Origin: Saccharothrix sp. NRRL B-16348
Lineage (GTDB): Bacteria; Actinomycetota; Actinomycetes; Mycobacteriales; Pseudonocardiaceae
Direction of reading: 5' to 3'
Assembly: GCF_001280085.1 (NCBI RefSeq)
Contig: NZ_LGED01000232.1
Span: 62,001 to 126,000 of the forward strand
DNA length: 64,000 nt
Within the stretch, counting starts at the first letter, position 1. Each line of letters opens with the position of its first letter. Below are positions 1 to 64,000 of this stretch, piece after piece. Below the pieces are notes generated by a model, which saw nothing but the letters and a program-made list of their open reading frames with translations, did not search any database and had not been told where the DNA came from. Both the position numbers and the translations under genes were made by a program.

Positions 1-105
1 ACCAGCATCGAGGTCTTCCGGTTCGAGCGCGGCCGGATCGCCGAGCGCTGGGTCCAGGCCGACACCGCGGGCCTGCTGCGCCAGCTCGGGGTGCCGCTGC
101 CGTGA
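1..105 (+). CDS. C-terminal end of a SnoaL-like / ester-cyclase family protein (partial)
   Basis: Open from the left edge to a TGA at 103-105, giving the last 34 residues. The visible tail (VFRFERGRIAERWVQADT, then LLRQLGVPLP) is typical of the final beta strand and C-terminal helix of SnoaL-like/NTF2-fold proteins, where 'G+I.E.W...D...ll.QLG' is the usual ending. Such proteins are small cyclases, isomerases or binding proteins of secondary metabolism. The next gene starts 23 bases downstream on the same strand, so it probably heads the ABM/SDR/VOC operon. With most of the protein missing, only the fold family can be suggested. Confidence 0.6.
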   Translation, partial: TSIEVFRFERGRIAERWVQADTAGLLRQLGVPLP

Positions 106-128
106 CCACGTCCGTGAAGGGGATCACC

Positions 129-419
129 ATGCCCACGTTCCTGCTGCACATCACCGTCAAGCCCGAGCACCAGCGCGAGGCCGTCGAAACGCTCACCGAG
201 ATCCAGCGCCTGTCCCTGTTGGACGACGGCTGCGTGGACTTCGTCTGGCTGCGCCACGAAGAGGACGGGAACAAGTTCACCCTCTTCGAGCGCTGGGAGA
301 GTCAGCAGCACCTCGACGACCACCTCGCCAAGATCATCCCGGTGTGGGAGGAGTTCGCGCCCTGCCTGGTGGGCGACCCCGTCTCCCAGAGCGTGCGCGC
401 GGTCACCGAGCTGGCCTGA
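129..419 (+). CDS. ABM-family (antibiotic biosynthesis monooxygenase) small protein
   Basis: A 96-residue protein matching the dimeric alpha+beta ABM fold: an N-terminal strand (PTFLLHITVKPEH), a Gly/Asp turn (LLDDGCVDFVWLRHEEDGNKFTLFERW) and the typical 'W.s...ld.Hl' segment near the C-terminus. ABM proteins include cofactor-free oxygenases, haem-degrading enzymes and quinol-handling proteins; which applies here cannot be read. An in-frame GTG lies at 102, but ATG 129 was chosen because GAAGGGG stands a few bases upstream and the family begins close to this point. It follows the SnoaL-like gene and precedes an SDR gene by 40 bp, consistent with one operon. Confidence 0.8.
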   Translation: MPTFLLHITVKPEHQREAVETLTEIQRLSLLDDGCVDFVWLRHEEDGNKFTLFERWESQQHLDDHLAKIIPVWEEFAPCLVGDPVSQSVRAVTELA

Positions 420-459
420 CCGGCGGCCCGGTCGCGAGTCGAACCGAAGGAGAACACCG

Positions 460-1263
460 TTGAAGGACCGCACTTTCCTGGTCACCGGCGCCACCGACGG
501 CCTGGGGCTCGACCTGGCCCGCAGGCTCGTCGCGACCGGTGCGACCGTGCTGATCCACGGCCGCGACGAGCAACGCCTCGCGAACGCGGCGCGTGACGTC
601 GGCGGGGACGTGCGGACCTACCTGGCGGACTTCGCCGACTTCGACCAGGTGCGCGGCATGGCCGCACGCCTCGCGGACGACGGCGTGCGGCTCGACGTGC
701 TGGTCAACAACGCCGGGATGGGCGCGGGACGCCGCGACGACCAGCGCCTGGAAGGCAAAGCGGGACACGAACTCAGGTTCACCGTGAACCACCTCGCCCC
801 GTTCCTCCTCACCAGGCTGCTGCTCCCGCTGCTGTCACCCGCCGCGCGGATCGTCACGGTCGCGTCGGCCGGGCAGTCCCCGATCGACTTCGACGACGTG
901 ATGCTGCACCGGGGTTACGAGCCGCTGCGCGCCTATCGGCAGAGCAAACTGGCCCAGATCGCGACCTGCTTCGAGCTGGCCGAGCGGCTCGACCCGGCGC
1001 AGGCCACCGTGAACAGCCTGCACCCGGCGTCACTGATGGGCACCAAGATGGTCCACGAGACCTTCGGCTACACCATGAGCACCGTGGCGGAGGGCGCCGA
1101 GGCGACGTTGCGCCTCGCGCTCTCCGATGACCTCGCCGGGATCACCGGGCGCTACTACGACGGCGTCCGCGAAGCCCGTGCCAACGCGCAGTGCTACGAC
1201 CCGTCCGCGCGACGGCGGCTGTGGCGGCTCAGCAGCGAGCTGGTCGGCCTGCCCGCGACCTGA
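460..1263 (+). CDS. SDR-family NAD(P)-dependent oxidoreductase
   Basis: A 267-residue short-chain dehydrogenase. The N-terminal TGATDGLGLDLA (about residues 8-19) is the TGxxxGxG dinucleotide motif, VLVNNAGMG the NNAG motif, and YRQSK (about 153-157) the YxxxK catalytic pair, with a preceding Ser in VASAGQS. Length and the 'SLHPASLMGTKM' segment suggest the retinol-dehydrogenase/WWOX-like branch rather than classical 250-residue SDRs. The start is TTG at 460, preceded by GAAGGAG at 8-base spacing; no better start is in frame. It sits between an ABM and a VOC gene in one operon, perhaps modifying a hydrophobic or aromatic metabolite. The substrate is unknown. Confidence 0.82.
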   Translation: MKDRTFLVTGATDGLGLDLARRLVATGATVLIHGRDEQRLANAARDVGGDVRTYLADFADFDQVRGMAARLADDGVRLDVLVNNAGMGAGRRDDQRLEGKAGHELRFTVNHLAPFLLTRLLLPLLSPAARIVTVASAGQSPIDFDDVMLHRGYEPLRAYRQSKLAQIATCFELAERLDPAQATVNSLHPASLMGTKMVHETFGYTMSTVAEGAEATLRLALSDDLAGITGRYYDGVREARANAQCYDPSARRRLWRLSSELVGLPAT

Positions 1264-1328
1264 CGCCACCCGGCCGGACGCCACGCGCAACCGGGTCGCC
1301 GACTGCCATTCACCGAAAGGCGATCCCC

Positions 1329-1742
1329 ATGAAGTGGTCCCATGTCGCGCTCAACTGCCGTGATCTGGCCGCGACCGAAGAATTCTACACGCGCTGGTTC
1401 GGGTTCAAGCGCGCCCGTTTCTTCGACCTCGGGGAGACGTCCATCGTCTTCCTGAAATCGGGTGAGGCGTACTTGGAGCTGTTCGGCGGCGCCGCGGTGG
1501 ACGCGGCCGGCGCGCCCACGCTGGTGGAGCGCGACGGCCCGGACCACGTCGGCACGGTCCGCCACCTGGCGTTCCAGGTCGACGACGTGGACGCCCTGCT
1601 CGCCCAGATGGGCGACGACGCGCAGGTCAACCTGGGTCCGGTCGACTTCGACGGCTTCATCCCGGGTTGGCGGAGCGTGTGGCTGACCGACCCCGACGGC
1701 GTTGTGGTCGAGGTGAGCCAGGGCTACCGCGACGACCTGTAG
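1329..1742 (+). CDS. VOC (glyoxalase/bleomycin resistance/dioxygenase) superfamily protein
   Basis: A 137-residue protein beginning MKWSHVALNCRDLAATEEFY, the standard opening of a VOC beta-alpha-beta-beta-beta unit with a metal-ligand-type His at residue 5. A second unit contains VRHLAFQVDDVDALLAQM and ends VWLTDPDGVVVEVSQGY, where the terminal Glu is in the usual metal-ligand position. Paired His and Glu suggest a metal-binding lyase, isomerase or resistance protein. ATG 1329 was chosen over upstream in-frame codons because GAAAGG precedes it and the fold starts immediately. It is the last gene of the left-edge operon and is followed at once by a strong terminator. Confidence 0.82.
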   Translation: MKWSHVALNCRDLAATEEFYTRWFGFKRARFFDLGETSIVFLKSGEAYLELFGGAAVDAAGAPTLVERDGPDHVGTVRHLAFQVDDVDALLAQMGDDAQVNLGPVDFDGFIPGWRSVWLTDPDGVVVEVSQGYRDDL

Positions 1743-1751
1743 GGCACCACC

Positions 1752-1800
1752 GCACGAGACCCGGCCTCGACCCCTGTCGAGTGCCGGGTCTCGTGCTTTT
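1752..1800 (+). terminator. Rho-independent terminator after the VOC gene
   Basis: A perfect 14-base inverted repeat (GCACGAGACCCGGC at 1752-1765 and its complement at 1783-1796), with a second smaller hairpin in the loop (CTCGAC/GTCGAG), followed directly by TTTT at 1797-1800. It closes the left-edge operon before the glg operon. Confidence 0.85.
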
Positions 1801-1925
1801 CCGGGCTACTACGTCGAATTTTCCGAGTGGTTCCGCAATGGTGGTTCCACGGGTAATCCCAAGTCATTCTCGGATGAGTGGGCGAAGTGTTCCGAGCCCA
1901 CGGAGAAATCCGAGAGGTGGATTCC

Positions 1926-5613
<3,688 letters not shown>

Positions 5614-5617
<4 letters not shown>

Positions 5618-6924
5618 CCGCTGCCATCACCGGACTACCCGGCTTGGACGACTGGCTGCCGCGGCAGCGCTGGTTCCCCGCCGAGGACGCGGGCGAGGTG
5701 ATCGTCGAACGGGTGGAGCCGTTCGCCGACGGGCCGGTGCGCGGCGTGATCGCCGTCGTCGGCACCGCGCACGGTCGCTTCCACGTGCCCGTCGGCATCC
5801 GCGCCGACCTGCCCCCGGGCCTGGCGGACGCGGTGATCGGGGTCGCGGCCGGCGAGGTGCACTACGACGCGCTCGCCGACCCGGAGCTGGTGACGCGCCT
5901 GTACGAGCTGGTCGCCCGGTCCGGCACGGCGGGCGCGGTGGCGTTCCGAGCCGAGCCCGGCGTCGACCTGCCCGAGCCCGCCGGAGACGTGCGGCCGATG
6001 GGCGTCGAGCAGTCCAACACCTCGCTGGTGATCGGCGGGCACAGCGTGCTCAAGGCGTTCCGGCGCGTGTGGCCGGGGGAGAACCCCGACCTCACGCTGC
6101 ACCGGGTGCTGCGCGACAGCCTGTACGTGCCGCGCCTGCTCGGCTCGATCACCCTGGACGGCACGGACACGCTGGGGCTGGTCGAGTCCTTCGTGGACGG
6201 TGGCGTCGAGGGCTGGGAGGCGGCCCGGGCCGACATGGGGCACGCGCTCACCGGCACGCCCCGCGAGCTGGACCTGGTCGGCGAGCTGGGCCGCCTCGGT
6301 GTCGCCGTCGCGGCCGTGCACGCGGACCTTGGCCGATCGCTCGGCACGGCGCCCGCGGACCACGAGGCGCTGGCCGACCGGTTCCTGACCCGCCTGGCCG
6401 AGACGCTTGAGGTCGCGCCGACGTTGCGGCCGTACGGCGCGGCGTTGCGGGTGGCGTTGGGCGACCGGGTGCGCGCCGCCGCGCCGGGTGAGGTGCAGCG
6501 CGTCCACGGGGACCTGCACCTGGGGCAGGTGCTGCGCAGCAACGGCCGCTGGCTGCTGCTGGACTTCGAGGGCGAGCCGTCCGCGCCGCCCGCCGAACGG
6601 GCCCGTCCCGACTCGCCGCTGCGCGACGTGGCCGGGATGCTGCGGTCGCTGGACTACGTGGCCGGGCACCACCGGCTGACCGCGACCTACTGGTCGGTGG
6701 AGGACGAGCGCCGCAGCCGGCACTGGGTGCACGACACGCAGCGCGCGTTCCTCGCCGGGTACGCCAGCGAGTCCGGCCTCGACCTGCGGGCCGCGTCCAC
6801 CGTGCTGCGGGCCTACCAGCTCGACAAGGCGCTGTACGAGGTGCGGTACGAGGCGGCGAACCGGCCGGGCTGGCTGCCGGTGCCGTTGCGGGCCGTGCGC
6901 GAGCTGGTCGGCGGGTCGTCGTGA
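5614..6924 (+). CDS. pep2: maltokinase (Mak/Pep2)
   Basis: 436-residue aminoglycoside-phosphotransferase-like kinase making alpha-maltose-1-phosphate from maltose and ATP, the donor for GlgE. Landmarks: an N-terminal cap beginning [11 protein letters not shown], the lobe segment [20 protein letters not shown] with the ATP-binding Lys, the catalytic loop [25 protein letters not shown] with HGDxH and the metal-binding DFEG, and the maltokinase-specific tail [15 protein letters not shown]. The start ATG 5614 overlaps the treS stop and the stop overlaps the GTG of glgB. The order glgE-treS-pep2-glgB places substrate supply, activation, elongation and branching in one transcript. Confidence 0.95.
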
Positions 6925-8690
6925 CCGCCGTCGTCACGCCCGCGCTGGCCGACCTGGACCGGCACCTGATCGCCGAGGGGCGGCACGAGCGGCTGTGGGA
7001 GGTGTTGGGCGCGCACGTCGTGGACGACGGCGTGCGGTTCGCCCTGTGGGCGCCCGGCGCCCGTGCGGTGCGGGTGACCGGCGAGTGGGGCTCGGCGGAA
7101 CTGGTGCGCGATCCGCTGGTCCCGGTGTGGCAGGCCGTGGCGCCGGGCGTGCGTGCGGGGGACCGTTACCGGTTCCGCATCCTCGGTGAGGACGGCGTGT
7201 GGCGGGACAAGGCCGATCCGCTGGCGTTCCGCACGTCGCCGCCGCCGGCCACCGAGTCGGTCGTGGCGCGGTCGCGGCACGTGTGGTCGGACGGCGCGTG
7301 GCGGCACCGGCCCGACCGGATCAGCGTGTACGAGGTGCACCTGGGGTCGTGGAGGGCCGGTCTGGGCTACCGGGAGGCGGCCGAACGGCTCGCCGACCAC
7401 GTGGCCGGGCTCGGGTTCACGCACGTGGAGCTGCTGCCGTTGGCCGAGCACCCGTACGGCGGCTCCTGGGGTTACCAGGTGACGTCGTACTACGCGCCGA
7501 CCGCGCGGTACGGCAGCCCGGACGACCTGCGGCACCTCGTGGACGTCCTGCACCGGCGCGGCATCGGGGTGATCCTGGACTGGGTGCCCGCGCACTTCCC
7601 CAAGGACGACTGGGCGTTGGGGCGCCTGACCGGCGTGCCGGTGTACGAGCACCCCGATCCGCGGCGGGGCGAGCACCCGGACTGGGGCACCTACGTGTTC
7701 GACTTCGGTCGGCCCGAGGTGCGCAACTTCCTGGTGGCCAACGCGTTGTACTGGCTCGAGGAGTTCCACGTGGACGGTCTGCGGGTGGACGCGGTGTCGT
7801 CCATGCTCTACCGCGACTACTCGCGCGGGCCGGGGGAGTGGGAGCCCAACGAGTTCGGCGGCAACGAGAGCCTGGAGGCGGTGGCGTTCCTGCGGGAGCT
7901 GACCGCCACCGTCGGCAGGCTGCACCCGGACGCGCTGGTGATCGCCGAGGAGTCCACCACCTGGCCGGGCGTCACGGCGCCGTCCGGCCTGGGTTTCGAC
8001 CGCAAGTGGAACCTCGGCTGGATGCACGACACGCTGCGGTACTTCCGCGACGGCGACTACGAGCGGCTGAAGCTGCCCGTGGAGTACGCGTGGAGCGAGC
8101 GCTACCTGCTGCCCCTGTCGCACGACGAGGTCGTGCACGGCAAGGGTGCGCTGATCGCCAAGACCGGCGGTGCGGCGGGGCTGCGGGTGCTGCTCGCGCA
8201 CATGTGGGCGCACCCCGGCGGCCAGGTGCTGTTCATGGGCGGTGAACTCGGTCAGCCGCACGAGTGGGCGGACCACCGCGAGCTGGCGTGGGAGCTGCTG
8301 GACGACCCCGTGCACGCGGGCGTGGCGCGGCTGGTGGCGGCGCTGAACCGGGTGCAGGCCGCGCACCCGGCGCTCTACCGGGACGACGACCGGCCGGACG
8401 GCTTCGAGTGGCTGGTGGACGACGACCCGGCACGTGCCGTGGTGGCGTACGCGCGGCGTGCCGCCGGTGCGGCCGACGTGGTGTGCGTGGCGAACTTCGG
8501 CGAGCCGCGGCCCGGTTTCCGGCTGCCGTTGCCGTCGTCGGGGGTGTGGAAGGTGCTGCTGCACACCGAGGCCGCGGAGTTCGGCGGCGTCGGCGCGCCC
8601 GAGGCGGTCGTGGCGGTGCCGGAGGACGGGCGCGCGGTGGCGGAGCTGGCGCTGCCCGCCCGTGCCGCGGTCTGGCTCACCCGAGTCTGA
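6921..8690 (+). CDS. glgB: 1,4-alpha-glucan branching enzyme GlgB (short form)
   Basis: 589-residue GH13_9 branching enzyme introducing alpha-1,6 branches into the GlgE product. An N-terminal CBM48 (about residues 20-110, VRFALWAPGARAVRVTGEWG) precedes the barrel: ELLPLAEHPYGGSWGYQ, DWVPAHFPKD, GLRVDAVSSMLYRDY with nucleophile Asp290, IAEESTTWP with acid Glu343, and LPLSHDEVVHGKG. Mycobacterial and Streptomyces GlgB are about 730 residues with an extra N-terminal (N1) beta-sandwich domain; here it is absent and the protein starts directly at the second. GTG 6921 overlaps the pep2 stop. A 22-bp hairpin ends the operon. Confidence 0.95.
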   Translation: MTAVVTPALADLDRHLIAEGRHERLWEVLGAHVVDDGVRFALWAPGARAVRVTGEWGSAELVRDPLVPVWQAVAPGVRAGDRYRFRILGEDGVWRDKADPLAFRTSPPPATESVVARSRHVWSDGAWRHRPDRISVYEVHLGSWRAGLGYREAAERLADHVAGLGFTHVELLPLAEHPYGGSWGYQVTSYYAPTARYGSPDDLRHLVDVLHRRGIGVILDWVPAHFPKDDWALGRLTGVPVYEHPDPRRGEHPDWGTYVFDFGRPEVRNFLVANALYWLEEFHVDGLRVDAVSSMLYRDYSRGPGEWEPNEFGGNESLEAVAFLRELTATVGRLHPDALVIAEESTTWPGVTAPSGLGFDRKWNLGWMHDTLRYFRDGDYERLKLPVEYAWSERYLLPLSHDEVVHGKGALIAKTGGAAGLRVLLAHMWAHPGGQVLFMGGELGQPHEWADHRELAWELLDDPVHAGVARLVAALNRVQAAHPALYRDDDRPDGFEWLVDDDPARAVVAYARRAAGAADVVCVANFGEPRPGFRLPLPSSGVWKVLLHTEAAEFGGVGAPEAVVAVPEDGRAVAELALPARAAVWLTRV

Positions 8691-8742
8691 GCACGCGAAA
8701 AGGCTCGTAGGACGTGCGGGTCCTACGAGCCTTTTCGCGTGC
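8691..8742. terminator. Bidirectional hairpin terminator between glgB and the MFS gene
   Basis: A perfect 22-base inverted repeat: arms 8691-8712 and 8721-8742, with an 8-base loop CGTGCGGG. The arms contain AAAAGG and CCTTTT, so a U-tract lies inside the transcript in either direction. It stands between two convergent genes and serves both. Confidence 0.88.
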
Positions 8743-8747
8743 CCGGC

Positions 8748-10193
8748 TCAGTTCACCCGGCGGCGGTCGGCGAGGGCGGCGAACAAACCCGCCGCGACGG
8801 CCAGCAGACCGCACAGGAGCAACGAGAACCGGTAGCCCGACAGCAGCGCCGCGACCGGCGCATCGGCCACGGACGTGCCCGCCGGCAGCTCACCGGCCGT
8901 GCGGCTGACCGCGATGGCGGCGAACAACGCGACACCGAGCGCGGACCCGAGCTGCTGGGACGTGTTGAACAGGCCACCGGCCAGCCCTTGCCGGTCGTCG
9001 GGCACGCCCGCCGTCGCGGAGATGATGATCATCACGACGGCGGTGATGTTGCCGAACCCGACCAGGGCCGTGCCGACGAGCACCGCGACCAGTCCCGCCG
9101 TGCCGGTGGGCAGCGCGGCCATCGCCAGCGACCCGACCGCCTGGGCGGCGACGCCGAGGACCATCGTGGCGCGCGAGCCGATCTTCGCCGAGATCCGGCC
9201 CGCCACGAACCCGGCGAGCATGGCGGTGAGACCGAGCACCGAGAACGTCAGCCCCGTGCGCAACGGCGTGTACCGCTCGACCACCTGGAGGTACAGCGTG
9301 ACGACGTAGGTCGAGCCGACGAACGCCCCGATCAGCGCCAGGTTCGTCACGTTGGCCACGACCAGCGCCCGCAGCTTGAAGATGCTCATCGGGACCAGCG
9401 GGTGCGGCGCCCTGTTCTCGATGAGCACGAACGCCACCAGCAGGACCGCGGACAGCCCGAACGCCGTCAACGTCGTCGCGCCCAGCCAGCCGTGCGTGTG
9501 CGCCACCGACAGCCCGTAGACGAGGCTGATCAACGCCACCGTGACCGTGAGCGCGCCCGGCAGGTCGAGCTTCGTGCGGTTGGCGGGCCGCGCGGCCTCG
9601 GTGATGAACAGCACCGCGGCGACACCGGTGATCACGCCGATGGGCACGTTGATGAAGAACACCCACCGCCAGTTCAACAGGTCGGTCAGCACACCGCCCG
9701 CGATGACACCGCACACGAACCCCAACGACAGCACCGCGCCCCACACCCCCAGTGCGCGGTTGCGCGCCGGCCCTTCGGGGAACGAGGTGGTCAACAACGC
9801 CAGGGCCGCCGGCGCCACGAACGCGGCGGCCAACCCCTGGACACCGCGCAGCACGACCAGCTGCACGGCGTCCTGCGCGAGACCGGCGAACAGCGAGGCG
9901 ACGCCGAACACCAGCAGCCCGACGATGAACAGCCGCCGTTGCCCATGGAGGTCGGCGACCCGGCCGCCGAGCAGCAGGCAGCCGCCGAACGTCAGGGCGT
10001 AGGCGCTGACCACCCACTGCAGGTCGTTGACGGAGAAGCCGAGATCGGTCTGGATCGTCGGCAGGGCGACGTTGGTGATGGAGAAGTCGAGGACGATCAT
10101 GAACTGCGCGGCGCACAACAACAGCAGGACGAGCCCACTCCGCGCCCCACCGGCGACCGGCCGCCCGGCCCGCGTTTCAGCTGTACTGGACAA
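8748..10193 (-). CDS. MFS drug transporter, DHA2 (14-TMS, EmrB/QacA) family
   Basis: 481 residues with about 14 hydrophobic segments. The first helix (LVLLLLCAAQFMIVLDFSITNVALPTI) holds the DHA2 motif D1 with its buried Asp, followed by LGFSVNDLQWVVSAYAL, LGGRVADLHGQRRLF (motif A) and RGVQGLAAAFVAPAALAL. Such proteins export drugs or metabolites by proton antiport across the cytoplasmic membrane. The start appears to be TTG at 10193 with AAGGGAG upstream; no ATG is suitably placed. It is transcribed convergently to glgB and divergently from a small membrane-protein gene. No TetR/MarR partner gene is adjacent. Substrate unknown. Confidence 0.88.
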   Translation of the reverse strand: MSSTAETRAGRPVAGGARSGLVLLLLCAAQFMIVLDFSITNVALPTIQTDLGFSVNDLQWVVSAYALTFGGCLLLGGRVADLHGQRRLFIVGLLVFGVASLFAGLAQDAVQLVVLRGVQGLAAAFVAPAALALLTTSFPEGPARNRALGVWGAVLSLGFVCGVIAGGVLTDLLNWRWVFFINVPIGVITGVAAVLFITEAARPANRTKLDLPGALTVTVALISLVYGLSVAHTHGWLGATTLTAFGLSAVLLVAFVLIENRAPHPLVPMSIFKLRALVVANVTNLALIGAFVGSTYVVTLYLQVVERYTPLRTGLTFSVLGLTAMLAGFVAGRISAKIGSRATMVLGVAAQAVGSLAMAALPTGTAGLVAVLVGTALVGFGNITAVVMIIISATAGVPDDRQGLAGGLFNTSQQLGSALGVALFAAIAVSRTAGELPAGTSVADAPVAALLSGYRFSLLLCGLLAVAAGLFAALADRRRVN

Positions 10194-10360
10194 CGTCGAA
10201 CTCCCTTGGACGGATGGGAAACTGATTGCGCTTCCACTGTCCTCAAGGGAGGGGAACCGATCCAGAGCTGCGCCGTTTCACCGGGAAAATGCGTGCGGCT
10301 ATGGGGAGTTAACGTATTGCGCGATTCCGGGAATTCCGCACGGCGACGTAGGCTGGCGCC

Positions 10361-10915
10361 ATGTCGCAGCCGTGGACCGTGAAGTCCGTGCCGGTCGCCG
10401 TGCTCCTGCTCGTCACGGGCTTCGTCCTGGACGCGGTCACGATCGTCCACACCTACGAGCACATGGTGGAGGTCTTCGCGCCGGCGAGCACGAAGGACGA
10501 CTCCATGAACGGCTCCGTGGCCGTCCTGTACACGTGGGGCGTGGGTGCGCTCTCGCTGCTCGTCATGGGTCTGAGCACGGTCCTGCTGTGCACGGCCGTC
10601 GTCGGCCTCCTGCGTGACCGGCCGTGGGGTCGGACCTTGGCCTTGGTCGTCTTCGTGCCGAACGCGCTGTTCACCGCGGTCGCCCTCCCCGCCTTCGGCT
10701 GGCGCGACCGCGCCGCGCTCGACCCGAACGACTTGAGCGCCTACTTCGACCCCGCCACCACGCCGCCGGTCGTGCGGTTCGCGGACGTCGCCGACGTGCC
10801 GTTCGGTTTCGCCGGCGCCGTGGGCGGCCTGCTCCTCCTCGTGGTGCCCGCGTCCCGCCGGTGGTACGAGCGGCGGCGCTCGGCGGAGGCACCGGAGCCG
10901 GTGTCGGCGAGGTAG
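10361..10915 (+). CDS. putative four-helix membrane protein of unknown function
   Basis: 184 residues with four hydrophobic stretches: VKSVPVAVLLLVTGFVLDAV (about 8-27), VLYTWGVGALSLLVMGLSTVLL, TLALVVFVPNALFTAVALPAF and FGFAGAVGGLLLLVVPA near the C-terminus. A hydrophilic segment rich in Asp/Pro (about 107-135, DRAALDPNDLSAYFDPATTPP) lies between helices 3 and 4, probably exposed. I do not recognise a named family. It is divergent from the MFS gene across 167 bp and followed by a GC-rich hairpin shared with the convergent xylanase gene. Codon use is like that of its neighbours. Confidence 0.65.
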   Translation: MSQPWTVKSVPVAVLLLVTGFVLDAVTIVHTYEHMVEVFAPASTKDDSMNGSVAVLYTWGVGALSLLVMGLSTVLLCTAVVGLLRDRPWGRTLALVVFVPNALFTAVALPAFGWRDRAALDPNDLSAYFDPATTPPVVRFADVADVPFGFAGAVGGLLLLVVPASRRWYERRRSAEAPEPVSAR

Positions 10916-10950
10916 GGCGGCGCGGCGGATCAAGGGGCGGGCAGCGCGGA

Positions 10951-10978
10951 GGCGCGGCGGCTCCGGGGCCGCCGCGCC
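10951..10978. terminator. GC-rich hairpin between convergent membrane-protein and xylanase genes
   Basis: Perfect 11-base arms GGCGCGGCGGC (10951-10961) and its complement (10968-10978) with a 6-base loop. It lies in the 83-bp gap between two converging genes; there is no T-tract, as often in high-GC actinobacteria. Confidence 0.6.
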
Positions 10979-10998
10979 ACAGGCCGCGGGAGGGTGGG

Positions 10999-11952
10999 TC
11001 AGCCGGCCGCGCAGGAGACGGAAGGCCAGGTCCAGTTGCCGTTCGCCTGTATCGTCACGCCCCAGTTGTTGCCGCTGCCGTTCGGCCTCGCGGTCAACGT
11101 CTGGGCGTTCGGGTAGCTCGCGCTGATGTTCCAGGTCGACAGGACCTTCGCGGGCGACGGGACGTTCATCGTCACGGTCCAGTTGGACGAGCCGCTGACC
11201 GACACGTTGAGGTTGTAGCGGTCGCTCCACCGGTCACCCGCGGACAGGGTGGCGGTGCAGCCGCCGGTGCCCGGGTTGCCCGGGTTGCCGCCCGACACGC
11301 CGTCGACGGTGATGTTGGAGCTGCCGCTGCTCTGGTAGCCCTCGGTCGCCATGATCATGTAGTAGTGGCTGCCCAGGTTCATCCCCTGGCGGGCCCACGC
11401 GTCGAAGTGGTTGCCGGACGTGATGGAACCGCCGGTCTTCTTCGACTGCCGCACGCTCCAGTACTGGTCGAAAGTCCGCGTGCCGTCGATGGACGGCGCA
11501 TTGGTCCGGGTGGTCTTGTAGATGTCGTAAGTGCCACCGTCGGTGGTGACCGTGCCCTTGTACGTGCCGGTGGGCCGGTAAGTGCCCCAGTTGTCCACGA
11601 TGTAGTACTCGACGAGCGGGTTGCGGGTCCAGCCGTAAAGCGTCAGGTAGGCGTTCCCGGACGGGTTGAAGCTGCCCGAGTAGTTCACCGTCCGCCGACC
11701 GCCGGTCGCCCATCCCTTGCCGGCCACGAAGTTGCCGGTGTTGCGCCACGACGTGCTGTAGTTGCCGCCGGACCCCAGCTCCATGGAGACCGTGCCCTGG
11801 CTGTCCGTCCAGAACGAGTAGAAGTACCCGTTGTTGGTGCCCTCTTGATTGGTGGTCACGGCCGCGTGCGCGTTCGACGTCACTATTGCCATGAGCAGGA
11901 AGGTGATCGCCGTCAACGGGAGCAATCTCCCGCCTCTGATCTTGCTGGACAT
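10999..11952 (-). CDS. secreted endo-1,4-beta-xylanase, GH11 with C-terminal CBM2
   Basis: 317 residues. Signal peptide about 1-30 (hydrophobic core [15 protein letters not shown], cleavage after SNAHA). GH11 jelly-roll about 35-215 with [10 protein letters not shown], nucleophile Glu115 in [10 protein letters not shown] and acid/base Glu204 in [13 protein letters not shown] short Gly/Pro/Asn linker follows, then a CBM2 (about 232-315) bounded by two Cys. It hydrolyses xylan outside the cell. ATG 11952 was chosen over a start 72 bases upstream because GAAAGGAAT precedes it and the signal peptide then has normal length. A GAAACTTTC palindrome 80 bp upstream suggests repression by a sugar-responsive regulator. 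Confidence 0.95.
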
Positions 11953-12030
11953 CGGCGAAATTCCTTTCAGCAGCGCTGCTGATCGACGGCAACGAGCATC
12001 AAGTCGACGCCCGGAACCTGTCAACGGTTT

Positions 12031-12043
12031 GCGAAACTTTCCG
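12031..12043. promoter_or_regulatory. GAAACTTTC palindrome upstream of the GH11 xylanase gene
   Basis: GCGAAACTTTCCG, containing the 9-base palindrome GAAACTTTC at 12033-12041, lies 80 bp before the xylanase start codon. The same core occurs upstream of the DUF4956-VTC-CotH operon. Palindromes of CGAAAnTTTCG type are reported upstream of Streptomyces xylanase genes; the assignment as operator here is by resemblance. Confidence 0.55.
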
Positions 12044-12098
12044 GTCGAATCCGCCGAACGGATTCACGTGGTGAAACACGAAATCATTCGCTCACGGT

Positions 12099-12133
12099 CG
12101 CGTGCCCGACACCGGGGTGGTGTCGGGCACGCG
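12099..12133 (-). terminator. Terminator of the DUF4956-VTC-CotH operon
   Basis: A perfect 15-base stem (CGCGTGCCCGACACC at 12099-12113, complement at 12119-12133) with a 5-base loop, beginning 15 bases downstream of the CotH stop codon in its direction of transcription. It isolates the operon from the xylanase gene. Confidence 0.85.
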
Positions 12134-12147
12134 CGTCCGCCGAACCG

Positions 12148-14241
12148 TCAACTACCGGTGCAGGTGAGCACCGGTGCGCCGGGCGACCCCGAGCCGAGGA
12201 ACCCGAACGTGGTGCTGACGCCCGCGCCGACCGAGCCGTTGTGCGCGGCGTTGCGGGCGGTGACCGTCGAGCCCTGGCTGGTCACGGAGGCGTTCCACGA
12301 CTGGGTGACCGTTTCACCGTTCGTGTAGGTCCACGACACGGTCCAGTTGCTGATCGCCGACGTGCCCGCGGTGACGCGGACCTCGCCCTGGAACCCGCCT
12401 TGCCACTGGTTGACCACCGTGTACGTCGCCGAGCACCGCGCACCGCCGGGCTGCGTGGTCGTAGTCGTAGTGGTGGAGGTCGGGGTCGTCGAGGTCGGCG
12501 TCGTGGTCGACGTCGGCGTGGTCGAACCGCCCCAACCCTGCGCCGAGTCCAACCACGTGACGCGGCGCTGCATCCAGTCCCGCATCGCCTGCACCTGGCC
12601 CTGCCACGTCGGCGCGGTCGGGGTGCGGAAGAAGCCGACCGTCGGCGAGCTGAGGTTGGGCCAGCGCTGGAAGTTGCGCTGCGCGCCGTTGGTCAGCGGC
12701 CGGGAGAGCGCGTCGACCCGCGTCGTCAGCGACGAGTCGGAGAGCAGGCCGCGCCGCAACGACTGCCAGCGCGACTTGAGCTGGTTCACGAACGCCGGGT
12801 CGCGCAGGAGTTGCGCGTGCCAGTCGTTGGCCGTCGGCTGCCGGGTCTGCAGGTGCTGCCAGCCGGAGACCTGGTCGTTCTGGAAGAACCCGCCGACGCC
12901 GAACGTGAGGTCGAAGTCCCACAGCGGCCCGGCGAAGATCTTGCCGTCCCGGTCCTTGTAGAAGTGGGCGCTGCGGAGGTAGGCGTCCATGCCGCGGCTC
13001 AGCTCGTTGACGATCATGTGGTCGATGAACGACGGCACGTCGATGTACTTCTGGTACCCGGTGGCCGGGTCGGCGAAGTTCGGCGCGCGCAGCACGTTGT
13101 GGAACTCCTGGATGTGCCCGCGCAGCCAGTCCCGCTGCTGGGTGTTCAACGGGTCGGGGTCGGCCACCTCGAGGTAGTTCCAGCAGGTGTTCGTCGGCCC
13201 GGTGCACGGCAGCGTCGGCTCTTCGGCCGCCATCCACTCGAACTTGAAGATGTACCCGCCCTGGATCGCGGGCAGGGTCGTGTCGTCCTCGTCCAGACCC
13301 TTGAGGTCCAGCCGGTTCTTCGAGTTCTTGATGGTCTCGACCATCATGTAGACGCCCATGTAGTCGTTGGCGCCGACGGGGGTCGCGTCGGTGTTGAGGT
13401 AGAACTCGACGAACTTGTACCGCGGCGCCTTGAGCCCCATCTCGCGGCCGAGGTCGTAGATGAACGCCTCGCGGATCAGGGCCTTGTCGGTGAACGGGCC
13501 GCGCAGCACCCAGTCGGAGTCGGCGGGCATGCCGAGCACCGGGTAGTCGGCGTCGTCGCCCGCGTTGTCCCAGAACTCCAGCCGGTACGGCGTCTTCTCG
13601 AACGAGGCCGACGACTGGCCGCGCAGCTTGAACCCGGCGCGGGTGGCGACCGCGGGCGTCGAGGCCAACGACGTGGTGCCGCCCGCGGGCGGCTCGAAGA
13701 TCATGGTGGCGCCGTTGAAGTACTCGCGCTGCGGCTTGCCCGCGCCGTAGGAGTCGATCATGACGACCGGCAGGTCGTGCGCCGTGGTGACGTCGCGCGC
13801 GGCGTACATGGCCGTGCCGGGCCGACCGGACGCCGCTTGGTTGACGAAGGCCTGCGCGCGCAGCTGGGTGGTGCGGGTGAACTGCAGCGGTGAGCCTTGG
13901 TACAGCGCCGACTGCGCGTTGGGCAGCTGCCCGTCGGTGGTGTAGCGGATCTGGGCGCCGGCGATCGCGGTGCTCAGCGACACCGACACCTGCCCCTGGA
14001 ACGTGCCGCTGGGCACGGAGAACGTGATGTCGCCGACGAGGTCGTCGGCGGCCGCCGCGGCGGCGATGGCGTCGGCCGCGGCCGTGCCGCCGGTCGATCC
14101 GCCGGTCGATCCGGTGGGGGAGACGGGTTCGGCGCCGGCCGACAACGGGACGAGCAGTCCGGTGAGGAGCACGGCGGCGACCGCGAGCCCCTTGGCCTGG
14201 TGGGTTGCCGCGGCGCCGTTGCTGCGGGGGGTCAAACGCAC
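12148..14241 (-). CDS. secreted CotH-kinase family protein with C-terminal CBM2
   Basis: 697 residues. Signal peptide about 1-38 (AKGLAVAAVLLTGLLVPLSAGA). About 75-155 resembles a chitobiase/FN3-like sandwich (FSVPSGTFQGQVSVSLSTA, IRYTTDGQLP). The CotH domain, about 165-510, includes KLRGQSSASFEKTPYRLEFWD, the ATP-loop-type motif, and FAGPLWDFDLTFG, the metal-binding region. A Thr/Pro-rich linker (about 565-595) leads to a CBM2 (about 600-697) between two Cys. CotH proteins are atypical kinases phosphorylating coat or secreted proteins; here one is exported and tethered to polysaccharide. GTG 14241 has AGGAGG upstream and overlaps the end of the VTC gene by 10 bp. Confidence 0.9.
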   Translation of the reverse strand: MRLTPRSNGAAATHQAKGLAVAAVLLTGLLVPLSAGAEPVSPTGSTGGSTGGTAAADAIAAAAAADDLVGDITFSVPSGTFQGQVSVSLSTAIAGAQIRYTTDGQLPNAQSALYQGSPLQFTRTTQLRAQAFVNQAASGRPGTAMYAARDVTTAHDLPVVMIDSYGAGKPQREYFNGATMIFEPPAGGTTSLASTPAVATRAGFKLRGQSSASFEKTPYRLEFWDNAGDDADYPVLGMPADSDWVLRGPFTDKALIREAFIYDLGREMGLKAPRYKFVEFYLNTDATPVGANDYMGVYMMVETIKNSKNRLDLKGLDEDDTTLPAIQGGYIFKFEWMAAEEPTLPCTGPTNTCWNYLEVADPDPLNTQQRDWLRGHIQEFHNVLRAPNFADPATGYQKYIDVPSFIDHMIVNELSRGMDAYLRSAHFYKDRDGKIFAGPLWDFDLTFGVGGFFQNDQVSGWQHLQTRQPTANDWHAQLLRDPAFVNQLKSRWQSLRRGLLSDSSLTTRVDALSRPLTNGAQRNFQRWPNLSSPTVGFFRTPTAPTWQGQVQAMRDWMQRRVTWLDSAQGWGGSTTPTSTTTPTSTTPTSTTTTTTTQPGGARCSATYTVVNQWQGGFQGEVRVTAGTSAISNWTVSWTYTNGETVTQSWNASVTSQGSTVTARNAAHNGSVGAGVSTTFGFLGSGSPGAPVLTCTGS

Positions 14242-15065
14242 GATGCCTCCTGTTCGGGTCGGTGGGACAGGGTGGTCGGTGCCGGTCCCACCGACGACGT
14301 GGTGCCGCGGAAGTGGCGGCGCAGCGTGCGTCGCCACGGCGCGTCCGGCAGGTCGACGCGGAGCGCGGCCAGACCGGTGGCGTACTTGGAGATCCGCGCG
14401 GGCCGCACCCCCCGTTGCCACAGCATGCGGTCGACCGGCGACGCGGCCGACGCGGTCTTGGTCTCGATCACGGCGGAGCCGGACAACCGCAGCGTGGCCC
14501 CGTCGTGCCGCCAGGACAGCGCGGTGTCGATGGTGACCCGGCTCGCGGATTCCGGCAGCAGCAACGTGGTGCGGTGGTAGTCCGTGACCAGGACCGGGTC
14601 GAGCGCGCCGTCGGCGCCGGGCGCGATCGACTCGCGGGCCAGCGCCTCGTCGACGAAGGCACGCCCCGGGCGCACGGTGTCGCAGTCGCCCGGGTGGTAC
14701 GGCAGCCGGTGCTTGGTGACGCTGCCCCGGGCGCCGCTGATCTTGACCTCCAGCCAGCACTCGGCGGAGTCGAGGTACGTGCGGGTGCGCACCTTGAACC
14801 GGCGCCGCCTGCGGTAGGCCGCGGAGTGGTAGCTGTCCAGCCGAGGCGTGTCGAAGTAGACCGACTCGTAGCGGAACGTGCGCTCACCGCCGATGTCGAG
14901 CACCCGCGCGTGCGGCGCGAGTTGCTCCAGCAGATGGGGCAGCGCTTCGGCAGGCACGACGTACTTGCGGTCGACCCTGGTCTGCAACGCGGCCCGCTCG
15001 ATCAGCTCGGCCAGTCCGACGGGGGTCATCCGCGCGAGGGCGGGCAGGGAGGTCGTCGTGGTCAT
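14232..15065 (-). CDS. VTC-domain (polyphosphate-polymerase-like) protein
   Basis: 277 residues forming a single VTC catalytic domain, the tunnel fold that in yeast Vtc4 makes polyphosphate from ATP. Basic tunnel residues are visible: LQTRVDRKYVVPAEALP, FRYESVYFDTPRL, YRRRRRFKVRTRTYLDS, CWLEVKISGARG, IETKTAS and ISKYATGLAALR. These Arg/Lys and Glu positions match nucleotide and metal ligands of the family. No SPX domain or membrane helix is present, so it is probably cytoplasmic or peripheral. The start overlaps the DUF4956 stop by ATGA and the 3' end overlaps the CotH start. The triad is found together in many bacteria, implying a joint function; biochemical activity of bacterial members is little studied. 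Confidence 0.85.
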   Translation of the reverse strand: MTTTTSLPALARMTPVGLAELIERAALQTRVDRKYVVPAEALPHLLEQLAPHARVLDIGGERTFRYESVYFDTPRLDSYHSAAYRRRRRFKVRTRTYLDSAECWLEVKISGARGSVTKHRLPYHPGDCDTVRPGRAFVDEALARESIAPGADGALDPVLVTDYHRTTLLLPESASRVTIDTALSWRHDGATLRLSGSAVIETKTASAASPVDRMLWQRGVRPARISKYATGLAALRVDLPDAPWRRTLRRHFRGTTSSVGPAPTTLSHRPEQEASCV

Positions 15066-15664
15066 CGGCGCGCTCCCGAGTGCGCGGGCGCGGTGGGCGG
15101 TGTGGTCAGGGCGCGTTCGGTCAGCGCGTACCGGACGTCGACGATCGTCGTCTCGTTCACCAGGTCGAGCCGTTGCACGGTGACGGAGTGCACCCTGGCG
15201 TTGAGCAGCTGCTCCAGGTGCGCGACGAGCGTGACGTGGTCGGTGATGGCCGAGTCGAGGACCAGGACCTGGTGCCGGTAGTGGCGGAACAGCTTCCGGT
15301 TGTCGCCCAGGAACATCACCACGACGATGAGCCCCATGAGGCCGCCGTTGAGCCACAGCGAGGTCGTGCTCAACGCGCCGAGCAGGCCGAGGGCGAGGGC
15401 GGAGAAGTAGTACGCCACCTCGTGCTGGTCGAGTTCCGTCGAGCGCAGGCGGATGATCGACAGGACGCCGAACAGCGCCATGCCGAGCCCGATGCCCGCG
15501 CCGGTGTCGGCGGTGCTCAGCGCGCTCGCGACGGCGAGGACGCCGATGTTGACCCCCAGGTAGGCGACGACCAGGTCGCGGCGGCGGTGTCGCGGGAAGT
15601 AGAGCCCGAAGACGAGCAGCGCCACCGCGCAGATGTCGATCGCGAACAGGACGAGTTGGGACAT
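15062..15664 (-). CDS. DUF4956 domain-containing membrane protein
   Basis: 200 residues with about five hydrophobic segments in the first 120 (SQLVLFAIDICAVALLVFGLYF, LVVAYLGVNIGVLAVASAL, GLGMALFGVLSIIRLRS, VAYYFSALALGLLGAL, GGLMGLIVVVMFL), then a soluble C-terminal part with ferredoxin-like pattern (HQVLVLDSAITDHVTLVAHLEQ). 'GLFGVLSIIRLRSTEL' is the conserved DUF4956 signature. Function unknown; genetic association with VTC and CotH genes suggests a membrane anchor or channel for that system. ATG 15664 was chosen because AGGAGG lies upstream; the in-frame extension to 15820 would cross the regulatory palindrome. First gene of the operon. Confidence 0.85.
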   Translation of the reverse strand: MSQLVLFAIDICAVALLVFGLYFPRHRRRDLVVAYLGVNIGVLAVASALSTADTGAGIGLGMALFGVLSIIRLRSTELDQHEVAYYFSALALGLLGALSTTSLWLNGGLMGLIVVVMFLGDNRKLFRHYRHQVLVLDSAITDHVTLVAHLEQLLNARVHSVTVQRLDLVNETTIVDVRYALTERALTTPPTAPAHSGARR

Positions 15665-15745
15665 CTCGTTCGTTCCTCCTACAGCCGCATGCCGAGGTCG
15701 GCTGGGCACCGCCCGCTTCTTGGCGGGGGTCTGCAGGACGGTCGC

Positions 15746-15775
15746 CGAAACTTTCGAATATTCAGGTAAACTTTC
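15746..15775. promoter_or_regulatory. Tandem CGAAACTTTCG / TAAACTTTC boxes upstream of DUF4956
   Basis: CGAAACTTTCG is a perfect 11-base palindrome at 15746-15756; a second copy with one changed base (TAAACTTTC) follows at 15767-15775, 20 bases centre to centre, about two helical turns. A half-site CGAAAC occurs at 15787. The pattern suggests cooperative repressor binding over the promoter of the CotH operon. Confidence 0.6.
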
Positions 15776-15953
15776 GGGAACTCGATCGAAACGATAGGGG
15801 CCACTGTGGTGTCGCGTCAATGAACTGCCGGTGTACTGACGTGTCTCAAAACGTGGATGCTTCGCTGGTGGGGGCCATTCGGTCGTGAACCGTGCAGCCT
15901 TTTGGCGGGCCAGTCGAGCCGTACGCGCGGTAATCGGCCCATGTCAAACGGTA

Positions 15954-15966
15954 CCGAAACTTTCGG
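15954..15966. promoter_or_regulatory. CCGAAACTTTCGG palindrome upstream of the phosphonate operon
   Basis: A perfect 13-base palindrome with the same core as the xylanase and CotH-operon boxes. It is 288 bp from the DUF4956 start and 78 bp from the D-2-hydroxyacid dehydrogenase start, so it could regulate either divergent operon. Operator role is inferred from repetition alone. Confidence 0.5.
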
Positions 15967-16043
15967 AGTGGGTGGAGCCAAGTTGACCAAGGACGGTCGC
16001 GCCACGGGCACGGGGTCTTCCGAACGGTGACGACCGCGGGACC

Positions 16044-17048
16044 ATGGACCCGGTCACGTCGAGGGTGAGGGGGACGGTCATCGAGACGGCGAAGGTCCTC
16101 GTGGTCGACCCGATGGACGGCACGGCGGTCGACCGCCTGCGGCGCGTGGCGGACGTGCTCGTGCGCCCGCGGCCGTCCGCCGCCGAGCTGCCGGACCTCG
16201 TGGCGGACGCCGACGTGATCGTCCTGCGCAGCGGTGTGCGCCTCACCGCGTCCGTCCTGGGCCGCGCCTCGAAGCTCAAGGTCGTCGTGCGGGCGGGCAC
16301 CGGCGTGGACAACATCGACCTGGAGGCCGCCTGGCGTGCCGGGGTGCGCGTGTTCACCGTCCCCGGCGCCTCCGCCACCGCGGTCGCCGAACTCGCGATC
16401 GGGCTGACGCTCGCGGTGTCGCGCCGGATCGCCCTCGCCGACCGGCACGTGCGCGCCGGTCGGTGGCCGAAGGCGGAGCTGGTGGGCCACGAGTTGAGCG
16501 GCAAGGACTTCGGGCTCGTGGGGTTCGGCGAGATCGGCGCCCGCGTCGCGCGGATGCTGGCCGGGTTCTCCCCGCGCCTGCGCACGGCGATCCGGCTGCC
16601 GACGCCGTCGCGGCGTGCGGCGATCGCCCGGCAGGGCGTCGAGGTGGTTGACCTGCCGACGCTGCTGCGCGAGTCCGACGTCGTCTGCCTCGCCGTGCCG
16701 TTGACCGACCTCACGCGCCGCCTGATCGGCGCGGACGAGCTGCGTGCCATGAGGCGGCACGCCTTCCTGGTCAACGTGTCGCGCGGCGGTGTGGTGGACG
16801 AGGACGCCCTGGCGGCGGCCCTGCGCGAGGGCACGATCGCGGGCGCCGGCCTCGACGTGCACGAGTCCGAGGGCGGCGTCAGCCCGTTCGCCGGGCTGGA
16901 CAACGTCGTCCTCACCCCGCACATCGGCGCGATGTCGGTGGACGCGCAACGCCGCATCGGGGACGTCGTGGTCGACACGGTCATCGGCGCCCTCGGTGGT
17001 GGGTCGCCGATCCCGGCGGCGGCCCGGGAGCAACGGCCTGACCGCTGA
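16044..17048 (+). CDS. D-2-hydroxyacid dehydrogenase, candidate phosphonopyruvate reductase
   Basis: 334-residue SerA-like dehydrogenase. The catalytic set is complete: Arg247 (NVSRGG), Glu274 (DVHESEG) and His293 (LTPHIGA); the Rossmann motif is GFGEIG at 160-165. The acidic residue normally ending beta-2 and selecting NAD is absent: the region reads SPRLRTAIRLPTPSRR, suggesting NADPH. There is no ACT domain, so a regulated serine-pathway role is unlikely. In valinophos biosynthesis a dedicated dehydrogenase reduces phosphonopyruvate to phosphonolactate; neighbouring kinase, ArgC and ADH homologues make that the best reading. ATG 16044 lacks a strong ribosome site; GTG near 16065 is an alternative. 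Confidence 0.82.
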   Translation: MDPVTSRVRGTVIETAKVLVVDPMDGTAVDRLRRVADVLVRPRPSAAELPDLVADADVIVLRSGVRLTASVLGRASKLKVVVRAGTGVDNIDLEAAWRAGVRVFTVPGASATAVAELAIGLTLAVSRRIALADRHVRAGRWPKAELVGHELSGKDFGLVGFGEIGARVARMLAGFSPRLRTAIRLPTPSRRAAIARQGVEVVDLPTLLRESDVVCLAVPLTDLTRRLIGADELRAMRRHAFLVNVSRGGVVDEDALAAALREGTIAGAGLDVHESEGGVSPFAGLDNVVLTPHIGAMSVDAQRRIGDVVVDTVIGALGGGSPIPAAAREQRPDR

Positions 17049-17158
17049 TCACCGCAGCACGCACGGCCGGTGCGACGAACTTCCGCCGAGCCCGCCGCGC
17101 GGGCCGCTAGCCTCGGGTCCGAGCACCGCACTCCTGGCCCGGCCGAGGGGGGACGCCC

Positions 17159-18274
17159 GTGCGCACACCCACGTCCGCGGGTCGGCGACCGGCCGGCGGC
17201 TTGACCGCCGGGGTCGTCGGCGCGAGCGGGCACGCGGGCGGCGAGCTGTGCCGACTGCTGCTCGGCCACCCCGAGGTGGCGACGATCCTGCCCACCTCGC
17301 GCGGCGACCGCGCGTTCGACGCCGTGCACCCCAACCTCCTCGGCGCCGGGCTGGCGTTCCTCGACGAGGGTGGGCTCCGGGACCGGGCGGACTCGCTGGA
17401 CGTGGTCTTCTTCTGCACGCCGACCGGTGAGGCCATGCGCCAGGCGCGGCACTACCTCGAGCGGGACGTGCTGGTCGTCGACCTGAGCGCCGACTTCCGC
17501 TTCCGCGACCCCACCGCGTTCCAGCAGGCGCACGGACGCGCGCACACCGATCCCGAGCTGCTCTCCGAAGCCGTCTACGGCCTGACCGAGCTGCGCCGGG
17601 AGGAGATCGCGAACGCCCGCCTGATCGCCAACCCCGGCTGCTACGCGATCACCGCGGTCCTCGCGCTCACGCCGTTGCTGCGCACCGGGTGGTGGCGTCG
17701 GGACGCGCCGGTGTCGGTCCACGCGGTCAACGGCAGCACCGGCGCGGGCAGCGAGCCCAAGACCGCCGTGATGCACGCCGAGATGACCGCGTCCATGCTC
17801 TCGTACCAGCTGTCGGGCCACCGGCACGCCCCCGAGCTGGAGGCGTTCTTCGCGGCGGAGACCGGGGAACCGGTCGTGGTCGACCTGAACACCGCGCACG
17901 GCGACTTCGCCCGGGGGATCCACCTGCAGGCCAACGTCCACCTCACCGAGGGGGTGTCCCGGGAGGACCTGCTCGCCCGGTACGTCGACGCCTACGGCGC
18001 GGACCACGACGGGGAGCACTTCGTCCTGGTGAACACCCGGCCGAAGGTCGGCGCGCGTGACGAGAAGCAGTACGACCTGTACCCGCGGCTCGGGAGCGTG
18101 GTCGGGTCGAACTTCTGCCACCTCGGCGTCGACGTCGACCCGGAGCGGCGGATCGCGAAGGTCGTCGCGGTGACCGACAACCTGGTCAAGGGCGCCGCCG
18201 GGTCGGCCGTGCAGAACATGAACGCCGCCCTCGGGCTGCCCGAGACGACCGGGCTGCGGGCCTATGCGCTGTGA
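17159..18274 (+). CDS. ArgC-like N-acetyl-gamma-glutamyl-phosphate reductase homologue, candidate phosphonolactoyl-phosphate reductase
   Basis: 371 residues with the ArgC fold: NADP-binding AGVVGASGHAGGELCRLL (about 17-34), catalytic Cys161 in IANPGCYAITA, and the substrate loop NGSTGAGSEP. ArgC reduces an acyl phosphate to an aldehyde. No other arginine gene is nearby; instead the gene overlaps a phosphoglycerate-kinase homologue by 11 bp. In the valinophos/phosphonothrixin route a kinase/reductase pair described as resembling glycolysis and arginine biosynthesis converts phosphonolactate to phosphonolactaldehyde, matching this pair. The GTG start has GAGGGGGGA upstream. Substrate assignment is inferred from context. 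Confidence 0.85.
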   Translation: MRTPTSAGRRPAGGLTAGVVGASGHAGGELCRLLLGHPEVATILPTSRGDRAFDAVHPNLLGAGLAFLDEGGLRDRADSLDVVFFCTPTGEAMRQARHYLERDVLVVDLSADFRFRDPTAFQQAHGRAHTDPELLSEAVYGLTELRREEIANARLIANPGCYAITAVLALTPLLRTGWWRRDAPVSVHAVNGSTGAGSEPKTAVMHAEMTASMLSYQLSGHRHAPELEAFFAAETGEPVVVDLNTAHGDFARGIHLQANVHLTEGVSREDLLARYVDAYGADHDGEHFVLVNTRPKVGARDEKQYDLYPRLGSVVGSNFCHLGVDVDPERRIAKVVAVTDNLVKGAAGSAVQNMNAALGLPETTGLRAYAL

Positions 18275-19424
18275 CGGCGTGCCGCTGCTGTCCGATGCGG
18301 ACATCCGGCCGGGTGACCGGTGGATCTACTCGGCGGGCTTCAACGTGCGCCCGGACCTCGCCGCCACGGCCAGGATCGACGAGGAGCTGCCGGACCTCCG
18401 CCGGATCCTGGGCGCCGGCGGGCGGCTCGCGATCCTGTCGCACCAGGGATCGCACCGCGACCGCTCCGCCACCTCCCTCGACTTCGTGGCGAAGTACCTG
18501 TCCGACCGGCTCGGCACGGTGGTGGAGCACCACCCGGGCAACGACACCGCGGAGGCCGTCGCCCGTGCGCGGCGACTGCGGCCGGGCGAGGCGGTGCTGT
18601 TCGGCAACACCCGCGAGCACGCGGGGGAGGAGGGCAACGACCCCGGGCTGGCGCGGCGGTTCGCGGCGCTCGGCGACGCGGTGGCCGTCGGCGGCTTCTC
18701 GAAGGCGCACCGGGCGCACGCGTCCAACGTCGGCCTGCTCGACCACCTGCCCGGCTACCTGGCCGACAGCGTGGTGGCGCAGCTCGCGCTGCTCGCGCCG
18801 TGGTCCGGCGCCTCGACGCGGTACTCGGTCGCCGTGCTCGGCGGTGTGAAGCGCGAGAAGACGACGCCGGGGCTGGACGCGCTGGCACGGTGCTACGACC
18901 TGGTGGTGCCCGGCGGCGCGGTGCTCAACGGCCTGCTGCGCGCGACGGGGCACCGGATCGGCGCGTCAGCGCCCGGCGACGCGAGCGTGGCGGAACGGGT
19001 GCTGGCCCGGGACAACCGCGCCGAGATCCATTTGCCGCGCGAGGTCGTGGTGGCCGATCGCGACCTGACCCGCTCCGCCGTCGTGCCGGTGCGCGACGGC
19101 GTGCCGCCGGGGTGGTCGATCGTGGACTTCGTGCCGCGACCGTGGCTGCACGACCGGCTCGACCGCCTGGCCGCGGGTGGTCGTGCGCTGCTCGCGGGCA
19201 CACCGTGCCTCTACGCGCACGGCTTTCGCCGAAGCGCCGACGTGCTGCTCGCCGCGTTCCGCGCCCCGTCGGTGGACGCGTTGCTGCTCGGCGGCGACAC
19301 GGTCGCCGAACTGCCGTGGCACGGCCCGGCGTCGACCGGTGGCGGCGCCGCCTTGCACTTCCTCGGCCACGGGACGCTGCCCGTCCTCGACGCGCTCCGC
19401 CGGACCGGGGGTGTGACGCGGTGA
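18264..19424 (+). CDS. phosphoglycerate-kinase homologue, candidate phosphonolactate kinase
   Basis: 386 residues aligned by motif to PGK but clearly diverged: FNVRPD (DFNVP in PGK), SHQGSHRD (SHLGRP), VLFGNTREHAGEEGND (LLENVRFH..EE.ND), FSKAHRAHAS (FGTAHRAHAS), VLGGVKREKT (GGAKvsdK) and LLGGDTV (GGGDS). Substrate-side basic residues are partly kept and partly changed, as expected for an enzyme acting on a 3-phosphonate instead of 3-phosphoglycerate. It would phosphorylate the carboxylate of phosphonolactate with ATP, feeding the ArgC-like reductase. ATG 18264 lies within the ArgC gene end; the stop overlaps the GTG of the iron ADH. A housekeeping PGK would be expected in a gap-pgk-tpi operon instead. 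Confidence 0.85.
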   Translation: MRCDGVPLLSDADIRPGDRWIYSAGFNVRPDLAATARIDEELPDLRRILGAGGRLAILSHQGSHRDRSATSLDFVAKYLSDRLGTVVEHHPGNDTAEAVARARRLRPGEAVLFGNTREHAGEEGNDPGLARRFAALGDAVAVGGFSKAHRAHASNVGLLDHLPGYLADSVVAQLALLAPWSGASTRYSVAVLGGVKREKTTPGLDALARCYDLVVPGGAVLNGLLRATGHRIGASAPGDASVAERVLARDNRAEIHLPREVVVADRDLTRSAVVPVRDGVPPGWSIVDFVPRPWLHDRLDRLAAGGRALLAGTPCLYAHGFRRSADVLLAAFRAPSVDALLLGGDTVAELPWHGPASTGGGAALHFLGHGTLPVLDALRRTGGVTR

Positions 19425-20548
19425 TCTTCGACGTGTCCCTGCCGACCGCGGTGGTGTTCGGCGCCGGGCGGTTCGCCGAGCTGGGGGCCAGGACCAGGGC
19501 GCTGGGCGGTCGCGCGCTGCTGGTGTGCGGCCGGTCGGCGGCGCGTGAGCACGGGCTGCTCGCCGCCGCGGCGAGCTCGTTGGCGGGCGCGGGTGTCGCG
19601 GTGACGGTCTTCGACCAGGTCTCCGAAGGGCCGATGGACACCGAGGTCGACGCCGCCGTCGGGGCGGGCCTGGCGGCTTCCTGCGACGTGGTCGTCGGGC
19701 TGGGCGGTGGCAGCGCGATCGACGCCGCGAAGGCCGCCGCCGTCGGGCTGCGCGCCGGGCCGGTCGGACCGCTGGTCGGCGCACCCGCGCTCGACCGCGA
19801 CCCGCGTGCCGTGCCGGTGGTGGCGGTGCCGACGGTCGCGGGCAGCGGCGCCGAGGTGACCAAGGGCGCGATCATCACCGACACGTCCCGCCGGCTGCGG
19901 GCGGGCATCCGGGGCGACGACCTGTTCCCGCGCGTGGCCCTGGTCGACCCGGACCTGCTGGTGACGGTGCCCGCGCACGTCGCGGTGGCGTCCGGGTTCG
20001 ACGCGTTCACCCACCTGGTCGAGGGTTGCGTCGCCCGCCGGTCGGACGACGCGGTGCGGTGGGCCGCCGAACGGGCCCTGCCGCTGCTCGTGCGCCGGCT
20101 GCCCGAGATCGCGGCCGGGGCACTGGGGGCGGAGCAACGCGCGGACCTCGCGCTGGCGTCGCTGCTGGGCGGCTTCGCCGTGGCCAACGCCGGCACCTGC
20201 CTGCCCCACCGGCTCCAGCAGGCGATGGGCTCGGTGCCGAGGGTCCGGGTGTCGCACGGCCGCGGCCTGGCGCTGCTCTACCCCGCGTGGCTGGCGCACG
20301 CCACCGTCCACGCGGGGGAGCGGTTCGCCGCCGTCGCGCGCCTGATGGGCGTCGACGACGTGGCCGACGGGGTGGACCGGTTGACGACCGCGATCGGCGT
20401 CGGCGCGCCGCCGGACTCGTTCGGCTTCACGTCGGACGACCTACCGGCGTTGGTGGGCGGCGTCACCGGGAATGTCGACAACGATCCCATCCCGAACGTG
20501 GGGGAAACGGTCATCCGCGACATCTACCTGGCCGCATTTCGGCGGTGA
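19421..20548 (+). CDS. iron-containing (group III) alcohol dehydrogenase, candidate phosphonolactaldehyde reductase
   Basis: 375 residues. GLGGGSAIDAAKA is the NAD(P) diphosphate motif, and the metal ligands are all present: Asp194 and His198 (GFDAFTHLVEG), His263 (LPHRLQQAMG) and His279 (SHGRGLALLYP). Relatives in phosphonate clusters (PhpC, FomC, DhpG) reduce phosphonoacetaldehyde; here, after the kinase/ArgC pair and without a phosphonopyruvate decarboxylase, reduction of phosphonolactaldehyde to 2,3-dihydroxypropylphosphonate is more likely. GTG 19421 overlaps the kinase stop (GTGA). Last gene of this four-gene group; the patatin gene starts 89 bp later. Confidence 0.87.
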   Translation: MIFDVSLPTAVVFGAGRFAELGARTRALGGRALLVCGRSAAREHGLLAAAASSLAGAGVAVTVFDQVSEGPMDTEVDAAVGAGLAASCDVVVGLGGGSAIDAAKAAAVGLRAGPVGPLVGAPALDRDPRAVPVVAVPTVAGSGAEVTKGAIITDTSRRLRAGIRGDDLFPRVALVDPDLLVTVPAHVAVASGFDAFTHLVEGCVARRSDDAVRWAAERALPLLVRRLPEIAAGALGAEQRADLALASLLGGFAVANAGTCLPHRLQQAMGSVPRVRVSHGRGLALLYPAWLAHATVHAGERFAAVARLMGVDDVADGVDRLTTAIGVGAPPDSFGFTSDDLPALVGGVTGNVDNDPIPNVGETVIRDIYLAAFRR

Positions 20549-20636
20549 TCGCACAAAAGGGCTCCTTGCCGCCCTTGGCGGTCGCGCACTACCATCAGCC
20601 ATTCGCTATTCGTCACGGCGCCCAACGAGGAGCGGG

Positions 20637-21665
20637 ATGTCCGCCGACAGCACGCCCGACCCGTCCGTCACCCACCCGGTGCTGAGAATTCTTCACGAAC
20701 GTCGGGTGGGCAACGGCAAACCCGGTCAGCGCACGGATCCGCACAAGGTCGGTCTGGCCGTCGAGGGTGGCGGTATGCGCGGTGTGGTGTCCGCCGCCAT
20801 GCTGGCCGCCCTGGAGGAATTCGGCATCGCCGATTGTTTCGACGCGGTGTACGGCGCATCGGCCGGTGCGATCAGCGGCGCTTATTTCCTCGCGGGCGAG
20901 ACGTGGAAATCGCTGCCGCTGTACTACCAGGACCTGCCCGCCCGGGGGCTCATCGACCTCAAGCGGGTGCTGCGCGGCAAGTCGATCCTCGACCTCGACC
21001 TGCTCTTCGACGACGTGATGGAGCACGTCCGCCCGCTCGACTACGAGAAGGTGCTGAGCGGGCCCGTGCCGCTCGGGGTGGCCGTCACGCTGGTCGACCG
21101 GATGGAGCCCCTGCTGGTCACCTCCTTCGAGTCGAAGGCGGACCTCAAGGAGGCGCTGCGCGCGGGCTCGTGGCGTCCGGTGCTGGTCAGGGGCACGGCC
21201 GAGTACCGGGGGCAGCGGGCGGTCGACGGGTCGATGCTGGCCGCGCTGCCCTACACCCTCGCGGTCGACGACGGCTGCACGCACGTGCTGTCGCTGAGCA
21301 CGTTCCCCACCGGCGGCTACTCGACCAAGCCTTCGCTGCTCGGCAAGCTCACCGCGCGGCAGCTCGACCGGGCGCGGAAAGGGCTGGGCGCGCTGTACCT
21401 GGACCACGCGCGGAAGAAGTACGACGGCCTGCGCTGGCTGGCCTCGCAACGGGACGCGCCGAACGCCGATCCGCCGTTCGTGCTCGACCTCGCGCCGGCC
21501 AGTGGCGAGGACACCATCAGCCGGTGGGAAACCCGGCTGGGTCCGCTGGTCCACGCGGTCGAGCGGTCTTACGAAATGGTGTACACGACATTCCGGATGG
21601 GCGCGGGCGGTGAACGCGCTTCGGTGCGCGCGGTGCCGCGCTGGACCGTCGTTCCCGCGGATTGA
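20637..21665 (+). CDS. patatin-like phospholipase (YjjU-like)
   Basis: 342 residues. Patatin features: oxyanion loop VEGGGMRGVV (about 43-52), nucleophile Ser in GASAGA (about 77-82), and catalytic-dyad Asp in AVDGSML (about 200). It would hydrolyse acyl chains of lipids in the cytoplasm or at the inner membrane; there is no signal peptide. ATG 20637 is preceded by GAGGAG. It lies between the phosphonate genes and a convergent NACHT NTPase gene with a 9-bp gap. Patatins occur both as housekeeping lipases and as membrane-damaging effectors of antiphage systems; the pairing raises but does not prove the second. Confidence 0.85.
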   Translation: MSADSTPDPSVTHPVLRILHERRVGNGKPGQRTDPHKVGLAVEGGGMRGVVSAAMLAALEEFGIADCFDAVYGASAGAISGAYFLAGETWKSLPLYYQDLPARGLIDLKRVLRGKSILDLDLLFDDVMEHVRPLDYEKVLSGPVPLGVAVTLVDRMEPLLVTSFESKADLKEALRAGSWRPVLVRGTAEYRGQRAVDGSMLAALPYTLAVDDGCTHVLSLSTFPTGGYSTKPSLLGKLTARQLDRARKGLGALYLDHARKKYDGLRWLASQRDAPNADPPFVLDLAPASGEDTISRWETRLGPLVHAVERSYEMVYTTFRMGAGGERASVRAVPRWTVVPAD

Positions 21666-21674
21666 CGGTCGACC

Positions 21675-24263
21675 TCACGGATTGACGGCCGACTCGGAAC
21701 GGTGCTCGCGGGCCAGCAATCGCCCGATCTCGTCGTGCCGGAATCGGTAGGCCGCGCCGTCCTGCCGCAGGATCTCCAGGTTCTTCGCCCGTTCGAGGCA
21801 GGCGATCAACCGCAAAGGGCTCCGCCTCGCCGCCCACAGCAATGCGGAGGCGATGACGTACGAGCACCAAGGCGAGAAGCACAAGGCGAACACCAGTCCG
21901 ATGCAGCCGCCCAGGGCCGCGCCGGACTGCCACGAGACATTCGCCGCGTACTCGGCCAGCAGGCCGCTCACCCCGAGGCGCGCCGCGGCCAGGTGGAAGG
22001 CCCACATCACGATCGCCGAGGCGACGGTGGGCAGCACGAGGTAGGTCATCGCGACCGTGCGGGCCGAGCGGAACGTGCTGACCGGGGTCGAGGCGACCGG
22101 TTTCGGCGTCGGCTCGCTCATCCACCTCACGTACCCGCCCGCGAGGCCGACCGCCAGCCCCGCGGTGAGGCCGTAGACGAGGCCGACCACGGCCCCGTAC
22201 TCCAGACCGCTCCGCAGACCGCCGACGGCCCCGTAGCGCAGCGCGCCGATGAGCGCGCCGCCCAAGCCGATGCCCAGCCCGCTCACCACGCCCAGCGCCA
22301 GGTACGGCAGCAGTCGGCGTTCCCGCCGGGCGGTGGCGACGTCGAGCGGCACGGGCTGGCGGGTCGGCCGGGCCACCTCGAACCGGCGCAGCAGGACGCC
22401 CGCGATGAACACGCTGAGCCCGATGCCGAGCGTCGTCGTCAGCCCCCGCACCAGCCCCGCGTGGGCGTCCTTCACCGTCCACTCGTGGGCGGCGGTGACG
22501 AACGCGGTGATCACGCCCGCGACGAGGCTGCTCTTGAGCACCGCCGCGGTGGAGCGCTCGATGCTGCGCGCGGCGGCGACGGCCACGCCCATCGCGACAC
22601 CCAGTTCGGCGGCCACGAAGACGGCGTCCAAGGGGCGCAACAGGGTCAGCGCGCCCGCGAGCACGCTGAGCCCGGTGGTCACGCCCGCCAACGCGCCGCA
22701 CCGCACCCCGCCCAGCGCGCCGCGGGTCAGGCCGATCGTCATGGCCAGGACCAGGCCGACCGTGATGCCCCGCTTGAGCCCTTCCGGGAAGCCGCTCGTC
22801 AACAGGTAGACGAAGCCCGCCAGCACGCCCGCGACGACCGACCACCAGGTCGCGGGCACGAACTCGTAGACCCGCCACCACTCGAACCTCGGCCTGCCGT
22901 CCGCCGCGACCAGGCGCAGCCAGCGGCGCGTGGGGTCCGCCCGCGGCCCGCTGCCGCGCGGCCCGGACCCGCGCGGCGCGGGTTCCGGGTCGAGCTTGGC
23001 CAGCAGGTCCTCGATCAGGAAGGCCTTGATCCCCGACTCGTCGAGGTGGTCGACGCGCCGCACGAAATCGGCCGGCCGCGACTCGTCGTCGCCGTACTTG
23101 CTCCGCACGAGGGAGGCGTAAAGCGGCACGGTCATGACCTCTTTGACCGGTGACGGGCCGGGCTGTTCGAGCAACCGGAACAGCGATCGCCACTTCTCCG
23201 GGCGGGTGGACAGGACCCGTGAACCGGGTTCGACGGCGTCCGCGTCGTCACTCGCGCCCGGGGAAACCCGATAAATGCGGAAAAGCCTGGCCCACCTCGC
23301 CTCGGGGCGCGACTCGGCCGTGCTCGGCGTGGCGTCGTAACCGTCCTCCGCCTCGCTCAGGAAGTCGATCGCGTCCTCGACCGCCAGCGGTCGCAAAACG
23401 ACCTCGGTGACGTTCATCGCGCGCAAGCGCTTCTTCACGGCGCTCGCGTAGTCCTCCGTGCGGCACGTGAGGACGAGCGAGGTCGCCTTCGGCAGGAAAT
23501 CGTGGATCTGGTCCACGACGGCGCCGCGGTCGTGCTCGTCCACCTCGTCGAGACCGTCCAGGACGAATGCCAGTCGCTTCGTCCGGATGAGGCGCACGAT
23601 GACGTTCGCACCGTAAATCGGCGTGTTCTTCAAGAACGTGTAGTGGTCGCCCAGGGTGCGCACGACCCACGATCCGAAGCTTTCCGAAGCCGGGCTCCAG
23701 CCGGACAGGCGGAGCACGACCGGAACCGCGTCGGAACGCGACCGCGCGCGCAACAGAGCGAGCGCCAGGAACAACCCGAGAACCGATTTCCCGGACGCGG
23801 GCGCGCCGACGACGACGAACCGGCGGCGACCGGTCGGCGAGGACAGGTAGAGGTCGAGGATCGCCCGCTCGTACTCGCTGAGGGGCTCCGCGACCTCCTC
23901 GTCGGGTGGCCGCCGAGCGGCGGGAACGGCCGGTCCGCGGCGTCCGCGGCCGGACACCTCCCACCTGATCTTGGCGGGCACGGTGTCGCGCAGGCCCTGC
24001 AGTCGGACCTCGTCCTCCAACTGCTCGACGACGGCCTCGGCCAGCTCGCGCACCGCCAGGTCGACCTGGTCGACCCGCGCCGCCTTAGCCATGCCGGGCA
24101 AGCTGTTCTGCAGCACCCAGAACAACGCGGACAGCAGCGCCACAATCGCCGCGACGATGCTCGACACCTCGTCGGTCTTGCTGGTTCCGGCGAACACCCA
24201 CGTGCCGATCAGAACCGCCAGGGCGCAACCCAGCACCGCCGCGGCGATCCGGTTGCGCACCAT
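21675..24263 (-). CDS. membrane-anchored NACHT-domain STAND NTPase
   Basis: 862 residues. Two N-terminal hydrophobic helices (about 5-26 and 35-55), then a NACHT module: Walker A GAPASGKSVLG (about 153-163), RLAFVLDGLDEVDEHD with Walker B and the extra acidic residues typical of NACHT (about 229-244), and a sensor-like LVLTCRTEDYA. A winged-helix-like segment follows (about 280-430). The C-terminal 350 residues hold about ten Gly/Ala-rich membrane helices and end in a short basic tail (FRHDEIGRLLAREH). NACHT proteins in bacteria are often immune sensors; the C-terminal membrane domain would be the effector or sensor. ATG 24263 has no clear ribosome site. Confidence 0.85.
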   Translation of the reverse strand: MVRNRIAAAVLGCALAVLIGTWVFAGTSKTDEVSSIVAAIVALLSALFWVLQNSLPGMAKAARVDQVDLAVRELAEAVVEQLEDEVRLQGLRDTVPAKIRWEVSGRGRRGPAVPAARRPPDEEVAEPLSEYERAILDLYLSSPTGRRRFVVVGAPASGKSVLGLFLALALLRARSRSDAVPVVLRLSGWSPASESFGSWVVRTLGDHYTFLKNTPIYGANVIVRLIRTKRLAFVLDGLDEVDEHDRGAVVDQIHDFLPKATSLVLTCRTEDYASAVKKRLRAMNVTEVVLRPLAVEDAIDFLSEAEDGYDATPSTAESRPEARWARLFRIYRVSPGASDDADAVEPGSRVLSTRPEKWRSLFRLLEQPGPSPVKEVMTVPLYASLVRSKYGDDESRPADFVRRVDHLDESGIKAFLIEDLLAKLDPEPAPRGSGPRGSGPRADPTRRWLRLVAADGRPRFEWWRVYEFVPATWWSVVAGVLAGFVYLLTSGFPEGLKRGITVGLVLAMTIGLTRGALGGVRCGALAGVTTGLSVLAGALTLLRPLDAVFVAAELGVAMGVAVAAARSIERSTAAVLKSSLVAGVITAFVTAAHEWTVKDAHAGLVRGLTTTLGIGLSVFIAGVLLRRFEVARPTRQPVPLDVATARRERRLLPYLALGVVSGLGIGLGGALIGALRYGAVGGLRSGLEYGAVVGLVYGLTAGLAVGLAGGYVRWMSEPTPKPVASTPVSTFRSARTVAMTYLVLPTVASAIVMWAFHLAAARLGVSGLLAEYAANVSWQSGAALGGCIGLVFALCFSPWCSYVIASALLWAARRSPLRLIACLERAKNLEILRQDGAAYRFRHDEIGRLLAREHRSESAVNP

Positions 24264-24290
24264 GGACCGAGAGTAGTCGCGAACGGCCTG

Positions 24291-24314
24291 TCGTTCGATC
24301 CTCCGATCGAACGA
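24291..24314. promoter_or_regulatory. Perfect inverted repeat upstream of the NACHT gene
   Basis: TCGTTCGATC at 24291-24300 and its exact complement GATCGAACGA at 24305-24314, separated by CTCC, lie 28-51 bp upstream of the NACHT start codon, where a promoter-overlapping operator would sit. No adjacent regulator gene explains it. Confidence 0.5.
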
Positions 24315-24697
24315 GAGGAGCCGCGGCCAGGGCCCGGCGGCGTGAGAGGTTTTCGTGATCCACCACGCCTCCCGGAAATCGATTCGAATTCGTCCGGTGA
24401 TCGTGCGGAATTCCTGTGACCGCTCTTATGGCCGCTCGGAAAGAATTTACCCGATAGGCGTGTTGTTGGTTTAGCGTTACCGGCCAAGCCAACTTTCGGC
24501 CCAACATCCTTGACGGCCCGGTCGGGCTGTGCTGACACTAGGTGCCGCTTTGTCGTCCTGGCGCAGAACCGACCGACGCGATGTCGCCGCCCCGACTTCC
24601 GATGTCGTCCCTCATTCGGCCCCAACGCGACGGCCAAGGCTTCCGGCTCGAATCCAGGTCGGTGCTCGAAACGGACACCAGGAGGGTCGATCACATC
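24315..24697. other. 383-bp intergenic stretch before the HppE-like gene
   Basis: No gene is supported. Base composition drops around 24400-24480 (CTTATGG, AAAGAATTTACCCGATAGG, GGTTTAGCG), the most AT-rich part nearby and the likely promoter of the HppE-like gene. An imperfect repeat GTTGGTTT (24465-24472) and AAGCCAAC (24486-24493) could be an operator. The stretch from 24530 to 24690 is in frame with the HppE-like gene but shows no family-like sequence. Confidence 0.45.
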
Positions 24698-25288
24698 ATG
24701 GGCGCAGATCTCAACACCGAAGTGGGAAACCGGATCAGGCAGCGCCGCGCTCTGGTGAAAATGGACCAGGCGGCCTTGGCGAGCAGGTTGGACGTGCCCG
24801 TCTCGGTCGTGCAGGGCTGGGAGTCCGGCTCCGGCGCGCAGCCCCTCGACCTCACCGGCCTGGCCGATGTCGCCACCGCGCTGAGCACGAGCATCGCCGA
24901 CCTGGTGCCCGCACCCGAGGACGACCTGACCGACGGCGTCCGGCTCCAGCTGCCCGACGAGGACTCCAGCATCGTCGGCAGCCGCGGCGGCGTGGACTAC
25001 TACGTCTACCGCTGCCTGGTCCGGAGCCCGTCGGTGCCGATGCTCATCCCCCTCGTGGTGGACGTCCTGGTCGACGACCGGGAGCGCGCCGAGTTCAACG
25101 GCGGCCACGCCGGGCACGAGTTCATCTACGTCATGGAGGGCTCGGTCCACATGCAGTGGGGCGACGAGGCCGCGCCGAAGACCGCGGACCTGCCCACCGG
25201 GGCGAGCATCTACATCAGCCCGTACGTCTCGCACACGTTCACCGCGCTGGACGGGCGCAACGCGCGCCTGCTCGCCGTCAACTTCTGA
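24698..25288 (+). CDS. HppE-like mononuclear non-haem iron oxidase (HTH + cupin), fosfomycin epoxidase family
   Basis: 196 residues, against 198 for S. wedmorensis HppE. The N-terminal HTH (about 8-65) keeps the VKMD.AALAS segment with Lys21, matching catalytic Lys23 of HppE. The middle VDYYVY.CLVR keeps the substrate-contacting tyrosines. The cupin has the iron triad His137, Glu141 and His179, the same spacing as HppE 138/142/180, in FNGGHAGHEFIYVMEG and PYVSHTFTA, and ends LLAVNF. HppE closes an epoxide from (S)-2-hydroxypropylphosphonate, or oxidises the R isomer to a ketone. Here the likely substrate is DHPPA or a derivative. ATG 24698 is 11 bases after AGGAGGG. Full conservation argues against a mere regulator. 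Confidence 0.9.
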   Translation: MGADLNTEVGNRIRQRRALVKMDQAALASRLDVPVSVVQGWESGSGAQPLDLTGLADVATALSTSIADLVPAPEDDLTDGVRLQLPDEDSSIVGSRGGVDYYVYRCLVRSPSVPMLIPLVVDVLVDDRERAEFNGGHAGHEFIYVMEGSVHMQWGDEAAPKTADLPTGASIYISPYVSHTFTALDGRNARLLAVNF

Positions 25289-25300
25289 GCACGCGACAGG

Positions 25301-25329
25301 ACGGGCCGCCGACGCGCTCGGCGGCCCGT
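25301..25329 (+). terminator. Hairpin between the HppE-like gene and pepM
   Basis: Perfect 12-base arms ACGGGCCGCCGA (25301-25312) and TCGGCGGCCCGT (25318-25329) with a 5-base loop, starting 12 bases after the stop codon. It lacks a T-tract, so it may attenuate rather than fully stop transcription into pepM. Confidence 0.6.
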
Positions 25330-25375
25330 TCGGTCGCACCACGCCGGTTCCGGCCCGCACGACGAGGAGCGCCGA

Positions 25376-26236
25376 GTGATCCGAGGGTTGCACCCGTCCT
25401 TCCGCGACGTCCTGGCGCGCGGCGGACTCGTGAAGGTCGCCGGCGCGCACAACGCGCTCGGCGCGGTGCTGGCCGAGAGGGCCGGTTTCCACGCGGTGTG
25501 GTCGTCCAGCTTCGAGGTCTCGGCGGCCCGGTGCCTGCCGGACGCGAGCCTGCTGACGATGACCGACTACTTGGAGGCCGCCGTGCACATGCAGCGGGCC
25601 GTGGGCGTCCCCGTCGTGGCCGACTGCGACTCGGGCTTCGGCAACGAGCTGAACTTCGCGCACCTGGTGCACGAGTACGAGGCGTCCGGGATCACCGCGG
25701 TCTGCGTCGAGGACAAGTTGTTCCCCAAGATGAACAGCTTCGTCGGCGAGGGTCAGCGCCTGGTCGACGCCGAGGTCTTCGGGCGGCGGATCGCGGTGGC
25801 GAAGCAGGCGCAGCGCGGCGAGGACTTCCTGGTGATCGCCAGGACGGAGGCGTTCATCGCGGGTCTCGGGCTGGAGGAGGCACTGCGGCGCTGCCACACC
25901 TACGCCGACGCGGGGGCCGACGCCGTGCTCGTGCACTCCAAGCAGAGCACCGAGGTCGAGGTCGCGGCGTTCCTCGCGCGCTGGGCGCGCGACGTCCCCG
26001 TGGCGGTGGTGCCGACGACGTACCCGGCGTGGCACGCCGAGGACGCGCACCGCGCCGGCGCCGCGATCGTCATCTACGCCAACCAGGGGCTGAGGGCGCA
26101 GGTCCTCGCCCTGCGCCACACCTTCGGCGAGATCGTCCGCGCCGGCCACACCGCCGGGGTCGAGTCGGACATCGCCACCTTGGACGACATCTTCACCCTG
26201 CAAGGGCTGGAGGCCTGGCGGAAGCTGTCGCGCTGA
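25376..26236 (+). CDS. pepM: phosphoenolpyruvate mutase (PEP mutase)
   Basis: 286-residue isocitrate-lyase-superfamily enzyme forming the C-P bond by rearranging phosphoenolpyruvate to phosphonopyruvate. The PEP-mutase signature EDKLFPKMNS (residues 112-121) distinguishes it from methylisocitrate and oxaloacetate relatives, which carry EDQ/KRCGH. Also present: WSSSFEVSA (substrate loop), ADCDSGFGN (metal-binding Asp), IARTEAFIAG (Arg contacting the carboxylate) and LVHSK. GTG 25376 is preceded by GAGGAG. It follows the HppE-like gene by 87 bp. The reaction is unfavourable and needs a coupling enzyme; no phosphonopyruvate decarboxylase is in the window, so the D-2-hydroxyacid dehydrogenase at 16044 is the likely partner. 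Confidence 0.95.
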   Translation: MIRGLHPSFRDVLARGGLVKVAGAHNALGAVLAERAGFHAVWSSSFEVSAARCLPDASLLTMTDYLEAAVHMQRAVGVPVVADCDSGFGNELNFAHLVHEYEASGITAVCVEDKLFPKMNSFVGEGQRLVDAEVFGRRIAVAKQAQRGEDFLVIARTEAFIAGLGLEEALRRCHTYADAGADAVLVHSKQSTEVEVAAFLARWARDVPVAVVPTTYPAWHAEDAHRAGAAIVIYANQGLRAQVLALRHTFGEIVRAGHTAGVESDIATLDDIFTLQGLEAWRKLSR

Positions 26237-26293
26237 CACCCGGGCCGGTCCGTCCACATGGGACGAGACTGGCGGTGGCGTTCGAACGGCGCG

Positions 26294-26860
26294 TCAGGAC
26301 GGCCAGTTGCCGAGGAGGGCGTGGAGCGCGTCGAGGGTCTTCGACCAGGACGCCTCGGTGTCGCGCGGGTGGTGCCGGAAGCCGCCCGCCGCTTCGAGGG
26401 CCGTGTAGCCGTGCACCGTGCTGTGGAGCAGGCGCACGGCGTCGGTCTCGTCCGGCTCGGGCAGGTGGTAGCCGCGCAGGATGGCGCGGGTCATCTCCGA
26501 GTGCCGGTCGGCCCGGCTCGTGGCCGCGATCTCCGGCGTCAGGTCGACCTGCATGGCGGCGTACCGGCCGGGGTGCTCCTTGGCGTAGTCGCGGTAGGCG
26601 TTGGCGAAGGCGACCAAGGCGTCCTTGCCCGCGCGCCCGGCCAGGGCGGAGGCAGCGCGGTCGGCGAGCTCGGCCAGCGCCAGCACCGCCACCCGTTCCC
26701 GCAGGTCCTGGGCGTTCTTGAGGTGCGAGTACAGGCTCGCGTCCTTGACGCCGAACCGGCGTGCGAGCGCCGAGACGGTCAGGTTGTCGAAGCCGACCTC
26801 GTCCGCCAACTCCGCCGCCGCCTGGACCACGCGTTCGACGGTCAGCCCCGCGCGTGCCAT
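26294..26860 (-). CDS. TetR/AcrR-family transcriptional regulator (WHG-type C-terminus)
   Basis: 188 residues. The N-terminal TetR HTH is clear: VVQAAAELADEVGFDNLTVSALARRFGVKDASLYSHLKN. The C-terminal half has the 'YR.Y..EHPGRYAAM....LHSTVHGYTALEAAGGF' pattern of the WHG-containing TetR subgroup. It is divergent from the FBP-domain gene; the 80-bp gap carries a perfect palindrome, so autoregulation and control of the FBP gene are likely. Ligand unknown. It lies just downstream of pepM on the opposite strand with no evidence of controlling it. Confidence 0.88.
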   Translation of the reverse strand: MARAGLTVERVVQAAAELADEVGFDNLTVSALARRFGVKDASLYSHLKNAQDLRERVAVLALAELADRAASALAGRAGKDALVAFANAYRDYAKEHPGRYAAMQVDLTPEIAATSRADRHSEMTRAILRGYHLPEPDETDAVRLLHSTVHGYTALEAAGGFRHHPRDTEASWSKTLDALHALLGNWPS

Positions 26861-26875
26861 GTCGTCCTCCCGGAA

Positions 26876-26890
26876 CCTAGAGGCTCTAGG
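26876..26890. promoter_or_regulatory. TetR operator CCTAGAGGCTCTAGG
   Basis: A perfect 15-base palindrome (CCTAGAG-G-CTCTAGG) in the divergent TetR/FBP intergenic region, 16-30 bases upstream of the TetR start codon. Placement and symmetry fit binding of the adjacent dimeric TetR protein. Confidence 0.7.
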
Positions 26891-26940
26891 CTATCACTTA
26901 TACATTTGTCCCTGTCGCCTAGCTGACGTAGCTTGGGGGC

Positions 26941-27435
26941 ATGGAACCCGTAACCGAGCGCGAGATCCGCGCGTCGTTCGTCAACTGCACCAAGGGCGAG
27001 GCCAAGCGCCTGTCCGTGCCGGGTGACCTGTCCGCGCGGCCGTGGGACGACCTGGACTTCCTCGGCTGGCGCGATCCCGCGTCACCGCAGCGCGCCTACC
27101 TGGTGGCGCCCTCCGGTGACGGTCTGGTGGGCGTGGCCCTGCGCCTCGCCTCCCCGCACGCCGGTCAGCCGCGGCGCACCATGTGCTCGCTGTGCCTGAC
27201 CACACACCCGGGCGGCGGCGTCTCGCTGATGACGGCGCGCAAGGCGGGCCGCGACGGCCAGCAGGGCAACTCCGTCGGCGCCTACCTGTGCGCCGACCTG
27301 GCGTGCTCGCTCTACCTGCGGGGCAAGAAGGACGCCGGCCCCGGCGCGCGCCTGCACGAGTCGCTCACCGTGGCGGAACTGGCCGACCGGACCACGGCCA
27401 AGCTCACCGCCTTCCTCTCGCGCGTGACGGGCTGA
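26941..27435 (+). CDS. FBP-domain (treble-clef zinc-finger, EF-G-binding type) protein
   Basis: 164 residues. The four-Cys pattern CSLC (about 82-85) and CADLAC (about 119-124) fits the treble-clef zinc finger of the FBP C-terminal family, the fold shared with FusB-type elongation-factor-G-binding proteins. Actinobacterial members commonly sit beside a TetR gene. A role in rescuing or modulating ribosome-bound EF-G is possible from the family but untested here. The start ATG 26941 is the first residue of a well-formed domain. Divergent from its probable TetR repressor. Confidence 0.75.
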   Translation: MEPVTEREIRASFVNCTKGEAKRLSVPGDLSARPWDDLDFLGWRDPASPQRAYLVAPSGDGLVGVALRLASPHAGQPRRTMCSLCLTTHPGGGVSLMTARKAGRDGQQGNSVGAYLCADLACSLYLRGKKDAGPGARLHESLTVAELADRTTAKLTAFLSRVTG

Positions 27436-27537
27436 GCATTACTCGACATCCGATTCCGGTATGCCGTAACCGAATTCCCCATAGTCCTCCTGCGCTAGCA
27501 TCGGCGAGAGCTGATAGGCGGTTCCGGAGGGGTGCGC

Positions 27538-28236
27538 GTGGCGGTGACCAAGCTGATGGTGTGCTTAGCCAATTCCCGCAAACACCTGGGTCGGTGTGTC
27601 GCGGGCATCGCGATCGGGCGTGACGGTCCACAATGGATCCGCCCGGTCAGTGGTCGGCCGGGTCACGAGGTGTCTCCTGCGGAGCGGCAATACGGCGGCG
27701 GGGTGGAACCGCAAGTGCTGGACGTCGTCTCCGTGTCACTCGTCGGGGCTCGGCCTTTCGGCATCCATCGCGAGAACTGGCTGCTCGACCCGACGATCCG
27801 CTGGCGGCGCGTCGGCCGGATCGCGTGGCACGAGTTATGCGACTTCGAGGAAACTCCCGACATGTTATGGGTCGACGGCTACGACACGTCCACCGGCTTG
27901 AATGACCGCGTGCCGGTCGAACAGGAACCGCTGGTGGTAGACTCGATCACCTTGATCCGAGTCGCCGAGGTGACCATAGAGGTGAGCCGCGCCCATCCGC
28001 TCTCCGTCAAGTCGTCGGAGGTCAAGGCGAGGTTTCGTTACGCGGGCTCGGCGTACGCACTGAAAGTGACCGATCCGGTGTATGAAGAGAGATTCCGGGC
28101 CAAAGGGCTCGGAAAATACCGGCTGGGCGAGTCGTTCCTGACGGTGAGCCTCACCGAGGCGTTCCGGGACAACTTCTTCAAGGTGGTGGCCGCCGTGGTC
28201 GAGCGGCCGGTCGCGGAGTCCGGTGGCAGGCGATGA
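27538..28236 (+). CDS. dual OB-domain-containing protein of unknown function
   Basis: 232 residues. MVCLANSRKHLGRCVAGIAIG, WIRPVSGRPGHEVS, and a C-terminal ESFLTVSLTEAF segment match the dual-OB family, which consists of two small beta-barrels likely to bind nucleic acid or nucleotide. GTG 27538 follows GGAGG by 7 bases; GTG codons at 27532 and 27544 are alternatives. The stop overlaps the next start by ATGA, and the three genes form one operon of dual-OB, DUF488 and DUF488. Codon use is somewhat less GC-biased than in neighbours (GAATTC, TTAGCC, TTATGC codons), which may indicate transfer. No catalytic motif was recognised. Confidence 0.7.
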   Translation: MAVTKLMVCLANSRKHLGRCVAGIAIGRDGPQWIRPVSGRPGHEVSPAERQYGGGVEPQVLDVVSVSLVGARPFGIHRENWLLDPTIRWRRVGRIAWHELCDFEETPDMLWVDGYDTSTGLNDRVPVEQEPLVVDSITLIRVAEVTIEVSRAHPLSVKSSEVKARFRYAGSAYALKVTDPVYEERFRAKGLGKYRLGESFLTVSLTEAFRDNFFKVVAAVVERPVAESGGRR

Positions 28237-28847
28237 CGCCCGGTTCCGTGCTGACGATCGGGCACTCCGTGCACGACCTCGCGAACCTGGTGCGGCTGCT
28301 CCGCCGGCACAAGGTCACGGCCGTCGCCGACGTGCGCTCCGTGCCGCTCAGCCGCTTCACGCCGCAGTTCAACCGCGGCTCGATCGAGCGCGGCCTGCAG
28401 GACGCCGGCATCAAATACGCCTTCCTGGGCAAGGAACTCGGAGCGCGCACCGAAGATCTGAGTTGTTACGTCGACGGCCGGGTCCAGTACGACCTGCTGG
28501 CCAAGACGCCGGAATTCGTCGGTGGGGTCGAACGGCTCTTGAAAGGCGCGCGGGTCGAACGGATCGCGGTCATGTGCACCGAGGGTGAACCGCTGGATTG
28601 CCACCGGACGATTCTCGTGGCACGAGTGCTCGCCGGGCACGGCGTCGCGGTCGACCACATCCACGGCGACGGCAGGGTCGAGAGTCACGCCGAGGCGATG
28701 GAACGCCTCATGGCCATGTTCGGGTTGCTCGAGGAAGACCTGTTCCGCACGAGGGCGGAGCGGCTCGTCGAGGCGCTGAGTCGTCAAGAGGCGCGGATCG
28801 CGTACGTCAACGAAGAGCTTCGCGACGACGGGGCGGCGGAAGTATGA
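28233..28847 (+). CDS. DUF488-family protein
   Basis: 204 residues. The family opening (LTIGHSVHDLANLVRLLRRH, VTAVADVRSVPLSRF.PQFN) and the conserved CTEGEPLDCHRTILVA near residue 110 are present; the C-E-P-x-x-C-H-R cluster is the presumed active or binding site of DUF488. About 45 further residues form a charged helix (FRTRAERLVEALSRQEARIA). The biochemical function of DUF488 is unknown. It overlaps both neighbours by 4 bp in the dual-OB/DUF488/DUF488 operon. Confidence 0.82.
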   Translation: MTPGSVLTIGHSVHDLANLVRLLRRHKVTAVADVRSVPLSRFTPQFNRGSIERGLQDAGIKYAFLGKELGARTEDLSCYVDGRVQYDLLAKTPEFVGGVERLLKGARVERIAVMCTEGEPLDCHRTILVARVLAGHGVAVDHIHGDGRVESHAEAMERLMAMFGLLEEDLFRTRAERLVEALSRQEARIAYVNEELRDDGAAEV

Positions 28848-29281
28848 CCATCTACACCATCGGGTTCACCAAGAAGACCGCGGAGAGGTTCTTCGGACTG
28901 CTGCGCGGTTCGGGTGCGGTGGGGCTCGTGGACGTGCGGCTGAACAACGTCTCGCAATTGGCCGGTTTCGCCAAGCGGGACGACTTGAAGTACTTCCTCC
29001 GCGAGCTCTGCGGCATGTCCTACGTCCACCGGACCGAGCTGGCGCCCACGCAAGCCATGCTCGACGACTACAAGAAGCAGGGCATCGGTTGGCCGGCCTA
29101 CGCGAGCCGGTTCCTGGAGCTGATGCGGCACCGCGGCGTCGAGGACGCCGTCGCCCGCGACTCGATCGACAACGCCGTCCTGCTCTGCAGCGAGGACAAG
29201 CCCCACCAGTGCCACCGCCGGCTGGTCGCGGAGTACCTGGCGGAGCACTGGGGCGGCGTCGCGGTCGAGCACCTGGTCTGA
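28844..29281 (+). CDS. second DUF488-family protein
   Basis: 145 residues, the minimal DUF488 domain: IYTIGFTKKTAERFFGLLR, LVDVRLNNVSQLAGFAKRDDL, and LLCSEDKPHQCHRRLVAEYL with the conserved Cys-Glu...Cys-His-Arg cluster. It is not a duplicate of the preceding gene; outside the motifs the two differ strongly. Translation is coupled by ATGA. A 136-bp gap with a drop in GC follows before the MFS gene, so this probably ends the operon. Confidence 0.82.
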   Translation: MTIYTIGFTKKTAERFFGLLRGSGAVGLVDVRLNNVSQLAGFAKRDDLKYFLRELCGMSYVHRTELAPTQAMLDDYKKQGIGWPAYASRFLELMRHRGVEDAVARDSIDNAVLLCSEDKPHQCHRRLVAEYLAEHWGGVAVEHLV

Positions 29282-29418
29282 GCCGACGCTCAGGGGCGCG
29301 CGGGAGGTTCGCTGACGGAAAAAGTGAGTTGGCGTCGGGATCCTCGGAGGTAGGGTTAGTGCGTTCGGGGCGCCGTTGCCTCTTTGTCGCGCCCGTCTTT
29401 CCTCTGGGGGATCCACGC

Positions 29419-30870
29419 ATGACTTCCGCAGGTGTGTCCGACGCCGTGACGTCGCCGCCCGCGCTCACCCGCGCTGACCGCGCCGTCATCGGGGTGCTGC
29501 TGGTGGCCACGTTCGTGGTCATCCTGAACGAGACCATCATGGGTGTCGCACTGCCCGTGCTGCTGACCGAGCTCAACGTGACCGCCGCCGTCGGCCAGTG
29601 GCTGACGGCGGGCTTCCTGCTCACCATGTCGGTGGTCATCCCGATCACCGGCTACCTCATCCAACGCGTGTCGACGCGCGTGCTCTACGGCGTGGCGATG
29701 GGCCTGTTCAGCGCGGGCACGTTGCTCGCCGCGCTGGCGCCCGGCTTCGAAGTGCTCCTCGCCGCGCGCGTCGTGCAGGCCTGCGGCACGGCGATCATGC
29801 TGCCGCTGCTCATGACGACCGTCATGACGCTCGTGCCGCCCGCCCGCCGCGGCGCGGTGATGGGCAACATCTCCATCGTCATCTCCGTCGCGCCCGCCAT
29901 CGGGCCGACGGTGTCGGGCGTCGTGCTGGACCTGTTCAGCTGGCGCGCGATGTTCTGGGTCGTGCTGCCGATCTCGGTGACCGTGCTGGTGCTCGGTCTG
30001 CGCTGGGTGACGCGCATCGGCGAGGCGAGCAGCGCGCCGATCGACATCCTGTCGGTCGTGCTGTCGGTGTTCGGCTTCGGCGGCCTGGTCTACGGCCTGT
30101 CGAGCATCGGGCACAGCGGCGGCGGGTCGTCGGCCACGCTGTGGGCGTCGCTCGCGGTGGGCGTGCTGGGCATCACGGCGTTCGTGCTGCGCCAGGTGCA
30201 GCTGCAGAAGCACGAACGGGCGCTGCTGGACCTGCGCACGTTCGCGTTCCGCACGTTCACGCTGGCCAGCGCGCTGATGATGGTGATGATGGGCCTGCTG
30301 CTCGGCGTCGTCACGATCCTGCCGATCTACACCCAGAACGTGCTGGCGCTCGACCCGCTCGCCACCGGCCTCCTGCTGCTGCCGGGCGGTCTGCTGATGG
30401 GGCTGCTGTCGCCGTTCGTCGGCCGCCTCTACGACCGGGTGGGGCCGCGCGTCCTGCTCATCGTCGGCACGGTCGCCACCAGCGGCTCGCTGTGGTTCGC
30501 CACGACGTTCGACGAGGGCACGCCCACGCCGCTCGTGCTGACGTTCCACCTCGTGCTGAGCCTGGGCCTGGCGTTCTCGTTCACGCCGCTGTTCTCGTCC
30601 GGCCTCGGCGCCCTGCCCGCCCGGCTCTACTCGCACGGCAGCGCGATCTTCAGCACGACCCAGCAGCTCGCCGCCGCGGCGGGCGTGGCGTTGCTGGTCA
30701 GCGTGATGAGCGCCCGTGCCGCCGACCTGGCCACGGCCGGTGAGGCGAAGCTCGGCGCGGAGATGGGCGGCATGCACGCCGCGATCCTGCTGGCGGCGAT
30801 CCTGTCGCTGGTCGCGGTGGCCGGTTCGTTCATGATCAAGGCGGGCAAGGCGGAAGACGCCCCGCACTAG
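29419..30870 (+). CDS. MFS multidrug/metabolite exporter, DHA2 family
   Basis: 483 residues with about 14 membrane helices: ADRAVIGVLLVATFVVILNE (helix 1 with motif D1), QWLTAGFLLTMSVVIPITGYLIQR, the motif-C segment IVISVAPAIGPTVSGVVLD typical of antiporters, and continuing hydrophobic segments to the end. ATG 29419 follows GGGGG and fits the first helix. It is a stand-alone gene between the DUF488 operon and the pectate lyase, ending at a strong hairpin. It lies 3 kb from pepM; export of the phosphonate is possible but nothing in the sequence shows it. Confidence 0.88.
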   Translation: MTSAGVSDAVTSPPALTRADRAVIGVLLVATFVVILNETIMGVALPVLLTELNVTAAVGQWLTAGFLLTMSVVIPITGYLIQRVSTRVLYGVAMGLFSAGTLLAALAPGFEVLLAARVVQACGTAIMLPLLMTTVMTLVPPARRGAVMGNISIVISVAPAIGPTVSGVVLDLFSWRAMFWVVLPISVTVLVLGLRWVTRIGEASSAPIDILSVVLSVFGFGGLVYGLSSIGHSGGGSSATLWASLAVGVLGITAFVLRQVQLQKHERALLDLRTFAFRTFTLASALMMVMMGLLLGVVTILPIYTQNVLALDPLATGLLLLPGGLLMGLLSPFVGRLYDRVGPRVLLIVGTVATSGSLWFATTFDEGTPTPLVLTFHLVLSLGLAFSFTPLFSSGLGALPARLYSHGSAIFSTTQQLAAAAGVALLVSVMSARAADLATAGEAKLGAEMGGMHAAILLAAILSLVAVAGSFMIKAGKAEDAPH

Positions 30871-30889
30871 CGCCTGACCGCGGTAGTCC

Positions 30890-30938
30890 CACCGGCCCCG
30901 CGTCCACAGCCAACCAGGCTGAGGGCGCGGGGCCGGTG
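30890..30938 (+). terminator. Hairpin after the MFS gene
   Basis: Perfect 13-base arms CACCGGCCCCGCG (30890-30902) and complement (30926-30938) with a 23-base loop, 20 bases past the stop codon. Confidence 0.65.
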
Positions 30939-31066
30939 CCGTGCGGGGACCGCATTCGTGCCCGCGGCCGACCCGTCGCGGTTGTCGCAATTTGTTCATA
31001 ATTGTGAATCCGCAGATTCCTCCGGGCGAGACATTGCGTGCTTCCAAAGGTGTGCGTTAACGTGCC

Positions 31067-31080
31067 TGGGACCGCTCCCA
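31067..31080. promoter_or_regulatory. CebR/CelR-type operator upstream of pectate lyase
   Basis: TGGGACCGCTCCCA differs by one base from TGGGAGCGCTCCCA, the operator of the cello-oligosaccharide-responsive LacI-family repressors CebR/CelR in Streptomyces and Thermobifida. It lies 66-79 bp upstream of the pectate lyase start, suggesting induction by cellulose breakdown products. Confidence 0.65.
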
Positions 31081-31145
31081 GAACGAGTTTCCGCAGTTCA
31101 GAAGCGTGAACTTGGGCCGCTCTGCGTCATACCAAGGGAGAAACA

Positions 31146-32717
31146 ATGAGGTTTAACCCCTTTGTCGTCGCCACCGCAGTGGTCGCGGCACTCGCATTAC
31201 CGGGCGCCATGGCGACCGCCGCGACCACGCACCACGAGGCCGAAAGCGCGCCCGCGGTGTGCGCGGGCACGATCGACAGCAACTGGTCCGGCTACTCGGG
31301 CACGGGCTTCTGCAACGCGGACAACGCCGTCGGCGCCTCCGCCCAGTTCACCGTCACCGCGCAAGCCGCGGGCGCCGCGACGGTCCTGGTCCGGTTCGCC
31401 AACGGCGGCACGTCCGCCCGGACCGCCGACCTCGTGGTCAACGGCTCCACGGTGCAGTCGGTGTCGTTCGAGGCGACCGGCGCGTGGTCGACGTGGGTCT
31501 CGAAGACCCTGTCCGTCACGGTGCCGTCGGGCGCCACCACGATCCGGCTCAGCCCCACCACCTCGTCGGGCCTGCCGAACGTCGACTACCTGGACTTCAC
31601 CCAGGACGGCACGCCGCCGCCCGCCGACTCGCTGTACGTGGCCACCGACGGCAACGACAGCAACCCCGGCACCCTGGCCGCGCCGCTGCGCACCATCCAG
31701 CGCGGCGTCGACCTGGCCCAGCCGGGCTACACGATCCACGTCCGCGGCGGCACGTACGCGCCGAGCACCAACATCCAGCTGCTCAAGAACGGCACCGCGA
31801 GCCAGCCGATCACGTTGCGCAACCACAACGGCGAGCACGTGGTGATCGACGGCGAGAACATGCCGCACACGCCGGGCGCCGTCGGCTCCAGCATCCCGCG
31901 CCCGGAACGCGGCGCCGTGCACATCGAGGGCGACCACTGGCGGCTGATCGGCCTGGAGATCGTCCACGGCCCGTACGGCGTGTTCGGCCTGGACACCAAC
32001 AACTCCGTCTTCGACCGGCTCGTCACGCGCGACAACTACGAGTCCGGCCTGCACCTCCAGGGCTCGTCGAGCAACAACCAGATCCTCAACCTGGACGCCT
32101 ACGGCAACCGCGACCCGCGCAAGAACGGCGAGAGCGCCGACGGCCTGGCCATCAAGGAGGGCTCCGGCTCCGGCAACGTCGTGCGCGGCGCCCGCCTGTG
32201 GAACAACTCCGACGACGGCCTCGACTACTGGATGTTCTCCTCGCCGATCCTGCTGGAGAACAGCCTGGCGTGGGGCAACGGCTTCAACCGCTGGAACCTG
32301 CCCGACTTCACCGGCGACGGCAACGGGTTCAAGCTCGGCGGCAACGGCGTCGCCGCCAACCACACCGTGCGCAACACGATGACGTGGGACAACGCGGCGG
32401 GCGGCTTCGTCGACAACAACAACCCCGGCCAGCACCGGATCGAGCGCAGCACCGCGTGGGACAACCCGAAGACCGGGTTCCAGTTCGACCGCTCCGACAG
32501 CACGCTGACCAAGAACCTGGCGGCGGCCAACGGCTCGAACGTCTCGCTGGGCTCGAACTCCAGCGGCAGCGGCAACTCGTGGGACATCGGCGGCTCGTGG
32601 TCGTTCGCGAGCACGAACCCGGGCACGATCACGGGTCCGCGCACCGCCGACGGCTCGATCCCGTCCTCCACCTTCCTGCGCCCGAGCAACGGCGCGGACG
32701 TGGGAGCGCGCTTCTAG
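31146..32717 (+). CDS. secreted pectate lyase, N-terminal CBM35-like module and PL9 parallel beta-helix
   Basis: 523 residues. Signal peptide about 1-26 (VVATAVVAALALPGAMATA). About 28-152 is a CBM35/CBM6-type sandwich (HEAESA at the start, VDYLDF at the end). From about 160 (LYVATDGNDSNPGTLAAPLRTIQRGVDLA) the right-handed beta-helix begins; ESADGLAIKEGSGSGNVVRGARLWNNSDDGLDYW and GDGNGFKLGGNG are PL9-type core segments with the Asp/Lys residues expected for calcium binding and proton abstraction. It would cleave polygalacturonate by beta-elimination outside the cell. ATG 31146 has AAGGGAG upstream. A CebR-like operator upstream and a terminator downstream make it monocistronic. Confidence 0.9.
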   Translation: MRFNPFVVATAVVAALALPGAMATAATTHHEAESAPAVCAGTIDSNWSGYSGTGFCNADNAVGASAQFTVTAQAAGAATVLVRFANGGTSARTADLVVNGSTVQSVSFEATGAWSTWVSKTLSVTVPSGATTIRLSPTTSSGLPNVDYLDFTQDGTPPPADSLYVATDGNDSNPGTLAAPLRTIQRGVDLAQPGYTIHVRGGTYAPSTNIQLLKNGTASQPITLRNHNGEHVVIDGENMPHTPGAVGSSIPRPERGAVHIEGDHWRLIGLEIVHGPYGVFGLDTNNSVFDRLVTRDNYESGLHLQGSSSNNQILNLDAYGNRDPRKNGESADGLAIKEGSGSGNVVRGARLWNNSDDGLDYWMFSSPILLENSLAWGNGFNRWNLPDFTGDGNGFKLGGNGVAANHTVRNTMTWDNAAGGFVDNNNPGQHRIERSTAWDNPKTGFQFDRSDSTLTKNLAAANGSNVSLGSNSSGSGNSWDIGGSWSFASTNPGTITGPRTADGSIPSSTFLRPSNGADVGARF

Positions 32718-32743
32718 CGCCGTCGCACTGATCCTCGACCGAA

Positions 32744-32775
32744 CGGCGGGGCCGGGTGACCACCCGGCCCCGCCG
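32744..32775 (+). terminator. Terminator after the pectate lyase gene
   Basis: Perfect 15-base arms CGGCGGGGCCGGGTG (32744-32758) and complement (32761-32775), with only AC between; the loop opens to about four bases. 27 bases after the stop. Confidence 0.8.
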
Positions 32776-32818
32776 ACCCCTGTCCGCAGCGCCCCGACTC
32801 GACGCGGCCCTCCCATGT

Positions 32819-32847
32819 GCCTATAGTGCTAGGTAGCTAGTTAAATG
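32819..32847 (+). promoter_or_regulatory. AT-rich CTAG-containing promoter/operator of the GntR-ABC operon
   Basis: The stretch TGCCTATAGTGCTAGGTAGC and following TAGTTAAATG is markedly AT-rich against its surroundings and holds overlapping CTAG/TAGC elements. It ends 9 bases before the GntR start codon. YtrA-type GntR repressors usually bind such sites at their own promoters; a precise operator cannot be defined by eye. Confidence 0.4.
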
Positions 32848-32856
32848 GAGGTAGTC

Positions 32857-33249
32857 GTGATCGAGTTCCACCTGGACGGCAAGTCGGGGCTGTCGCCGTA
32901 CCAGCAACTGGTCCGACAGGTGCGGCACGCGTTGCGGCTCGGCCTGCTGAGCGAAGGCGACCAGCTGCCGAAGGTGAAGGACGTGGTGGCCGACCTCGCG
33001 ATCAACCCGAACACGGTGCTCAAGGCCTACCGCGAGCTCGAGCACGACGGCCTGGTCGCCGCCCGGCCCGGGGTGGGCACCTTCGTGACGGGCACGCTGT
33101 CCGGCACCTCGCTCGCCGCGCTCGCCCCGCTGCGCCAGGACCTGCGGCGCTGGCTCGCCAAGGCCCGCCGCGCCGGTCTGGACGAGGAGAGCATCGAGGC
33201 GTTGTTCCTCACCACGTTTCGCGCCGCGGCCAAGGAGGACATAGCGTGA
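32857..33249 (+). CDS. GntR-family regulator, YtrA subfamily
   Basis: 130 residues: an N-terminal winged helix (GLSPYQQLVRQVRHALRLGLLSEGDQLPKVKDVVADLAINPNTVLKAYRELEHDGLVAARPGVGTFV) and a short (~50-residue) C-terminal dimerisation helix pair rather than a ligand-binding domain, which defines the YtrA group. GTG 32857 follows GGAGG by 5 bases, better than ATG 32845. The stop overlaps the ABC ATPase start (GTGA). YtrA regulators normally repress the ABC transporter operon they head, often responding to cell-envelope antibiotics. Confidence 0.9.
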   Translation: MIEFHLDGKSGLSPYQQLVRQVRHALRLGLLSEGDQLPKVKDVVADLAINPNTVLKAYRELEHDGLVAARPGVGTFVTGTLSGTSLAALAPLRQDLRRWLAKARRAGLDEESIEALFLTTFRAAAKEDIA

Positions 33250-34127
33250 CCGTGCTGCGCGCCCAGGGGCTGGGCAAGAAGTACAAGCGGCGCTGGGCGT
33301 TGACCGGGTGCACGCTGGACGTCCCGGCCGGGCACGTGACCGGGCTCGTCGGCCCGAACGGCGCGGGCAAGTCCACGTTGCTCGGCCTCGCCGCGGGCAT
33401 GCTCGAACCGTCGAGCGGCACGATCGAGGTGTGCGGCGGCGTGCCGGGCAGCGGTCCGGCCCAGCTGGCGAAGGTCGGCTTCGTCGCGCAGAACACCCCG
33501 GTCTACGCGAACCTGACCGTCGAGGAGCACCTGCGCCTCGGCGCGCGTCTCAACCCCGGCTGGGACGACGAGCTGGCGCACGAGCGGATCGCGCGGATCG
33601 GGCTCGACCCGGCGCAGGCCGCGGGCAAGCTGTCCGGCGGGCAGCGCGCCCAGCTCGCGCTCACCCTCGGCATCGCGAAACGGCCCGAACTGCTGCTGCT
33701 GGACGAACCGGTCGCCTCGCTGGACCCGCTGGCGCGCCGGGAGTTCCTGCAAGACCTCATGGAAGCCGTGGCCGAGCACGGGCTGAGCGTGGTGATGTCC
33801 TCGCACCTGATCGCCGACCTGGAACGCGTCTGCGACCACCTCATCGTGCTGGTGGACTCCCGGATCCGGCTCACCGGCGACGTCGACGACCTGCTCGCCA
33901 CGCACCGCAGGCTGACCGGGCCGCGCCGGGACGTCGACACCCTGCCCGCGGACCAGCGGGTCGTCTCGGTGCGCCACACCGACCGCCAGACGACCGTGCT
34001 GGTGCGCACGGAGGCGCCGATCCTCGACCCCTCCTGGGACGTCGGCGAACTCGACCTGGAGGACCTGATCCTGGCCTACCTGACCAATCCCGGCGTCGAG
34101 CGCCCGAACCTGGGGGTCGTCCGATGA
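33246..34127 (+). CDS. ABC transporter ATP-binding protein (YtrB/NatA-like)
   Basis: 293 residues: Walker A GPNGAGKST (about 38-46), Q-loop FVAQNTPVYANLT, signature LSGGQRAQL (about 131-139), Walker B LLLLDEPVASLDP (about 153-165), and H-loop MSSHL. A C-terminal extension of about 80 residues is usual for exporters of the DrrA/NatA type. It overlaps the GntR gene by 4 bp upstream and the permease by 4 bp downstream, so the three act as a unit: repressor, ATPase, permease. Transported substrate unknown. Confidence 0.92.
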   Translation: MTVLRAQGLGKKYKRRWALTGCTLDVPAGHVTGLVGPNGAGKSTLLGLAAGMLEPSSGTIEVCGGVPGSGPAQLAKVGFVAQNTPVYANLTVEEHLRLGARLNPGWDDELAHERIARIGLDPAQAAGKLSGGQRAQLALTLGIAKRPELLLLDEPVASLDPLARREFLQDLMEAVAEHGLSVVMSSHLIADLERVCDHLIVLVDSRIRLTGDVDDLLATHRRLTGPRRDVDTLPADQRVVSVRHTDRQTTVLVRTEAPILDPSWDVGELDLEDLILAYLTNPGVERPNLGVVR

Positions 34128-35116
34128 CGTGGTTGACGTGGCGGCAGCTGCGCTTCCCGGTGGTGTCGGTGTACGCGGCGCTCGCGCTGATCGGGGTGGG
34201 GCTGGCGGTCAGCCGCCCGGTCCGGGGAGGCTTCGGCGACCAGGAGTTCCCGTACCTCGGCAGCCTGCTGGCGGTGCAGCTGCTGCCGGCCGTCCTCGGC
34301 GTGTTCTGGGGCGTGCCCATGATCACCCGCGAGCTGGAGACCGGCACGCACAACCTGGTGTGGAACCAGAGCGTCACCCGCTCCCGGTGGCTCGCGGTCA
34401 AGCTCGGCGTCGGCGTGCCGGCCGCCATGGTCGCGGCCGGCGTGCTCAGCCTCGTCGTCACCTGGTGGGCCGATCCCATCGACTCGGCGGCGGCCCTCGA
34501 AACCGAGCGGAGCTTCGAGCCCCGCATCACGCCGCTGGTGTTCGTCGCACGGGGCATCGCGCCCATCGGCTACGCCGCGTTCGCGTTCGTGCTCGGCATC
34601 GCGGTGGCGATCCTGTTGCGCCGCACGGTGACCGCGATGGCGGTGACGCTCGTCGTGTACGCCGCCGTGCAGCTGGCGGTCCCGTTCGCGGTGCGGCCGC
34701 ACGTGCTGCCGCCGGTCGAGGAGTCCGTGACGCTCACCGCCCGGAGCATCGCGGGCGTCCAGACGGAAGAGAGCCCGAACGGCTACGTGCCCCAGTCGTT
34801 GCGGGTGTTGGAACCCGCGGGCTCTTGGGTGCTGGCGAACGAGACCGTCGACGCGAACGGCGCCGTGGTGCGCCCGCTGCCCGCCGCGGTGGGCGACTGC
34901 ATGCCTGCCGAGGGGACGGAACCACCCACCCTGGCGGACCTCGACCGGATGCGCGAGTGCTTCGCCCGGCTGTCCTACCTCGGCTACCGGCAGCACCTCG
35001 CCTACCAGCCGGCGAGCCGGTTCTGGCCGGCGCAGTGGGTCGAGCTGGCGGTGTTCCTCGCGTTGTCGGCGCTGGTGACGTGGTTCTGCTTCCGCCGGCT
35101 GCGCCACCTGTCCTGA
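34124..35116 (+). CDS. ABC transporter permease
   Basis: 330 residues with about six membrane segments (VVSVYAALALIGVGLAV; SLLAVQLLPAVLGVFWGVPMI; VPAAMVAAGVLSLVVTWW; FVARGIAPIGYAAFAFVLGIAVAILL; AMAVTLVVYAAVQLAVPF; VELAVFLALSALVTWF near the C-terminus). A large outside loop of about 90 residues (about 205-300) precedes the final helix and includes two Cys. ATG 34124 overlaps the ATPase stop. It is the membrane half of the GntR-linked exporter. Confidence 0.85.
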   Translation: MTWLTWRQLRFPVVSVYAALALIGVGLAVSRPVRGGFGDQEFPYLGSLLAVQLLPAVLGVFWGVPMITRELETGTHNLVWNQSVTRSRWLAVKLGVGVPAAMVAAGVLSLVVTWWADPIDSAAALETERSFEPRITPLVFVARGIAPIGYAAFAFVLGIAVAILLRRTVTAMAVTLVVYAAVQLAVPFAVRPHVLPPVEESVTLTARSIAGVQTEESPNGYVPQSLRVLEPAGSWVLANETVDANGAVVRPLPAAVGDCMPAEGTEPPTLADLDRMRECFARLSYLGYRQHLAYQPASRFWPAQWVELAVFLALSALVTWFCFRRLRHLS

Positions 35117-35163
35117 CCTGAAGTCACCTTCGTCGGCTGATGCCCGACGTGAGAGGAAGACCC

Positions 35164-44465: not shown

Positions 44466-44525
44466 CCCGCGGAGTCGATCTCGCGCCGGACGTGCCGGAG
44501 CCGGCCGCGACCTAGCGTTGCGGTC

Positions 44526-45410
44526 ATGTTGACAGTGACGTCGGTGAACCGGAGCTTCGGCGACCACCAAGTCCTCGACGGGGTGTCCTTCGAGGTCCGA
44601 CCCGGCCGCATGACCGGGTTCCTGGGCGCGAACGGGTCCGGCAAGACCACCACGATGCGCATCGTCCTCGGCGTCCTCGCCGCGCACGGCGGCACGGTCG
44701 CCTGGCACGGCTCGCCGGTGACCGGCTCGGTGCGGCAGCGGTTCGGGTACATGCCCGAGGAGCGCGGCCTGTACCCGAAGATGGGCGTCGCCGAGCAGAT
44801 CGCCTGGCTCGGGCAGCTGCACGGCCTCGACAAGGACACCGCGCGGCGCAACACCGAACGGCTGCTCGACCAGCTCGAACTGGGGCACCGGGCGAAGGAC
44901 AAGCTCGAAGAGCTGTCGCTGGGCAACCAGCAGCGCGCGCAGGTCGCCGCCGCGCTGGTGCACGACCCCGTGATGCTGATCCTGGACGAGCCGTTCTCCG
45001 GGTTGGACCCGATCGCGGTCGAGACGGTGCTCGGCGTGCTGCGCGAGCGGGCCGCGGACGGCGTGCCGGTGCTGTTCTCCAGCCACCAGCTGTCGGTGGT
45101 GGAACGGCTGTGCGACGACGTGGTGATCATCTCCGGCGGTCGGATCGCGGTCAGCGGCGCGCGGGACGAGCTGCGCACCCGGTACGGCACCACGCGGTTC
45201 GAGCTGGTCGTGGCGTCCGACGCCGGGTGGGTGCGCGACGTGCCGGGCGTCCGGGTGGTCGACGTGGACGGTCCGCGCGTGGTGTTCGAGCCGGACGGTG
45301 ACCCCGGCGTGGACCAGGTGGTCCTGGAGGCCGCCCTGCGCCGGGGTTCCGTGCGCAGCTTCACCCCCGTCGTGCCGACGCTCGACGAGATCTTCATGGA
45401 GGCGATCTGA
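44526..45410 (+). CDS. ABC transporter ATP-binding protein (NatA-like)
   Basis: 294 residues: Walker A GANGSGKTT (about 37-45), FGYMPEERGLYPKM (Q-loop with the 'PEERGLY' of NatA-type exporters), signature LSLGNQQRAQV, in which Gly-Gly is replaced by Leu-Gly, Walker B LILDEPFSGLDP and SSHQLSVVE. It starts 60 bp after the response regulator and its stop overlaps the permease ATG by one base. Probable role: export of sodium or an antibiotic-like compound, driven with the adjacent NatB-like permease. Confidence 0.92.
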   Translation: MLTVTSVNRSFGDHQVLDGVSFEVRPGRMTGFLGANGSGKTTTMRIVLGVLAAHGGTVAWHGSPVTGSVRQRFGYMPEERGLYPKMGVAEQIAWLGQLHGLDKDTARRNTERLLDQLELGHRAKDKLEELSLGNQQRAQVAAALVHDPVMLILDEPFSGLDPIAVETVLGVLRERAADGVPVLFSSHQLSVVERLCDDVVIISGGRIAVSGARDELRTRYGTTRFELVVASDAGWVRDVPGVRVVDVDGPRVVFEPDGDPGVDQVVLEAALRRGSVRSFTPVVPTLDEIFMEAI

Positions 45411-46537
45411 TGACCGGCGTGACGGAGCGGGAGCCTGCCGGCGGGCGGCGTTCGCGCGAGCGGGGTTTCGCGGCGGCCACCCGGCTGGTCGCGGAGCGGG
45501 AGATGAAGACCTTCCTGCGCGCCAAGGGTTTCTGGATCGGCCTGGGCGTGATCGTGGTGGGGTTGTTCGCGATGTCGATCCTGCCGACCGTGCTCGGCGG
45601 CGGTGAGACCAAGGTGGCCACGGTCGGCACGCGGGCCGCGGAGGCGTTGACGGACACCGGTGTGGAGGTCCGCGCGGTCGACGACGTGGCCGCCGCCGAG
45701 GCGTTGGTCCGCTCGGAGGAGGTGGAGGCGGCGGTCGTGCCGGACACCACGGGCGAGTCGGCCACGGGCATCCGCGTGGTCGCGCTGGCCGACCCGCCGA
45801 CCGACGTCGTGGCCGCTTTGCGCACCGCGCCGCCGGTCGACCTGCTCGACCCGGCCGAGGTCGGCCAGGGTCAGCGGCAGCTCGTGATCATGGTGTTCGC
45901 CCTGGTGTTCCTGATGTTCGGGATGAGCGGGACGGCCATCGCGCAGAGCACGGTCACCGAGAAGCAGACCCGGATCGTGGAGATCCTGGTGTCGACGGTG
46001 CCGGTGCGCGCGCTGCTGGCGGGCAAGATCGCGGGCCACTCGCTGCTGACGATCGGCCAGGTGGTGGTGATCGCGGTGGCCGCGCCGGTGGCGTTGCGGC
46101 TGGGCGGGCACTCGGAGCTGCTGGCGCTGGTGGCGCCCGCGCTGGGCTGGTTCGTGCCGTTCCTGGTGCTCGGCTTCGTGCTGCTGGCGGCGATGTGGGC
46201 GGTCGCCGGGTCGTTGGTCAGCAGGCAGGAGGACCTGGGTTCGAGCATGGGCCTGGTGATGCTGCTGGTGATGGGCCCGTACTTCGGCGTGATGTTCTTC
46301 TCCGACAACGTCGCCGTGCTCACCGTGCTGTCGTTCCTGCCGTTCTCGTCGGCGATCGCGATGCCGGTGCGGCTGTTCGCCGGCGACGCGGCCCTGTGGG
46401 AACCGCTGCTGGCCATGGGTTTGCTGGCCGGGACGGTCGTGCTGACCGTGCTGCTGGCGAGCCGGGTGTACTCGGGGTCGCTGCTGCACACCGGCGGCAA
46501 GCTCGCGCTGGCCAAGGCGTGGGCCAGGGAGGCGTAG
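45410..46537 (+). CDS. ABC-2 type permease (NatB-like)
   Basis: 375 residues. The N-terminal cytoplasmic segment (RLVAEREMKTFLRAKGFWIG), a first helix (LGVIVVGLFAMSILPTVLG), a 130-residue outer domain with Asp/Val-rich strands, then five helices from about 163: VIMVFALVFLMFGMSGTAIA, LLTIGQVVVIAVAAPVAL, LGWFVPFLVLGFVLLAAMWAVAGSLVSRQEDLG, and later pairs. 'EKQTRIVEILVSTVPVRALLAGKI' is the conserved NatB/ABC2_membrane_3 signature. It ends 1 bp before the convergent TetR gene. Confidence 0.9.
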   Translation: MTGVTEREPAGGRRSRERGFAAATRLVAEREMKTFLRAKGFWIGLGVIVVGLFAMSILPTVLGGGETKVATVGTRAAEALTDTGVEVRAVDDVAAAEALVRSEEVEAAVVPDTTGESATGIRVVALADPPTDVVAALRTAPPVDLLDPAEVGQGQRQLVIMVFALVFLMFGMSGTAIAQSTVTEKQTRIVEILVSTVPVRALLAGKIAGHSLLTIGQVVVIAVAAPVALRLGGHSELLALVAPALGWFVPFLVLGFVLLAAMWAVAGSLVSRQEDLGSSMGLVMLLVMGPYFGVMFFSDNVAVLTVLSFLPFSSAIAMPVRLFAGDAALWEPLLAMGLLAGTVVLTVLLASRVYSGSLLHTGGKLALAKAWAREA

Positions 46538-46538
46538 C

Positions 46539-47237
46539 TCAGGCCTTGGCCCGGGCGAGCTTGGCCAGCAGTTCCAGGAGGATGCCCCGCTCGCCGGGGG
46601 TGAGCGGGGCATCCGGGGTCTGCGCCACGAGCGCGACCAGCTTCTCCGCCTCGGCGGGCAGGCCACCGTGGTCCGCGTCCGGCCGGGTGATCAGCACCGC
46701 GTCGAACGCGGCCTCGCGGTTGCGCTCGGACAGCCCCTCGGCGCCCGGCGCGTCCGGGTTGCCGATCAGCAGGATCGTCGTGCCGACGGTGGCGGCGTGG
46801 ACGGTCTGCACGGCCTGGTCCACCGTGACGCGCAGCAGGCCCGCCTCGGCGATCCGCTCGACGATCCGGCGGAGGATCCGCTCGCCCTCCAGCGCCGCCG
46901 GGTGCTGCCCGGTCCGCACGCCGCCGTACATCAGCCCGTAGAACGCGGGGTTGCGCAGCCCGAACTCGACGTGCCCGTTCCAGCCGCGGCGGAGGTCGGC
47001 CACCGGGTCGGCGGACGGGCGACGCCTGCGCTTCTCCGCGAGGTAGCGCTCGAACCCGTCGGCGACCACGGCGTCGAGCAGGCCGCGCTTGTCGCCGAAG
47101 TAGTGGTAGACGGTCGGCGGCGTGACGCCTGCGGCGGCGCACACGTCCCGGATCGACGTGCCCTCGATGCCGACCTCGCCGACCAGGGCCGCCGCCGCCG
47201 CCAGGATGCGCTCCCGCGCCTGCTGCCCGTCACTCAT
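46539..47237 (-). CDS. TetR/AcrR-family regulator
   Basis: 232 residues: [54 protein letters not shown], then a helical C-terminal domain with a long Pro/Ala-rich end. Divergent from the kelch-repeat gene across a 91-bp gap that contains a near-perfect inverted repeat and several TATAG elements, so it probably controls that gene and itself. Convergent and nearly touching the Nat-type permease. Confidence 0.88.
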   Translation of the reverse strand: MSDGQQARERILAAAAALVGEVGIEGTSIRDVCAAAGVTPPTVYHYFGDKRGLLDAVVADGFERYLAEKRRRRPSADPVADLRRGWNGHVEFGLRNPAFYGLMYGGVRTGQHPAALEGERILRRIVERIAEAGLLRVTVDQAVQTVHAATVGTTILLIGNPDAPGAEGLSERNREAAFDAVLITRPDADHGGLPAEAEKLVALVAQTPDAPLTPGERGILLELLAKLARAKA

Positions 47238-47246
47238 GTAACCGCA

Positions 47247-47273
47247 CTATACCGGTGCTTGTCACCGTTATAG
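47247..47273. promoter_or_regulatory. Inverted-repeat operator between TetR and kelch genes
   Basis: CTATACCGGTG (47247-47257) and CACCGTTATAG (47263-47273) pair at 10 of 11 positions across a 5-base spacer. The site lies 10-36 bases upstream of the TetR start. A further half-like CTATAGAGGCG stands at 47290, nearer the kelch gene. Confidence 0.65.
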
Positions 47274-47328
47274 AAGGCGTCTAACGTCGCTATAGAGGCG
47301 ATGTAACGACGTGCAAGCGGAGGTTGCG

Positions 47329-48378
47329 ATGCGACGATGGACCGCCCTGGCCGCGGGCGTGGCGCTGGTGGCCGCCCCGACGGCCCACGCCCACCCCGAA
47401 CACGGGACGCCCGGCGGCACGCCACCGGCGGCCGTCTACGGCGACGGCTGGAAACCCTTGGCGCCGATCGCCGGCGGGCCGCGGCAGGAGCACAGCGTCG
47501 CGGCGCTCGACGGCAGGGTCTACGTCATCGGCGGCGTCGTCCCGAACGCCGGCGGCGGGGTCGTCACCACGGACCAGGTCGAGGTCTACGACCCGCGGAC
47601 GGATCGCTGGTCGGAGGCGGCGCCCCTGCCGGTGGCGATGAACCACCCGAACGTGGCGGCGGTGGGCGGTCGGCTCTACGTCGTCGGGGGGCTGTCCGGC
47701 GGCACGTCGTGGCGGGCGTTGCGCGACAGCTTCGTCTACGACCCGCGGACGGACCGGTGGACCGCGCTGCCGCCGATGCCCGCCGGGACCGAGCGCGGCA
47801 GCGCCGCCATGGGCGTGCGGGGGACGAAGATCTACCTCGCCGGTGGCATGCGGACGTTGACGCCAGGGCCGGGCGGGTTGCAGGACACCGTCGACGCGGT
47901 GTCGTCCTACGACGTCGTGACCGGTCGCTGGGAGTCGTTGCCCAGCCTGCCCGAGGCACGCGACCACGTGGGCGGCGCGATCCTCGGGTCGACGTTCTAC
48001 GTGCTCGGCGGACGCGACCGGGGCCAGGCGAACGTCCGGGACACCGTGTACGCGCTCGACCTGCGCACCCGCCGCTGGACCGGGCGGGCCCCGATGCCGA
48101 CCGCCCGGGGCGGCATCGCGACCGCCGTCGTCGGCCACCGGATCCACGCGTTCGGCGGCGAGGGCAACCACGCGCCCGGCGCGAACGGCGTCTTCGCCGA
48201 GCACGAGGTGTACGACCCGGCCCGCGACCGCTGGGAGCGCCTGGCCCCGATGCCGGTCCCGCGCCACGGCACGGCCGCCGTCGCGGTGGGCGGCACGATC
48301 CACCTCCCCGGCGGAGGCGTCACGGGCGGCGCGGGTCCGGTGGCCGTGAACGACGCCTACCGCCCCGGCTCCCGCTGA
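47329..48378 (+). CDS. secreted kelch-repeat beta-propeller protein
   Basis: 349 residues. Signal peptide about 1-22 (WTALAAGVALVAAPTAHA), followed by HPEHG. Five to six kelch blades recur with the pattern 'G.vYv.GG......D.v..YDP.tDRW...pPmP..r': YVIGGV, YVVGGL, YLAGGM, YVLGGRD, HAFGGE and HLPGGG mark the Gly-Gly positions. It is a six-bladed propeller or part of one, exported, with no enzymatic domain. Kelch proteins bind protein or carbohydrate; galactose-oxidase-like copper ligands are not seen. ATG 47329 follows GCGGAGG. Probably repressed by the divergent TetR. Confidence 0.87.
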   Translation: MRRWTALAAGVALVAAPTAHAHPEHGTPGGTPPAAVYGDGWKPLAPIAGGPRQEHSVAALDGRVYVIGGVVPNAGGGVVTTDQVEVYDPRTDRWSEAAPLPVAMNHPNVAAVGGRLYVVGGLSGGTSWRALRDSFVYDPRTDRWTALPPMPAGTERGSAAMGVRGTKIYLAGGMRTLTPGPGGLQDTVDAVSSYDVVTGRWESLPSLPEARDHVGGAILGSTFYVLGGRDRGQANVRDTVYALDLRTRRWTGRAPMPTARGGIATAVVGHRIHAFGGEGNHAPGANGVFAEHEVYDPARDRWERLAPMPVPRHGTAAVAVGGTIHLPGGGVTGGAGPVAVNDAYRPGSR

Positions 48379-48614
48379 CCTGGAACGGCTGACGTTCCCT
48401 TGACCGACGATCCGGCCGACCCCACCGGTGTTCGGCGACACCGTTCCGCCTGGTCGAGCCAGTGCGTTCGACCCCCGCACATCGAACGCCCCCGAGCGCG
48501 GCCCGCGCCACCACCACCCGCCCGCGCCGTCGCCGGCCGACCGTAAAGTCACGGCCACTCCCACAGCGCCGTGAACGCGGCGGCGCGCTGCGGGCAACAC
48601 CTGGTGTGAGGATC

Positions 48615-49205
48615 ATGACCGAGCACGCCGGCGGCGGGGCTGCCGACGCCGACGACCGGCCGGACCTGTCCGGACCGCACCCGTCGCGGCTCTTCGGGCA
48701 GCTGTTCGACCGGCACTCCCGGCCGCTGCACCGCTACCTGGCGCGCCGGGTCGGCGACCTGGCCGACGACCTGGTCGGCGAGACGTTCCTGATCGCGTTC
48801 CAGACCCGCGCCGGCTACGACCCCGGCCGCGGCACGGCGCGTTCCTGGCTCTACGGCATCGCCACGAACCTGCTGCGCAGACACGTGCGGCAGGAGGTGC
48901 GCGGGTTGCGCGCGGCGGCACGGGCGGCCGGGTCGGCGGCGGGCGCGGAGGGCCACGAGAACCGGGTGGCCGACCAGGTCGACGCCTCGGCGCGGGCCCG
49001 GCTGCTGGCCGGCGCGCTGGTCGAGCTGGACACCGGCGACCGGGACGTGCTGCTGCTGACCAGTTGGGCCGGGCTGGACTCGAACGAGGTCGCCGAGGCG
49101 CTCGGCATCCCCGTCGGCACGGTCCGCTCCCGCCTGCACCGCGTGCGGCGGCGGCTGCGGTCGCACGCGTCGACCACCGAACACACGAGGAGCGGCGATG
49201 AGTGA
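48615..49205 (+). CDS. ECF-type RNA polymerase sigma factor
   Basis: 196 residues: sigma region 2 FGQLFDRHSRPLHRYLARRVGDLADDLVGETFLIAFQTR..YDPGRGTARSWLYGIATNLLRRHVRQE and region 4 LDTGDRDVLLLTSWAGLDSNEVAEALGIPVGTVRSRLHRVRRRLRS. ATG 48615 follows GAGGATC. The 3' end overlaps the next gene by 8 bp; that gene encodes a single-helix membrane protein of the CU044_5270 family, a standard sigma/partner arrangement in actinobacteria. Promoter specificity unknown. Confidence 0.9.
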   Translation: MTEHAGGGAADADDRPDLSGPHPSRLFGQLFDRHSRPLHRYLARRVGDLADDLVGETFLIAFQTRAGYDPGRGTARSWLYGIATNLLRRHVRQEVRGLRAAARAAGSAAGAEGHENRVADQVDASARARLLAGALVELDTGDRDVLLLTSWAGLDSNEVAEALGIPVGTVRSRLHRVRRRLRSHASTTEHTRSGDE

Positions 49206-50331
49206 CGACAACATCCGCCGCGTCTGGACCGAGGACGAGCTGGACTCCGCGCTGGACGCCTTGCACGCCGACGTCCGCGCGGACGAGCCGGTGCTCGCCA
49301 GGACCAGGGCGGCGCTGATCGCGACCATCGAGCAGGGGGAGCCGGAAGTGACCACGACGCAGGAGCACCGACCTCGCCGGTCGACCAGGCGGTGGCTGGC
49401 CGGTGCGGCGGTCGTCGTCCTGCTGGTCGCCGGCGCGCTGATCGCGCAGACCGTGTCGTTCGGCCCTCCCGCGCCGGCGACCGCCGAGGCCGTGCGCACG
49501 CTCGACCGCGCGGCGGCCCAGTCGGTCGGCGCGGTGGACGAGCCCGTCGGGCCCGGCCAGTACCGCTACGTCGCCACGCACGCCTGGTGGATGGGCACCT
49601 CCTCGGTGGAGGGGAAGGTCTTCGCCCGGCTCACGGAGCACCTGCTGGAGACGTGGGCGCCCGCGGACCCGCGCGACGAGTGGATGCTGCGCCGGGACGT
49701 CACCGGCAACGAGCAGTGGGTCCTCGGCACCAAGGAGGAGGCCGAGGCGGCCGGCGTGGCCGGCCGGCGCGATGGTCAGCGCGGCGGCCAGCCCGGCGGC
49801 CGGCCCGGCGGCCAGGGCGGCGGCCAGCCCGAGGGGGAGTGGCGGGCGATGTGCGGCGACTTCTTCGGCGAGTCGAAGTGCGAGGACCCCGGTTCCTGGC
49901 AGAACCCGACCGCCGAGTGGCAGGCGGGCCTGCCGACCGACCCGGACGCGTTGTTCGCGCGGTTGCGGGCCGACGCGCCGGTCAACGACACAGGTGACGC
50001 CGCGCTGTTCGCCTACGCCGCCGACGCGTTGCGCAGCGGGCTGGTCGGCAAGGACGTGCGTGCCGCCCTCTACCAGGCGCTGACCAGGATCGACGGCCTG
50101 GAGGTGACCGAGGAGCGGGCCAACCTGGGCGGTCGCGTCGGCATCGCGCTGGGCGTCGACGACGGCGAGCGGCGCCGGGAGATCATCATCGACCCGGAGA
50201 CGGGCCGGTTCATCGGCGAGCGGCTGGTCGCCACCGACGACGTGGCGGACTTCGAGGCCGGGACCGTGCTGGAGTTCACCGCCGTGACCACGGGGGTCGT
50301 GGACGCCATGGGGGTGCGGCCCGCCGGCTGA
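49198..50331 (+). CDS. CU044_5270-family single-pass membrane protein, putative sigma-factor partner
   Basis: 377 residues: a cytoplasmic N-terminus of about 63 residues (LDSALDALHADVRADEPVLARTRAALIA), one helix about 65-85 (WLAGAAVVVLLVAGALIAQTV), and a large outside domain. An unusual Gly/Gln/Arg/Pro repeat (about 190-214, units of GGQPGGRP kind) interrupts the outer domain; in the DNA it is a short tandem repeat near 49770-49830. The family commonly follows ECF sigma genes and may act as anti-sigma factor, though it lacks a ZAS zinc motif. The start ATG lies within the sigma gene's last codons. Confidence 0.82.
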   Translation: MSDDNIRRVWTEDELDSALDALHADVRADEPVLARTRAALIATIEQGEPEVTTTQEHRPRRSTRRWLAGAAVVVLLVAGALIAQTVSFGPPAPATAEAVRTLDRAAAQSVGAVDEPVGPGQYRYVATHAWWMGTSSVEGKVFARLTEHLLETWAPADPRDEWMLRRDVTGNEQWVLGTKEEAEAAGVAGRRDGQRGGQPGGRPGGQGGGQPEGEWRAMCGDFFGESKCEDPGSWQNPTAEWQAGLPTDPDALFARLRADAPVNDTGDAALFAYAADALRSGLVGKDVRAALYQALTRIDGLEVTEERANLGGRVGIALGVDDGERRREIIIDPETGRFIGERLVATDDVADFEAGTVLEFTAVTTGVVDAMGVRPAG

Positions 50332-50341
50332 TCAGGCGGTT

Positions 50342-50379
50342 CGAAGGGCCCGTGCGCTCGGGGGCGCGCGGGCCCTTCG
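50342..50379 (+). terminator. Terminator after the ECF sigma/partner operon
   Basis: 16-base arms CGAAGGGCCCGTGCGC (50342-50357) and GCGCGCGGGCCCTTCG (50364-50379) with one G-T pair and a 6-base loop, 11 bases after the stop. Confidence 0.75.
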
Positions 50380-50457
50380 CCGTGGTCACGCAAAGTTACG
50401 GGCAACGGGGTGCGTGCGGACGCCGTATAGGAGGTGACCGAGTGGAGGAGGTGTCAC

Positions 50458-50964
50458 GTGCACGATCGGGACCGCGAGTTCCGGGCGTACTTCGAGGCAC
50501 GGGCGGCCGTCGTGCGGCGGACCGCTTTCTTGTTGTGCGGCGATTGGCACCGGGCCGAAGACCTGGCGCAGACCGTGCTGGCCAAGGTCTACGTGCACTG
50601 GGGGCGGTTGGACCGGGACGGACGGGTCGACGCGTACGTGCGCAAGGTGTTGGTGCGGGCCGTGATCGACGAGTCGCGGTGGCGGGGGCGGCGACCGGAG
50701 ACGGTGGTCGAGGCGGTGCCGGAGGTGGCCGCGGCGTCGACGGGGGTCGAGGAGGCCATGGACGTGCGGCGGGCGTTGGCCGCGCTGCCGCCGCGGCAGC
50801 GTGCCGCGGTCGTGCTGCGGTACTGGGAGGACCTGCCGGTCGCGGAGACGGCGGCGGCGCTCGGCTGTAGCGAGGGAACGGTGAAGAGCCAGGTGGCCAA
50901 GGGGTTGGGCGCCCTGCGCCGTGCGCTGGCGACCAAGCGGACCGTGCTGTGGGAGGGCTCGTGA
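50458..50964 (+). CDS. SigE-family RNA polymerase sigma factor
   Basis: 168 residues, the size of the actinobacterial SigE (ECF) group. Region 2: EFRAYFEARAAVVRRTAFLLCGDWHRAEDLAQTVLAKVYVHWGRLDRDGRVDAYVRKVLVRAVIDESR; region 4: ALAALPPRQRAAVVLRYWEDLPVAETAAALGCSEGTVKSQVAKGLGALR. GTG 50458 follows GGAGGAGG by 6 bases; an earlier GTG at 50434 is too close to its own AGGAG. The stop overlaps the next start (GTGA). Together with 48615 this makes two neighbouring sigma/partner pairs. Confidence 0.9.
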   Translation: MHDRDREFRAYFEARAAVVRRTAFLLCGDWHRAEDLAQTVLAKVYVHWGRLDRDGRVDAYVRKVLVRAVIDESRWRGRRPETVVEAVPEVAAASTGVEEAMDVRRALAALPPRQRAAVVLRYWEDLPVAETAAALGCSEGTVKSQVAKGLGALRRALATKRTVLWEGS

Positions 50965-52196
50965 GCGACGAGGTGCGGGACATGATCAGGTCGGCGTTGG
51001 CGGACGAGCCCGCGTTGGGCCTGGAGTTCGAGCAGGTCGTCGAGGACGGGCGCAAGCGGCGGGCACGTCGGCGGCTCGGCGCGCTGACCGCCGCGGCGGT
51101 GGGTGTCGTCGCGGTGGTCGCGGTCGCGGTGAGCGGGACGTTCGCGCCGACCTCGGCCCCGCCCGCCGGGATGCTGTCCACGTCGCCGACGACCGTGACG
51201 TCGTCCGTCGCGGCAACGCCCGGCTGTGTCACGGAGTCGATGACCGGGGGTTTCCCCGACCTGCCGCGCGGCACGGCGACACCGGCGGAGCTGGCCGAGT
51301 CGGGTCGGCTCACCGAGGCGTTCCGGCAGTTCCCGCTGCCGCTGCCCGCGGGGGTCGAGGCGACGCCCCTGCGGTTGTGCGCCATCGACGGCAGCTGGGG
51401 CGGCGACTTCCGGCTCACCGGCGACCGGTCGGTCTTCGTCTACGTCCGACCGCTCGGCGGCCAGCCGCCCGCCGGGTGCGTCCTGTACACGCCGGAGACG
51501 CGGTGCTCGGCCAAGGTGCTGCCGGACGGTTCGACGGCACGGGTCACCGTGGAGCCGGGTGCGGAGGCGACGCTGGTCAGCGCCGACGTGTGGCGTGCCG
51601 ACGGCACGTACGTGCGCGTCACGGAGACCGGCGGCAGGGGCTCGGTGACCAGGGTCCTCGACGACGACCAGCTGACCGCCATCGCCGCCGCGCCGCAGCT
51701 GAAGGTGCAGGTGGCGGGCGGCCCGGTGCCTCCCGCCCCGTCGGACCAGCGCGCGGCCCAGCTGGGCTCGGTGCTGGCTGCCGTCATCCCGCCCGGTCTG
51801 AAGGTCGAGCGGACACCCGCCGACGAGGCGCTGATGTTCCGCGTCCGGCAGGGCGGCTACCGCGCCCTCGCGAACCTGACCGACTCGGCGGGCACCGGCT
51901 GGGTGATGGTGAACCTGGAGAAGCCCGGCGCCGGCGAGGTGGACTGCGGCGGTCGTGCGACGTGTCGCCTGGTCGACCTGTCGGGTGGCCGCAAGGCGGC
52001 GCTGGACACCGTCGTGGAGGGCGGCGTGACCCGGCTGTCGCTGAACGCGAAGGCGGCGGACGGCACGTGGATCAGCGTCCAGACCTCCAACGTCGCGGAC
52101 ACCGGCGGCGCGTCCGACGCCCCGACCCGGCCGAACCCGCCGCTGGCGGAGGCGGACCTGGTCCGGATCGCGGAGCTGCCGCACCTGCACTGGTGA
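50961..52196 (+). CDS. single-pass membrane protein, putative partner of the SigE-family sigma factor
   Basis: 411 residues: about 40 cytoplasmic residues with RKRRARRRL before a helix (GALTAAAVGVVAVVAVAVSGTF, about 39-60), then a Thr/Ser/Pro linker and an exported domain of about 340 residues with three or four Cys (GCVTESM, LRLCAIDG, GCVLYTPETRCSAK, DCGGRATCRLVD). The coupled start (GTGA) and topology fit a membrane anti-sigma or sensor that holds the SigE-family factor. No family-specific motif was recognised, and no ZAS motif is visible. Confidence 0.75.
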   Translation: MSDEVRDMIRSALADEPALGLEFEQVVEDGRKRRARRRLGALTAAAVGVVAVVAVAVSGTFAPTSAPPAGMLSTSPTTVTSSVAATPGCVTESMTGGFPDLPRGTATPAELAESGRLTEAFRQFPLPLPAGVEATPLRLCAIDGSWGGDFRLTGDRSVFVYVRPLGGQPPAGCVLYTPETRCSAKVLPDGSTARVTVEPGAEATLVSADVWRADGTYVRVTETGGRGSVTRVLDDDQLTAIAAAPQLKVQVAGGPVPPAPSDQRAAQLGSVLAAVIPPGLKVERTPADEALMFRVRQGGYRALANLTDSAGTGWVMVNLEKPGAGEVDCGGRATCRLVDLSGGRKAALDTVVEGGVTRLSLNAKAADGTWISVQTSNVADTGGASDAPTRPNPPLAEADLVRIAELPHLHW

Positions 52197-52201
52197 TCGT
52201 G

Positions 52202-52242
52202 GGTGCGGGCGCGTCGTCCGAGGGGTCGATCGCGCCCGCACC
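52202..52242 (+). terminator. Hairpin after the SigE-family operon
   Basis: Perfect 12-base arms GGTGCGGGCGCG (52202-52213) and CGCGCCCGCACC (52231-52242), 17-base loop, 5 bases beyond the stop. Confidence 0.65.
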
Positions 52243-52374
52243 ACCGATCCGGCCAGTGCCGGTCATGGCACCAGCGTCGAATTCGGTTCGACCGCGTTCG
52301 AGGCCCTGACGGCGAGCCGCGTCCCGCCCGGGGTGGGAGACTCGGCGTGATCAGGGGAGAGGGGACCACGCCGC

Positions 52375-53220
52375 ATGCCTTCGATCGCCGTCACGGGCGC
52401 CACCGGCCACCTCGGTGGACGTGTCGCCCGCCGCCTCGCGGACGCCGGGCACGCCCAGGTGCTGCTCGTCCGCGACCCGTCCCGCGCGCCGGACCTGCCC
52501 GGGGCCACCGTGGCCAAGGCCGGGTTCGCCGACCACGACGCCGTGCGCCGAGCCCTCGACGGCATCCCGACCGTCCTGATGGTCTCGGCTTCCGAATCGG
52601 TGGACCGCGTGGACCAGCACCGCGCTTTCATCGACGCCGCGGCCGCCGCGGGTGTCGCCCACCTCGTCTACATCTCGTTCGCGGGCGCCGCGCCGGACGC
52701 CACCTTCACGCTCGCGCGCGACCACTGGGCCACCGAACGGCACATCGAGGCCAGCGGCCTCGCCTTCACGTTCCTGCGCGACAACCTCTACGCCGACTTC
52801 CTGCCCGGCATGGTCGGAACGGACGACGTGCTGCGCGGCCCCGCCGGCGACGGTCGGGTGGCCACCGTGGCGCAGGACGACATCGCGGACGCCGCCACCG
52901 CCGTGCTCACCGACCCGCAGGCCCACGCCGGCCGCACGTACGACCTCACCGGCCCCCAGGCCCTGACGTTGCACGAAGTCGCCCGAGTGCTGTCCGAAGC
53001 CACCGGCCGGACGATCACCTACCACCCCGAGACCGTCGAAGAGGCCTACCGCTCACGCGCGGGGTACGGCGCGCCCGACTGGCAGGTCGACGCCTGGGTC
53101 TCCACCTACACCGCCATCGCGAACGGCGAGCTGTCCGAGGTGAGCGACGCCGTGCCCACCCTCACCGGCCACCCCGCCACGTCGTTGGCGGACCTGCTCC
53201 GCCGACGACGTGACGGGTGA
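52375..53220 (+). CDS. NmrA-like / atypical SDR NAD(P)-binding protein
   Basis: 281 residues. N-terminal SIAVTGATGHLGGRVARRL is the GxxGxxG motif of atypical SDRs; VYISFAGAAPDATFTLARDHWATERHIEASGLAFTFLR matches NmrA/YtfG quinone-oxidoreductase-2-like proteins, which lack the YxxxK pair. The C-terminal part (LTLHEVARVLSEATGRTITYH) is typical. It may be a quinone reductase or redox sensor. ATG 52375 has GGGGAGAGGGG about 20 bases upstream but no closer site. Convergent with the right-hand operon, 9 bp from it. Confidence 0.85.
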   Translation: MPSIAVTGATGHLGGRVARRLADAGHAQVLLVRDPSRAPDLPGATVAKAGFADHDAVRRALDGIPTVLMVSASESVDRVDQHRAFIDAAAAAGVAHLVYISFAGAAPDATFTLARDHWATERHIEASGLAFTFLRDNLYADFLPGMVGTDDVLRGPAGDGRVATVAQDDIADAATAVLTDPQAHAGRTYDLTGPQALTLHEVARVLSEATGRTITYHPETVEEAYRSRAGYGAPDWQVDAWVSTYTAIANGELSEVSDAVPTLTGHPATSLADLLRRRRDG

Positions 53221-53229
53221 CCTGATATC

Positions 53230-53781
53230 TCAGCGTGCCAACGGGATCTCGAAGTGGACGGTCTGGAAGCTAATCGGGTCGCCGTCACGCGCGTCGTGCA
53301 CCTCCTCGGCCACGGAACGCCAGAACGGCTCGGCCCCCGCGATCCTGGTGTCGGTGTGCAGGTACAGCCGTTCGTAGCCCGGCGTGCCCGCGACGAACTC
53401 CGTGGCCATCGCGACCAACGCCCGCGCCAACCCCGAGCGCCGGTGGTCCGGCCGCACGTACACGCGGAACAACTGCGCCGTGCTGCCGTCCGGGTAGCGC
53501 TCGGCCAGCCACGCGGGGTGCGGCGGGCTGGCCGGAGCCGTGGCGCGGACCCCGGTGGTCGCCACCACCTCGTCCCCCTTGACCGCGACGAACAACGCGT
53601 GCCGCTCGGGCCGCAGGTACGCGCCGTCGAGGTCGACCACGTCACGGTGCCACTCGGGCCGGTAGCCGTAGCCGAACTCCTGGTAGAACGTGTCCAGCAT
53701 GACGCTGCGCGCGCCGTCCACATCGGTGGGCGAAGCCAGGCGGACCTCGTAGGGCCCTACTTCGCGGTGGTACACGGTCAT
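53230..53781 (-). CDS. GNAT-family N-acetyltransferase
   Basis: 183 residues: acetyl-CoA loop LFRVYVRPDHRRSGLARALVAMATEF (motif A, R..G.A), preceded by strands VRLASPTDVDGARSVML and FVAVKGDEVVATTGVRA. ATG 53781 overlaps the ABC ATPase stop (ATGA) and has GAGGAGAGGAAG upstream, so it is the last gene of the coupled operon. In that setting it may acetylate the operon's product or a precursor for self-protection or tailoring; this is inference. Confidence 0.85.
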   Translation of the reverse strand: MTVYHREVGPYEVRLASPTDVDGARSVMLDTFYQEFGYGYRPEWHRDVVDLDGAYLRPERHALFVAVKGDEVVATTGVRATAPASPPHPAWLAERYPDGSTAQLFRVYVRPDHRRSGLARALVAMATEFVAGTPGYERLYLHTDTRIAGAEPFWRSVAEEVHDARDGDPISFQTVHFEIPLAR

Positions 53782-55250
53782 GTCTTCCTCTCCTCTGTTC
53801 CTTCCATGGAGCGGCCCAGCAGGCCGATGGTCACCGGATGGGTGGGGGAGCCAAGGACGTCGCCCGCCGGCCCTTGTTCGACGACGTGCCCCTGGTGCAG
53901 CACGGCGACGCGGTCCGCGAGCCGCGCGACGACGGCCAAGTCGTGGCTGATCAGCACGACGGTGCAGGTCAGCGCGGCGAGCTGGTCGAGCAGGCTCGCC
54001 TGGGTCAGGGTGTCGAGACCGGACGTGATCTCGTCGCACACCAGCACGTCCGGCCGGGCCAGCAGGGCACGCGCCAACGCCGCCCGCTGCAGTTCGCCGC
54101 CGGACAGCGCGGCGGGCCGGCGGGTCACGGTCGCCTCGTCCAGCCCGACGGCCGCGAGTTCCGCCAACGCCGCCGAACGCGCGTCGGCGACGCCTCCGAG
54201 CCGCACGGCGGTCCGGCCGACCTGGTCCAGCACCGTCCGGTAGGCGTCGAACGACGCGCGAGCGTCCTGGAACACGTACTGCACGGCCGCCAACTGGGCC
54301 CGTGAACGGCGGCGCAACGACCGGGGCAGCAGGCGACCGTCGAGCAGCACGTCACCGGTGAACCCGGCGTGCAGCCCGGCGAGGCACCTGGCCAGCGTGG
54401 TCTTGCCGCTACCCGACCGCCCCACGACGGCGAGGCACTCACCCGCGCCCACCCGCACGGCCACGTCGTGCAGCACCGTCGTGGCGCGGTGGCGGGCCGT
54501 CACCGCACGCGTCTCCAGCCGGGCGGGCGCGACCGGCCGTTCGGCGGACACCGTGACCCGGGGTTGTGCCGCGACCAGCGCGGCGGTGTAGGCCGACCGC
54601 GGCCGGTCGAGCACGTCGGCCATCGGGCCCGCCTCCACCACCTGACCGGCCCTCAGCACGACGACCTCGTCCGCCAACGCGCGCACCACGTCCAGGTCGT
54701 GCGTGAGCAGCACCAACGCCACCCCCTGCGCCACGACCGACGACAGCTCGTCCACGACCTCCGCCCGCGTGATCGGGTCCTGCCCGGTGGTGGGCTCGTC
54801 CGCGACGAGCACCGCCGGGTCGCCGATCAGCGCCTGCGCCAGCACCACCCGCTGCTGCTGGCCGCCGGACAACTCGTGCGGGTACCGGCGCAGCAGCTCC
54901 ACCGGCACCCGTGCCCGGCGCAACGCGGACGTGATCAGCGCGTCGCGGTCGCCGGCGTGCAGCGCGGCGATCTCCCGGAACACGCCACCGAGCCGCCGCA
55001 CCGGGTTCAGCGCCGCCGACGGCTGCTGCGGCACGAACCCGACCCGGCCGGTCACCGTGATCCGCCCGCTCACCGTCACACCCGGCGCGTGCTCGCCGAG
55101 CAGCGCCAGTCCCGTGGTGGTCTTGCCGCTGCCGGACGCGCCGACCAGTGCCACCACCTGCCCGGCGGACAGCGCGAAGCTGACGCCGTCGACCAGCGTG
55201 TGCGACCCGGCGACCGCGCGCAGGCCCTCCACGTGCACCACCGGCGTCAC
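53778..55250 (-). CDS. ABC transporter ATPase with two nucleotide-binding domains (nickel/peptide class, DppD-DppF fusion)
   Basis: 490 residues carrying two complete ATPase cassettes. First: Walker A GASGSGKTT, signature LSGGQQQRV, Walker B VLVADEPTTGQDP. Second (from about 255): GRSGSGKTT, LSGGELQRA, LVCDEITSGLD. Both keep 'LLTHDLDVV/LISHDLAVV' H-loops. In the Opp/Dpp/Nik/Cnt class the two ATPases are usually separate genes; here they are fused. GTG 55250 overlaps the permease stop (GTGA). It powers the importer formed by the next two permeases and the lipoprotein. Confidence 0.93.
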   Translation of the reverse strand: MTPVVHVEGLRAVAGSHTLVDGVSFALSAGQVVALVGASGSGKTTTGLALLGEHAPGVTVSGRITVTGRVGFVPQQPSAALNPVRRLGGVFREIAALHAGDRDALITSALRRARVPVELLRRYPHELSGGQQQRVVLAQALIGDPAVLVADEPTTGQDPITRAEVVDELSSVVAQGVALVLLTHDLDVVRALADEVVVLRAGQVVEAGPMADVLDRPRSAYTAALVAAQPRVTVSAERPVAPARLETRAVTARHRATTVLHDVAVRVGAGECLAVVGRSGSGKTTLARCLAGLHAGFTGDVLLDGRLLPRSLRRRSRAQLAAVQYVFQDARASFDAYRTVLDQVGRTAVRLGGVADARSAALAELAAVGLDEATVTRRPAALSGGELQRAALARALLARPDVLVCDEITSGLDTLTQASLLDQLAALTCTVVLISHDLAVVARLADRVAVLHQGHVVEQGPAGDVLGSPTHPVTIGLLGRSMEGTEERKT

Positions 55251-56017
55251 GTCCGCGCCTCCGCCTTCAGCGCCCGGTCGAACACCAGGTTCAGGCCGAC
55301 CGACAACGCCACGATCAGCAACGCGGGCACGACCACCGCCCACGGCTGGAGGAACAGCCCCACCCGGTTGCGGTCGACCATGACGGCCCAGTCGGCGGCG
55401 TCCGGCGCGACACCCACGCCCAGGAAGCTGGCCGACGCGACCAGGTACAGCGCGCCCGTCAGCCGCACGCCCAGGTCGGCAGCCAACGTCCGGAGCATCG
55501 ACCGTCCCGTGTAGACGATGGACGTCCGCCACCACGTCTCGCCCTGCAACCGCATCGCCTCCAGCGCCGGACGTCCGGCGATCTCCAGCGCGGCGGCCCG
55601 CGAGATCCGCGCCACGTCGGGGAAGTTGACCAGCGCCACCACCGCGACGAGCACCGTCAGCCCCGGCCCGGCGATGGCGGCCACCAGGATCAGCACCAGC
55701 AACGACGGCACCGCGAGCAGCAGGTCCAGTGGCCGCATCAGCACCTCGTCCACGATCCGCAGGCGGGTCATCGCGGCGACCACGCCCCACGGCACGCCGA
55801 GGAAGTACGAGAACACCGTCGCCAGCACCGCCACGAGCACCACCGTCTGGCCGCCCGCGAGCACCTGGTGCCACACGTCCCGGCCCACGAAGTCCGTGCC
55901 CAGCGACGAGTTCTCCACGAACGGCGCGCCGCGGGTCAGCTCGTCCGGCACGAACCACGGCCCCACCAGCGCCAGCGCCAACGGCACCAGCACCAGCAGC
56001 CACCCGACGCCCCTCAC
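55247..56017 (-). CDS. ABC transporter permease (DppC/NikC-like)
   Basis: 256 residues with about six helices: GWLLVLVPLALALVGPWFV, TVVLVAVLATVFSYFLGVPWGVVA, LLLAVPSLLVLILVAAIAGPGL, and the EAA-type loop ALEIAGRPALEAMRLQGETWWR. NSSLGTDFVGRDVWHQVLAGGQ is the 'lGTD.lGRDv...l..G' signature of DppC permeases. GTG 56017 overlaps the upstream permease stop. The protein is somewhat short for DppC (about 280-300), lacking most of the cytoplasmic N-terminus. Confidence 0.9.
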   Translation of the reverse strand: MRGVGWLLVLVPLALALVGPWFVPDELTRGAPFVENSSLGTDFVGRDVWHQVLAGGQTVVLVAVLATVFSYFLGVPWGVVAAMTRLRIVDEVLMRPLDLLLAVPSLLVLILVAAIAGPGLTVLVAVVALVNFPDVARISRAAALEIAGRPALEAMRLQGETWWRTSIVYTGRSMLRTLAADLGVRLTGALYLVASASFLGVGVAPDAADWAVMVDRNRVGLFLQPWAVVVPALLIVALSVGLNLVFDRALKAEART

Positions 56018-56958
56018 GCGATCGCCACCGATCGCGGCGCGAGCCGGAACACGAGCAGGTCCGCGACCAGGTTCACCACCACCGTGGTCACCGCGAACAC
56101 CACCGCCAGGCCCTGCACCACCGGCAGGTCGCGGCCCGCGACCGCGTCCACCAGGACGGTGCCGAGACCGGGGATGACGAACACCGCCTCGACCACGATC
56201 ACGCCGCCGAGCAGCCAGTCGGTGGTCCGCGCCACCTGCTGCACGGCGGGCGCCAGCGCGGTCGGCAACGCGTGCGCGAACCGGATCCGCGTCACCCCGA
56301 TGCCCAGCCGCCGCGCGTGCCGGACGTGGTCGGACGCCAGCGCGTCGATCATCCCGGCCCGCACGAGCCTGCTGATCGAGCACAACGGCCGCGCGACCAG
56401 CACCACCAGCGGCAGCACCAGCACGGCGGGCTGCCCGAGCAGGTCGGCGCCCACCGCCGTGGGCGGCAGCCACCGCAACTGCACCCCGAACAACGCGATC
56501 AGCACCACGGCCAGCGCGAACTCCGGGATCGAGTGCAGACCCACGGTCACCGTCGTGACCACCCGGTCCAGCGGACCGCCCTCGCGCAACGCCGCCAGCA
56601 CGCCCAGCAGCACCGACAACGGGATCAGCAGCACCAGGGCGAGCACCGCCAGCACGAGCGTCGGACCCAGCCCGTCGTGCAGGAACTCGGCCACCGGCCG
56701 CCCGGAGATCAGCGACACGCCGAAGTCGCCCCGCGCCAACCCCCCGACCCACTCGCCGAACCGTTCGAGCGGCGGCCGGTCCAGCCCCATCGCGGCCCGG
56801 ATCTGCTCGATCCGCTGCGGATCCGGGTTGTCGCCGGCCAACGCCACCGCCGCGTCCCCCGGCAGCGCCTGCACCAGCAGGAACACCACCGTGACGACGG
56901 CGAGCACCTGGACCAGGCCGATGGCCAGCCGGCGGGCCGCGTACCGGCGCAAGCTCAT
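56014..56958 (-). CDS. ABC transporter permease (DppB/NikB-like)
   Basis: 314 residues: YAARRLAIGLVQVLAVVTVVFLLVQALPGDAAVALAG at the start is the DppB hallmark (first helix then the PGDP-type loop), followed by IRAAMGLDRPPLERFGEWV, GDFGVSLISGRPV, and helices including LVLAVLALVLLIPLSVLLGVLAAL and LLGGVIVVEAVFVIPGLGTVLVDAV. The start ATG overlaps the lipoprotein stop by ATGA. Together with the next gene it forms the channel. Confidence 0.93.
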   Translation of the reverse strand: MSLRRYAARRLAIGLVQVLAVVTVVFLLVQALPGDAAVALAGDNPDPQRIEQIRAAMGLDRPPLERFGEWVGGLARGDFGVSLISGRPVAEFLHDGLGPTLVLAVLALVLLIPLSVLLGVLAALREGGPLDRVVTTVTVGLHSIPEFALAVVLIALFGVQLRWLPPTAVGADLLGQPAVLVLPLVVLVARPLCSISRLVRAGMIDALASDHVRHARRLGIGVTRIRFAHALPTALAPAVQQVARTTDWLLGGVIVVEAVFVIPGLGTVLVDAVAGRDLPVVQGLAVVFAVTTVVVNLVADLLVFRLAPRSVAIA

Positions 56959-58490
56959 CCCAGCCACACCTGGTCGAACCGCGCCCAGTCGAGCGTGTTC
57001 GCGGGCGCGGTGGAGATGCCGCCGACGTTGGGCGCGGCGCCGACGATCCAGTCCGCGAAGCCCCACATCAGGTAGCCGCCCTCGGCGTGCAGGGACCGCT
57101 GCAGCTCGCGGTACACCTCGCCGCGCTGCTTGTCGTCCACAGTGGACACGGCCTTGTCGTACAGCGCGTCGAACTCGGGACGGGCCCACTTGGTCACGTT
57201 GGTGCCCGAACCGGTCAGCAGCCGTTGCGCGATGTGCGTCTCGATGGGCATCGCACCGGACCGGAAGCTCGACATGGAGCCGTTCTTGAGCGTGTCGGCC
57301 CAGTAGCTGTCCTTGTTGCCGGTGACCACCTCGACGGTCAGCCCCGAGCCCTTGACCTGGTCGGCGAACACCGTGGCGGCCTCGACCATGCCGGCCGCGG
57401 CGGTGGACGTGTCCAGCTTGACCGTGAGGCCCTCGGCGCCGGCGCGGCGGATCAGGAACTTCGCCTTGTCCAGGTCGCGGGTGCGCTGTGGGATGTCGTC
57501 GGCGTAGTGCTGGTAGCCCTTGCCGAACAGGTCGTTGCCCACCTGCCCGGAGCCCGCCAGCACCGACTCGACCAGCTGCGGCCGGTCGGCCAGCAGGAAC
57601 ATCGCCTCGCGCAGGTCCCGGTTGTCGAACGGCGGCCGGTCCAGCTTCATCGCGAACGCCTGCACGGCGCTGTTGGGCGCGCGGTGGATCGCCATCCGGT
57701 CGCCGGCCGCGTGGCCGCGCGCGGTGGTCGGGGTGAGGTCGTGCGCGTACTCGACCTGGCCGCCGAGCAGCGCGTTCGCCCGCGCCGACTCCTCGTTGGC
57801 GATCACGAACTCCAGCTCGTCGAGGTGCGGCGCGCCCTCCCAGTACCCGTCGTGCCGCTTGAGCAGCACCGACTTGCCCGGCTCGAACGACACGAAGCGG
57901 AACGGACCGGAGCCGACCGGCGCGGTGAAGTCCTCCGTGCCGGCGGGCACGATGTAGGCGCCGAACGCCGCCAGCACGTTCGGGAATTCCACGAACGGCC
58001 GCTTCAACGCGAACTCGACCGTCCGCTCGTCCACCGCGCGGCTGTTCGGCAGGTCGATCAACGCGAGGCTCGACTTGGCCCGGAACGCGCGGGCGGGGTC
58101 GAGGATGCGGGCGTAGCTGGCCAGCACGTCGTCCGCGCGCACCGGCTTCCCGTCGTGGAACGTGGCCTGCCGCAGGGTGATCCGCCAGCGGGTCAGGGTG
58201 GCGTCCGGTTCCCACTTCTCGGCGAGTCTGGGCTGGGCGGAGACGTCCGGGCCGAGGTCGGCGAGCTTGTCGTACAGCGCCTTGGACCGGGCGGCCTCCA
58301 CGAACAGGTTCGCCAGGTGCGGGTCCAGCACCTCCTTCGCCCCGCCGCCCGCGAACGCGGCGCGCAGCCGGCCGCCGGTGCGCGGGGTGGACGCGGAGGT
58401 GACCGGTTCGGCGGTGCCGCAGCCGGCGAGGGCGGCGATCGAGAGGCCGGCGGTGAGGCCGAGGAAACCGCGGCGGTTGAGGGGGTGCAT
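56955..58490 (-). CDS. extracellular solute-binding lipoprotein, family 5 (nickel/peptide/opine-metal class)
   Basis: 511 residues. The N-terminus MHPLNRRGFLGLTAGLSIAALAGC combines a twin-arginine motif (RRGFLG) with a lipobox (ALAGC), so it is probably a Tat-exported lipoprotein, which suits a metal- or cofactor-loaded protein. SBP_bac_5 fold: LAEKWEPDATLTRWRITLRQATFHDGKPVRADDVLASYARI, and later FKSVLLKRHDGYWEGAPHLDELEF. The class imports peptides, nickel, heme or opine-metal complexes such as staphylopine. It starts 10 bp after the methyltransferase gene in the coupled operon. Confidence 0.92.
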   Translation of the reverse strand: MHPLNRRGFLGLTAGLSIAALAGCGTAEPVTSASTPRTGGRLRAAFAGGGAKEVLDPHLANLFVEAARSKALYDKLADLGPDVSAQPRLAEKWEPDATLTRWRITLRQATFHDGKPVRADDVLASYARILDPARAFRAKSSLALIDLPNSRAVDERTVEFALKRPFVEFPNVLAAFGAYIVPAGTEDFTAPVGSGPFRFVSFEPGKSVLLKRHDGYWEGAPHLDELEFVIANEESARANALLGGQVEYAHDLTPTTARGHAAGDRMAIHRAPNSAVQAFAMKLDRPPFDNRDLREAMFLLADRPQLVESVLAGSGQVGNDLFGKGYQHYADDIPQRTRDLDKAKFLIRRAGAEGLTVKLDTSTAAAGMVEAATVFADQVKGSGLTVEVVTGNKDSYWADTLKNGSMSSFRSGAMPIETHIAQRLLTGSGTNVTKWARPEFDALYDKAVSTVDDKQRGEVYRELQRSLHAEGGYLMWGFADWIVGAAPNVGGISTAPANTLDWARFDQVWLG

Positions 58491-58500
58491 GGCGTTCCTT

Positions 58501-59283
58501 TCAGTGGCGCAGGCGCGCGACGAGGTGCAGGCGGTCGCCGGACAGGGCTTCGCCGAGGTCGGCGTCGGCGGTCCACGGCTCGTCCGTCCGCGGGCCCGGC
58601 GAGTCGAACAGGGCGAGCACGTCGAACCCGGCGTGGTCGAGGAAGTGCCGCAGCTCCTGCGGGAACAGCAGCCGCCACGCCGAGCGCTGCACGAGCGGCT
58701 GCGCGCCGGGCCACCACCACTCGCGTCGGCGGCGCAGCAGTTGGCCGGCGTGGTCGATCCAGAGCCTGGTGTGCGAGGTGTAGGAGACGCCTTCCCAGGT
58801 GACCGTGCGGGTGCGGACGCCGTCGAGCAGCTCGGTGTTGCCGAGGAAGAACGCGCCGTTGCGCATCTCCGCCACCAGCACGCCGCCCGGTTCGAGGTGG
58901 TCGCGGCAGCGGCGCAGGAACTCGTCCAGGTCGGCGTTCGTGTGGCAGTAGAGCAGGGCGCTGTCCAGGCACGTGATCACGTCGAAGCGCCGGCCCAGCG
59001 CGAACGACCGCATGTCGCCGAGCACGAACTCGACCGCCGGGTGGTGCGTGCGGGCGTACTGGACCATGCGCTCGGAGCTGTCCAGCCCGACCACGTCGTG
59101 GCCGAGGCTCGCCAGGTGCCCGGCGTCGCGGCCGGTGCCGCAGCCGACGTCGAGCAGGGACCGGCCGCCGCCGAACCTGGTCACGACGTCGTGCGTGAAC
59201 CGGGCGGCGACGTGGTCGGGATCGGGGAACTGGTGCTCGTAGAGCGCGGGGTTGTCGGTCAGCAGGTTCTCGCCGAGCTTCAT
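58501..59283 (-). CDS. class I SAM-dependent methyltransferase
   Basis: 260 residues: SLLDVGCGTGRDAGHLASLGHDVVGLDSSERMVQYAR (motif I and acidic loop), FDVITCLDSALLYCHTNADLDEFLRRCRDHLEPGGVLVAEMRN. The 'LYCHTNADL..FL' and WEGVSYTSHTRLWIDH segments are typical of the small-molecule N/O-methyltransferases with a beta-rich C-terminal insertion seen in glycopeptide and metallophore clusters. ATG 59283 overlaps the MFS stop (ATGA). Probably tailors the operon's product. Confidence 0.87.
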   Translation of the reverse strand: MKLGENLLTDNPALYEHQFPDPDHVAARFTHDVVTRFGGGRSLLDVGCGTGRDAGHLASLGHDVVGLDSSERMVQYARTHHPAVEFVLGDMRSFALGRRFDVITCLDSALLYCHTNADLDEFLRRCRDHLEPGGVLVAEMRNGAFFLGNTELLDGVRTRTVTWEGVSYTSHTRLWIDHAGQLLRRRREWWWPGAQPLVQRSAWRLLFPQELRHFLDHAGFDVLALFDSPGPRTDEPWTADADLGEALSGDRLHLVARLRH

Positions 59284-60461
59284 CGGGCCACCTCTCGTTC
59301 CACGGTGAGCACGCCACGTCGGTGCAGCCAGGCCACGGCCGCCGCGCACCCGAGCCCGATGCCCGCGCACAGCAGCGACGCCACCGGCGCCGACCGGCCG
59401 AACACCCAGCCGATCGCCGCGTTGCCCAGCGCCGCGGCGAGGCCGGAGACCAGGTAGAACACGCCGAAGTAGGTGCCCGCCAAGCCGGTCCGGCCGAACG
59501 CCGGGATCAGCTCGTAGACGAACGGGTGCGCGATCATCACGCCGACCGACAACAGCAGCGCGGTGACCAGCACGGGCGTGATGCCGCCGAGCGGGCCGAC
59601 GTGGCTCACCGCCGTGGCGACGAACCCGAGCCCCATCACCGCGAGCCCGAGCGCGATGGCCCGACCGCGCGCGAACCGGTCCAGCGCCCGGGTGATGCGC
59701 ACCTGGAACAGCAGGGTGGCGATCGTGGACACCAGGAACAGCGCCGCGACGGCGAACGCCGAGCCGGACAGCCGCCGCGCCTCCAGCGGCAGCACCAGGT
59801 ACAGCTGGTTCTGCAGCACGAACATGCCGGTGAGCGCCCCGGTGAACGCCAGGAACCGCCGGTCGGTCAGGCACTCGCGCCAGTCGTCGAGCACCGTGCC
59901 TTGGTGCGGCGCCGCCGGCCGGTCGGGCAGCACGACGGCCTGCGCGACCGTGAGCGCGGCGAAGATCCCGGCCGCCACCAGTGCGGCGATCCGGAAGTCC
60001 CACAGCATCAGCAGGCCGCCGAGCAGCGGCCCGGCCAGCGCGCCCGCCTGCCCGTAGGCGTTGAACAGCGCGAACGCGCCCGCCCGGTCCTCGGACTCCT
60101 CGGCGATGTACGCGCGCACGGCCGGGTTGAACAACGCGCCGGCCAGTCCACTGAGGACGGAGGCGGCCAGCAGCACCGCCACCGACTCGCCCGCCGCGAA
60201 CAAGCCGAACCCGACGGCCCGGACCGCGCAGCCCGCGACGATGACGCGCCGCGGCCCGAGCCGGTCGGACGCCGAGCCGCCGAACAGGAACAGCCCTTGC
60301 TGGCTCAACGTCCGCACGCCGAGCACGGTGCCGATGGCCGCGACCGACAGGCCGAGGTCGCCCAGGTGCGTGGCCAGGTAGGGGATCAGCAGGTAGAAGC
60401 CGGTGTTGACGCCGAACTGGTTGACCAGCAGCAGGCGCACGGACCACGGGAAGCGCCTCAT
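59280..60461 (-). CDS. MFS exporter (12-TMS)
   Basis: 393 residues with about 12 helices, no long central loop: VRLLLVNQFGVNTGFYLLIPYLATHL (helix 1), GTVLGVRTLSQQGLFLFGGSASDRLGPRRVIVAG (helix 2 and motif A DRLGPRR), PLLGGLLMLWDFR. It belongs to the MFS_1/MdtH-like group used for metabolite export. It overlaps the epimerase-like gene (ATGA) upstream and the methyltransferase downstream. Pairing of an MFS exporter with a nickel/peptide ABC importer in one operon is the pattern of staphylopine-type metallophore systems (CntE with CntABCDF). Confidence 0.88.
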   Translation of the reverse strand: MRRFPWSVRLLLVNQFGVNTGFYLLIPYLATHLGDLGLSVAAIGTVLGVRTLSQQGLFLFGGSASDRLGPRRVIVAGCAVRAVGFGLFAAGESVAVLLAASVLSGLAGALFNPAVRAYIAEESEDRAGAFALFNAYGQAGALAGPLLGGLLMLWDFRIAALVAAGIFAALTVAQAVVLPDRPAAPHQGTVLDDWRECLTDRRFLAFTGALTGMFVLQNQLYLVLPLEARRLSGSAFAVAALFLVSTIATLLFQVRITRALDRFARGRAIALGLAVMGLGFVATAVSHVGPLGGITPVLVTALLLSVGVMIAHPFVYELIPAFGRTGLAGTYFGVFYLVSGLAAALGNAAIGWVFGRSAPVASLLCAGIGLGCAAAVAWLHRRGVLTVEREVAR

Positions 60462-61654
60462 CGGCGCACGACCGGGTCGAACGTGGCCGGCCCAGCGGTG
60501 GTGGGCCCAGCGGTGCGTTCGGTGGTGGGCCCAGCGGTGGTGGACCGGGTGGTGGGCTCAGCGGTGGTGGTGGGCTCGGCGGTCGTAGGTTCGGCGGTGG
60601 TGGGCTGAGTGGTAGTGGGCCCATTGGTGGGTTTGGCAGTAGCGGGTTCCGCGTTGGCCGGCGTCACGCCGAGACCGGGTGCGCCGGTCAGGCGGAGGGT
60701 GCCGTCCTCGCCACCGATGCCGGTCCACGGGTCGTCCGCCAGCAGCAGGTGGCCGTCCAGGTCCACCCACCGGGCGTGGCCGGTCAGGTGCACGGCCGGC
60801 GCGATGCCGAGCGAGCTGGCCACCAGGCAGCCGAGCATCACGTCCAGCCCGCACGCCCGCGCGACGTCGATGATCTCGCGGGCCGCGGTGATGCCGCCGC
60901 ACTTGGCCAGCTTGACGTTCACCCCGTCGACCAGGCCCGCGAGCGCCCGCACGTCGGCGACGGTGGCGGCGTCCTCGTCCGCGATCAACGGCACCGCGCA
61001 CCGCTCGCGCAGCCACGCCAGCTCGTCCCACCGGCCGGGCGGGAGCGGCTGTTCGAGCGCGTCGACACCCGTGAGCCGGTCGACCACCCGCACGGCCTCC
61101 TCGGCGGTCCAGCCGCCGTTCGGGTCGAGGATGAGGCGGGCGTCGGGCGCGGCGGCCCGCACGGCGGTGACCCGGGCGACGTCGTCCTCCGCGCCGACCT
61201 TGACCTTCAGCACGGTGAACCCGCGCGCGGCCAGCGCTTCGGCCTCGACGGCGGCGTCGCGCGCCGAGCCGATGCCGATCGTGTAGGCCGTCGGCACGTC
61301 CGTCCACTGTGGAACGCCGAGCGACACGTGCACCGGCACCCCGGCGCGCAACGCGGCCAGGTCGTGCAGCGCGGCGTCCACGGCGGCGAGCACACCCGGC
61401 GGCAGCTCGGGCAGGCGTTCCCGGAGTTCCGCGGGGTCAGCGCAGTCGGCGACGACCGGGGCCAGGTCCCGCAGCAGCCCGGTGATCCGCTCCACGTCCA
61501 GCCCGTAGTACTGGCTGGTCACGACCTCGCCGTGGCCGCGGATCCCGTCCCACTCGAGGACCACGCGCACGGCGTCACGACGCGCCATCACCGACCGCGA
61601 GATGCGCAACGGCGACCGCAGCTCCAGCCCGTACACCGCCCAGTCGAGCCTCAC
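60458..61654 (-). CDS. enolase-superfamily dipeptide-epimerase-like protein with Thr/Pro-rich tail
   Basis: 398 residues. Catalytic residues of the muconate-lactonising/dipeptide-epimerase group are all present: Lys150 and Lys152 (LKVKVG), metal ligands Asp177 (LDPNGG), Glu201 (LEQPLPP) and Asp226 (IADEDA), and Lys251 (VKLAKCGG). The DLD at 298-300 matches the DxD that binds the dipeptide amino group in Ala-Glu epimerases. The enzyme would invert an alpha-carbon in a dipeptide. From about 335 the last ~60 residues are an odd low-complexity tail of PTTAEPTT-like units, encoded by imperfect DNA repeats. GTG 61654 overlaps the PLP gene stop. Confidence 0.87.
   Translation of the reverse strand: MRLDWAVYGLELRSPLRISRSVMARRDAVRVVLEWDGIRGHGEVVTSQYYGLDVERITGLLRDLAPVVADCADPAELRERLPELPPGVLAAVDAALHDLAALRAGVPVHVSLGVPQWTDVPTAYTIGIGSARDAAVEAEALAARGFTVLKVKVGAEDDVARVTAVRAAAPDARLILDPNGGWTAEEAVRVVDRLTGVDALEQPLPPGRWDELAWLRERCAVPLIADEDAATVADVRALAGLVDGVNVKLAKCGGITAAREIIDVARACGLDVMLGCLVASSLGIAPAVHLTGHARWVDLDGHLLLADDPWTGIGGEDGTLRLTGAPGLGVTPANAEPATAKPTNGPTTTQPTTAEPTTAEPTTTAEPTTRSTTAGPTTERTAGPTTAGPATFDPVVRR
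60488..60645. repeat. Imperfect short tandem repeats encoding the Thr/Pro-rich tail
   Basis: Variants of GGTGGTGGGCTCAGC and GGTGGTGGGCCCAGC recur about eight times within the 3' end of the epimerase-like gene, encoding repeated Ala/Glu-Pro-Thr-Thr. The unit length is 12-15 bases with in-frame indels, typical of slippage. Confidence 0.75.
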
Positions 61655-62709
61655 GCCGGCACCCCGACAGCCTTGGGCGCGTAGACGGTCCGGCACCGGG
61701 CCCAGCTGGTGACCTCGATCCCGTCGGTGTCGGCGATCTCGACCGGCCGGTCCTCCGGCGTCCCCAGCAGGCCCCGTGACCGGCAGAAGTCGTCGTCGAA
61801 GATGGTGCCGAGGTAGCGGTGCGGGCCGTCGGGGAAGATCGTCACCACGGTCGCGCCCGGCTCGACGCGCGCCACCCACGCCGACACCAGGGCGACCGCG
61901 CCGGTGCTCCAGCCGCCGGTGACGAAGCAGTCCCGCGCCAGGCGGCGGCACGCGTCCACCACCTCGACCGGGCCGAGCCAGTGCACCTCGTCGAACTCCT
62001 CGTAGGCGACGTTGCGCGGGTGGATGCTGCTGCCGAGCCCGCGCATGACCCGTTGCCGAGCGGGCTGGCCGAAGATGGTCGAGCCGACCGTGTCCACGCC
62101 GATCAGCCGCACGTCCGGCCAGTACCGGCGCAGGGCCGTGACGACGCCCGCGCTGTGCCCGCCCGTGCCGACGCTGCACACCAGCACGTCCGCGTGGTCG
62201 AGCTGGGCCGCCAGTTCCCGCGCCAGCCCCGCGTACCCGGCGGGGTTGTCCGGGTTGTTGTACTGGTCGGGCCAGTACGCGCCGGGCAGCCCCCGCAGCA
62301 CGTCGTGCAGCCGGTCCAGCCTGGCCTGCTGCCAGCCGCCGGTCGGGTGCGGTCGGTCCACGACCTCCAGCCGCGCGCCGTGCGCACGCAGCAACGCGCG
62401 CATCGACGGCTCCAGCTCGTGGTCGACCACCAGCACCACCGGGTGCCCCAGCGCCTGGCCGGCGAACGCCAGCCCGAGGCCGAGCGTGCCGCTGGTCGAC
62501 TCGACGACCACCGCGCCGGGGCGCAGCTCGCCGCGCTCCCGTGCGGCTAACAGCATCGCGACCGCCGAACGGGCCTTCATGCCGCCCGCGCTCAGGCACT
62601 CCAGCTTCGCCCAGAACCCGCCGTGCCGGTGGGGCAGCGGCGTGTCGATGCGGGCGACCGGGGTGTTGCCGAGCAGGTCGAACAGGTGGGGGTTGCGCCG
62701 CACGGTCAC
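61651..62709 (-). CDS. PLP-dependent cysteine-synthase-family enzyme
   Basis: 352 residues, fold type II. HLFDLLGNTPVARI is the standard opening; Lys45 in AGGMKARSA is the PLP lysine; the phosphate-binding loop is GTGGHSAG. The substrate loop, normally TSGNTG, reads STSGTLG, and the internal segment YWPDQYNNPDNPAGY is the 'dQ..N..N...H'-type region with the usual His replaced. These changes suggest a different nucleophile than sulfide, as in SbnA/AesA-type enzymes that build diaminopropionate precursors for metallophores. GTG 62709 overlaps the DUF364 gene; stop overlaps the epimerase-like gene. Confidence 0.87.
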   Translation of the reverse strand: MTVRRNPHLFDLLGNTPVARIDTPLPHRHGGFWAKLECLSAGGMKARSAVAMLLAARERGELRPGAVVVESTSGTLGLGLAFAGQALGHPVVLVVDHELEPSMRALLRAHGARLEVVDRPHPTGGWQQARLDRLHDVLRGLPGAYWPDQYNNPDNPAGYAGLARELAAQLDHADVLVCSVGTGGHSAGVVTALRRYWPDVRLIGVDTVGSTIFGQPARQRVMRGLGSSIHPRNVAYEEFDEVHWLGPVEVVDACRRLARDCFVTGGWSTGAVALVSAWVARVEPGATVVTIFPDGPHRYLGTIFDDDFCRSRGLLGTPEDRPVEIADTDGIEVTSWARCRTVYAPKAVGVPA

Positions 62710-63542
62710 CGGACCCGTCCCGGGGCGCGGTAGTGGTGCAGCGTGGTCGGGCCGCCGTGCAGCCAGAAGAACGGGTACGGCTCCGCGGACACCGCCGTGA
62801 CGCCCGAGCCGAGGAACCACGGCACGATCGCGCTCGCGGTCTGGGCGAACACCACCAGCGGCCGGTCATCGGCCACGGCCGCGCGCAGCAGCGGTTCGAA
62901 GCTGCCGTTGCCGACCGTCATGCCGGAGGCCAGCACCAGGTCGCAGTCGGCGACGGCGGCGAGCGCGTCGGTGACGATCGGCTCGCCCCACTCGGTGCGG
63001 CCGCCCTTGAGGTCGCACGGCACGTACTCGAGGCCGCGGGCGCGCAGGTGGTGCAGCAGCGAGTTCACCACGCCGACGACCAGGACCCGTTGGCCGGGCA
63101 CGGCGTCGAGCAGGTCGACCACCGCCGACGCGCGGGCCATCGACTTGGCCAGGGAGTCGCCGGCGCCGATCACGACGTGCCGCGCGGCGGCGAGGTGGTG
63201 GGGGTGGGCGTGCATGAGGTACGCGTCCAGCACCGCCGTGCGGATCGCGGTGTCCGGGTGGGCGAGCAGGTCGGCGACCGTCTCGCCGACGCACTCGGTC
63301 ACGGTCGCGTCGTCCGCGCCCTCGGGCTCGACCGCGCACGAGCCGACCGCGTCACCGACCCGGACGCTGATCACCGTGTTGCGGTACACCTGGTCACGCG
63401 ACACGTGCCGCGCGCCCTGCCTGGTGGTGAACGCGACGCTGACCCGGGACTCGGTGGGGTCCGGCCCCAACGCACCCGCCCGTGCCAGCGCGATCAGCTC
63501 GGTGACGCCCGACAGGGGCCGCCGGTCGGCCTGCGCGGTCAC
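62706..63542 (-). CDS. DUF4213/DUF364 Rossmann-like protein (putative heavy-metal chelation family)
   Basis: 278 residues. The C-terminal half (RVLVVGVVNSLLHHLRARGLEYVPCDLKGG, CDLVLASGMTVGNGSFEPLLRAA, VVFAQTASAIVPWFLGSGVTAVSAEPYPFFW) matches the DUF364 Rossmann-like domain, and the N-terminal half the DUF4213 enolase-N-like domain. The family has been annotated as heavy-metal chelation or anaerobic metal metabolism; the catalytic role is unknown. Starts at GTG 63542, coupled (GTGA) to a small upstream reading frame whose first codons resemble its own. Confidence 0.8.
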   Translation of the reverse strand: MTAQADRRPLSGVTELIALARAGALGPDPTESRVSVAFTTRQGARHVSRDQVYRNTVISVRVGDAVGSCAVEPEGADDATVTECVGETVADLLAHPDTAIRTAVLDAYLMHAHPHHLAAARHVVIGAGDSLAKSMARASAVVDLLDAVPGQRVLVVGVVNSLLHHLRARGLEYVPCDLKGGRTEWGEPIVTDALAAVADCDLVLASGMTVGNGSFEPLLRAAVADDRPLVVFAQTASAIVPWFLGSGVTAVSAEPYPFFWLHGGPTTLHHYRAPGRVR

Positions 63543-63751
63543 GCGACGCCTCCCGGCGTTCGGCCTGCCCGCGCGGTGGGGCGGTGTCCGGCCGGTTCCC
63601 GCATGCCGGAGGTGTCGGCGGCCCGGTTTGCCGGCGCGGTAGGGCGGTGTCCGGCCGCGTGCCGGGTGTCGGCGGGCCGGTTTGCCCGCGCGGTGGGGCG
63701 GTGTTCGGCCGCAGGAGGGGTGTCGGCGGCTCGTTCGGCGTGCGCGGTCAC
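63539..63751 (-). CDS. 70-residue low-complexity repeat ORF, coupled on both sides; status uncertain
   Basis: A GTG-started frame of 70 codons that overlaps the ATP-grasp stop (GTGA at 63748-63751) and the DUF364 start (GTGA at 63539-63542). It encodes three imperfect units with core HRPTARANR, HRPTAPANR and HRPTARAGR. Its first residues, MTAHAERA, resemble MTAQADRR of the following protein, suggesting that the 5' end of the DUF364 gene was duplicated and amplified. It may be a translated spacer keeping coupling intact, a repeat peptide with a role in the operon, or non-functional. No known family. Confidence 0.4.
   Translation of the reverse strand: MTAHAERAADTPPAAEHRPTARANRPADTRHAAGHRPTAPANRAADTSGMREPAGHRPTARAGRTPGGVA
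63571..63735. repeat. Three-copy imperfect tandem repeat (54-63 bp)
   Basis: GCGCGGTGGGGCGGTGTCCG and close variants begin at 63571, 63634 and 63688, each followed by GGCCG and a diverged remainder including GGTGTCGGCGG. A shorter echo (GCGCGGTGTCCGGCCG) lies at 63879-63894 inside the ATP-grasp gene, a possible seed for the amplification. Confidence 0.75.
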
Positions 63752-64000
63752 GCGGTGGTCTCCGCGTAGCGGACGTCCAGGGTGCCGACGACGCGCTCGG
63801 CGCGGGTGCGGGCGTCGGTGTCCGGGGAGGTGACCATGACGTGCCCGAGGTAGCTGTTGTTGCTGGTCGGTTCGCCGGCGCGGTGTCCGGCCGACTTCGC
63901 CGCCCAGTCGACCACCTCCGGGTTCGCGGCCAAGGCCTCGACGCCGTCGATCCCCGCCACCACGCCCGCGCGGGGCGGCAGCAGGAACGAGACGGCCGCG
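63748..64000 (-). CDS. ATP-grasp ligase, C-terminal part (partial, continues past right edge)
   Basis: Open to the right edge; the last 83 residues are visible. AAVSFLLPPRAGVVAGIDGVEALAANPEVV and NNSYLGHVMVTSPDTDARTRAERVVG match the C-terminal subdomain of ATP-grasp carboxylate-amine ligases ('G.v..i.G.e......gv.......G......S..GhV...g.d...A...a'). Such enzymes join amino acids or small acids, as in bacilysin, dapdiamide and many metallophore pathways. It is the most upstream gene seen in the coupled minus-strand operon. The catalytic core lies outside the window. Confidence 0.75.
   Translation of the reverse strand, partial: AAVSFLLPPRAGVVAGIDGVEALAANPEVVDWAAKSAGHRAGEPTSNNSYLGHVMVTSPDTDARTRAERVVGTLDVRYAETTA

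Follow-up and report, generated by a model that had tools for sequence, protein, structure and literature searches.

The window analyzed here, a 64,000-nucleotide stretch of the Saccharothrix sp. NRRL B-16348 genome, contains six genes of a predicted phosphonate pathway, among them a phosphoenolpyruvate (PEP) mutase and a homolog of the epoxidase HppE (Table 1). A domain search recovered all six genes listed in the initial annotation at their assigned places and in their assigned families (2-Hacid_dh, Semialdhyde_dh, PGK, Fe-ADH, Cupin_2 with HTH_3, and PEP_mutase). The six genes do not form a single uninterrupted operon. Between the dehydrogenase, ArgC, PGK and FeADH genes (hereafter the four-gene set) and the HppE-PepM pair lie a patatin gene and a NACHT gene on the opposite strand (20472-24263). 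The arrangement in Saccharothrix luteola is identical, with the four-gene set again apart from HppE and PepM, and thus the split is not an assembly artefact. The hairpin between HppE and PepM has an RNA fold z-score of -2.27, with 6 of 200 shuffled sequences folding at least equally well, and its palindrome is readable in S. luteola as well.

Table 1. Genes and other features of the predicted phosphonate locus, in window coordinates.
Feature	Position	Strand	Predicted role
2-Hydroxyacid dehydrogenase homolog (D-)	16044..17048	+	predicted phosphonopyruvate reductase, giving phosphonolactate
ArgC-type acyl-phosphate reductase	17159..18274	+	predicted to make phosphonolactaldehyde
Phosphoglycerate kinase (PGK) homolog	18264..19424	+	predicted phosphonolactate kinase
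Iron-containing alcohol dehydrogenase (FeADH)	19421..20548	+	predicted reduction of phosphonolactaldehyde to DHPPA
HppE ((S)-2-hydroxypropylphosphonate epoxidase) homolog, 196 aa	24698..25288	+	predicted DHPPA epoxidase
Hairpin in the HppE-PepM intergenic region	25293..25337	+	possible terminator or attenuator
Phosphoenolpyruvate mutase (PepM)	25376..26236	+	

The PepM protein (PF13714, 173 bits) carries the signature EDKLFPKMNS, as initially annotated; the corresponding motif of a phosphonopyruvate hydrolase is EDKTFPKDTS. The best PDB match of PepM is the PEP phosphomutase 5unc (289 bits); among NCBIfam models it scores highest against PEP mutase, at 276 bits, below that model's cut-off of 320. 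The reported lack of a phosphonopyruvate decarboxylase (Ppd, Fom2) was borne out: two decarboxylase queries, which do match the control loci L006, L007 and L031, had no match in the window, nor in the loci of S. luteola (L005) and Streptomonospora sp. PA3 (L029 and L030).

The products of the four-gene set retain the catalytic motifs checked. The 2-hydroxyacid dehydrogenase (PF02826, 182 bits; PF00389, 95.5 bits) has intact R/E/H motifs and is 54% identical to the Streptomonospora copy. The PGK homolog (PF00162, 140.6 bits), with intact LGGxK, STGGGA and HRAHAS motifs, is 55% identical to that of Saccharothrix sp. ST-888, the phosphonothrixin (ftx) strain; in a PGK survey of 394 genomes of the class, the window's own PGK was the sole find. 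The FeADH (PF00465, 149.8 bits) has intact metal-binding D/H/H/H motifs, and its NCBIfam matches include the phosphonate-type TIGR03405 (150 bits, below cut-off). The ArgC-like reductase matches PF22698/PF01118, with intact NPGCY and HRHAPE motifs, and passes the NCBIfam cut-off of the argC equivalog TIGR01850 (307 bits), so that by sequence alone it could be ArgC, and context decides. We rejected the idea that the kinase and ArgC serve glycolysis or arginine synthesis, because the kinase shares only 28% identity with the genome's other PGK and because the neighborhood recurs: all 10 further PGK-type loci that were fetched within the same family contain the four-gene set, with PepM inside the fetched stretch in 8 of these.

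Together with PepM, the four-gene set makes up the complete complement that reportedly defines the vlp/ftx-type pathway to 2,3-dihydroxypropylphosphonate (DHPPA), known from work on valinophos (vlp) and phosphonothrixin. The window shares with the DHPPA steps reported for these two pathways the 2-hydroxyacid dehydrogenase, the PGK-like kinase and the ArgC-like reductase; unlike them, it has HppE, and it lacks the zinc alcohol dehydrogenase of the other fetched loci. TPP enzymes are said to be a defining trait of the ftx cluster, and neither a TPP nor an ATP-grasp domain was found among the 17 window proteins scanned. The DHPPA route proposed in the initial annotation is well supported by conserved gene neighborhoods in relatives, and the window genes likely make DHPPA. 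HppE was seen in none of the 10 related PGK-type loci.

The HppE homolog matches S. wedmorensis HppE (1zz6) at 195 bits (query 61-248 on chain 11-198), nearly over its full length, HTH plus cupin, at 51-52% identity. The claim of an intact 2-His-1-Glu iron triad held: the triad and the substrate-binding residues, ten positions in all (K23, R97, Y102, Y103, Y105, N135, H138, E142, H180 and N197, in wedmorensis numbering), are conserved in 14 of 14 aligned relatives, S. luteola included. Many positions separate the window-type from the fom-type HppE, none of them among these ten. The gene likely starts at ATG 24698, behind AGGAGG, and not at the open reading frame start at 24542, which is unlikely because frame-breaking indels relative to S. 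luteola lie upstream of 24698. Relatives of this HppE include a Micromonospora cathayae protein (P0005) and metagenomic sequences. Two other HppE-like proteins were discarded as further examples: one (G034) has 457 aa, a length like that of the two-cupin enzymes HEPD and MPnS, and lies beside PepM, where 2-hydroxyacid dehydrogenase and FeADH match only weakly and neither PGK nor ArgC has a match; the other (G036) shares 28% identity, and its 19.5 kb of fetched sequence contain no PepM match.

All six gene types of the window also occur in a distantly related organism, Streptomonospora sp. PA3, within about 14 kb and at 45-58% identity; the PA3 HppE falls in a different part of the tree from that of the window. 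Homologs of the zinc alcohol dehydrogenase, ArgC, PGK, HppE, FomA and FomB follow one another on one strand. FomA and FomB are kinases that inactivate fosfomycin in producers. The PA3 FomB homolog scores 488.5 bits, above the NCBIfam cut-off of 400; the two FomA homologs score 291 and 228 against a FomA cut-off of 550, both below, and a FomA homolog of PA3 matches the solved FomA at 285 bits. PA3 differs from the window in having these kinases, the zinc alcohol dehydrogenase, a FomD-like protein, an aminotransferase, a glycosyltransferase and other genes, and a MurA with Cys. FomA alone was dismissed as proof of an epoxide, given that L067 and L070, both DHPPA-type loci lacking HppE, also have a FomA-type kinase; FomB is the stronger sign. 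The PA3 cluster supports the reading that HppE would act on an intermediate of the DHPPA pathway.

The Streptomyces fom pathway shares PepM, an iron alcohol dehydrogenase and HppE with the window, and FomA and FomB homologs with PA3. In contrast to that pathway, the window lacks Ppd and Fom3 and has the dehydrogenase-ArgC-PGK set in their place, and its PepM matches Fom1 only from residue 150 onward, without the fused N-terminal part. The Fom3 search gave full-length matches in both fosfomycin producers and none in the PA3 genome; the window's genome (one match, at 24 bits) and S. luteola returned only partial ones, at 22-28 bits. No domain of a homocitrate-synthase-like phosphonomethylmalate synthase, as in the Pseudomonas-type psf route, was found among the scanned window and PA3 proteins. 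A cluster of this kind may already have been mentioned in print.

For self-protection, FomA had no match in the window, its genome or S. luteola. The main MurA of the window's genome carries the Asp that confers insensitivity to fosfomycin; because this trait is lineage-wide, present in the best MurA of 27 of 28 relatives with the window's genome counted (G066 has Cys), we rejected it as an adaptation to the product. Another MurA-like protein of the same genome (L054) scores lower, at 308 bits and below cut-off, and has Cys; two further second copies read among relatives have Asp and Cys. In Streptomonospora, self-protection would come from FomA and FomB, and in the window's lineage from the Asp MurA it inherited.

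In the proposed pathway, PepM would convert PEP to phosphonopyruvate, which the dehydrogenase would reduce to phosphonolactate; the PGK-like kinase would phosphorylate the carboxylate, the ArgC-like reductase and then the FeADH would yield the aldehyde and DHPPA, and HppE would finally close a C1-C2 epoxide on DHPPA, giving a hydroxymethyl analog of fosfomycin. A section of PMC8158854 places HppE at the final step of the fosfomycin pathway. As judged from sequence, we give this six-enzyme route to a hydroxymethyl-fosfomycin-type epoxide an even chance. The broader proposal, of a methyltransferase-free route from PEP to (1,2-epoxy-3-hydroxypropyl)phosphonate in two or more distantly related actinobacterial lineages, guarded by FomA-FomB where MurA has Cys and by an inherited Asp MurA in the other, is more tentative and falls somewhat short of that. 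Counted against the epoxide are the below-cut-off scores of PepM and the PA3 FomA homologs, the lack of FomA in the window's genome and S. luteola, the split in the HppE tree, the fast divergence of HppE, and the HppE-PepM hairpin.

The initial annotation had HppE oxidizing DHPPA, with the choice between epoxide and ketone left open; the pairing of HppE with the DHPPA set stood, recurring in PA3 without Fom3, and the product is a prediction. HppE could instead oxidize DHPPA at its C2 alcohol, giving the ketone 3-hydroxy-2-oxopropylphosphonate, and so replace the zinc alcohol dehydrogenase that accompanies the four-gene set in all 10 related loci and in PA3. The loci of the window and of S. luteola lack this zinc enzyme, and its best match in the window's genome is only 33% identical. 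The curated models nearest to it, all below cut-off, describe dehydrogenases of secondary alcohols, for example threonine 3-dehydrogenase. It is the likelier ketone-forming enzyme in other DHPPA-type clusters. The stereochemistry of DHPPA would decide between the two products. A D-specific dehydrogenase would, as worked out by hand, lead to (S)-DHPPA, whose spatial arrangement resembles that of (S)-HPP; however, HppE turns (R)-HPP into a ketone, and valinophos is reportedly described with (R)-DHPPA, both of which count against the epoxide. Yet PA3 has the zinc enzyme and HppE together, and none of the 17 window proteins scanned is a visible ketone-using enzyme. Since FomA and FomB follow HppE in PA3, which fits an epoxide, and since the separate zinc enzyme is the likelier ketone-former, the balance tilts toward the epoxide, and we consider the ketone unlikely, at about half the probability of the six-enzyme epoxide route.

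It is less probable still that HppE takes another intermediate, such as phosphonolactate, or a downstream product of enzymes outside the cluster. Its substrate is unreadable from sequence, window-type and fom-type enzymes diverge, and PA3 has tailoring genes; on the other hand, with FeADH in the cluster the four-gene set would naturally end at DHPPA, and the stretch from 16 to 26 kb of the window showed no additional tailoring enzyme. Least probable, by a little, is that the HppE homolog has ceased to be, or never was, an oxidase, being a decaying gene or a cupin-type regulator. It has an HTH domain, its relatives are auto-named cupin or XRE regulator, it diverges faster than most neighbors, with a dN/dS of 0.48, and its annotation in S. 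luteola is short. However, the HTH domain is also within the aligned wedmorensis epoxidase, the ten active-site residues are kept in all 14 aligned relatives, dN/dS is below 1, and the short annotation reflects the choice of start site, because the longer frame is open in S. luteola, without stops.

If the epoxide reading is true, two phosphonate pathways known separately would be joined in one, yielding a new epoxide antibiotic that dispenses with the B12 radical-SAM methylation of fosfomycin and offers a free hydroxyl as a chemical handle. HppE would gain a second natural substrate, and the stereochemical rule for epoxide versus ketone would become testable in a natural setting. Furthermore, it would suggest that a naturally insensitive target may replace dedicated resistance genes in a producer.

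Within the annotated part of the window (about 11-34 kb, the remainder being gene-called and searched with fom queries), open reading frames and domain matches bore out the six phosphonate genes listed in the initial annotation, which encode a 2-hydroxyacid dehydrogenase (2HADH), ArgC and PGK homologs, an iron alcohol dehydrogenase (FeADH), (S)-2-hydroxypropylphosphonate (HPP) epoxidase (HppE), the ring-closing enzyme of fosfomycin, and PEP mutase (PepM). The host genome is 10.9 Mb.

Phosphonate genes of the Saccharothrix sp. NRRL B-16348 locus, in window positions
Gene	Position	Basis
2-hydroxyacid dehydrogenase	16044-17048	ORF + domain
ArgC-like	17159-18274	ORF + domain
PGK-like	18264-19424	ORF + domain
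Iron ADH	19421-20548	ORF + domain
HppE	likely start ATG 24698	ORF + domain
PepM	25376-26236	ORF + domain

The gene order is 2HADH, ArgC, PGK, FeADH, patatin, NACHT (opposite strand), HppE and PepM, with overlaps of 11 bases between ArgC and PGK and 4 bases between PGK and FeADH, an arrangement like that of a co-translated operon. A patatin-like phospholipase gene and a convergent NACHT NTPase gene (20472-24263) split the cluster into halves, likewise in Saccharothrix luteola; against the PADLOC models, the patatin gives weak matches to phospholipase effectors and the NACHT protein none. The cluster is flanked by genes for a CotH-kinase protein with a cellulose-binding domain (12148-14760) and, on the other side, a beta-helix polysaccharide-lyase-like protein with carbohydrate-binding modules (31146-32717). 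The 2HADH (R/E/H), ArgC (NPGCY and HRHAPE), PGK (LGGVK and STGGGA) and FeADH (D/H/H/H) retain motifs that, like the EDKLFPKMNS signature previously read in PepM and indeed present, we take to be catalytic. PepM scores 276 bits on the NCBIfam PEP mutase model, short of the cut-off of 320, which counts against it, although this is still its top-scoring model. In HppE, whose iron triad had already been called intact, ten active-site residues are conserved across all 14 relatives.

Using PGK as the query at a threshold of 1e-50, we found matches in 12 of the 346 genomes of the family, including the window's own and G004, a genome of the same genus in which the cluster is also present, at a place matching S. 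luteola. A PGK search across 394 genomes of the class matched the window's own alone. In all 10 other family loci, fetched as about 20 kb around PGK, 2HADH, ArgC, PGK and FeADH are grouped, with a zinc alcohol dehydrogenase (ZnADH) between 2HADH and ArgC, and PepM lies within the fetched sequence in eight (exceptions, L063 and L069). No HppE was seen in any of the 10. The PGK match is split into two pieces or frames in L069 and L070, possibly by a frameshift or sequencing error. ZnADH is absent from the window and S. luteola loci, and the window's genome offers nothing closer than a match of 33% identity (against 49% in Streptomonospora sp. PA3 and 60% in G005). The valinophos and phosphonothrixin pathways, to which the initial annotation had likened the locus, reportedly run through phosphonolactate to 2,3-dihydroxypropylphosphonate (DHPPA). 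The window PGK is 55% identical to P0123, the PGK homolog of Saccharothrix sp. ST-888, which is named as a phosphonothrixin producer (PMC12723261), and a 2-hydroxyacid dehydrogenase is described as able to pull phosphonopyruvate forward to phosphonolactate (PMC12871164, citing the valinophos work). Near two of the DHPPA-type clusters, we identified a transketolase-like protein (L062:4719-6050, G005), as expected for a phosphonothrixin-like pathway, and a complete enolase gene (L066:12963-14288, G516), a possible self-resistance or target copy.

HppE relatives are rare: a single-sequence search yielded 10 proteins, a profile search 22 (16 of them with 38% identity or more across 89-100% of the query) and a genome scan four loci, and across 396 genomes of the phylum the only match at 1e-20 was the window's own. 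All these counts are lower bounds, as proteins and contigs were scanned by words or patterns. Two of the four loci represent the fosfomycin clusters of Streptomyces wedmorensis and S. viridochromogenes; the others are the Saccharothrix luteola locus, which holds the window's entire cluster, and a locus of Streptomonospora sp. PA3. A separate locus (L027, G034) encodes a PepM 61% identical to that of the window, adjoining an iron ADH-like protein and an HppE-like protein of 457 aa, the size of HEPD/MPnS. On a second S. luteola contig (L031), another PepM (51% identical to the window's) adjoins a TPP decarboxylase, a class-V aminotransferase and a PhyH-type oxygenase; this is a different phosphonate cluster.

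The PA3 cluster carries all six window gene types within about 14 kb, at 45-58% identity, with ZnADH, ArgC, PGK, HppE, FomA and FomB consecutive on one strand and PepM, 2HADH and FeADH further along. Its FomA homolog scores 285 bits against the solved fosfomycin kinase and 291 on the NCBIfam FomA model, below the cut-off of 550; FomB passes the phosphonate monophosphate kinase model (488.5, cut-off 400), a protein resembling FomD, with which it shares 48% identity, falls below its own (75, cut-off 320), and a second FomA homolog lies further along. In producers, fosfomycin is inactivated by two successive phosphorylations by FomA and FomB (PMC4790336), and in Streptomyces the methyltransferase Fom3 precedes HppE (PMC8158854). 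PA3 resembles the fom cluster in having HppE with FomA and FomB homologs but differs in lacking a match to Fom3. Fom3 matched over its full length in both fosfomycin producers, whereas the window's genome and S. luteola gave only partial matches (22-28 bits). Two queries found no phosphonopyruvate decarboxylase (Ppd/Fom2) in the window, in agreement with the initial annotation, nor in L005 (the S. luteola cluster), L029 and L030 (PA3) or L061-L070 (the fetched loci), and none of the scanned proteins of the window and PA3 showed a homocitrate-synthase-like domain, as in the Pseudomonas fosfomycin route. The simplest reading of this gene content is that the PA3 HppE would act on an intermediate of the DHPPA pathway, giving an epoxide that FomA and FomB would have to disarm. 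Titles and abstract openings in the literature on DHPPA, HppE, phosphonothrixin, valinophos and fosfomycin, a scope outside which the primary valinophos and phosphonothrixin accounts fall, mention no HppE-bearing DHPPA cluster.

HppE converts (R)-2-HPP to a ketone. The (S) enantiomer is converted to the epoxide (PMC8158854), so that the outcome in the window would depend on substrate configuration. D-specificity is suggested by the family name of the window dehydrogenase, by its best curated match (phosphoglycerate dehydrogenase, at 260 bits below the cut-off) and by the involvement of a PGK homolog, the substrate of the parent PGK being D-3-phosphoglycerate. By CIP rules applied by hand, D-specific reduction of phosphonopyruvate would yield D-phosphonolactate, an (S) compound, and from it (S)-DHPPA, spatially equivalent to (S)-HPP with CH2OH in place of CH3. 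However, valinophos has reportedly been described with (R)-DHPPA, which counts against the (S) configuration. The missing ZnADH can be read either way: HppE could replace it, which would favor a ketone, or the ketone branch is unused. The presence of ZnADH alongside HppE, FomA and FomB in PA3 speaks for two different reactions, and we regard the ketone as rather unlikely, the epoxide having about an even chance.

Several observations count against the proposed HppE route to an epoxide: its divergence, a hairpin, FomA-type kinases without HppE in two DHPPA-type loci (L067 and L070), and a small HppE tree, with several unresolved forks, that places the window and PA3 copies in different parts. 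Compared with S. luteola, HppE is 88% identical and the other five pathway proteins 97-98.5%, with dN/dS of 0.48 for HppE and 0.14-0.51 for nine other compared genes. Because dS is raised at both NACHT and HppE (0.12-0.13) and at the FBP gene beyond PepM (0.20), local recombination around these genes is possible. Between HppE and PepM lies a strong hairpin (25293-25337) whose palindrome can be read in S. luteola too; it may act as a terminator or attenuator, so the two genes may not be co-transcribed. L067, L070 and the PA3 cluster share genes for a FomA-type kinase, NTP_transf_5, HAD, a glycosyltransferase, a class-V aminotransferase and a FAD-NAD-binding protein; with or without HppE, this looks like an undescribed cluster type.

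In PA3 and the two fosfomycin producers, all of which carry FomA and FomB, the best MurA has the Cys characteristic of fosfomycin-sensitive MurA. That of the window's genome and of S. luteola, neither of which has a FomA match, reads LPGGD there, and Asp at this position is described as rendering MurA fosfomycin-insensitive (PMC4790336, PMC5652432). The window's genome also encodes a lower-scoring MurA-like protein with Cys. Of 28 relatives, counting the window's genome, 27 have Asp in their best MurA; the residue is inherited and provides no evidence for the product. It can nevertheless explain why the window cluster needs no FomA or FomB.
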